Below, one piece after another: positions 1 through 33,124 of a stretch of DNA of 33,124 bases. The DNA comes from Myxococcales bacterium. Its GTDB lineage: Bacteria; Myxococcota_A; UBA9160; UBA4427. A program made the translations under genes and the position numbers. The stretch covers positions 1 through 33,124 of the forward strand of contig JADFNE010000050.1 in NCBI GenBank assembly GCA_022563535.1. Reading direction: 5' to 3'. Numbering within the stretch: position 1 is the stretch's first letter; each line of letters starts with the position of its first letter. The notes beneath the pieces are model-generated. The model was not told the DNA's origin, did no database searches, and saw only the letters and a list, made by a program, of their open reading frames with translations.

Positions 1-1
1 C

Positions 2-685
2 GGCGCAAACCCCGACGCGCGCAGGGTGGCAGTTCAGCTCAAGAAGCTGGGTTTCGATCCCGTGTTGGAACTCTACGACAAACAGGCCACCCGCAACGGG
101 ATCCTGCACCTTCTGGGCTCCGAACTCCAATCCCACGCTTCGGAGAACGACCTGGTGATGATCTTTTTCGCCGGTCACGGCCAGACCGAGACGTTGCCCG
201 GGCCGGCCGGCGAAAAACGCGGCTACATCATTCCCGTCGATGGCGACCCCCAGCGGGTCTTTTCTACCGGCATTCCAATGCGTCAGCTGCGGGAACTTAC
301 GAATAGACTGCCGGCGAAGCATGTCTACTACGCGATGGACTCCTGTTATTCGGGACTCGGTTTTACCCGGGGTATTGGCGTAGTGAAGAAAAGCTCTCTC
401 AATTACATCGACAAGGTAACGAGCCTGCGCTCGGTCCAGATGGTGACCGCGGGCGGCGAAGGTGAAGAAGTACTGGAACGAGAGGGACGCGGTCTCTTCA
501 CGACGCGCTTGATCGAAGCACTTTCAGGTGAAGCCGATCTAAACAATGATGGCTATGTCACCGCCAATGAAATTGGCACTTATGTGACACCGCGAGTGAC
601 CGAAGACTCCAATGCACAACAGACCCCCCAATCGGGCAGATTGGAAGGAGAGGGTGAAATCGCCTTCAAAATGCCCAACCGCTAG
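2..685 (+). CDS. Caspase-like (C14) peptidase, 5' truncated by the window
   Basis: The frame is open from the first bases (GANPDARRVAV...), so the true start lies outside the window; the GTG at 26 is internal. Caspase-fold signatures are present: the catalytic His in FFAGHGQ (codon 176-178) and the catalytic Cys in MDSCYSG (codon 344-346), at normal spacing. Near the C-terminus the segment DLNNDGYVTANE is a complete 12-residue EF-hand-like loop (acidic or Asn at 1, 3 and 5, Gly at 6, Glu at 12). Such loops are known to bind calcium, so calcium control is possible. Known family role: cysteine peptidase cleaving after Arg/Lys or Asp; the target is unknown here. A signal peptide or extra N-terminal domain cannot be judged. 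It is followed 91 bp downstream by a small beta-barrel gene on the same strand. Confidence 0.85.
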   Translation, partial: GANPDARRVAVQLKKLGFDPVLELYDKQATRNGILHLLGSELQSHASENDLVMIFFAGHGQTETLPGPAGEKRGYIIPVDGDPQRVFSTGIPMRQLRELTNRLPAKHVYYAMDSCYSGLGFTRGIGVVKKSSLNYIDKVTSLRSVQMVTAGGEGEEVLEREGRGLFTTRLIEALSGEADLNNDGYVTANEIGTYVTPRVTEDSNAQQTPQSGRLEGEGEIAFKMPNR

Positions 686-776
686 ATCCAGCCCCCCCCG
701 TCTGGAATCCAGGCAATGCAACCGTCCTCATGGGGAGGTCGGGTGTCGACTGGACCAAAATGGAGAGACACGAGCA

Positions 777-1325
777 ATGACTAGAGTTTGCATGAGCACG
801 TTCGTGGTGATCGCGATGACGATTGCCTTTGCGTCCCAGGCGAGTGCCCAGGGTGCGATTGAAATTGGAGGCCGGACCGCAATCACAGGAATCTTCAGTG
901 TGATTTCCAGTGCTCCAGACGGAGGAGGAAATTCAGACACGTTGCTCCTCGGGGTTACAGTAACCAAGACCACCTCGAATGCGCGATGGGAATTCGGCGG
1001 AGGGTTTTCCGTAATTGCGCTGCTCTCGAAAGACGTAGACTTCGCTGCCATCACTCCGACTGGTCAATTTCGAATCAACTCAAACTTAATGGGCCCCGAG
1101 GAGAATTTTCTGTTTTTCGCAGGGGGCGTGGCTGGTATCACCTTTACCGATATTGAAACCAGCTCTGGTAGCGAGACCGACACACTTTTTGTGGTTGGTC
1201 CAAAGTTTGGCGCAGAATTCTACTTTGCACCAAACGCGGCGATTCAACTCGAGGACACCGTGCTTATTGATTCCGATTCAGGCGTCACCAACAACCTGAC
1301 TCTCGGGTTCAAGTATCTCTTCTAA
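777..1325 (+). CDS. Small outer-membrane beta-barrel protein, unknown function
   Basis: 182 residues. The ATG at 777 is preferred over upstream in-frame codons because GGAGAG at 762-767 lies 9 bases before it and a signal peptide begins there, ending about ASQASAQG (cleavage after SA/Q, near residue 25). The mature part alternates polar and hydrophobic residues (ARWEFGGGFSVIAL, NFLFFAGGVAGITF), and the last residues LGFKYLF end in Phe, the usual recognition feature for BAM-inserted barrels. About eight strands would fit the length, similar to OmpW/OmpX-sized barrels. No specific family is recognised. It lies downstream of the caspase-like gene and could be co-transcribed with it. Confidence 0.75.
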   Translation: MTRVCMSTFVVIAMTIAFASQASAQGAIEIGGRTAITGIFSVISSAPDGGGNSDTLLLGVTVTKTTSNARWEFGGGFSVIALLSKDVDFAAITPTGQFRINSNLMGPEENFLFFAGGVAGITFTDIETSSGSETDTLFVVGPKFGAEFYFAPNAAIQLEDTVLIDSDSGVTNNLTLGFKYLF

Positions 1326-1343
1326 GTCTCCAACATCTAGACT

Positions 1344-1414
1344 CCATCTAGATGGATAACACCGCGATCCCCGCACCCCCTCTGCGTTAGATGCAAACGT
1401 CTTCCGCAGAGGGG
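1344..1414. repeat. Palindrome and stem-loop in the gap before the methyltransferase gene
   Basis: Two symmetric elements lie in the 170-base gap. The 12-base palindrome CCATCTAGATGG occupies 1344-1355, with CATCTAGA also at 1334-1341. A second element has perfect 10-base arms, CCCCTCTGCG at 1377-1386 and CGCAGAGGGG at 1405-1414, with an 18-base loop. No T-run follows on either strand, so a classic intrinsic terminator is not supported. An mRNA stem or an operator remains possible. Confidence 0.5.
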
Positions 1415-1495
1415 AGCGCCGGATGCGGCTCCCTCCTTCATTTCAGGCCTCAATTCGGCAGCAATCCGCACGGGCCTCATGTAAGTTTGCGCGCC

Positions 1496-2110
1496 ATGAA
1501 ACAGAACCGAGACTCGCGAACCGCATTTGGCCTGAAAATTCTGAACTCGAACCACGCGAGCGTTCGTCGCTTGAAGCGCGATGGACATATGCCGGAGATC
1601 CACGGGCACAAGTTCTGGAACTCGAGTTTTCTGATCATGAACCACCTGAAGCGGAATCCGCTCCCACGCCGGTCGAGGGTGATGGAAATCGGCTGTGGCT
1701 GGGGGCTCCTGGGCATCTACTGCGCCAAGCAGTTCGATGCTCGGGTTACGGGAACGGACGCCGATCGCAACGTGTTTCCGTACCTCGACCTGCATGCGGA
1801 GATCAACGGGGTACGGGTTGCCACCGAACAGGCGCGCTTCGAGCGGCTGACCGTTGAGCGGCTCAAGGGGGTGGACGTGTTGTTGGGGGCAGACATCTGT
1901 TTCTGGGATGCCCTGACCCCGGTGCTGTTCAATCTGGTCAAGCGCGCGCTCAAAGCCGGCGTCAAGCAGATCATCGTTGGGGATCCGAGTCGCTCGCCCT
2001 TTACGGAATTGGCCGAACGCTGTGGAGAGCTCGGCAACGCGACCGTCATCGCACGTTCAATGGTCCGTCCCGTGCGGGCTTCTGGCGAACTGCTGATCGT
2101 GCGTCCCTAA
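1496..2110 (+). CDS. Class I SAM-dependent methyltransferase
   Basis: 204 residues from the ATG at 1496. The frame is open back to 1391, but the earlier residues look non-coding and overlap the stem-loop. The AdoMet-binding motif I is MEIGCGWGLLG, followed by an acidic motif II (VTGTDAD) and DVLLGADICFW in the place of motif IV. The N-terminal HKFWNSSFLIMNHL and the central layout resemble the Methyltransf_16 / METTL-type lysine or protein methyltransferases. The substrate cannot be told from sequence. There is no strong ribosome-binding site before 1496, so the start is uncertain by some codons. It ends 36 bases from the convergent beta-barrel gene. Confidence 0.8.
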   Translation: MKQNRDSRTAFGLKILNSNHASVRRLKRDGHMPEIHGHKFWNSSFLIMNHLKRNPLPRRSRVMEIGCGWGLLGIYCAKQFDARVTGTDADRNVFPYLDLHAEINGVRVATEQARFERLTVERLKGVDVLLGADICFWDALTPVLFNLVKRALKAGVKQIIVGDPSRSPFTELAERCGELGNATVIARSMVRPVRASGELLIVRP

Positions 2111-2146
2111 TACGGACTTTCGCCCAGAAGCCATACGGTCGTTCGC

Positions 2147-2995
2147 TCAGAAGCCGATCGAGGCACCCGCCGTCAGGGTGTACTCCTCGCCAAATTGATT
2201 GCCCAGGCTGGTCGTATAGGTGATGCGAGGACGGATGAACAGTGCGTTCAGCACGACGCCGATGCTCGCGGTTTGATCGAAAGAGTGCTTTTGCGAGAGG
2301 AGCCCCGCATTTGCAACTTCGATCGTAGTGGTTGCAAGCACCGCCGTGAAGCCAGCCCCAACGCTGGTTCGCATTCCGACTTCGTCAGACTGATGGTTGG
2401 GAAAAAGGAAGTCGAAGCCGAGATCGCCCTGCATGAAGAAGGCTCCAAAATCTGCGCGGGGCGAAGCTGCGACGCGAATGCCCCAGAGACTGGGCAGACT
2501 GCTCACGAAGAGATCACCAATTTTGCCCGAACTTCCTGCCTCCGCGATAGCTACCTTCTTGTCACTGCTGCTTGCCGTCGGGAACACCAGGCCCACGTGG
2601 GACACGACTGAGATCCTCCCGCCGGACGTCCAGCGGTGCGCGCCGCCGACTTCGAGATTGCCGATCGTCGCGTTGCTCGGGCTGCCGGACAGGGTCGCAA
2701 AAGCGGGCAGCGCGCCGTAGATCGAATAATTTACGAAGCCAACCTCGGCGTAGAGGTCAGCGCGGCCTACCGATTTGAGGTCGCTGTTTGCCCGATCCGC
2801 CACCACAGCGCTGATGTTCACCCCCGCGTGGCTGCTCACTTGCTGCGGATCCAAGGTGGTGAACTGAGCGCTGGCAAGGCTGGCCACAGACAAAACGATT
2901 GAGGTGCAAATCGTGCAGAACGTGAAGTGTGCGACGACACTGCATATTCGTCTCGGATATCTTGGGAATCGCGGAAATCGTGAATGCGGTTGCAT
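2147..2995 (-). CDS. Secreted beta-barrel-like outer-membrane protein, unknown function
   Basis: 282 residues from the ATG at 2995, chosen because GGGAG lies about 5 bases upstream on the minus strand and the earlier 33 codons look like leader sequence. The N-terminus is basic and repetitive (FPRFPRYPRR), then a hydrophobic stretch ends in SVASLASA/QF, a plausible signal peptidase I site near residue 43. The mature protein has many Gly/aromatic alternating strands and ends TAGASIGF, a barrel-type C-terminal Phe. No domain is recognised. A perfect hairpin sits in its 5' leader at 3020-3040. Confidence 0.7.
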   Translation of the reverse strand: MQPHSRFPRFPRYPRRICSVVAHFTFCTICTSIVLSVASLASAQFTTLDPQQVSSHAGVNISAVVADRANSDLKSVGRADLYAEVGFVNYSIYGALPAFATLSGSPSNATIGNLEVGGAHRWTSGGRISVVSHVGLVFPTASSSDKKVAIAEAGSSGKIGDLFVSSLPSLWGIRVAASPRADFGAFFMQGDLGFDFLFPNHQSDEVGMRTSVGAGFTAVLATTTIEVANAGLLSQKHSFDQTASIGVVLNALFIRPRITYTTSLGNQFGEEYTLTAGASIGF

Positions 2996-3019
2996 GAGGT
3001 CTCCCGGGTCTCTGTGCGC

Positions 3020-3040
3020 GAATGCGCCGAAAGCGCATTC
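3020..3040 (-). promoter_or_regulatory. Perfect 8-bp hairpin in the 5' leader of the gene starting at 2995
   Basis: GAATGCGC at 3020-3027 and GCGCATTC at 3033-3040 are perfect inverted arms around a 5-base loop (CGAAA on plus, TTTCG on minus). It lies 25 bases upstream of the start codon at 2995 and would form in the mRNA. With a two-base bulge the stem extends by three pairs. No T-run follows. It may be an mRNA structure or a dyad operator. Confidence 0.45.
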
Positions 3041-3124
3041 ACGCGATACGAAGGGCGTGTGTGCGGATCCAACGTCGGGGGACGCGCAAAGCATGACACA
3101 CCGGCCACAATTGCCAAGCTGGGA

Positions 3125-3155
3125 TTGACACCCATGCCGGACAAAACGCTAGTGT
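3125..3155 (+). promoter_or_regulatory. Candidate promoter of the small cysteine-rich gene
   Basis: A consensus -35 box TTGACA is at 3125-3130. The best -10 candidates are weak: GCTAGT at 3148 (17-base spacer) or TAGTGT at 3150 (19-base spacer). Either would start transcription close to the ATG at 3166, which has no Shine-Dalgarno sequence, so the mRNA may have almost no leader. Confidence 0.35.
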
Positions 3156-3165
3156 ACGCATCGAT

Positions 3166-3429
3166 ATGAATCGAACCCTTGTCGGCTTGCTACTCGGAGC
3201 TGCGTTCATCGCGGCGCTGGTCTACACCACCATCGATCAGACGGGGCTCGAGTGTCGCGTCTGTATCACGTATCGGGGCCAGACGGCTTGCGAGACCGTG
3301 GCCGGCGCAGATCGAGCACAGGTTCAAATGCAGGCAACGAGCACGGCCTGCACCTATATGTCGAGCGGAGTAACGGAGAGCATGCGCTGTACCCGCACCC
3401 CTCCTGACTCGGTTGTGTGTACGGAGTAG
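3166..3429 (+). CDS. Small membrane-anchored or secreted cysteine-rich protein
   Basis: 87 residues. One hydrophobic segment (LVGLLLGAAFIAALVYT, residues about 5-21) is followed by a short exported part with six cysteines (ECRVC, TACE, TACTY, MRCT, VVCTE). An even number of cysteines in an exported protein suggests disulphide bonds. The ATG at 3166 has no Shine-Dalgarno motif but lies just downstream of a TTGACA box. No family is recognised with confidence and the function is unknown. It is divergent from the beta-barrel gene at 2147-2995 and ends 22 bases from the convergent esterase gene. Confidence 0.65.
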   Translation: MNRTLVGLLLGAAFIAALVYTTIDQTGLECRVCITYRGQTACETVAGADRAQVQMQATSTACTYMSSGVTESMRCTRTPPDSVVCTE

Positions 3430-3451
3430 GAGCTTGGAGTAGGGCCCGGAG

Positions 3452-5404
3452 CTAGAATGAATCGAGTAGCTCCTGGATCGGATGTGCGTGGCACAAACCC
3501 CGGCCGATCGTTGCGTATTCCTCCACGCTGAACGACAGCGGTGCCCAATCGTGAATCGCAGCGAGCGCCATGCAGCGACGTCGCAGGGTCCGGTAGCTCG
3601 AATCCGCAATGATACTCGACGCAATATCGAGCGCTGTCTCGCTCCCCTCGGTCATGCGCAGCCCGCCGCCGCGCTCGGTGTCGAGGATCGCGAAGCGAGC
3701 CGCGCCGTCGGTCCAGGCGGCCCAGTGGGGAAGCTCTGCGTTGCGTCCCTTGCCCGGGTGGCCGAGCGTCGCGAACTCGGTCCAATAGGATCGCATGGCG
3801 GCTCCCAAAGTTTCCCTGCCCGAGAGATTCCATTTGGTGAACAGCAGATGGGTATCGGGCCCGAGGTTCCAGTGGCCGAACACAAAGGGGATTTCAAAGC
3901 CGTGTGCGGCGCCGAGCATTTCTCCGATGTCAGCTCCGAAGATGCTCGGCTCTTCGTCCCAGTCGAACCGGTACGAAAAGACCTCTCCTGGCATTGCGCG
4001 CGCCAGGTCCTTGGCCAATTCGTCTACGGCCATCATTCTCCAGATTCGTGTGATGACTTCCGTGTCGCGGAGGTAGCGACTTCGGTCGTGCAAGCGGGGG
4101 ATGAGCCCGAAAAGCTGTGAAGAGTATTCCGGCTTGAACAAGAGAAAGAGTTTTTCCTCGTCCTTGTTGGTTCCGAGCATGACCGGAACCCGATTGAAGC
4201 GAGAGCCGGCTCGGAATGCGTGGCCGAGGGGAGTTGAGGGCAACACGACGCCGTCTTCAAACATCCGAGGGCAGGAGTATTCAGCGGCTCTCGTGGTTGC
4301 GTCTGCTTCGTCGTCTGGTTCGTCAGCTTGATCGTCGGCTTGATCGTCGGTATTGGGCAAGTCATACGCGGCGAAGAGTTCGGCAACGGACTTCTCTCGC
4401 AGGTAACGGCTGAGGGAAAAGTCATCCATTGTCGCGATGGCCTGCTTGGCTTCCTCGCGGTTGGCAACCCTCCCGTCTGTGAGCATCAGCCGAATCAGGA
4501 CTTCGCCGGAACTCGACTCATCTCCGGGCTCGCTGTCGTCGGAATAGTTTTCGGCTCGGGCCGGCGAGGTACTCCAGCTGAGGCTGCTCTGACCGATGGC
4601 GCGATGAAACTTCCCCTTGGCCAATGGAGACGCGAGCAAACTGACGACGTTCCAGCCGCCAGCCGATTCCCCAAAGATCGTCACGTTGTTCGGATCGCCG
4701 CCAAAGGCTTCAATGTTTTCCTGCACCCATTCGAGCGCGCGAATCAGGTCCAGGGTGCCGAAATTTCCCGAAGCATCGATCGGGCCCGCATCGCTCCGCA
4801 ACGCTCGATGCCTGAACCATCCGAGAAAACCGAGCCGGTAGTTTACCGTCACGACGACAACTTGTTGCTCGCTTGCGAGTCGGCTTCCGTTATAGAACGA
4901 CGACGTGCCGTAAAGATTCCCTCCCCCGTGAATCCAGAACATCACGGGGAGCTTGCCGGGTTGCTGTGCGGAAGAACTCGAGACGAACTCCGGCGCGTAC
5001 ACATTCAGAAAGAGGCAATCTTCACTTCCCACGCGTTCTCCGTCTGGCGCAGACGTATCACCGCCCCACGAGGTCGCGTATTGCGGACACGAGGCGCCGA
5101 ACCGGAGTGTTCTGCGCGTTCCGTTCCAGGGTTCGACCGAGTCCGGCGCCCGGAAACGATTTTCACCTATGGGAGGGGCGGCGTACGGAATGCCGCGCCA
5201 GGCGAAGCCTCCGTACAGACCGTGGGTTCCGATCACACTGCCGGTTGCGGGGTGGCGCAACGATTCGGCGACTGGCAGTTCCGGAATCTTGCTCGGCACG
5301 GTTTCGCAGCCGATTGCCGAGCACAGCCACAGCATGGCGATTAGCGCGCTTGCCCGTCGGCGCGCGCTCGACTGTGCGAGTATTCGCCCCACAACGCGCA
5401 TCAT
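3452..5404 (-). CDS. Type B carboxylesterase (COesterase family), exported
   Basis: 650 residues, alpha/beta hydrolase. The N-terminus is basic then hydrophobic and reaches SAIGC (Cys33), an acceptable lipobox, so it may be a periplasmic lipoprotein. Family marks: oxyanion segment IHGGGN (158-163), EDCLFLNVY (129-136), nucleophile Ser247 in FGESAGG, acidic residue Glu416 in GTNKDEE and His501 in AAHGFEIP. The triad is complete, so it should hydrolyse carboxylic esters; the natural substrate is unknown. An odd acidic insert with DDQA repeats sits at about 352-371 and is encoded by 12-base tandem repeats. The start codon overlaps the stop of the upstream hydrolase gene by four bases (ATGA, 5401-5404), implying translational coupling. 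Confidence 0.88.
   Translation of the reverse strand: MMRVVGRILAQSSARRRASALIAMLWLCSAIGCETVPSKIPELPVAESLRHPATGSVIGTHGLYGGFAWRGIPYAAPPIGENRFRAPDSVEPWNGTRRTLRFGASCPQYATSWGGDTSAPDGERVGSEDCLFLNVYAPEFVSSSSAQQPGKLPVMFWIHGGGNLYGTSSFYNGSRLASEQQVVVVTVNYRLGFLGWFRHRALRSDAGPIDASGNFGTLDLIRALEWVQENIEAFGGDPNNVTIFGESAGGWNVVSLLASPLAKGKFHRAIGQSSLSWSTSPARAENYSDDSEPGDESSSGEVLIRLMLTDGRVANREEAKQAIATMDDFSLSRYLREKSVAELFAAYDLPNTDDQADDQADEPDDEADATTRAAEYSCPRMFEDGVVLPSTPLGHAFRAGSRFNRVPVMLGTNKDEEKLFLLFKPEYSSQLFGLIPRLHDRSRYLRDTEVITRIWRMMAVDELAKDLARAMPGEVFSYRFDWDEEPSIFGADIGEMLGAAHGFEIPFVFGHWNLGPDTHLLFTKWNLSGRETLGAAMRSYWTEFATLGHPGKGRNAELPHWAAWTDGAARFAILDTERGGGLRMTEGSETALDIASSIIADSSYRTLRRRCMALAAIHDWAPLSFSVEEYATIGRGLCHAHPIQELLDSF
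4327..4350. repeat. 12-bp tandem repeat encoding the acidic insert of the esterase
   Basis: Two perfect copies of CTTGATCGTCGG lie at 4327-4338 and 4339-4350, with degenerate copies to the left. They encode the DDQADDQAD part of the esterase and keep the reading frame. Copy number could vary without frameshift. Confidence 0.7.
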
Positions 5405-6444
5405 CCGTCTCTCCGAAGTTCAGTCAGCTGCCGTTCTGCAAAGTCGTAGCCAGCGTGTTCAAGCCGGCTCATCCACGCACTGAGTCCCAGCGGTTTGGCG
5501 AAGAAAGCGAAACCCAGTCCTTTTTTCGCGAAGCGTTGGCGTTGCGAAACGTTTTTTCCTTCCTCGAGCAGTCTGGCACCGATCTCGAACGAAGATGCCG
5601 ACAAGAAATCTTTCGTCTCGGCCGCAGGTTCGGGATGGACCTCCAATTCCGCTACGAGTCCCGAATGGTCTGAACAGGATCCGGCTTCGCCGTCGAAGTC
5701 GAGCAGTTGATCGAAGTTTCGCTCGATCGAAAGGGGCCGAAGACCGAGTCGTGCGCCATCGCGAAAGAAAACGTAGTCAATACGCTCGTCGATATGCTTT
5801 GGATGATGGTAAGGATTTTGCGCGAGGGTCGTTGCCTGGCGGCGATCGAGTTCGGCAGCCAGATCTCGAAGCCCAGTGAGACCCAGCAACATTGGATAGG
5901 CAGCTTCGTCTTCCAGCAGATTGAAGTCCCCGATCGCGATCACCGGATCGGTGATCTGGGACAAACCCGCCGCAACCTGAATGAGCTGCGCGGCGCGAAT
6001 TCCCAGGTACATGTCGTCGTCCCCAGGCCGGGTGTAGTTCGCGTGCAGGTGGGTACCGATCAGGGCGATCGTGCCGTCGGGGGTCTCCAGGCTGATGTGC
6101 ACAAATCCCTTGCCCGAGTAGTAATCCAGATGTTGAAGACGCTCCGGAAATCCCCGGGCCACGAAGGCCTCAAACTGGATCTCGCGAAAGGGGAGCTTTG
6201 AGGCGATCAGCAGACCGCCGCCATTCCACGGGTTCGGGTTGTGCCAGATGTGTGCGAGCCCGGAATGCTCGGCCGCCGCGACCAGCGCGTCCCGCGAGGG
6301 CCGGGTCCACACCTCCTGAAACGCAATCACGTCGAGGTCCAAATCCGGAAGCACCGCGCCGATGGCTTTCATTCGATCCGGCTTGTGCCGCGCCAGCGGG
6401 CCGGGAAGGGACCAGATATTTAGCGTGGCTACACGAATCGGCAT
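5401..6444 (-). CDS. Endonuclease/exonuclease/phosphatase-family hydrolase (sphingomyelinase-like)
   Basis: 347 residues. The EEP superfamily metal-dependent core is complete: TLNIW (Asn9), FQEVW (Glu44), GTHLHANY (His132), IGDFN (Asp173, Asn175), IDYVF (Asp223) and CSDHSGL (Asp259, His260). The order and spacing fit neutral sphingomyelinase/phospholipase C-like and inositol-phosphatase-like members better than DNA-repair exonuclease III, but the substrate cannot be fixed. No signal peptide is visible, so it looks cytoplasmic. About 77 residues after the core (271-347) form a charged tail not usual for the family. It shares an ATGA overlap with the esterase gene downstream; together they suggest ester or lipid breakdown (inference). 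No clear Shine-Dalgarno precedes the ATG. Confidence 0.82.
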   Translation of the reverse strand: MPIRVATLNIWSLPGPLARHKPDRMKAIGAVLPDLDLDVIAFQEVWTRPSRDALVAAAEHSGLAHIWHNPNPWNGGGLLIASKLPFREIQFEAFVARGFPERLQHLDYYSGKGFVHISLETPDGTIALIGTHLHANYTRPGDDDMYLGIRAAQLIQVAAGLSQITDPVIAIGDFNLLEDEAAYPMLLGLTGLRDLAAELDRRQATTLAQNPYHHPKHIDERIDYVFFRDGARLGLRPLSIERNFDQLLDFDGEAGSCSDHSGLVAELEVHPEPAAETKDFLSASSFEIGARLLEEGKNVSQRQRFAKKGLGFAFFAKPLGLSAWMSRLEHAGYDFAERQLTELRRDG

Positions 6445-6491
6445 GGAAAGAATGAGCCTACCACATCGACAGATCGAGGAATGTTCTGGGC

Positions 6492-7487
6492 TCAGGCTCG
6501 TAGTGCATCTGCGAAGGCGCCAAAGCAGCGATCGTAGTAGGGCACGGTACTACCCCGGGCATGGAAACCGACATGTCCACCGCCGGCCACAAGGACCGGA
6601 TGAAGCGAAGGGTTTTGCTTCCATGGGTAGCTCGTATAGGCGTGGCTCGGAATCCAGGGATCATCGAGCGCGTGTACCAGGAGTGTGGGGATCTTGATTT
6701 CGGATAGAAACCTTTGCGCGTGGTTTTCCACGTAGTAGTGGGATGCATCGCGGTAGCCGTTTCGCGGCGCGACCACGCGCTCATCGAATTCGAGGATGCT
6801 GCGACACGCCATGATGGTCCGGCGTTCGCTCGTGCTCACGTCAATCGGACCCTCGAAGCACTCGTGCTTCATCTTCTGCAGTAGATGCCGGTGATAGCCC
6901 CAATTTCTCGCGTCGAGAAACCGCGCCGATGCCGCGGCCAGATCGATCGGTGCCGAGACCGAAGCGGCGGCAATGATGGGAAAGCGCTCGCCGTGCTCGG
7001 CCAGAAATTTGAGCAGCATATTGCCGCCAAGGGAGTAGCCGCATAGCAGCAGTCCGTCCGCCCGAAGCGACGGAGATAATCCTCCGAGTGCGTCCCGCAG
7101 ATCTCCGGTGCGCCCCGCGTGGTATTGCTGACCACAGGTCGCTCTCGATGGACCGGCTCCCCTCAGGTTGAGACGCAATACCCGGTGACCCCGCGCCAAC
7201 CAATAGCCTGTACTGTTCAGCATGTAAGAACTCTCTTCGCAACCCGAAAGCCCGTGGATCAACACGACGAGCGGCTTGGCGTCGGTTCGATTCGAGGAAG
7301 CCGGCTCGTTCAAGATACCGGAGAGCACATCGCCGCTGTCGTCGAGGAGCGGCAGAGGAATTCGCGTCGATTCGTTGGCGGGCAGTTCCGGCGCGGACCC
7401 AACCAACAGGTTTCGCAGGGTCTGGAGGTCCGGCCCCCACCAGGGGGCACGTGCATGGAATTTGGGAGCATCAAACATGGCGGGCAT
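6492..7487 (-). CDS. YheT-like alpha/beta hydrolase
   Basis: 331 residues from the ATG at 7487; a second ATG at 7478 gives three fewer residues and is equally possible. The N-terminal WWGPDLQTL is typical of the YheT/ABHD1-3 group. The fold marks are VLIHGLSG, NLRGAGPS, nucleophile Ser152 in CGYSLGGN, acid residue at ALDDPWIP (Asp275 or Asp276) and His305 in GGGHVGF. It is probably a cytoplasmic or membrane-associated esterase or lipase; animal relatives act on phospholipids, but bacterial YheT substrates are not settled. It is separated by 47 bases from the EEP hydrolase gene and by 65 from ettA, all on the same strand. Confidence 0.88.
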   Translation of the reverse strand: MPAMFDAPKFHARAPWWGPDLQTLRNLLVGSAPELPANESTRIPLPLLDDSGDVLSGILNEPASSNRTDAKPLVVLIHGLSGCEESSYMLNSTGYWLARGHRVLRLNLRGAGPSRATCGQQYHAGRTGDLRDALGGLSPSLRADGLLLCGYSLGGNMLLKFLAEHGERFPIIAAASVSAPIDLAAASARFLDARNWGYHRHLLQKMKHECFEGPIDVSTSERRTIMACRSILEFDERVVAPRNGYRDASHYYVENHAQRFLSEIKIPTLLVHALDDPWIPSHAYTSYPWKQNPSLHPVLVAGGGHVGFHARGSTVPYYDRCFGAFADALRA

Positions 7488-7552
7488 GACACACTCTACA
7501 CCGATGGCTTCGCGCCGCGTACCGGGTAGAGATTCTCTCGAACTACGAACCT

Positions 7553-9265
7553 TCAGTGCGCCCGCTCGATGCGGCGGTGCTTGAATGCTTTGGAGGTGCC
7601 CTCGCCCGCGGCCTCGCGCTTGGCCCGCTGCTCGGCGTAGATCTCCCAGGAGCCGGTGCAGTACTCGATTTTGCCGTCGCCTTCGAAACCCAGGATGTGG
7701 GTGGCGACGCGATCGAGGAAGTAGCGATCATGGGTGATCACGATCGCGCAGCCGGGGAATGCGCCCAGCGCTTCTTCGAGCACGCGCAAGGTCATGAGAT
7801 CGAGATCATTTGTGGGTTCGTCGAGAATGACGAAGTTCGAGGACTTGCGCAGGATCTTGGCCAGTTGGACACGGGCGCGCTCGCCCCCCGAGAGCCGACC
7901 GACCGGCGTCTGTTGGATTGCCCCGGTGAACAGAAACCGAGCCAGGTAGTGGCGGACCGAAAGTTCTTTGTCCCCATACTCGATAATCTCCGACCCGCCC
8001 GAGACTTCCTCGTAGACAGTCTTTTCGGGATCGAGATCCTGCCGGTTCTGATCGACGTAACAAAACTTCGTGTTCTTTCCGACGTCGACCTCACCTTTGT
8101 CCGCTGTGTCGCGGCCGGTGATCAAGTTGATGAGCGTGGTCTTCCCCAGCCCATTTGCCCCGGTGATGCCCACGATGGCTCCGGGCGGTACGTCCCAATC
8201 GAGATTTTCGAACAACACCCTACCGTCGTACGCCTTGCAGACTCCGCGCAGGGAGACGACCTTGCTGCCGAGGCGCGGGCCGAAGGGAATTCGTAGATCC
8301 ATTTCTTGAGCCGGAATGATCTTCGAAGCTTCTTCGACCATCTTGTCGTAAGCGTCGATTCGCGCCTTGCTCTTGGTGCGGCGAGCCTGGGGGGTCGAGC
8401 GGATCCATTCGAGTTCCCGGGCGACGGCCTTCCTGAGATTGGCGTCGGTTCGATCCTGGATGTCCTCCTGAACCTCCTTCGCCTCGAGAAAGCTCGAATA
8501 GTTTCCGGTGTACGACTTGACCTCACCGTGGGCGACTTCGAGCATGCGGTTTGCCACGCGGTCCAGAAAGTAGCGATCATGGGTCACCAGCATGTAGGTG
8601 CCCGAATAGTTGGCGAGATAATTTTCGAGCCAGGTGATGGTGTCGGCGTCTAGGTGATTGGTCGGTTCGTCGAGAATCAGCAGGTCGGGTTGCGCGAGCA
8701 GTTCTTTGCAGAGCGAGACTCGTCTCCTTTCGCCACCCGAAAGCTGCGCGGTTTTCTTGTCTCCGGGAGGAAGTCGCAGTGCGGCCATCGCCATCTCGAT
8801 CTTGGCGTCGAGTTTTGCCGGATCCATGGCGTCGCGATGTTCGAGGATGTCCTGCACTTCACCTTGTTCTTCGAGCAGCGCGTTGGTCTTTTCTTCGCTC
8901 TCGAGGACTTCCGGATCTTCCCACAACTTGAGGATCTCTTCGTAGCGTGCGATATAGGAACGAGTTTCGGCGATTGCGAGTTCGACGTTTTCGCGCACGG
9001 TCTTGTCCAGATCGAGTTCGGGTTCTTGGGGGACGTATCCCACCGAAGCGCCCTTGGCGGGGACGCACACCCCTTCGAAGTCCGGGTCGTGTCCAGCGAC
9101 GATCCGCATCAACGACGATTTGCCCGCCCCGTTGACCCCGAGCACGCCAACCCGGTCGCCTGGCTGCAGGCTGAAGCTCACGTCGGTGAGAATCTTGCGA
9201 TCACCAAATTTACGTTTGAGATGTGAAACGGTCAGGATCGGCTGACCCGGCTTGAGGCTCTTCAT
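7553..9265 (-). CDS. ettA: Energy-dependent translational throttle protein EttA (ABC-F ATPase)
   Basis: 570 residues from the ATG at 9265; the GTG at 9289 would add eight residues but GGAG at 9274-9277 supports 9265. Two ABC cassettes are present: Walker A GVNGAGKS (43-50) with LSGGERRRVS and LLILDEPTNHLD, then GANGLGKTT with LSGGERARVQ and VILDEPTNDLD. Between them is the P-site tRNA interaction linker, with the typical RELEWIRSTPQARRTKSKAR. The EttA-specific arm insert follows the first Q-loop. There are no membrane helices. Known role: binds the ribosomal E site and gates entry of 70S complexes into elongation according to ATP/ADP. Length is close to E. coli EttA (555). A hairpin overlaps its Shine-Dalgarno site. 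Confidence 0.95.
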   Translation of the reverse strand: MKSLKPGQPILTVSHLKRKFGDRKILTDVSFSLQPGDRVGVLGVNGAGKSSLMRIVAGHDPDFEGVCVPAKGASVGYVPQEPELDLDKTVRENVELAIAETRSYIARYEEILKLWEDPEVLESEEKTNALLEEQGEVQDILEHRDAMDPAKLDAKIEMAMAALRLPPGDKKTAQLSGGERRRVSLCKELLAQPDLLILDEPTNHLDADTITWLENYLANYSGTYMLVTHDRYFLDRVANRMLEVAHGEVKSYTGNYSSFLEAKEVQEDIQDRTDANLRKAVARELEWIRSTPQARRTKSKARIDAYDKMVEEASKIIPAQEMDLRIPFGPRLGSKVVSLRGVCKAYDGRVLFENLDWDVPPGAIVGITGANGLGKTTLINLITGRDTADKGEVDVGKNTKFCYVDQNRQDLDPEKTVYEEVSGGSEIIEYGDKELSVRHYLARFLFTGAIQQTPVGRLSGGERARVQLAKILRKSSNFVILDEPTNDLDLMTLRVLEEALGAFPGCAIVITHDRYFLDRVATHILGFEGDGKIEYCTGSWEIYAEQRAKREAAGEGTSKAFKHRRIERAH

Positions 9266-9273
9266 GCTGCTGT

Positions 9274-9292
9274 CTCCGGTGCACGGCACCGG
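9274..9292 (-). promoter_or_regulatory. Hairpin overlapping the ettA ribosome-binding site
   Basis: CCGGTGC at 9276-9282 and GCACCGG at 9286-9292 are perfect 7-base arms around a 3-base loop. On the minus-strand mRNA the right arm ends in the two G residues that begin the GGAG Shine-Dalgarno sequence (9277-9274), 8 bases before the ATG. Folding would partly hide the ribosome-binding site. Confidence 0.5.
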
Positions 9293-9322
9293 CCCTCAGT
9301 GATCGAGGGTCTCCCTGGTTTT

Positions 9323-9347
9323 TTGTTGGGGGTGTTTTTGGGGGTGG
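9323..9347 (+). repeat. G/T-rich element TTGTTGGGGG between ettA and fxsA
   Basis: TTGTTGGGGG at 9323-9332 is followed by a second G5 run at 9340-9344 and a GG. The same ten-base motif appears in the 11-bp array at 11005-11048. Both lie in the leader region of minus-strand genes. Confidence 0.5.
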
Positions 9348-9448
9348 ACGTCTATTGAATGACACAGTCGATCGCGCGGGGCATTAGATACCAAACCTCG
9401 CACCCGGATGCCTGCGCGCCAGCCCGCGAACTGTGCGATCCTCGTCAA

Positions 9449-9928
9449 ATGGGAAGACTCCTGCTGCTGTTCATCGCACTTCCTGCGCTGGAACTGCTGC
9501 TGCTGATCGAATTGGGATCTCGCATCGGCAGTCTCGAAACCATCGCGCTGATCGTACTGACCGGAATTGTCGGCGCCTCAATGGCCCGCAACCAGGGCCT
9601 GCGCGTGCTCTCTCACGTCCAGCAGCAGCTGGCGAAGGGCTTGATGCCCACCGACTCTCTGGTCGACGGGATCATGATCCTGGTCGCCTCCGCGCTTCTC
9701 GTTACCCCGGGCATTCTCACCGACCTCTTCGGGTTCCTGTGCCTCGTCCCAGGCTTCCGCGCGCTAGTAAAAGCCGAAGTCGTAAAACGCTTCGAACGAG
9801 CCATCGCCGAGAACCGAATTCATGTACACCACTCGGGCACTCCGCCGGGCCCCATCCACTTCGAGAACGAGCCGGCTCCTCGAGGCCCCATCGTGGACGT
9901 GACTCCCGTCTCTAAAGAAGAAGAGTGA
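9449..9928 (+). CDS. fxsA: FxsA-family membrane protein
   Basis: 159 residues from the ATG at 9449; the frame is open back to 9359, but the FxsA family starts with this hydrophobic MGRLLLLFIALPALELLLLI segment and E. coli FxsA is 158 residues. Membrane segments are about 2-20, 29-45 and 70-100, with the family's LELLLLIELGSRIG and SALLVTPGILTDLFGFLCLVPGFR. The C-terminal part is cytoplasmic and polar, ending VSKEEE. FxsA in E. coli relieves F-plasmid PifA exclusion of phage T7 when overproduced; its normal role is unclear. It is divergent from ettA, with no strong Shine-Dalgarno site. Confidence 0.9.
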   Translation: MGRLLLLFIALPALELLLLIELGSRIGSLETIALIVLTGIVGASMARNQGLRVLSHVQQQLAKGLMPTDSLVDGIMILVASALLVTPGILTDLFGFLCLVPGFRALVKAEVVKRFERAIAENRIHVHHSGTPPGPIHFENEPAPRGPIVDVTPVSKEEE

Positions 9929-9972
9929 GAGAAGAAGACTGACCCGGCGCAGAGCGCCCGGGAAAAACTCCC

Positions 9973-10992
9973 TCAACCTTGCTGAATTTTCGGAACGATA
10001 TCGGCCCACTGGGTAGGGTCGGGCGCGCGGTTGTGCGTAAGGCTCACTCCGTCAGCAATGCCATCGAGCCGTTCGTGAATCCGTTGCGCAATTTCTTCGC
10101 GCGGCCCGACCACCGCGATCGTCTCGAGTACTTCGTCACTGATCAGATCCGTCATCTCGTCCCACTTGCCTTGCTTGGACATCCGATTCAATTCGAGATG
10201 CAGATCTTCCCAACCATGACACGCGAGAGTCGGGAGGTACGCCGGCGTTGAACCGTAGAAGGCGATTTGCTTGCGCGCAGCGTGTTTGATCTGTTCGAAA
10301 CCTTGTTCATCGTCTGCGGCAGCGGTCACGGTAAGCGTCGCGCAGATGATCTCGATGTCCTCGCGCTTGCGCCCGCTCTTTGCGAGCCCCGATGCGAGGG
10401 CGGGCATGGTGTTTTCGAGCAGCGCTTTGCGGCTGTTGAACGGGTGGCCGATGAAGCCGTCCGCAACTTCGCCCGCGACTTCGGTCATCAAGGGGCCGAA
10501 GCCACCGGTGAGGATCGGCGGCGGTCCAAACGGGTTGGGACCGGGGTCGAAGGCTGGGATCATGATCGTGTGCCGGTAGAACTTGCCGCGGAAGTCGAGC
10601 TTGGCCTTGCCCTCCCAGGCGTCGAAGATCGCGCGGATGGCGAGCACAATCTCGCGCATGCGCTTTGCGGGTTCAGACCACGGCATGCTGAAGCGCTTTT
10701 CGATATGGGGCTTCACTTGAGAGCCCAGGCCCAGGACGAAGCGCCCCTCGCTGATGCTCTGCATGCCGTACGCGAGATTGGCGAGGTTCATCGGGTTGCG
10801 CGCAAAGGCGATGGCGATCGCGGTACCGATCCGCAAGGTTTGGGTGTTTTCGGCCGCCAGAACCAGCGGAAGAAACGGGTCGTGCTTGGCTTCGAAACTG
10901 AACGCTCCGTCGTAGCCAATTTCTTCGAGGCGGGAAAACGACTTGCGGGCATCCCGAGGATCATCGAGAGGGGCTGTCGTATAGACCTTCAT
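9973..10992 (-). CDS. LLM-class F420-dependent oxidoreductase
   Basis: 339 residues, luciferase-like monooxygenase fold. It starts MKVYTTAPLDDPRDA and carries SRLEEIGYDGAF, the RIGTAIAIAFARNP strand/loop after the N-terminal barrel strands, and GRFVLGLGSQVKPHIEKRF, typical of the TIGR03617-type F420-linked subfamily (from memory). It is likely a cytoplasmic F420H2- or flavin-dependent oxidoreductase with unknown substrate. AGGA lies about 8 bases before the ATG. Upstream on the same strand are a DedA-like gene, a quinone oxidoreductase and a pyridoxamine-oxidase-like gene, which would fit a small redox or detoxification group. Presence of F420 biosynthesis genes elsewhere is untested. Confidence 0.88.
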   Translation of the reverse strand: MKVYTTAPLDDPRDARKSFSRLEEIGYDGAFSFEAKHDPFLPLVLAAENTQTLRIGTAIAIAFARNPMNLANLAYGMQSISEGRFVLGLGSQVKPHIEKRFSMPWSEPAKRMREIVLAIRAIFDAWEGKAKLDFRGKFYRHTIMIPAFDPGPNPFGPPPILTGGFGPLMTEVAGEVADGFIGHPFNSRKALLENTMPALASGLAKSGRKREDIEIICATLTVTAAADDEQGFEQIKHAARKQIAFYGSTPAYLPTLACHGWEDLHLELNRMSKQGKWDEMTDLISDEVLETIAVVGPREEIAQRIHERLDGIADGVSLTHNRAPDPTQWADIVPKIQQG

Positions 10993-11004
10993 GAATCATT
11001 CCTG

Positions 11005-11048
11005 TTGTTGGGGGATTGTTGGGGGCTTGTCGGGGGCTTGTCGAAGGC
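11005..11048 (+). repeat. Four 11-bp tandem repeats TTGTYGGGGGN
   Basis: Units at 11005-11015, 11016-11026, 11027-11037 and 11038-11048 read TTGTTGGGGGA, TTGTTGGGGGC, TTGTCGGGGGC and TTGTCGAAGGC. They fill most of the 62-base gap upstream of the F420-type oxidoreductase gene. Three G5 runs plus a GG could form a G-quadruplex on the plus strand. Confidence 0.8.
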
Positions 11049-11054
11049 AGACTG

Positions 11055-11726
11055 TCAACTGGCTTCTTGTTCCGGAGATACTCGCTTTAGAAGTTTCGCC
11101 ACGATCAGCCCGATGACGAAAAAGAAGACCGCGCTTCCGAACAGCAGCATGCGATTTTCGACGCCCGCCGCTCCGGCGCCCCCGAGCAACACGAAAGATA
11201 CGAGCGCGGGCAGGATGCCGAGAAACGTACCAATGCAGAAGTCGCGTTGCCGCATCGAAGTCAGACCGCAGCCGTAGTTGACTGCGTCGAAGGGAACGTA
11301 GAGCAAGCGCATGAGCAGGACGCTGGTAAGGGCGTTTTTGCGAATCTTGTCGTCCCACGCCCGAATGCGCCCCTCTTCGCGATCGTCGACCCAACTTCGA
11401 CCCAGCCAGCGCGCAATCCAGAAGGCGAAGTTTGCGCTCGCGTTCTCGCCGATGATGGTGAAGAGGATCCCCAGCCAGGGGCCGAACAGCATGCCGGATG
11501 CGATCGTGAGCAGCGTCGCGGGAAACAAGACCAACGGACGGATGGTGTAGAGCACGACATAGATCAGGGCCGCCCGCCCCAGCCCAAACTGTGAGAGCCA
11601 GGCGTCCAACAACTCGGGGACGTCACGAAACTCGAGCCCGCTGCGAAACCACCCCCAGCAGGCGGCCGCCATTGCGAGTGCCCAGATGCCAGTGAACAGA
11701 GCCTTGACGATACGATTCGAAATCAT
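11055..11726 (-). CDS. TVP38/TMEM64-family (VTT/DedA-like) membrane protein
   Basis: 223 residues with about six hydrophobic segments: 10-25, 53-72, 76-95, then after a polar loop 132-150, 165-187 and 193-212. The VTT-domain marks are LFPATLLTIASGMLFGPW, GENASANFAFWIARW and the FxxR-xx-P-type LLMRLLYVPFDAVNY. These proteins sit in the inner membrane and the family is linked to lipid scrambling or transport; a specific substrate cannot be given. The gene lies between the F420-type oxidoreductase and the quinone oxidoreductase on the same strand with short gaps, probably in one transcript. Confidence 0.87.
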   Translation of the reverse strand: MISNRIVKALFTGIWALAMAAACWGWFRSGLEFRDVPELLDAWLSQFGLGRAALIYVVLYTIRPLVLFPATLLTIASGMLFGPWLGILFTIIGENASANFAFWIARWLGRSWVDDREEGRIRAWDDKIRKNALTSVLLMRLLYVPFDAVNYGCGLTSMRQRDFCIGTFLGILPALVSFVLLGGAGAAGVENRMLLFGSAVFFFVIGLIVAKLLKRVSPEQEAS

Positions 11727-11770
11727 GCTGCTTCGTCGCGGTCCTGTTCAGGCATCAGTTCAGACTCAGT

Positions 11771-12748
11771 TCAGACATAGACGATGGTCTTTCCCATACT
11801 CCGGCGCCTCGCCAGTTCTTCGAGGACCACAGCAGCTTCGTCGAAGCCGACGCGACTGGAGACAACTCCGCGGATCTTCTTGTCGCGCCAGAGTTCGAGC
11901 AATGCTTCGTGCACTGTGCTGGTGAATGGCTTCGAATACGCTCCGACATAGACGCCCACCATCGACGCATTCTTCTGGATGAGCACGGCCGAGGGCGCGT
12001 CGTGAAACTTTCCGCTCGCGAATCCAATGATCAGCAGTCGGCCTTCGCTCGCGATCGCGTGGAGTGCCGCGTCGCAAGCTTCACCGCCGACTGGATCGTA
12101 GATCACATTGGCGCCTTTTCCGGCTGTCGCGTCGCGGATCGCTTCCGCGATGTCCGATTTCCGGTGGTCGATGACGAGGTCGGCCCCGAGTTCGCGGCAC
12201 AGTTCACCTTTTTCGGGGCCGGCCGCTACGGCGATCACCCGGGCGCCGAGTGCACAGCCCAGTTGCACCGCTGCAGTTCCGGTTCCGCCGGCCGCCCCGA
12301 GCACGACCAGAGTTTCGCCCGGCTGCAATTGGCCTCGGGTCACGAGCCCGATGTAGGCCGTGTGATAGGGAATGACAAAACACGCGGCTTCGGCCGAATC
12401 CATCTCGGAGGGGGCAGGGTGGGTCGCCCCGTCGAGGGCCAGCGCCTCTTCCGCCAGGCCGCCGAAGCCTCGAAAGAAGGAAGTCACCGCCATGACCCGC
12501 TCGCCAATTGCGGTCTTTGCATCTCTGCCTTTGGCCACGACCGTGCCCGACACTTCTTGGCCGGGAGTAAACGGGAGTTCGGGACGGAAAGCGTACGTGC
12601 CGCGACACATGAAAACGTCGGGCAAGCCGATCGCCGCCGCGTCGACGCGAATGCGAACTTCAGCGGCTTCGGGTTCGGGGATCTCGGTGTCGACGAGTTC
12701 GATGGCGGTGGTGGGCTCGCCATGGCGCTGAATCTGCCAGGTCTTCAT
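11771..12748 (-). CDS. NADPH:quinone oxidoreductase-like MDR-family protein
   Basis: 325 residues from the ATG at 12748. The ORF is open upstream, but those codons overlap the neighbour and MKTWQIQRHG is the normal family start. It has a GroES-like N-terminal domain (LPFTPGQEVSGTV, about 59-70) and a Rossmann domain with the quinone-reductase-type GAAGGTG (151-157) followed by AAVQLGCALGARVIAVA. Zinc-binding cysteines of alcohol dehydrogenases are absent, as in QOR members. It should use NADPH to reduce quinones or enones; the substrate is unknown. Its ATG overlaps the stop of the pyridoxamine-oxidase-like gene by four bases (ATGA, 12745-12748), indicating translational coupling. An 11-bp perfect tandem duplication straddles its stop codon (11755-11776). 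Confidence 0.9.
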   Translation of the reverse strand: MKTWQIQRHGEPTTAIELVDTEIPEPEAAEVRIRVDAAAIGLPDVFMCRGTYAFRPELPFTPGQEVSGTVVAKGRDAKTAIGERVMAVTSFFRGFGGLAEEALALDGATHPAPSEMDSAEAACFVIPYHTAYIGLVTRGQLQPGETLVVLGAAGGTGTAAVQLGCALGARVIAVAAGPEKGELCRELGADLVIDHRKSDIAEAIRDATAGKGANVIYDPVGGEACDAALHAIASEGRLLIIGFASGKFHDAPSAVLIQKNASMVGVYVGAYSKPFTSTVHEALLELWRDKKIRGVVSSRVGFDEAAVVLEELARRRSMGKTIVYV

Positions 12749-13296
12749 TCCATGCTCTCGAGCCCGGGCAAGTCGTCGATGCTCGTGCCGTTGGTCGAGA
12801 TGCGGTGGGCGATGAACTCTTGCTGGTTTCGTTTTGCGTTGTGCTCCTTCAGTTGTTCGCGATCGCTCAGAAACTCGTAGTTGGGAACCGCAAAACCGCA
12901 CGAGCGCTGGACACTCGTCACCGAAACTTCGATGATGCCCCGCACCGGAACTTCGATTTCGGGAAAGTGGTGTCTCAGGGCATGGAATTCGGGCGTGCCG
13001 TATTGATGTCCGCGGCCCGTGCCGTAGAGCCGCAAGATCAGGGGATCGCCTTCGAAAGCGCAGAACATCAGACAGATGCGGCCGTTTTCGCGCAAGTGCG
13101 CGTGGGTCTCGATCCCGCTGCCCCCCAGGTCGATGTACGCCACCGTGTTTGCGTCGAGGCGCGCAAAGCTCGCGTAGCCTTTGGGTGAGAGGTTGACGTG
13201 GCCATCGGCGGACAACGGGGCCGTGGCGACGAAGAACACGTGCTGTGCATCAATGAAGTCGGCCTCGCGGGGTCCGATCTCGTTCAGGAACTTCAT
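12745..13296 (-). CDS. Pyridoxamine 5'-phosphate oxidase-family (FMN/F420-binding split-barrel) protein
   Basis: 183 residues. It begins with the family's early segment FIDAQHVFFVATAPLSADGHVNLSPKGY, followed by YIDLGGSGIETHAHLRENGRICLMFCAFEGDP, features of the PPOX-like flavin split barrel found in general-stress FMN-binding proteins. A clear GGAG lies 5 bases before the ATG. The family binds FMN, F420 or heme. Genuine PdxH activity is unlikely because the characteristic PLP-binding C-terminus is not seen. It is coupled by ATGA overlap with the quinone oxidoreductase gene, so a shared redox role is likely (inference). Confidence 0.88.
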   Translation of the reverse strand: MKFLNEIGPREADFIDAQHVFFVATAPLSADGHVNLSPKGYASFARLDANTVAYIDLGGSGIETHAHLRENGRICLMFCAFEGDPLILRLYGTGRGHQYGTPEFHALRHHFPEIEVPVRGIIEVSVTSVQRSCGFAVPNYEFLSDREQLKEHNAKRNQQEFIAHRISTNGTSIDDLPGLESME

Positions 13297-13332
13297 CTCA
13301 TCTCCAGTTTGCGGCGCGCGCTTGATATCGAT

Positions 13333-13435
13333 TCGATAGCACGGGGGCGACAGCAGGCTCGGGCAGTGCGGGAAATTGCGCCTCGCGCCCCGAGGGAATC
13401 TATTTCACCACTTAGTGTCTCTAGTGTGCTATCGA
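13333..13435. promoter_or_regulatory. Spaced 10-bp inverted repeat in the divergent gap before the autotransporter
   Basis: TCGATAGCAC at 13333-13342 and GTGCTATCGA at 13426-13435 are perfect inverted copies 83 bases apart. They lie in the 285-base divergent region between the PPOX-like gene and the autotransporter gene. The rest of that gap shows no ORF and no convincing -35/-10 pair. A short hairpin CATTG-TCAG-CAATG occurs near 13525. Two half-sites for a looping regulator are possible. Confidence 0.35.
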
Positions 13436-13581
13436 TGCGCAACTACAAGGTTTTTCCGACACCCACTCCCCAGAAACTGGCACTTCTCAGGGGGCAGACT
13501 GCCCTCGGTTGCGACCCTCGGCGCCATTGTCAGCAATGTCGACGTCGGTCGTTTTGATCTTCAGAACAAAGGAAAGACTAC

Positions 13582-16500
13582 GTGAGTAGAGCGGTGGGCA
13601 GAGCGGGAAGACTGGCGGGAATTTGGATCGCACTTTCGTGCGCGGTTGCCACGGAATCGGCGTTGGCGGATTGCGTGGAAGATCCAATTGTTATGGGAGA
13701 AAGAACGACTGTTACCTGCACGGATACCTCGACAGCGTATGAACCGTCTGTCTTCGAAACGGATGACATCGACCTGACTGTAGAAACGTCAAGCGACACG
13801 GTGGAGGCGGAGACGGGGGACGCCCAGGCCATTCTCCTCAACGCGGGCAGCACCATCACGAACAATGGCGACATCACTGCGACAATAGACGCTGGCCAGA
13901 ACGCCATCGTGATCGGTGATGATGCGACCATCATCAATAACAATTCAATCACGGGTGACCAGAGCGCCATCGTGATCGGCAATAACGCAACCATCACCAA
14001 CAGCGGCACGATCACGGGTGGCTCGGACGCAATTGTCTTTACAGGAACGGATTCGACCGCCATCAACACCGTTGAAAACTTGAGCGGCGGAGTGATCACA
14101 ACCGCCGCGGGCGCTGCGATCGTAGGCAGCGTTGGCACCGAAAACATCAACCTTCGAGACGGATCAACCGTTACCGGCGACATCAATCTGTTCGGCGCTG
14201 CGGACGTGGTTACGATCGAAAGCGGCGCGACCGTGAATGGAAACATCGATCTCGGAGACGGTGATGATCAGCTGATTCTCGAAGATGGCGCCGATACTAC
14301 CGGGAACGTTCAAGCTGGAAACGGCAACGATACAATCACATTGAGAGGAAGTAGCGGCGGAGGTTCGACGCTGCACGGAGACATCGATCTCGGCGACAGC
14401 GAAGTTCCCACGGGCGCGGGCGAGCGAAACGCGTTGATTCTAGAGGAAGGGTCCTTCCTCGACGGCAGCGTGACGGGTGGCGCCAACGACGACTTTGTCG
14501 ATGTTGGCACTGATGCAACCATTGGGGGCGATATCGATCTCTTGGGTGGTTCGGATGAGCTCACCATCAGCAGCGGCGCGATGGTGAATGGAAATGTCAG
14601 TCTCGACGGCGCGAACAGCACCATCACGAACGACGGCAGCATCACTGCGACAGTCTCTACCCATAACGCCATCGAGATCGGCGACAACGCAACCATCACC
14701 AACAGCGGCACGATCACGGGCGGCTCGGACGCGGCGGGTTCTGCGATCGTCTTTACGGGGACGGATATTGGCGCCATCAACACCGTCGAAAACTTGAGCG
14801 GCGGTCTGATCACGACTGACGCGGGCGCTGCGATCGTAGGCAGCGTAGCGATAGAAGAAATTACGCTTCGCGATGGGTCGACCGTGACGGGCGATATCAA
14901 TTTAATGGATGGCGCGGACGTGCTCACCATCGACCGTGGCGCGGTATTGATTGGAAACATTGATCTCGGCCCCGGTAGCGATGCTCTGTTTTTCGAGTCT
15001 GGCGCTATTTACACCGGGTCCATAACGACTGGAAGCAGTGGCGACACACGCGACAGAGTGATTCTGAGGGGAGGGTTTGTTGGTCTCGGTTCGACGGTTA
15101 ACGGAGATATCCAACTCGGCGTAAGTGATCTATCTCAGGGCGCAGGAGAGGAAAACCTGTTGGGGCTACAAATAGGATCCCTCCTCGTAGGTAACGTGAC
15201 TGGCGGTTCCGCTGACGACTCGATCGAAATTGGTTCTGATGCTCAGATCATGGGTGCAATCAGCCTTGGCAACGGAACGAATGACGTGCTGATTTCCAAT
15301 CGCGGGGTCCTGCTGGGTAACCTCACCGCGGGCGACGGCATGGATACGGTCATCATCACCTCTGACGCGTTAGTGACCGGTGATATCGATTTGGGTGCAG
15401 GAGACGACGTTCTCGAACTCTTCATCAACTCAACCGTCGACGGTTCAATCATGCTGGGCGATGGCGAAGATACGCTCGACTACGATCCCGGGGTTAGCGT
15501 GACCGGGAACATCAACCTCGGCAACGACAACGACACGTTGCTCCTCAGACCTTCGGCCGTCATTCCGTCACTGGACGCCGGCCCCGGCAGCGACACCCTA
15601 CACCTGGGTGCAGACCCGGTCGGCGCGGCGACGGTGGGAAGCATCGATCTATTTGACGCGGACCAATTCGAGGTGCTCGTAGTCGGTCCCGCTGATTTCA
15701 ATGATGCTTTTGTTTGGAGGGTATCGACCAGTTCCCCGACCGTATTTGAAGACGGTATCGTCATGCAGACCGGAGCCTTGCTTTTTGACGGCGTGGTCGA
15801 ACTGGACGTGGAGGCTTCTGGCTTTAGCCAGCAAGCGAACTCCGTCATGGTCTTTATCGTGGGAGAGGCCGTCGTAGACAGCCAGCTGAAGCTGACTGGC
15901 GCGCTCACGCTCGACCCGACGAGTCCAGACCCAATGGATCCTTTGCAAATAGGTGCCTCAGTATTGGTGACGATCCAGGGAGTCCTCAACGAAGGCGACT
16001 ATACGCTGATCAGGGCGACCGGAGGCATTACGGGTTCTTTCGACGAAGAGATCTTGCCGACGATCGTAACCTTCTCGTTTTCGACTGCGTTCGTGGACGT
16101 CGGTATGGGTGTCGATGAGTTTGTGTTTACTGCTACGCGCATATTTACCTACGAAAGTTTCGCGCGCTCAGCCAGCGAGCGAAACACCGGGCAGTATTTG
16201 GACGACGCGCGGCTGAACGCCGACATGACTTTCCTTGACGGGGTCATCTCTCCCCTCGATTTGCTGCCAGCCAACCAACTCACAACCGCCCTCGCTCAAC
16301 TCCACGCCGAAAGCTACGACGCACACACGAGCAACATTCTCTCCTGGGGCCGAGTGCAGCAGCAAGAACTCCAGCAGCGCTCCATGCGTTGCGAGCGTTT
16401 TCAGTACGCGCCGCTTCCCAATGTCGTCACCGAAGACCCCTGCGGTTCGGGTGGCTTCATGCCCTGGGCCAAAGTGATTGGCAATTTCGGTCAGAACAGC

Positions 16501-17307
16501 CTCAGTTTCGACAGAGGCTACGATTCAATCGCCGTTGGCGCGCTCGTCGGCGTCGATTATAAGTGGAATGAGAACCTCTGGATCAGCGGGAGCATGGGCT
16601 ACGGCACGATTGAAATCGATCACGACGGCGGCGCTGACAGCAGCTTCAAAAGTGTTGACCTGGGTATCGCTGTGGGCACCGTCCGCGGACCCTTGAGTGT
16701 TCGAGGTTCCTTCAGTTACAGCCACGGCTTCCACGACATCGACCGGGACGTTGATTTTCGCGCTGCCAGGCTCGAGGGCCAGTACGACAGCGATCGTATC
16801 AGTCTCGCCCTGGGTGCCGGTTATCGTTTCAAGGTCGGTCCGATCGTGATTGAGCCGAACGCCTCGATCGACTATTCGCACGTCGAAGAAGAGGCCGTGA
16901 AGGAGAAGGGCAACGCCGAAATCGCGCTCGATCTCAAGGCTCGCCAGACCGACATTGTCAGCGGGACTGCCGGGTTGCGGTTCAGCGCCAACATCCTGAA
17001 GTATCGCTACGTCGGCGAACTGCTCGAGTGGGCGGATGGTCTGTGGATGCCAAGCGTAACTGCGCAGTGGCGACAGGCCTTTGTCGGTTTCGACCGGAAC
17101 TTCAGCGCCCGGATGCAGGGCGCCCCGTCCGGCGCGGGCAGCTTCAAGTCCAAGGCGAGTGACGCGAGCGGCGGCGTGGAAGTCGGAGCCCACCTCGGCT
17201 TTCAGCCGATGAAATCTGCGAACACGATCGAGTTCGGCTACGACGGTTTCTTTGGCGGCGATGTCACGAACCACTCGGCGAACGTGTCGGTGCGCATTCC
17301 CTTTTAA
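13582..17307 (+). CDS. Autotransporter with 21-residue repeat passenger
   Basis: 1241 residues. The GTG start at 13582 is supported by AAAGGAAAG 8 bases upstream and a signal peptide ending ESALA/DC near residue 29. Residues about 83-680 are a solenoid of 21-residue repeats with consensus [AS]xVxGxIxLGxGxDxLxLxxG. Earlier rungs read xAIVIGxxATITNSGTITG. A linker follows (about 680-900), with an NLDA-type helix region (QLTTALAQLHAESYDAH). The C-terminal autotransporter beta-domain spans about 955-1241, starting at GFMPWAKVIGNFG and ending VSVRIPF with terminal Phe. Known mechanism: Sec export, barrel insertion, then passenger display. The role is probably adhesion or a surface layer (inference); no protease or lipase motif is visible. 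An internal duplication of about 0.75 kb is present. Confidence 0.92.
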   Translation: MSRAVGRAGRLAGIWIALSCAVATESALADCVEDPIVMGERTTVTCTDTSTAYEPSVFETDDIDLTVETSSDTVEAETGDAQAILLNAGSTITNNGDITATIDAGQNAIVIGDDATIINNNSITGDQSAIVIGNNATITNSGTITGGSDAIVFTGTDSTAINTVENLSGGVITTAAGAAIVGSVGTENINLRDGSTVTGDINLFGAADVVTIESGATVNGNIDLGDGDDQLILEDGADTTGNVQAGNGNDTITLRGSSGGGSTLHGDIDLGDSEVPTGAGERNALILEEGSFLDGSVTGGANDDFVDVGTDATIGGDIDLLGGSDELTISSGAMVNGNVSLDGANSTITNDGSITATVSTHNAIEIGDNATITNSGTITGGSDAAGSAIVFTGTDIGAINTVENLSGGLITTDAGAAIVGSVAIEEITLRDGSTVTGDINLMDGADVLTIDRGAVLIGNIDLGPGSDALFFESGAIYTGSITTGSSGDTRDRVILRGGFVGLGSTVNGDIQLGVSDLSQGAGEENLLGLQIGSLLVGNVTGGSADDSIEIGSDAQIMGAISLGNGTNDVLISNRGVLLGNLTAGDGMDTVIITSDALVTGDIDLGAGDDVLELFINSTVDGSIMLGDGEDTLDYDPGVSVTGNINLGNDNDTLLLRPSAVIPSLDAGPGSDTLHLGADPVGAATVGSIDLFDADQFEVLVVGPADFNDAFVWRVSTSSPTVFEDGIVMQTGALLFDGVVELDVEASGFSQQANSVMVFIVGEAVVDSQLKLTGALTLDPTSPDPMDPLQIGASVLVTIQGVLNEGDYTLIRATGGITGSFDEEILPTIVTFSFSTAFVDVGMGVDEFVFTATRIFTYESFARSASERNTGQYLDDARLNADMTFLDGVISPLDLLPANQLTTALAQLHAESYDAHTSNILSWGRVQQQELQQRSMRCERFQYAPLPNVVTEDPCGSGGFMPWAKVIGNFGQNSLSFDRGYDSIAVGALVGVDYKWNENLWISGSMGYGTIEIDHDGGADSSFKSVDLGIAVGTVRGPLSVRGSFSYSHGFHDIDRDVDFRAARLEGQYDSDRISLALGAGYRFKVGPIVIEPNASIDYSHVEEEAVKEKGNAEIALDLKARQTDIVSGTAGLRFSANILKYRYVGELLEWADGLWMPSVTAQWRQAFVGFDRNFSARMQGAPSGAGSFKSKASDASGGVEVGAHLGFQPMKSANTIEFGYDGFFGGDVTNHSANVSVRIPF
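13828..15620 (+). repeat. Array of 63-bp (21-residue) repeats in the autotransporter passenger
   Basis: About 25 units, diverged at DNA level but clear in protein. Examples: ATVNGNIDLGDGDDQLILEDG, ALVTGDIDLGAGDDVLELFIN and STVDGSIMLGDGEDTLDYDPG. Some units carry insertions of up to eight residues. The GDGxDxLxL turns resemble calcium-binding RTX nonapeptides but recur every 21 residues rather than nine. Two neighbouring units (13903 and 13966) still share a near-identical opening at exactly 63 bases offset. Confidence 0.8.
13849..15340 (+). repeat. Tandem segmental duplication of about 0.75 kb within the passenger
   Basis: Copy 1 starts at 13849 (AGCACCATCACGAAC) and copy 2 at 14617 with the same bases. 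Homology runs through AIVFTGTD, INTVENLSGG, GAAIVGSV, LRDGSTVTGDINL and an unusual TGAGE/QGAGE insertion unit in both. The offset changes from 768 to 702 to 714 bases because of small in-frame indels. The copies are diverged, so the event is not recent. Confidence 0.8.
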
Positions 17308-17347
17308 TCGCTTGCCTTGCCCAGAAAATTTGCATGGTGACGTCGAG

Positions 17348-18034
17348 CTATTTCTCGAGGGCTTCTTGCGACACCCAGCCCTGCTTCACGAAGAACAAAC
17401 CGAGATCATCTGCGATTGCATCCGCCATGCGGATCGCATCCTGGGTGACGGGTCCCTTCACTTCGCCCACCACCCCCACAGCCCCCGAAGCTACTGCGAC
17501 TGCCTGGGCCCCCATCCCGACCGGCAGTATGATGCCCGGTTTCTTGCTCCCTTTTGACACTGCGCGGAAGTCGAACAGGAGTTGCTTGTTCGGATTGTCG
17601 GCCCTCGCTCGCAGGACCTGAACTTGAGCCACCATCTCGGTAGACCCGATACCGAAGCCGATGACGTTGCGCGTAAACCGGTTGCCCTTGTCGATGCTGA
17701 CGAACCTGCCCTCGACCATGATCTCATTGGGATTGGGTTTGATGTCGTGTCCAACACGTCTCGCCATGAACCCCATGCTGCGGAGTCGGCTGACGAGTTG
17801 CTCGGCGAGCGCATCCCGCGATTCATGAAAGAGTTCCTGCTGTTCCCTGCGATCGTCGGCCTTGACCTGGGGGAGATCCGAACGAAAGTCGTAGACCAAA
17901 ACTCGCGAGGGTCGCGACATCGTCTCCCCGCTCGTGAACGTTCGCTTTCCCTGCAAGGCTGAAGAGGCACAACCCATCATCAGACTGAGAAAGGCGAGGG
18001 AGATCACAACTCGGACCAGTTCTGGTGATTTCAT
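17348..18034 (-). CDS. DUF4410-type lipoprotein
   Basis: 228 residues. The signal sequence ends in the lipobox SLMMGC with Cys22, so it is a lipoprotein; no Asp follows at +2 (Ala23), which favours outer-membrane sorting. GGAG precedes the ATG by 8 bases. The domain has PSRVLVYDF near the start, then a helix LAEQLVSRLRSMGFMARRV, and EIMVEGRFVSIDKGNRFTRNVIGFGIGSTEM, characteristic of DUF4410. The function of the family is unknown. It is on the same strand and 55 bases downstream of the symporter fusion gene, and convergent with the autotransporter gene. Confidence 0.82.
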   Translation of the reverse strand: MKSPELVRVVISLAFLSLMMGCASSALQGKRTFTSGETMSRPSRVLVYDFRSDLPQVKADDRREQQELFHESRDALAEQLVSRLRSMGFMARRVGHDIKPNPNEIMVEGRFVSIDKGNRFTRNVIGFGIGSTEMVAQVQVLRARADNPNKQLLFDFRAVSKGSKKPGIILPVGMGAQAVAVASGAVGVVGEVKGPVTQDAIRMADAIADDLGLFFVKQGWVSQEALEK

Positions 18035-18056
18035 CGTTTCGACTCCAAAGGGTTGT

Positions 18057-18079
18057 GATCAGCGCGGATCTCGCTGATC
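18057..18079. repeat. Hairpin between the symporter fusion and the DUF4410 gene
   Basis: GATCAGCG at 18057-18064 and CGCTGATC at 18072-18079 form a perfect 8-bp stem with a 7-base loop. It lies just after the stop of the fusion gene on the minus strand and just before the DUF4410 ribosome-binding site. No T-run follows, so it is more likely an mRNA processing or attenuation structure than an intrinsic terminator. Confidence 0.4.
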
Positions 18080-18089
18080 GATTGCAGGA

Positions 18090-20246
18090 TCAATCCACCC
18101 ACCCCAACACATTGCGAATCATACTCCACCGCTTGCCACGTTTATCCGCGGATTTGCCCAGGATCCAGTGGTCGTAGAGTTGTTCGTCGAACGGGCCCGC
18201 CTGGATTACTCCCAGCCACTGGCTGATAATCCCCTCCAACTCAGTGTTGTTCAGTGCCATCGGATAGCCCGTCGGAACCCGGAAGAGAGGACGTATTAGC
18301 ACCCTGCTGAAATTAGGATAGAGCAGCGTCCATGCCGAGCCGGACTCCGCCGCCCACACCATGCCGTCTGCTTCTTTACCGCCCGATTCCAGGTACTCGC
18401 GCAGCGACCCTAAAGTGGTGAATTCGGCGCCGGGAAGTAGCGTCGACGCAATCATGCTGGCGTCGTCTGAGCGTGCCGTCGCCAAGGTGATGCCCGTGAA
18501 ATCATGTCTATCCATCATGCGAGAGATTTCTTCCCGGCGATGGTCGGGCACAATCAATGCGGCGGTGACTGTAGAGATCGACCTGGAGAATCTCATCTGA
18601 GTGAGTCGCGAGGGGAACATCGTAATGCCCGACATCGCAATATCAAAATCGCCGCGGTCCAGTTGTTCGCTGAGCGTTGCAAACGTGAAGGGAACGAATT
18701 CGAGCTGGCATTGGAATTGCCGTGCGAGATGGTTAGCCATGTCGATGTCGTAGCCCACCAGCTCGTCCCGAGCATTGAAGAAACTATAGGGGAGATTGTC
18801 CGGGTGATATCCAACCCTCAGCACCCCCCCGTTCGTGATGCGTTGCAATGACGATTCGGTTCCGTCTAATGGAGGTGGGACTACGCGATGGACGACCGCT
18901 GGGTAAGGGTCCGTTGCGCCATGCATGTTTTGAATTATCTGGTCCCGGGTGTACTCGGTGTCGAGTGAACTGGCGAGATAAGTTCGGGTGCCGATTGTCG
19001 CCACCGTGAAGATCCCAGCGATGAGCAACAGGGACCGTATCAGCTGTGGGGTACGGAGACGGAGATTGCCGCTGAGCGCGCAGGCCGTGAGGACCGAAAC
19101 AAAGAAGATATGGATGGCACCCAGCAGATCACCCAGCCGACCGGTGACGACGCCCGATGCGATAAATAGCTGAATCATGTCGGCGGGAAGCCGGAACATA
19201 TCCAGGAGGAAGGGGATGGCGACCATGGGGCTGCCGAAGAGGCTGAAAAGCCCGGCGCCGAGGAAGCTCGGGTACTGGCTCAGCCGCAGTGGCTCATCCA
19301 CGAACCAGGCCGTGAAGGGGATGAAGAGCAACGCCAGGAGCTTGCCAGCATGCGGAAAAGGATAGGCGAGCGGTGTGACGGCGCGAACGTACGTAGACGC
19401 ATCGTCCGGCTCCCGGAGGCGCTGTTTGAACAGCTCTTCGGCGCTACTGGCCAGCATGGGCAGAACGATGAAGACTTTCGCAGTAATGAATGCAGTCAGC
19501 ACTGCGGTCCGAGAAGCCCTGAACAGCTCGCCATATGAAAACGGAGTCAGCGCAGCGAGCAGCACCAGAAGTACCCCATATGCCAGTACCAGCGCGGCCA
19601 CGGTATTGATGACGAGATAAGCCTCTAGCCGGTTCAACTCATCCAGATGAATCGTACCCGCGAGGCTGGCGACAATGGCGAATACGCCCAGAGGCGTAAG
19701 TCTTACTAGCTGGCGATTGATGGTGGCGAGGGCATCGGTCAGGAAGTCGAGCTGCTTTAGTGCTTCTCCCTTTTCCTCGAGTGCCATGATGGCAAGCCCG
19801 ATCGCCGTACAAAAGAGAACTACTGCTGGGACGACATTGTTTGCCAGCGCATAGAACGGGTTGGACGGGATGAATAGCCGCACGAAGTCAATGGTCGCGG
19901 CTTCCTCGAGTTGACTCGAGCTGAAGAAAGACGCCGATAGCCGTTCCGGGAGCATCTGGGACAGCAACGTAATGGTGCCGAGGGCGAGGAGCAGAGAGAG
20001 CAACAGAAACCCGCCGGCGTAGACCCCAAACCGCTTGCCCTCGCTGGGCGACAGGCGCCCAATGTTCGCAACGAGGGCGATCGTAATGTACGGGAGTACC
20101 GTCATCTGAAGCAGCGCGATATATGCTTCCCCAACGACGGACAGCGCGGCGGCGTACTCTCCGAGAAAGAGTCCGCACGCCACGCCCAACACGAGTCCCG
20201 CCAGGATCAAGTTCGAGAGGCTGATTCGTTTCAATTGAGATTTCAT
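18090..20246 (-). CDS. Fusion of a dicarboxylate/amino-acid:cation symporter-like domain with a periplasmic solute-binding domain
   Basis: 718 residues. Residues 10-392 carry the DAACS (SDF/GltPh-like) layout: early helices, PSNPFYALANNVVPAVVLFC, LTPLGVFAIVAS, two hairpin-like regions and a last helix near 371-392. An additional hydrophobic helix (402-426) follows. Residues about 465-700 form an SBP_bac_3-type amino-acid-binding domain: GVLRVGYHPDNLPYSFFN, VGYDIDMANHLA, FDIAMSGITMFPSR with Arg547 where the family binds the ligand carboxylate, and ADGMVWAAESG with Glu634 near the usual Asp. The extra helix would put this domain in the periplasm. The usual DAACS transport motifs (serine-rich HP1, NMDGT, HP2 GIPGGG) are replaced. 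There is no clear Shine-Dalgarno before the ATG. Function: binding-protein-dependent uptake or sensing (inference). Confidence 0.85.
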   Translation of the reverse strand: MKSQLKRISLSNLILAGLVLGVACGLFLGEYAAALSVVGEAYIALLQMTVLPYITIALVANIGRLSPSEGKRFGVYAGGFLLLSLLLALGTITLLSQMLPERLSASFFSSSQLEEAATIDFVRLFIPSNPFYALANNVVPAVVLFCTAIGLAIMALEEKGEALKQLDFLTDALATINRQLVRLTPLGVFAIVASLAGTIHLDELNRLEAYLVINTVAALVLAYGVLLVLLAALTPFSYGELFRASRTAVLTAFITAKVFIVLPMLASSAEELFKQRLREPDDASTYVRAVTPLAYPFPHAGKLLALLFIPFTAWFVDEPLRLSQYPSFLGAGLFSLFGSPMVAIPFLLDMFRLPADMIQLFIASGVVTGRLGDLLGAIHIFFVSVLTACALSGNLRLRTPQLIRSLLLIAGIFTVATIGTRTYLASSLDTEYTRDQIIQNMHGATDPYPAVVHRVVPPPLDGTESSLQRITNGGVLRVGYHPDNLPYSFFNARDELVGYDIDMANHLARQFQCQLEFVPFTFATLSEQLDRGDFDIAMSGITMFPSRLTQMRFSRSISTVTAALIVPDHRREEISRMMDRHDFTGITLATARSDDASMIASTLLPGAEFTTLGSLREYLESGGKEADGMVWAAESGSAWTLLYPNFSRVLIRPLFRVPTGYPMALNNTELEGIISQWLGVIQAGPFDEQLYDHWILGKSADKRGKRWSMIRNVLGWVD

Positions 20247-20278
20247 CTATCGAAAACGATTGATGTTACTTGGTGCTC

Positions 20279-20791
20279 TCAGTTGACGGAGTAATCACGT
20301 CCCTCGAGACAGGTCTTCCGCGCACGATCATAGGTGGAGCGCTGCTCTGCAATCTTGGCTTGATGTGCGGCGGCAGTAGCGGCCGCTTGATTGTCGAGCT
20401 GCTTCTGAGCCGCTTGTTGATCGCGCTGCGCATCTACTTTTTGCCGCCGGCCGCGGATCCCGCCTGCAGCAGCACCGACCGCAGCGCCTTTGCCGGCATC
20501 ACCCAGAATTGCGCCCACCGCTGCCCCACCGAGAGCCCCGCGCGCTGCCCCACGAACCGCGCCGCCCTGCTTGGACGGTGGTGTCGCGGCGGCGACTTGC
20601 GGAGTTGCATCGGGGGCCTTGGGTGGATTCATCGGGTCGAAGCCGGTCTGCCCGACGGCCCATTTGTGGCACTCGTATTTGTCTTTGTCCTGCTGTTCGG
20701 CGCTTTGGCCCTTTTTGGGATACAGAAATTCTTCGGCTAGAGATGTTTGGGACCATAAGAGTATTACGACCAGGATGCTGATGATTCGCAT
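20279..20791 (-). CDS. Glycine-zipper exported protein (YMGG-like)
   Basis: 170 residues. The signal peptide ends TSLA/EE (residues 1-19) and GGAGG lies 8 bases before the ATG. A Pro-rich region (54-72) leads into a glycine-zipper segment (about 76-113: GGAVRGAARGALGG, GAILGDAGKGAAVGAAAGG) that can insert into or span a membrane as paired helices. It is followed by a basic GRRQK and a Gln/Ala-rich coiled stretch. Two cysteines (Cys41 and one near the C-terminus, KTCLEG) could pair. Such proteins are often outer-membrane or periplasmic structural proteins; the exact role is unknown. It lies 32 bases upstream of the symporter fusion gene and is probably co-transcribed. Confidence 0.75.
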   Translation of the reverse strand: MRIISILVVILLWSQTSLAEEFLYPKKGQSAEQQDKDKYECHKWAVGQTGFDPMNPPKAPDATPQVAAATPPSKQGGAVRGAARGALGGAAVGAILGDAGKGAAVGAAAGGIRGRRQKVDAQRDQQAAQKQLDNQAAATAAAHQAKIAEQRSTYDRARKTCLEGRDYSVN

Positions 20792-20965
20792 GGGGGGAAC
20801 CTCCGTGTATTAGAACATGGAAAACCAAAGAACATGTTACATGAAAAATCTCGTTGAGGGCCTCAGAATGCGAACGTGAGCCGGGCTCCGCCGTAGCCGG
20901 CAGCGTGTCAGCATTCGCTTGCTACAGGGAATGACGCATTGAGTCTAGGGGCAGACTGTGACCGC

Positions 20966-21742
20966 CTACCTGGCCAGCTCCGACAGGCTCACTTTTTTCG
21001 CGCCCTCGCTGGCTTTCTGATCGAATTGAGATGGGTCGTGGGCGAACTGCACGTTCCATTGGTCGATTGAGGCCCGAACTGTGAGGCCGCCGGGCTCGGA
21101 CTTGTAGTGGATCACCAGTCGACGAGGTAGCGGTTGCTCGCCGGCATCGATCCAGATCTGCCAGTCCACATCTTCATTGCGAAACGCAAGATGATGGCAA
21201 CGTGCAGAGCCGAGCTTTACCTCGCCGACATACCGCGCAGATTCGATCCGTGGCCGCAATACGCGCCAGAGATTGCTGTAGACCAGATTCGCGAGCGGGG
21301 GCCGCACTCCGAGTTCCATGATGAGCAGATCGATGACATCATCGAGACTTCCGGGAGAATCAATTTCTGCAAATTCAGCTCCAGAATTGCGCGATGCGGC
21401 CACCTTCCTGGCGTTGGCGGTGAAGAGCAACGAATCGCCGGAGTTGTGCTCGATTTCCACTCGGATTCGATCGGGTCGGCGCACATAAAAGTTCCGTACC
21501 GAACCATGCTCGATCACCTGGCCAGACGCATCAATGCGGTCCTCCAGCATTGTGGCGCGAAAGTGATAGCTCTCGAGTTTGGCGATGAACTCGGCGCTTC
21601 GCTTCATTTCCGCGAGTGCTCGGGTATTGATTTTGCCCGGTTCTTCCGCCGAGGCCGTGCTACCGAGCGACATCAGCATGTAACCAAGGATCGGGATCCA
21701 TACTCTCCACTTAACGACGCTCACCGCCATCTCTCTACTCAT
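20966..21742 (-). CDS. DUF2092-like exported protein
   Basis: 258 residues from the ATG at 21742, chosen because it overlaps the stop of the upstream gene as ATGA (21739-21742). The signal peptide ends SLGSTASA/EE near residue 32. The mature part has MKRSAEFIAKLESYHFRATM, then VRNFYVRRPDRIRVEIE and a C-terminal beta-rich half with DWQIWIDAGEQPLPRRLVIHYK. This arrangement matches DUF2092 and resembles the LolA/LolB-like half-barrel fold that binds lipoprotein acyl chains. Lipid or lipoprotein binding in the periplasm is inference. The 174 bases downstream hold no gene, only short imperfect repeats such as two GAACATG copies. Confidence 0.75.
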   Translation of the reverse strand: MSREMAVSVVKWRVWIPILGYMLMSLGSTASAEEPGKINTRALAEMKRSAEFIAKLESYHFRATMLEDRIDASGQVIEHGSVRNFYVRRPDRIRVEIEHNSGDSLLFTANARKVAASRNSGAEFAEIDSPGSLDDVIDLLIMELGVRPPLANLVYSNLWRVLRPRIESARYVGEVKLGSARCHHLAFRNEDVDWQIWIDAGEQPLPRRLVIHYKSEPGGLTVRASIDQWNVQFAHDPSQFDQKASEGAKKVSLSELAR

Positions 21743-22083
21743 TGAACACACGAGCGGATGTAGTCCATGACCAGTTCATCGGCAGCACGCATGCTGACCC
21801 GCATCCCCTGATCACAGGTGTCGTCGAGATCCTCGCTCAGTCGGCGAAGAGAGCGTTCCATGCAGCGCGCAATTCGATTGCGGTTGATATTCCAGCTCTT
21901 GGCTTTACCCGAATTGAGCTTGCGATCCACGTCGTCGAGAAGCGCGTTGTAGCGTTCATCGTCATAGAGTTCGGTCCACTCGCGACACCCCAGGGCCGAC
22001 ACCTGGGCGGGAAGTGCAAATACGCTTAGCGCTGCCACCAGCATCGCGAACACAAGCACCGGTCTTGTCTCCATCATGAGCAT
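21739..22083 (-). CDS. Small exported four-cysteine protein, unknown
   Basis: 114 residues from the ATG at 22083, supported by AAAGGAG 8 bases upstream; longer versions would begin in low-quality sequence. The signal peptide runs to about ALPAQVSA/LG (residue 31). The mature part of about 83 residues is helical and charged, with four cysteines (LGCREW, ARCMER, DTCDQG, RSCVQ), suggesting two disulphides. No family is recognised. Its stop overlaps the start of the DUF2092-like gene by four bases, so the two are translated together. Confidence 0.65.
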   Translation of the reverse strand: MLMMETRPVLVFAMLVAALSVFALPAQVSALGCREWTELYDDERYNALLDDVDRKLNSGKAKSWNINRNRIARCMERSLRRLSEDLDDTCDQGMRVSMRAADELVMDYIRSCVQ

Positions 22084-22361
22084 CTCGGCGGCTCCTTTCG
22101 CATTGTGTCCCGGGGAGTGGATAGCGCAGATAGAGCAACCAGCCGCTGAACCTGGGCCAGCCGGTGGTTTGGCCGTATCGGCACCCCTGCAGCTCACAGT
22201 AGCCTACATGGCAACGGTGAACGACAATGGGCCAACCGATCTGCGGATGGACCGGTTCCAAATTTCGCTCGTCTTCGGCTGGCATCCGCTCATCGAGGGC
22301 ATGAAGCGGCTCGAGGATTAGTCCACACCCGTCTTCAACTTTTTTTAAAGCACAAGCTCGC
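22084..22361. other. 278-base gap with no confident gene
   Basis: The minus-strand frames here are unlikely to be coding. A 37-codon plus-strand ORF (22207-22320, starting MATVNDNGPTDL) has no Shine-Dalgarno and no recognised product. Near 22341-22348 there is a T7AAA tract just beyond the stop of the beta-barrel gene. A GGCCA/TGGCC short stem occurs around 22155-22175. The promoter of the operon starting at 22083 must lie in or before this gap, but no clear box pair is seen. Confidence 0.4.
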
Positions 22362-23270
22362 TCAGAAGTTGGAGCTGAGCCCAACGGCCAGGTAGACCGA
22401 AGGATCCTGGTCGGCCTTGGCTTTGAACCCGCCATCGCCCTCGACTTCATACTTACCGCGAAAGTTCGACCCGACAGACAACGAAACACGCGCCGCTTCG
22501 GCGACCTCGTAGCTTGCGGTGATGTCGAAGCGGATGTCCTGAATTTGGACGTCACCGTCGCCAAGCGCGGTATCGACGTGGTACTGCTGCCCTTCGAGAT
22601 GGAGGCCCGGTACGATGAGGATCGAGCTATTTACCCACGGTTGCCAGGTGATGGTGGCGGAGCGCGGTAGCAGTACGTCGACGCGAAGTTGGTCGGAAGA
22701 GACCCAGGTAAAGCCTGCCACCGGGATCACGCTGAGCTTGTCGAAGTCTTCGCGAACTGCGGCGCCCAGTTTGAAGAACAGCTTGTCGCTCCACTGATAG
22801 GTTCCGACCGCGGTGCCCTGGTACTGGATATCGTCCCCGGTGAGAGATTCGTCGAGGTCGGAGAAGATGCCCGGACGAAACGTTGCCGAGAGCAGGATTC
22901 GATCGCTGAGGAACCAGTTGACACCCAGCTCCAATGCGATCTCGTGGAGGCTCACGTCGAGGTTTGAGCGGTCGAAGGCGTAATTGCGCAGACTGAAGTT
23001 GAAGGCCGTGACGATCGCGACGTCCTCGTTTACCCCGAAAACCGTGCCTAAACGGGTCTTTACCTTTATCAAATCGGTCGAGATGCTGGAATCTTCGACG
23101 CCGATGTCGGGCTGATAGGCGAGGTTGAGTATGAATTCTGGAGCGGGCTGAGTGGCGCCCATCAAGAACTTGCCGTGGGTACGAGCGAAATCGCTTTGCG
23201 CCTCTGCCGCGACAGCGAATAGAAGAGCAGTTAGACCGCAAGACACAAATACGAGTAGTTTGAATGTCAT
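22362..23270 (-). CDS. Outer-membrane beta-barrel protein, unknown function
   Basis: 302 residues from the ATG at 23270; an upstream start at 23318 would add a polar stretch before the signal peptide and is less likely. Signal peptide ends AAEA/QSDF near residue 24. The mature sequence is rich in amphipathic strands (FILNLAYQPDIGV, TRLGTVFGVNEDVAIVTAFNFSLRNYAF, NWFLSDRILLSATFRPGIF) and ends AVGLSSNF with the barrel-type Phe. About 12-14 strands would fit. It resembles DUF6268/transporter-like barrels in general style, but I do not assign a family. It is divergent from the M48 protease gene. Confidence 0.72.
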   Translation of the reverse strand: MTFKLLVFVSCGLTALLFAVAAEAQSDFARTHGKFLMGATQPAPEFILNLAYQPDIGVEDSSISTDLIKVKTRLGTVFGVNEDVAIVTAFNFSLRNYAFDRSNLDVSLHEIALELGVNWFLSDRILLSATFRPGIFSDLDESLTGDDIQYQGTAVGTYQWSDKLFFKLGAAVREDFDKLSVIPVAGFTWVSSDQLRVDVLLPRSATITWQPWVNSSILIVPGLHLEGQQYHVDTALGDGDVQIQDIRFDITASYEVAEAARVSLSVGSNFRGKYEVEGDGGFKAKADQDPSVYLAVGLSSNF

Positions 23271-23515
23271 TCGGAACCCCCCATTTATGGAGGCAAAACC
23301 TGACACGTTTGAGTCCACAAACCAACCCTAGGCTTTTCAATGTTGCCCATATCGTGAGCAACCTGGCGTATCGGTCTTGCGGAATTTTCATACCACTGGA
23401 TTGAACTGGCGCGTCGCGAATCCGTGTGCCTCGGGCTATCGTCCTCGCTCCGTTGTATGGGGCTTGCGCATTGGAGCCCAACGACGCAGTCAGTGGGTAG
23501 ACCAAAGGAGCAAAA
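23271..23515. other. 245-base divergent intergenic region
   Basis: Region between the beta-barrel gene (minus) and the M48 protease gene (plus). It must hold both promoters. GTTGC and GCAAC are inverted around an 11-base spacer near 23341-23361. No consensus -35/-10 pair stands out. The plus-strand gene has a strong AAAGGAG site at 23504-23510. Confidence 0.4.
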
Positions 23516-24961
23516 ATGATGCATCGCGAGGCGCAGGCGCTAATTGCTCTGGTCACTGTGACGACCCTGATCGCAGGTTGCGCGGGCACTGGCGGGGGGG
23601 AAGACAAGCCCAAGAAGCGTACGATCCTCGCCACCGAGTACGACGATGTCACCATCGGCGCCGAAGCCGCCGTGGATCTTTCGCGCCAGATGGGGATCTA
23701 CGACGATCCAGCGATGACGGATTACGTACGGGAAGTCGGACGCCGCATGGTTCAATACACGGTGCGGCGCCCCTTCCAGTATCGCTTCTATATTGTCGAC
23801 CAGGCCATGCCCAACGCGTTCGCACTACCCGGCGGACATGTCTACATCTCCCGCGGCCTGCTCGCCCTGGCGAAGGACGAGGCCGAACTCGCCAATGTGA
23901 TCGGCCACGAGATCACACACGCCGCGGAACGACATGCGTCGGCACAGCAGGAAATGGCGCGTCGGGTCAACCCCTTCACCATGCCCATCGTGCGGATGAG
24001 TAAGCTCGCTTCGTACCAGCGCGCGCATGAAAACGACGCGGATCGGGGAGGGCAGCGCATTGCGGCAGCGGCGGGCTATGACCCTTTCGGTCTTCCGAAC
24101 TTTTTGCAGCGACTCGGCAATCTCGATCGCCTGCGCTTCGGTTCGCGACTCCCCGGCTACCTCGACACGCACCCCGGAACCATCGAGCGGGTAGCCACGA
24201 CCTCACAGCGCGCGGCGCAATTGGAAGTGGGACGAAGCGCACCGGTCGAAGCGGATGAGGCGGGGTATTTGAAACGAATCGAAGGCATCGTTATCGGGCC
24301 AAATCCCGCAGGAGGCGTGTTCCGCGGCAACCACTTCATTCACCCCGGTCTCGGCTTTCAGATGCGGTTTCCCGCAGGCTGGATCACTTCGAACGATCAG
24401 CAGAACGTTGGTGCCCGGTCACCCCAAGGTGGGGCTGTGGTTTTTTTGAGCGTCGAGGGAAAGGCAGCAGACCCGAAGGAATTTGCGGAGAAGTTCATTG
24501 CGCGCCATGAACGCCGGTTCAATCTGGAGATTCTGCGCAACACACCGATCGTGATCGGTGGGATCGATTCGTGGCGGGTTGCAGCCAACGGCAACGTCGG
24601 CGGCCAGCGCCTGGTGGGCCAACTCACCTTCATCCCGTACGGCGGCCTCATGTATCGGATCACTGCGGTGGCACCGCGACGGGGCGCCAATGCTTACGTC
24701 GCCGAGGCGCGCAATACCGTGCGGAGCTTTCGTCCTCTGCCCGAAGACGCCCGGGGAGGGTTCGAGGTGATGCGACTGCGCACAGTGCGGGCCCGTTCTG
24801 GGGAGACGATCCCAGCACTCATGAAACGCACGGGCAGTGGGTTCCGGCCCGGTGGCATCGCGGTACTCAATGGCTTGTTCGTCGATCATCGTTTCCGTGG
24901 CGGCGAAATGGTGAAAATCGCGGCAGTGGAACCTTACGAACCGGCGCGCGGCACGCAATGA
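23516..24961 (+). CDS. M48-family metalloprotease lipoprotein with C-terminal LysM-like module
   Basis: 481 residues. AAAGGAG precedes the ATG. The lipobox LIAGC (Cys22) gives a lipoprotein. The zinc motif HEITH (His131, Glu132, His135) and the third ligand in HENDADRGG (Glu172) are both present, preceded by NAFALPGGHVYISRGLL, as in BepA/YfgC-like M48 proteases. Known members act in the periplasm on outer-membrane proteins such as LptD or BamA substrates. The C-terminal half (about 290-400) is a separate domain with a PsbP/heme-like FPAGW segment, and the last 50 residues (VRARSGETIPALMKRTG, VLNGL, GEMVKI) look like a degenerate LysM-type module. The stop overlaps the start of the permease gene (ATGA, 24958-24961). 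Confidence 0.9.
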   Translation: MMHREAQALIALVTVTTLIAGCAGTGGGEDKPKKRTILATEYDDVTIGAEAAVDLSRQMGIYDDPAMTDYVREVGRRMVQYTVRRPFQYRFYIVDQAMPNAFALPGGHVYISRGLLALAKDEAELANVIGHEITHAAERHASAQQEMARRVNPFTMPIVRMSKLASYQRAHENDADRGGQRIAAAAGYDPFGLPNFLQRLGNLDRLRFGSRLPGYLDTHPGTIERVATTSQRAAQLEVGRSAPVEADEAGYLKRIEGIVIGPNPAGGVFRGNHFIHPGLGFQMRFPAGWITSNDQQNVGARSPQGGAVVFLSVEGKAADPKEFAEKFIARHERRFNLEILRNTPIVIGGIDSWRVAANGNVGGQRLVGQLTFIPYGGLMYRITAVAPRRGANAYVAEARNTVRSFRPLPEDARGGFEVMRLRTVRARSGETIPALMKRTGSGFRPGGIAVLNGLFVDHRFRGGEMVKIAAVEPYEPARGTQ

Positions 24962-26070
24962 CTGACCTTTCCAAACGACCAACGACGCCAAACGAAGTCA
25001 TCGAAGCGCGTGAAGAGACCATGCGGCGCGCGACCGACATTGCGGTGCGCCTCGGCGCGCTTGCGATCATTGTCGCCTGGTGCCTCACAATCATTGCTCC
25101 ATTTGTCGGCATCGTTGCGTGGGGGTTGATCATTGCAATCGCGGTGACGGGGCCTTACGAAAGCGTTGCCACGACGCTCGGGAGTCGGAGAGGTCTCACG
25201 GCGACGCTGTTCGTGCTGCTAGGGTTCGCCCTGATCGTCGTTCCCGCCGTTCTACTCTCAGACACGCTCGTCTCTGGCGCCCAACATTTCGCCCGGGATA
25301 TCTCTGATGGTTCGATAGAAGTGCCACCACCGCCGGCCCACGTCGCGGACTGGCCAATTGTCGGTGACCAGATCTATGACATTTGGAGCCTTGCGTACGA
25401 AAACCTGACGGCTGCACTTGCAAAGCTCGGGCCTCAGCTCCAGGCGGTGAGCGCGTGGCTGCTCAAAGCGGCGGGCTCAGTCGGTGCGGGTCTGCTGCAG
25501 CTGTTCGGGTCGTTGATCGTCGCGGGCTTCATACTCAGTCGCGGAGCGGATCGCGCCGAGGCGATGGAAAAGCTGGGATCGAGATTGGCTGGAGCACGGC
25601 GAGGCCCGGCGCTCGTGAAACTCGCGCGCGCGACGGTGAGTAGTGTGGTTCAGGGGATCGTGGGAGTGGCGCTGATCCAAGCGATTCTCGCTGGAGTGGG
25701 CTTCGTTGCTGCCGATGTTCCAGGTGCGGGGCTCTGGGCCATGCTTGTGCTCGTGTCTGCCATCGTCCAGCTCCCGGTGGGTCTGGTTGTCATCCCACCC
25801 ATCCTGCTGGTCTTCTCGTCGGCCAGTACGACGGTCGCGGTCCTGTTCACGCTGTGGTGCGTTTTCATTTCGCTCGTCGACAATTTCTTGAAGCCGATCC
25901 TCTTTGGTCGCGGTGTCGAGATCCCCACCATCGTGATCTTCGTGGGCGCCATCGGTGGCATGCTGTCGATGGGCATCATCGGTCTGTTCGTCGGATCAGT
26001 TGTGCTCGCCGTTGGCTACGAACTCTTCAAGGCCTGGATCGACGAAGACGAAGCGTCGGCGCAGACGTAG
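24958..26070 (+). CDS. AI-2E family transporter
   Basis: 370 residues from the ATG at 24958, which overlaps the protease stop by four bases; the frame is open to 24571 but that is inside the protease gene. Helices occur at about 30-48, 52-67, 80-103, 165-190, 225-255, 260-285, 290-308 and 325-350, with the PerM/YdiK-type LIVAGFILSRGADRAEAME, IVGVALIQAILAGVGF and DNFLKPILFGRGVEIPTIVIFVGAIGGM. The family is named after AI-2 export by TqsA, but members include Na+/H+ antiporters and permeases, so AI-2 transport is not implied. Coupling to an M48 lipoprotein protease is the informative context. Confidence 0.9.
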   Translation: MTDLSKRPTTPNEVIEAREETMRRATDIAVRLGALAIIVAWCLTIIAPFVGIVAWGLIIAIAVTGPYESVATTLGSRRGLTATLFVLLGFALIVVPAVLLSDTLVSGAQHFARDISDGSIEVPPPPAHVADWPIVGDQIYDIWSLAYENLTAALAKLGPQLQAVSAWLLKAAGSVGAGLLQLFGSLIVAGFILSRGADRAEAMEKLGSRLAGARRGPALVKLARATVSSVVQGIVGVALIQAILAGVGFVAADVPGAGLWAMLVLVSAIVQLPVGLVVIPPILLVFSSASTTVAVLFTLWCVFISLVDNFLKPILFGRGVEIPTIVIFVGAIGGMLSMGIIGLFVGSVVLAVGYELFKAWIDEDEASAQT

Positions 26071-26078
26071 GCGTCCAG

Positions 26079-26528
26079 TCAGTCGTCGTAATATTCGGCG
26101 AGTTGATCGAGGAGCTTTTCCGCGGCCGCAATGTTCTCACGCTGTTGCTTCGCCGGAATGGCGTCTCTCGCCCCACTACGGATATTGTGGAACAGTTCGC
26201 GCACCTGCTCGAAATAGAGTTCCGTCGCGGAATGTCCCCGGCCCCTGTGAAGTTGTTTGGCATATCCGCTGGCGATCTCGCTGAGGCGCCCAAGGCCGCT
26301 GACGGCGCCATCCCTCATGCGCTGCCGTATTACTGTTTCCTGCTGAGCTGCTGTTTTGGTTGCGAGCGAGATTTTGGACAGCGAGATCACGAACTCGTCC
26401 GCGAGTTTCATCACTTCGTCCTGGTCCCATGCCCGTGTCTCCGCAAGAGCCGGAACTGCTCCCAGCATCGATGTGTTGAGTAGTACGATTGCCATCATGA
26501 CGAGATTGAAGAGGCGAAACTTTCTCAT
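26079..26528 (-). CDS. Small helical periplasmic protein, unknown
   Basis: 149 residues. AAAGGTG lies 9 bases before the ATG. The signal peptide ends GAVPALA/ET near residue 29. The mature part is about 120 residues, predicted mostly helical, with no cysteines and a charged amphipathic pattern (EVMKLADEFVISLSKISLATKTAAQQETVIRQ, EKLLDQLAEYYDD). No family is recognised. It ends only 8 bases from the convergent permease gene and is on the strand of the phospholipase gene 43 bases upstream, so it may share that transcript. Confidence 0.65.
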   Translation of the reverse strand: MRKFRLFNLVMMAIVLLNTSMLGAVPALAETRAWDQDEVMKLADEFVISLSKISLATKTAAQQETVIRQRMRDGAVSGLGRLSEIASGYAKQLHRGRGHSATELYFEQVRELFHNIRSGARDAIPAKQQRENIAAAEKLLDQLAEYYDD

Positions 26529-26571
26529 AAATCTGCACCTTTGAAAATATGTTCGGTCCCCGCCAAAACGC

Positions 26572-27420
26572 TCAGCGGATCATTGAGAATCCTATTCGCG
26601 TAACGTGTCGCTGTTTGCGAAAGTCAATCAGGCTCTCGGCGTAGCCATCAAAGCGCTGCACCATGAAATACAACTCAATATTGGACCTCAGCAGTTTGGG
26701 TAGGGGGTAGTTTAAGTCCGTAAGCACACTCCATCCCTTGATTCCATGCTGATAGTGGGTCGCGAGAGAGAATCCGCCCTTCTTGGCGACCATCAGCTCT
26801 AGATCGAAATATCCTCGGTATTTGTCGAGGTCGCGATTCGTATCGTTGTCGTTTCCCACGTAGGCGAAGACTTCGGGTGCAAATAACACTGCGTAGTCTT
26901 TTCCTAGATCGAAGATCCAGTGCAATTTGGTGTAGATGAAGTTCGTGCTTCGGGAATCGTCCCCGTCTCGACCGTTGGATTCGTGCCGGAATCCCCCCTG
27001 CGCCTGAAAGCCTTCTGCCCACGACGGGCCCAAGAGAATGAAGGGGGAGAGATAAAAGATCTCTGGCTTGTAGCTCGTATCTGCGAAGGGCTTGGAATCG
27101 GATTGCAAATCCCAGAACGAAGTCTGGGTGTAGGCCAAATTCAAGCCCGTGATCGCCGGGAATCGCTCGGCAAGGCTGCCGCCCGATTTGATGAACTGAT
27201 AACGAAAGCTGATCTGGTATTTACTCCTTTCAGGATCGGTCCCCACTGCGAAGTACATGGGATGATAGGGATAGAAGTTGAATGCGTAGGGCTGGAAGTC
27301 CTCGCGAAGTTGCTCGAGCTTTTCGCGACCCGACTCCTTCGGCTGCTTCTCATCATCCGCGCTGGCGATGAGAGAGACTGAAGTAAGCGTGACGGCAATC
27401 AGCAGGTTGGACCAGCGCAT
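26572..27420 (-). CDS. pldA: Outer-membrane phospholipase A1 (OMPLA)
   Basis: 282 residues. Signal peptide MRWSNLLIAVTLTSVSLIASA then mature barrel. The catalytic triad is HESNGRDGDDSRSTN: His146, Ser148 and Asn160, with the same spacing as E. coli His142, Ser144 and Asn156. The calcium residues Arg151 and Ser156 match Arg147 and Ser152, and the surrounding LNLAYTQTSFWDLQ aligns with the YTQKSWWQLS stretch of E. coli. Known activity: calcium-dependent hydrolysis of outer-leaflet phospholipid acyl chains, active as a dimer and triggered by membrane disturbance. AGGGGA precedes the ATG. It is 45 bases downstream of the DUF4105 gene on the same strand. Confidence 0.92.
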   Translation of the reverse strand: MRWSNLLIAVTLTSVSLIASADDEKQPKESGREKLEQLREDFQPYAFNFYPYHPMYFAVGTDPERSKYQISFRYQFIKSGGSLAERFPAITGLNLAYTQTSFWDLQSDSKPFADTSYKPEIFYLSPFILLGPSWAEGFQAQGGFRHESNGRDGDDSRSTNFIYTKLHWIFDLGKDYAVLFAPEVFAYVGNDNDTNRDLDKYRGYFDLELMVAKKGGFSLATHYQHGIKGWSVLTDLNYPLPKLLRSNIELYFMVQRFDGYAESLIDFRKQRHVTRIGFSMIR

Positions 27421-27465
27421 TCAATTTCCCCTTTGCCTCGATTCTCAATTCGTTGGAAAACGAGG

Positions 27466-28458
27466 TCAGATTCCGGTCGTCTCTTTACGAATTTGGGTCG
27501 AAAAGTCGGCTGAGCTGCCGGCAGACTTCGCGCGGGCGGTGATATCGGCACGCTTGCGTACTTCTTCGAAGGGCAGGCGGTTGTCGATCGTACCTCGCAT
27601 ATAGCCGAGTTCGTCCAAGGTTCCGTTGACCAGTATGCGCCAGTTGAACGGGTTCTTGGGTGCCACATGCTGCACGTGGTGGCGAATGGTGGTAGTGCAG
27701 TTCTGCAGCATGGCGTTGTACCAACGCGGCTCATCGGCGAGACGATTGATCGCTTCGAAGTAATCGAGCAAAACCGCTCGGTCGAGCTCTGGAGGCGTTT
27801 GCAGTCGGTAGCGACGGACGAGTTCTCCGCGGTGGTTTGTGCGGACTCCGATGAGATCACGCTCGTCGGCGACCACGTAATAAAGCTCGTATTGACGAAA
27901 GAACCCGAGCAGGGCGGAGTAGGATTCGCCGACTTCCTTGCGGGTCTCGATCGAGATCGCGAGATGTTTGCCGTCGCCGAAATCCCAGCTCATGATCGTG
28001 TGGGCAATCAGCGGCGAGCCCCAGTAGGACATGAAAAAATCGATCCCGCGCAGCTGCTCCAGATCATAGCTGCGGGTTTCCCAGTGTTCGGTGAAGTCGG
28101 TCTCTGAGCGGTACTCGAAGTTGCGAACGTTTTCTACGGTTACGTGATTGCCCTCGATGGTGATCCGTGGGAGCTTCGCCACCTCAGGCAACCATTCGCG
28201 TTCGTTGCTCGGCTCGAGACCCAGCCACCAAATGAGCACCAGACCAAACAAGAAGAGAAAGGCCGCAGTCGCTTTGATGTGCGGGCGCACCAGCGCGAAG
28301 AGAGCGATGGTTGTTCCCGCAATCCCCGCTGAGAGAATGCCAGCCGCCAAGCGCGAACTCGGACCGTCGACCCAGACCGCAGCGCACGCCCAAATTGTCG
28401 CAAGCGAGATGGTGGGGAGCACGATTGCTAGACGTGCAATTCCACTCCACAAGCTCAT
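27466..28458 (-). CDS. DUF4105 (Lnb N-terminal periplasmic domain-like) membrane protein
   Basis: 330 residues from the ATG at 28458, supported by CGGAG 6 bases upstream; a TTG at 28500 would add 14 residues. Three N-terminal membrane helices (about 8-28, 36-56 and 62-80) are followed by a periplasmic domain from about 85. Domain marks are YWGSPLIAHTIMSWDF (His153), ISIETRKEVGESYS (171-180), GFFRQYELYYVVADERDLI and YNAMLQNCTTTI (Cys254). This is the domain called DUF4105 or Lnb_N; some members take part in lipoprotein N-acylation, others are unstudied. Which residue is catalytic is not known to me. It is paired with the OMPLA gene. Confidence 0.85.
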   Translation of the reverse strand: MSLWSGIARLAIVLPTISLATIWACAAVWVDGPSSRLAAGILSAGIAGTTIALFALVRPHIKATAAFLFLFGLVLIWWLGLEPSNEREWLPEVAKLPRITIEGNHVTVENVRNFEYRSETDFTEHWETRSYDLEQLRGIDFFMSYWGSPLIAHTIMSWDFGDGKHLAISIETRKEVGESYSALLGFFRQYELYYVVADERDLIGVRTNHRGELVRRYRLQTPPELDRAVLLDYFEAINRLADEPRWYNAMLQNCTTTIRHHVQHVAPKNPFNWRILVNGTLDELGYMRGTIDNRLPFEEVRKRADITARAKSAGSSADFSTQIRKETTGI

Positions 28459-28548
28459 TGGGGGCTCCGAACTGTCATTTTTGAGATCCGCCTCGTTCAA
28501 GCTAACAGGGGCTGTGCAGTCACGTCATGTTACAGAACTGCTTTTCCT

Positions 28549-28576
28549 TTGACGAAGCCTCAACTCTCCCTATTAT
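28549..28576 (+). promoter_or_regulatory. Candidate sigma-70 promoter of the DUF4056-like gene
   Basis: TTGACG at 28549-28554, a 16-base spacer and TATTAT at 28571-28576. Both boxes match the consensus at five of six positions. Transcription would begin near 28583, about 40 bases before the ATG at 28624. It lies in the divergent gap with the DUF4105 gene. Confidence 0.55.
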
Positions 28577-28623
28577 TCATGTATCTGTCGGCGACCGCGA
28601 GTCGAACCTTCGAGGAGCATCTG

Positions 28624-29880
28624 ATGCCCAGATTGGTCTTGAATTTGACATTGATCGCGTTGGCGTCGGCATTTCTCCTGGGCGGCTGCGCGAACGTCGA
28701 GCCGAAGTGGACGAGCGAGCGCCCAGGGGTAGAGGTCAAGGACTTCCTGCGCGAGCTTCTGAGCGAGACCATTCCCGAAATTCCCGCACCGAGTCACCTG
28801 CGACCGTGTTGTGCGTTCGGCTCCGACATCAGGGTTCGCCTCGGACCAGTCCCCGTTCCTGGTATCATGCTCGACAATATCATCAGCCCAGAAGATATTG
28901 GTATCCATCGTTACGACAATGGCTTGTTGTCCCTGCAAAGAGTCGACGGAGGCCTCGAGATCGTCCAGGAGTCCAACGGCCTGGTGTACACCTGCCGCGG
29001 GGGCTTTATAGATACGGCACACGTACGCGACTATGCAGACTGGACGGTTTATCTTGCGGCGAAGATCGCCAGAGCTGCAGATACGGGCACCACGTTGACC
29101 CTCAGTAGCGAAGGTGCGACTCGGCGCGTTCACATCAAACCATTGCCGCCGCAGCTCGTCTCGTACACCGAGCTGCGCGATGCCGTGGTCGCGCTCTCGC
29201 AGTACGTTGCCTTTCAGCTTTCGATCTGGCATGAGATCTCGACCTGGCTCGGCTGGTCGGCGTCGGCGGCGTTTTCTGAAGAAGCGTCCGCCTTTTCTCC
29301 TGAAGATCTGTATTCGAATCTAGTGGGCATCAAGATCGCGGGGCGGGTGATCGAAGACGGGCGCGCGTTCAGCGAAACGGAGTTCAACGCGAACGTGAGC
29401 GAAACTCTCGTCAAGGCGGTCGAGCTTCTGGGCGGCGTACCAAAGGATGTAGGCCGCAGAGCTGCGGCCTATGTGGACGGAATCTGGTGGCAGTCCGAAA
29501 AACGCCTTCCCTCGGCAGATCTCGTCTTGAAACGAAATATGGAAATAGGCGAGGTGATCGCGCCGTGGCGTGTTTCGATGTCTCACTGGAGCCAAGATGT
29601 AGAAGACGCCGTCGACCGATACTGTGGTGGCGATGACCGACCGGTACTCCTCAGCAATCCGAACAGTTATAAAGGGTACGCGCTACACCAGTTCGCCACC
29701 CTGGAACTCGAACTCGAGGATGCGACGGCCAAGCGCCTCCCTATCAAAATGCCCAAGAGCGGCGTCCTGACTCAACAGGATTTTCCGACGCTCATCGAAG
29801 CGATTCGCAAGATCAACGATGAGCGATACGGTAGCGGCGCAAGCACACCGGTCCGCATGCGGGATGGGTCCTCGCGCTAG
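28624..29880 (+). CDS. DUF4056-like lipoprotein, unknown function
   Basis: 418 residues from the ATG at 28624 (AGGAG 6 bases upstream); the earlier ATG at 28549 overlaps the promoter. Signal with lipobox FLLGGC gives Cys22 as the lipidated residue. Recognisable segments: RPCCAFG (60-66), DIGIHRYDNG, GLVYTCRGGFIDTAHVRDYADW (119-140), and FQLSIWHEISTWLGW (197-211, with His203 and Glu204) followed by SAFSPEDLYSNLVGIKIA. From memory this matches DUF4056. The conserved His/Asp/Cys residues suggest an enzyme active site, but no reaction is known. The gene ends in CTAG and shares these four bases with the stop of the opposing RND gene. Confidence 0.72.
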   Translation: MPRLVLNLTLIALASAFLLGGCANVEPKWTSERPGVEVKDFLRELLSETIPEIPAPSHLRPCCAFGSDIRVRLGPVPVPGIMLDNIISPEDIGIHRYDNGLLSLQRVDGGLEIVQESNGLVYTCRGGFIDTAHVRDYADWTVYLAAKIARAADTGTTLTLSSEGATRRVHIKPLPPQLVSYTELRDAVVALSQYVAFQLSIWHEISTWLGWSASAAFSEEASAFSPEDLYSNLVGIKIAGRVIEDGRAFSETEFNANVSETLVKAVELLGGVPKDVGRRAAAYVDGIWWQSEKRLPSADLVLKRNMEIGEVIAPWRVSMSHWSQDVEDAVDRYCGGDDRPVLLSNPNSYKGYALHQFATLELELEDATAKRLPIKMPKSGVLTQQDFPTLIEAIRKINDERYGSGASTPVRMRDGSSR

Positions 29881-31376
29881 CCGGCCGCCGAGCCGTCAGC
29901 CTCGCCAGCGGGCACGATGATCGAGTAGAAAACCGGCAGAACTAGCATCGTGAGCACCGTGGCGAACACGAGGCCCGCAATGATCGTGACCGCCATCGCG
30001 GCGAAGAACGCGTCGAACAGCAGCGGGATCATCCCAAGTGCGGTTGTGGCTGCGGCCATTGCGACGGGTCGCAACCGGCTCGTGGCAGAATCCACAATGG
30101 CGTCAGACTGTTGCTTGCCGCTCGCGCTCTGAAGATTGATTTCATCGACGAGTACGATCGCGTTCTTGATCAGCATGCCAATCAGGCTCAGGAAGCCGAG
30201 CAGGGACATGAAGCCGAAGGGCATGCCGGTAGCAAGCAGCCCAGCGGTCACGCCGATCAAAGCCAGGGGAACGTTGAGCCAGATCACCAGGGTCTGACGC
30301 AGTGAGTTGAACAGGGCGACGGTGACCAATACCATGTAAAGAACGAAGGTCGGAATAGACGCCGCAAGGCCCGCTTGGGCGTTACCGGAATCCTCGTACT
30401 CTCCTCCCCATTCCAGCGTGTAGTCCTCGGGCAGCTCGATGGCTTCGACCAGGGGCCGCAGCTGGGCAAACAGCTGGCTCGCGGGACCTCGCTGGGGATC
30501 GCAATAGACGATCAATGTAGGCTTTCGGTCGAGGCGCATTATGAGTTCGTCTTCAAAATCAGTTTCGAAGGCGGACACGACTTGCGCCAGCGGAATCATC
30601 TTTCCCGCGACGGGACTCCAGATCTGCAGACTGCGGACGCTCGTGACATCGGCTCGCTGAACATCCCCAGCCCGCATGATGATCGGCAGGAGTTTGTCTT
30701 CCTCCCTGAACAGGCCAACGCTCACGCCCTGGAACCCCTCGCGCAGGGTTTTCGCGATGTCGGCGCGTTGGATCCCTGCGAGGTTTGCCTGGCGCTCCGC
30801 GACCACGGGGCGCAGCACTTTTACGCGTTGGCGCCAGTCCGTGCGCAGGGCCTTGGCATTGCCGCTTTCTGCAAAGATGGTTTTCGTCTGGGTGGCAAGC
30901 TCGCGCAAGACATTGGGGTCGGGACCACTAAAGCGCGCTTGAATCTTTCCCGTGCTCCCCGGTCCGAGCTGAAACCTGGAGCCGTATCCGAGGGCATCTG
31001 GAAACTCGACGCTGACGTGGGACTCGATACTACCGATCAGTCCGTCGATGCGGGAGGAATCGTCAACGTCGACCAGGAACTGCGCGTAGGCGGAGTTCAG
31101 CTTCTCGGGCGCGTAAGTGAGAAGGAAACGAAGGCCTCCTTTGCCGAGCAGAGTCGTGACGTGGGTGACCCCTTCTTGCTCGAGTATGTAGTCCTCGAGT
31201 TTTTGCGCCTGGCGCTCCGTTTCCGAAATATGGGTGCCCTGGGGCAGCCAAAAATCGACCATCATCTGGGGGCGAGTCGAAGGCGGAAAAAAGCTCTGCT
31301 CCACGAAGCCAAAGCCCAAAATGGATGCACCGAACACGACGATGACCACGCTTACGGTGAGCCAGCGCATCCGCAT
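29877..31376 (-). CDS. RND efflux permease, C-terminal half (frameshifted part)
   Basis: 499 residues read from an in-frame ATG, but this is not a separate gene: the upstream frame (YAGRFYVVFRGFLYSC) continues the RND family sequence from before the ATG. It carries transmembrane helix 7 (WLTVSVVIVVFGASILGFGF), the second periplasmic porter domain and helices 8-12, with GMLIKNAIVLVDEINLQ in TM10, where the conserved Lys of RND proton relays sits. With one base added near 31425, it joins the gene part at 31352-32929 to give a protein of about 1017 residues, normal for the family. The stop codon shares CTAG with the convergent lipoprotein gene. Confidence 0.8.
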   Translation of the reverse strand: MRMRWLTVSVVIVVFGASILGFGFVEQSFFPPSTRPQMMVDFWLPQGTHISETERQAQKLEDYILEQEGVTHVTTLLGKGGLRFLLTYAPEKLNSAYAQFLVDVDDSSRIDGLIGSIESHVSVEFPDALGYGSRFQLGPGSTGKIQARFSGPDPNVLRELATQTKTIFAESGNAKALRTDWRQRVKVLRPVVAERQANLAGIQRADIAKTLREGFQGVSVGLFREEDKLLPIIMRAGDVQRADVTSVRSLQIWSPVAGKMIPLAQVVSAFETDFEDELIMRLDRKPTLIVYCDPQRGPASQLFAQLRPLVEAIELPEDYTLEWGGEYEDSGNAQAGLAASIPTFVLYMVLVTVALFNSLRQTLVIWLNVPLALIGVTAGLLATGMPFGFMSLLGFLSLIGMLIKNAIVLVDEINLQSASGKQQSDAIVDSATSRLRPVAMAAATTALGMIPLLFDAFFAAMAVTIIAGLVFATVLTMLVLPVFYSIIVPAGEADGSAAG

Positions 31377-32929
31377 GCAGCTGTACAGAAACCCCCTGAA
31401 GACGACGTAGAAGCGTCCGGCGTAGGGATCCTCAGCTCGTCAGAGCCCGCCGCGGGAACCTTCAGGAACATCACACATAAGAGCGGGGTTACGGTGACGG
31501 CGGTCAGCCAACTGAGCATCAATGAGGCGAGCACCACCTGAAAGAGCGAGCGACAGAATTCACCTGTCGAATCATCGGAAGTGCCGATGGCCGCGAATGC
31601 GAGTACCGCAATGACCGTCGCGCCGAGCAGCGGCATTGAAGTCTGCGACACCACTGCCGCGGCGGCTTCCTCGGGCTTTTCGCCTCTTCCGAGCCGGATC
31701 AGCATGCCGTCGACGACGACGATCGCGTTGTCGACCAGCATCCCCAGCGCGATGATGAGCGCTCCAAGTGAAATGCGCTCGAGCGCGACTCCCATGGGCC
31801 CCATGATGATGAACGTTCCGCTGATCGTGAGTACCAGGATGAACCCGATCAGCAAACCGCTGCGAAGGCCCATGAACAACAGCAGGACCGCGATCACAAT
31901 CGCGACCGCTTCGGCCAGACTCAGGACGAAGCTCGAAATTGCGATCTGGACCGCTTGGGACTGCAGCGAGACGATCCCAAATTCAATGCCGAGGGGGGTC
32001 TGGCCTCGCAGCTCGTCCATGCGCTTGCGCAGCGCTTCGCCCATCTTGACCACGTTGCCGCCCGATGTCGTCGAGATCCCCAGGCCGATCGCGGCGTTGC
32101 CGTCGTAGCGGATCAGATGATCGGGCGGGTCCACGTAGCCCCGGCGCACAGTCGCGACATCGCGCAGGTAGATCTGTTGAGTTCCTCCGCGGAGCAGGAT
32201 TCCTTCCAACTGTTCGATCGTCGTCGAACTGCCCGTGGGCTCGATCGCGATAAATTCGCGGCCTACGCTCACCCGGCCCGCATCAACGACCGCGTTCTTC
32301 TGTCGCAGTTCGTCTGCGATGACCGCCGTAGAGATTCCGAGTTGGGCCATTCGATCCCGCGAGAGTTCGACGTAAATGGCTTCCGCACGCTCGCCATAGG
32401 TCGTGATCTTGGCCACGTCGTGTACGAGCAATAGCTCGCGTTTCAGGAGGTCGACGTACTTCTTGAGTTCGGCGTAAGAATATTCGGAGCCGTAGACCGC
32501 TACGAAGACTCCGTACACGTCGCCGTAGTCGTCAATCACGATCGAGGGCCCGGCACCCGGCGGCAGCATACGCTGAGCGTCGTTTACCTTGCGTCGCAAC
32601 TCATCCCAGACTTGCGGGAGATCGTCGGCCTTGTATTTCGCCTTGATCTTAACGGTGAGTGTCGAGAGACCGCGATCAGATTTCGAGCTGACTTCGTCGA
32701 GCTGTCCCATTTGTTGCACGGCGATCTCGAGTTCGTCCGTGACTTCTTCTTCTACTTCAGTCGCTGACGCACCGGGGTAGGGGGTGACGACCAGGGCGTC
32801 CTTGATGGTGAATTCTGGATCTTCGAGTCTCGGAAGTTTCTGAAATGTCTGCAGGCCGCCCACAAGCATGAGGACAGTGAGGGTCAGCGTGAGAACGCGG
32901 TTCTGGATCGCAAACGTGGCAAGATTCAT
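31352..32929 (-). CDS. RND efflux permease, N-terminal half (frameshifted part)
   Basis: 525 residues, of which roughly the last 24 are out of frame relative to the family. Starts MNLATFAIQNRVLTLTLTVLML (TM1), then FQKLPRLEDPEF, the porter domain, helices 2-6, and GMLVDNAIVVVDG in TM4, where the proton-relay Asp pair of AcrB is Asp-Asn here. Residues up to LRIP fit; the tail TPDASTSSSGGFCTAACGCAGSP does not. The gene lies 20 bases after the stop of the adaptor gene, so the two are co-transcribed. Substrate unknown; the type belongs to multidrug or heavy-metal efflux families that work with an adaptor and an outer-membrane factor, which is not in the window. Confidence 0.82.
   Translation of the reverse strand: MNLATFAIQNRVLTLTLTVLMLVGGLQTFQKLPRLEDPEFTIKDALVVTPYPGASATEVEEEVTDELEIAVQQMGQLDEVSSKSDRGLSTLTVKIKAKYKADDLPQVWDELRRKVNDAQRMLPPGAGPSIVIDDYGDVYGVFVAVYGSEYSYAELKKYVDLLKRELLLVHDVAKITTYGERAEAIYVELSRDRMAQLGISTAVIADELRQKNAVVDAGRVSVGREFIAIEPTGSSTTIEQLEGILLRGGTQQIYLRDVATVRRGYVDPPDHLIRYDGNAAIGLGISTTSGGNVVKMGEALRKRMDELRGQTPLGIEFGIVSLQSQAVQIAISSFVLSLAEAVAIVIAVLLLFMGLRSGLLIGFILVLTISGTFIIMGPMGVALERISLGALIIALGMLVDNAIVVVDGMLIRLGRGEKPEEAAAAVVSQTSMPLLGATVIAVLAFAAIGTSDDSTGEFCRSLFQVVLASLMLSWLTAVTVTPLLCVMFLKVPAAGSDELRIPTPDASTSSSGGFCTAACGCAGSP
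31421..31431 (-). other. Frameshift site in the RND permease gene
   Basis: Coding strand GGATCCCTACG. Family-consistent reading needs IP then YAGRFYVVF, i.e. one base more than present, next to the CCC of the coding strand (GGG at 31425-31427 on plus). Adding one base makes the 3053-base interval a whole number of codons. No canonical slippery heptamer is present. This could be a real deletion or a sequencing error. Confidence 0.75.
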
Positions 32930-32949
32930 CGACTGGATTCCGCCCTTGG

Positions 32950-33123
32950 TTAACCCTGGTGCCGGCGGACGCGCATGCCTTCACGCAGCTGGTGCACGCC
33001 CGACACCGCAATCCAGTCGCCACCTGCAAGGCCGCTCGTCACCGTGACACTCTTGCCCGTGAGCGGGCCGAGTTCCACCGGAGAGCGGCTGACCTGCATG
33101 CTCGACGGGTCCACCTTCCATAC
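32950..33123 (-). CDS. RND efflux adaptor (membrane fusion protein), 3' end only
   Basis: Reads VWKVDPSSMQVSRSPVELG and continues to a TAA at 32950-32952; 57 residues are visible and the rest lies beyond the window edge. VWKVD, VTVTSGLAGGDWIAVSG and HQLREGMRV are the C-terminal membrane-proximal segment of AcrA-type adaptors. It ends 20 bases before the ATG of the RND permease, so it is the first visible gene of the efflux operon. Confidence 0.85.
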   Translation of the reverse strand, partial: VWKVDPSSMQVSRSPVELGPLTGKSVTVTSGLAGGDWIAVSGVHQLREGMRVRRHQG

Positions 33124-33124
33124 A

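Follow-up and report, generated by a model that had tools for sequence, protein, structure and literature searches.

An open reading frame in the window, i.e., the 33,124-nucleotide stretch of a Myxococcales genome analyzed here, raises the question of what is done by a protein in which a secondary transporter fold and a periplasmic binding protein share one polypeptide. An earlier note, made from the DNA alone, described the protein as an elevator-type symporter of the DAACS type that is fused to its own substrate-binding protein (SBP) domain via a ninth helix, and proposed a TRAP-like tethered system or a membrane receptor. We find that the protein represents a widespread fusion family, probably of binding-protein-dependent importers or receptors of a kind not yet described.

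The frame (18090-20246, minus strand) starts with ATG and encodes 718 residues, as read from the sequence and its translation (Table 1). In a Pfam scan of this protein, only two domains exceeded the cut-offs, SDF at residues 12-368 (E 3.3e-43; 148.6 bits versus a cut-off of 27.9) and SBP_bac_3 at residues 476-695 (E 2.5e-22; 79.5 bits versus 26.4). The protein was modeled as a monomer with AlphaFold using 18 sequences (pLDDT 82, pTM 0.73) and 53 sequences (pLDDT 85.9, pTM 0.76). The model consists of helices and hairpins up to residue 391, i.e., TM1 to TM6, HP1, a TM7 broken at residues 295-299, HP2 and TM8, followed by the extra helix, a linker modeled with reasonable confidence, a two-lobed alpha/beta domain at residues 466-695 and a tail containing a short helix at residues 709-713. 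Thus, the single-frame architecture described in the earlier note is borne out, and the borders it gave (10-392 for the membrane domain, 402-426 for the ninth helix and 465-700 for the binding domain) differ from ours by a few residues at most. Among the matches listed in a fold search of the PDB, no chain spans both domains (best TMq 0.46), which falls short of proving that none exists.

Table 1. Features of the fusion gene, with coordinates in the window.
Feature	Residues	Coordinates	Strand	Basis and remarks
Whole gene: DAACS-fold membrane domain, TM9, SBP_bac_3 domain and conserved tail	718 aa plus stop	18090..20246	-	
SDF/DAACS-fold domain (TM1-TM8, HP1, HP2)	8-393	19068..20225	-	Pfam SDF; VIA-align
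HP1 hairpin	238-276	19419..19535	-	Alignments, AlphaFold model; T-G-(S/N/K) replaces the serine-rich tip
TM7 unwound region	295-302	19341..19364	-	Alignments; YPFPHAGK where NMDGT is expected
HP2 hairpin	322-350	19197..19283	-	Alignment, AlphaFold model; tip ~6 residues shorter than canonical
TM8	357-391	19074..19178	-	Alignments; lacks the D394/R397/N401/D405 pattern; family-conserved R370, and D356 just before the helix
Ninth transmembrane helix	399-427	18966..19052	-	AlphaFold model; hydrophobic in 97/97; preceded by a positive loop
Periplasmic linker (predicted)	428-465	18852..18965	-	Alignment, AlphaFold model; 37-58 aa in the family, mostly 40-41
SBP_bac_3 (type II periplasmic binding protein) domain	466-697	18156..18851	-	Pfam; PDB profile; Foldseek
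Conserved C-terminal tail	698-718	18093..18155	-	Family alignment; consensus pRWSvirDVLGWv[DE]

The architecture is not confined to this contig. With one genome scanned per species, at least 466 places were judged to be relatives of the fusion protein. The best 80 of these at least 466 align with it over almost its entire length (32-45% identity) and span at least ten phyla, with hits in Pseudomonadota, Planctomycetota, Myxococcota, Thermodesulfobacteriota, Bacteroidota, Cyanobacteriota, Acidobacteriota, Verrucomicrobiota, Nitrospirota, Gemmatimonadota and Krumholzibacteriota, all of which we take to be diderm. The fusion is present in 19 of 284 sampled genomes from the phylum of the window and in the cultured genera Marinobacter, Shewanella, Flammeovirga and Pseudoalteromonas. 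Both domains were detected by Pfam in 53 of 53 relatives scanned, and all 97 aligned members possess both domains and the hydrophobic ninth helix. A chance fusion, a frameshift or an assembly artefact is ruled out by these 97 relatives, which form one length class. Two loci for which the wrong frame had been assigned were either corrected or left out.

The two halves also behave as one unit. In ten genomes, matches to the SDF half with ≥290 bits were all fused frames of ≥620 aa, plus one copy cut by a contig end, and the remaining matches, at ≤119 bits, were ordinary DAACS proteins of 400-540 aa and small fragments; no match fell between 119 and 290 bits. A profile search with the SBP half gave the same picture. 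A split version with the halves as separate genes was not found in these ten genomes, and truncated family matches were contig-end copies or broken copies, so that the family is not one of homologs ending before residue 430 with the binding domain always encoded separately, as the earlier note had allowed. In phylogenetic trees, the fused SDF halves form one clade relative to canonical DAACS proteins (SH-aLRT 100), the fused SBP halves form one clade relative to free-standing SBPs (SH-aLRT 92), and pairwise distances of the two halves are correlated (Spearman 0.61; maximum of 1000 permutations 0.32). As one old fusion would be expected to give such a pattern, the simplest reading of the sequences is that the halves were joined once and descended jointly. 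The large number of phyla points to some horizontal transfer.

Additional copies were observed in individual genomes. The genome of the window contains a partial paralogue near the edge of contig C86 (L002, 1471-2391; 43% over residues 7-293), which is probably another full fusion that was cut short in the assembly. Shewanella electrodiphila (G092; L082, C1 41633-47605) has two tandem fusion genes ~3.8 kb apart. In a Xenococcaceae genome (G098, contig 355, 3560-7641), an intact fusion lies beside a second copy that is split into several frames and is a probable tandem pseudogene. A search of phage records gave no record with 80% query coverage, and among the matches listed only the SBP part was covered.

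In DAACS proteins, the end of TM8 lies in the cytoplasm. The ninth helix is strongly hydrophobic in 97 of 97 members, and the mean net charge per 10 residues is +2.1 in the TM8-TM9 loop, +2.1 at the N-terminus and −0.5 in the stretch following TM9; the canonical outside loops have a net negative charge. Altogether, the cytoplasmic TM8 end expected from the match to the DAACS fold, the ninth helix and the charge bias predict that the chain is led outward and that the binding domain is periplasmic, in line with the topology suggested in the earlier note.

The membrane domain retains the DAACS fold but not its motifs. Using VIA-align, the model superimposes on an ancestral aspartate transporter (9bgy) with Z 43.6 and an rmsd of 2.9 Å over 376 residues and on GltPh, ASCT2 and EAATs with Z 36-41, and both hairpins as well as the TM7 break are present. 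However, even the best-matching prokaryotic DAACS structures are covered by the family profile no further than profile residue 275-342, as the functional core has changed. The Na1/Na3 sites of GltPh involve N310 and D312 of TM7 together with N401 and D405 of TM8, while aspartate is held by T314, R397, D394, N401 and HP1 serines, and the outer gate is formed by HP2 (PMC4900748, PMC5110648). In a gapless profile alignment, NMDGT of TM7 is replaced by FPxxGK, with G313 kept: N310 becomes P298 (Pro in 92 of 97 members), D312 becomes A300 at a position where Asp is not among the common residues of the 97 members, and T314 becomes K302 (60 K, 20 T and 9 R among 97). D394, R397, N401, D405 and the serine-rich HP1 tip are kept in the 8-9 canonical relatives that were aligned with 16 fused members. 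In the fused members, by contrast, S279 of HP1 is lost in 16 of 16 and, in a TM8 register that is uncertain, R397 is a gap and D405 is hydrophobic in all, N401 is H, Y or N, and D394 is mostly T, V or S. The shortening of the HP2 tip was read from the 16 fused versus nine canonical sequences. The Na3 residues of TM3 were left out of the motif comparison because their mapping is unreliable. W314, F337, P345, D356 and R370 are new near-invariant residues across the 97 fused members. Conservation is lower in the transport core than in the scaffold of the fused family (0.40 versus 0.50), while the opposite holds for canonical DAACS proteins (0.50 versus 0.42); because the canonical set is small, this shift is supporting evidence only, and it fits either a multi-substrate family or lost transport.

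These replacements bear directly on the most conventional reading, i.e., that the protein is an ordinary Na+- or H+-coupled dicarboxylate or amino-acid symporter to which the SBP domain is accessory. The overall SDF fold and the Pfam score agree with this reading, and RefSeq already names homologs "cation:dicarboxylase symporter family transporter." Nevertheless, NMDGT, the HP1 serines, the HP2 tip and the D/R/N/D residues of TM8 are replaced family-wide, and the SBP domain was never lost among the members examined. We, therefore, consider an ordinary symporter very improbable and the current name probably misleading. Likewise, while the earlier note correctly saw a DAACS-like fold, its label "symporter" does not follow from that fold; with a core that lacks the Na+ and aspartate side chains of DAACS proteins and with a short HP2 gate, this function is not inheritable from the family name. 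Although DAACS by descent, the membrane part fails the DAACS motifs tested and should, therefore, be classified as a divergent family with the DAACS fold and not as a DAACS symporter, and coupling to Na+ via the classical Na1/Na3 side chains appears unlikely.

For the binding domain, the nearest solved relative found with the family profile in the PDB is AncCDT-1 (E 8e-57), with other amino-acid-binding proteins also near, and Foldseek gave a TMt of 0.89 to 5t0w. Because the AncCDT series and CDT are the best PDB matches, the SBP-type domain might be an enzyme, e.g., cyclohexadienyl-dehydratase-like, that feeds its product to the transporter. This idea is hardly credible: AncCDT-1, the closest match, is a non-enzymatic arginine binder (PMC7683729), and the general acid Glu173 of CDT would correspond, in a gapless register set by eye, to S635 at a position with 33 A, 13 S and 11 E among 97 members. 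In the register read from PDB-profile alignments, the position of the Arg expected to contact the alpha-carboxylate (R547) is kept in 67 of 97 members, and the position of the alpha-amino Asp (632) is S, T or A in most of the 97, next to the nearly invariant pair A633 (92 of 97) and E634 (91 of 97). With the Arg position kept and the Asp seemingly replaced, a carboxylate appears more likely as ligand than a plain alpha-amino acid. Beyond this domain, the tail (RWS..R.VLGW) is conserved as well as any part of the protein and is nearly invariant across phyla (R706 in 94, W707 in 95, S708 in 89 and W716 in 87 of 97 members); it may serve in docking or at the membrane surface.

We suggest a model, to which we give about an even chance, whereby the protein is a one-polypeptide importer of the elevator type that depends on its SBP domain, takes up an anionic solute and makes no use of the canonical Na+ sites. 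The membrane domain would trimerize as DAACS proteins do, and each trimer would then have three tethered Venus-flytrap domains. The tethered SBP domain would capture a solute, probably a carboxylate, and the loaded domain would dock on its own or a neighboring transport domain above the shortened HP2 outer gate and release the ligand into a remodeled pocket. In this pocket, the anion could be held by K302 (T314 of GltPh), by the His that corresponds to N401 and by R370; because the TM8 mapping is uncertain, this assignment is tentative. Subsequently, the transport domain would move inward as an elevator, with coupling to protons, to another ion or to none. The importer model is favored by the architecture, the joint descent and the predicted periplasmic SBP domain, computed as one inherited unit, and there is a precedent for linking an SBP to an elevator symporter (PMC12344293). 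Several points count against it. First, judged from the alignments, the aspartate/Na1/Na3 side chains of GltPh (N310, D312, T314, R397, N401 and D405) are mostly replaced. Second, the shift of conservation from core to scaffold would also fit loss of transport. Third, amino-acid SBPs usually have an Asp that binds the alpha-amino group, and this residue appears to be missing here. A more far-reaching proposal, in which the SBP took over the outer gate and the ligand/ion site of the DAACS fold to give an elevator without the three-Na+ machinery whose transport or gating is under the command of the tethered flytrap, is conceivable but somewhat doubtful; the family would then join TRAP, TTT and TAXI-GltS as another SBP-dependent family of secondary transporters, or it would be a ligand-gated receptor with an elevator fold.

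The loss of canonical ligand and ion residues and the move of conservation to the scaffold also fit the main rival, a receptor or transceptor in which a DAACS fold that no longer transports serves as a trimeric anchor and relays SBP closure to a partner protein. The canonical DAACS gene directly upstream of the fusion in one Flammeovirga (L056) could encode such a partner, and neither a signaling domain nor a signaling neighbor would be needed if the partner were encoded elsewhere. However, a cytoplasmic output domain was found by Pfam in 0 of 53 members, no kinase, cyclase or chemotaxis gene recurs as a neighbor among the family loci, and near-invariant residues remain in TM7, HP2 and TM8, i.e., P298 and G301 in addition to the five listed above. 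No universal neighbor gene emerged, and the upstream neighbors lie on the "+" strand in 35 and the "-" strand in 29 cases, i.e., co-directional genes are hardly in excess. Because there is no soluble signaling domain, no universal neighbor and near-equal strand use, the protein seems self-contained, and we regard a receptor as unlikely.

The shortened HP2 gate and the lost coupling residues would also suit an SBP-gated anion or solute channel, in which closure of the SBP domain would open a route for conduction through the DAACS fold by a logic like that of ionotropic glutamate receptors. GltPh has an uncoupled chloride conductance (PMC4900748). Moreover, GluR0-like proteins, as described in a 2010 survey, are channels gated by SBP_bac_3-type domains, with this domain and membrane helices on one chain as here, but they hold a K+-channel pore, unlike the fusion family (PMC2950845). 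Pfam found no channel family in the 53 members, and we consider a channel improbable.

Compared with DAACS/SLC1 proteins (GltPh, GltTk, DctA and EAATs; PF00375), the fusion family has the scaffold, HP1/HP2 and the broken TM7 in common, and differs by the ninth helix and the fused SBP in addition to the replaced NMDGT, HP1 serines, HP2 tip and TM8 ligand/ion residues. Substrate-binding-domain-fused ABC importers of the GlnPQ and OpuA type also tether an SBP-type domain to their own membrane transporter; here, by contrast, there is no ATPase, and an elevator fold replaces the ABC permease. TRAP transporters (TC 2.A.56) resemble the fusion family in the proposed logic of an extracytoplasmic binding protein serving an elevator-type secondary transporter, but their membrane fold is unrelated (DASS-like, PMC12344293), as are their SBP families, and here one polypeptide carries a C-terminal SBP. 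In 53 of 53 members, SDF and SBP_bac_3 were the only domains found (Pfam, E 1e-4), and DctM/DctQ, DctP, TAXI and GltS domains were found in none. The TRAP comparison of the earlier note thus holds for the working principle but is no longer the only one because in TAXI-GltS, put forward as a new class in 2025, an SBP is already paired with a second, unrelated elevator transporter (PMC12344293). By working principle, TAXI-GltS is the closest system, with an SBP joined to a non-TRAP elevator symporter, gene fusions included; GltS belongs to the ESS family, the SBP is of the TAXI type and N-terminal in the fusions, and about 14 fusions are described, mostly in Lachnospiraceae (PMC12344293). The family described here has a DAACS fold and was found only as fusions, in at least ten diderm phyla. 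Lachnospiraceae are a monoderm family; as the hosts here are diderm, unlike those of the TAXI-GltS fusions, the tether is not explained by the lack of a periplasm. TRAP, TTT and TAXI-GltS are functional analogues, and the fusion family belongs to none of them.

In the 2010 survey, the legend to Figure 6 has the Na:dicarboxylate symporter domain among the domains that co-occur with SBP_bac_3 (PMC2950845); in open full-text papers, and in the passages found in that survey, we found no description of the SDF plus SBP_bac_3 architecture beyond this legend. The question has been asked why elevator transporters alone seem to recruit binding proteins, which further SBP-dependent secondary families would allow to be tested (PMC12344293). 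The fusion family is such a candidate, found only as fusions, on the best-studied elevator fold and in cultured genera. If our reading is true, a DAACS ion-coupling core can be remodeled without loss of the fold.

An operon partner was considered and rejected, as associations are local only and co-directional neighbors are hardly in excess. Among these local associations, a DUF1028 gene lies 42-84 bases upstream on the same strand at five clustered loci from Gamma- and Alphaproteobacteria (L072, L085, L088, L092 and L102), four of which were confirmed by Pfam among the scanned neighbors. A DUF3124 protein is encoded near the fusion at L104 (5074-5703), with similar ORFs at L091 and L111, i.e., at three unrelated loci. 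In two Flammeovirga (L056, 4599-5840; L054, 4646-5851), the fusion is preceded by a separate SDF gene at a distance of 150-160 bases; in that of L056, NMAGN replaces NMDGT, and the TM8 motif is kept. In the window, genes for a DUF4410 protein (17348-18034), a glycine-zipper protein (20279-20791) and a DUF2092 protein (20966-21751) flank the fusion on the same minus strand, and the four are possibly one transcript. A scan for promoters and terminators gave signals at the level of shuffled sequence, and barring one DUF2092 and two Gly-zipper cases, these neighbors are not conserved beside relatives. On the plus strand, positions 13582-17307 encode a 1241-aa autotransporter with a beta-domain at residues 962-1212 and a long repetitive passenger region.
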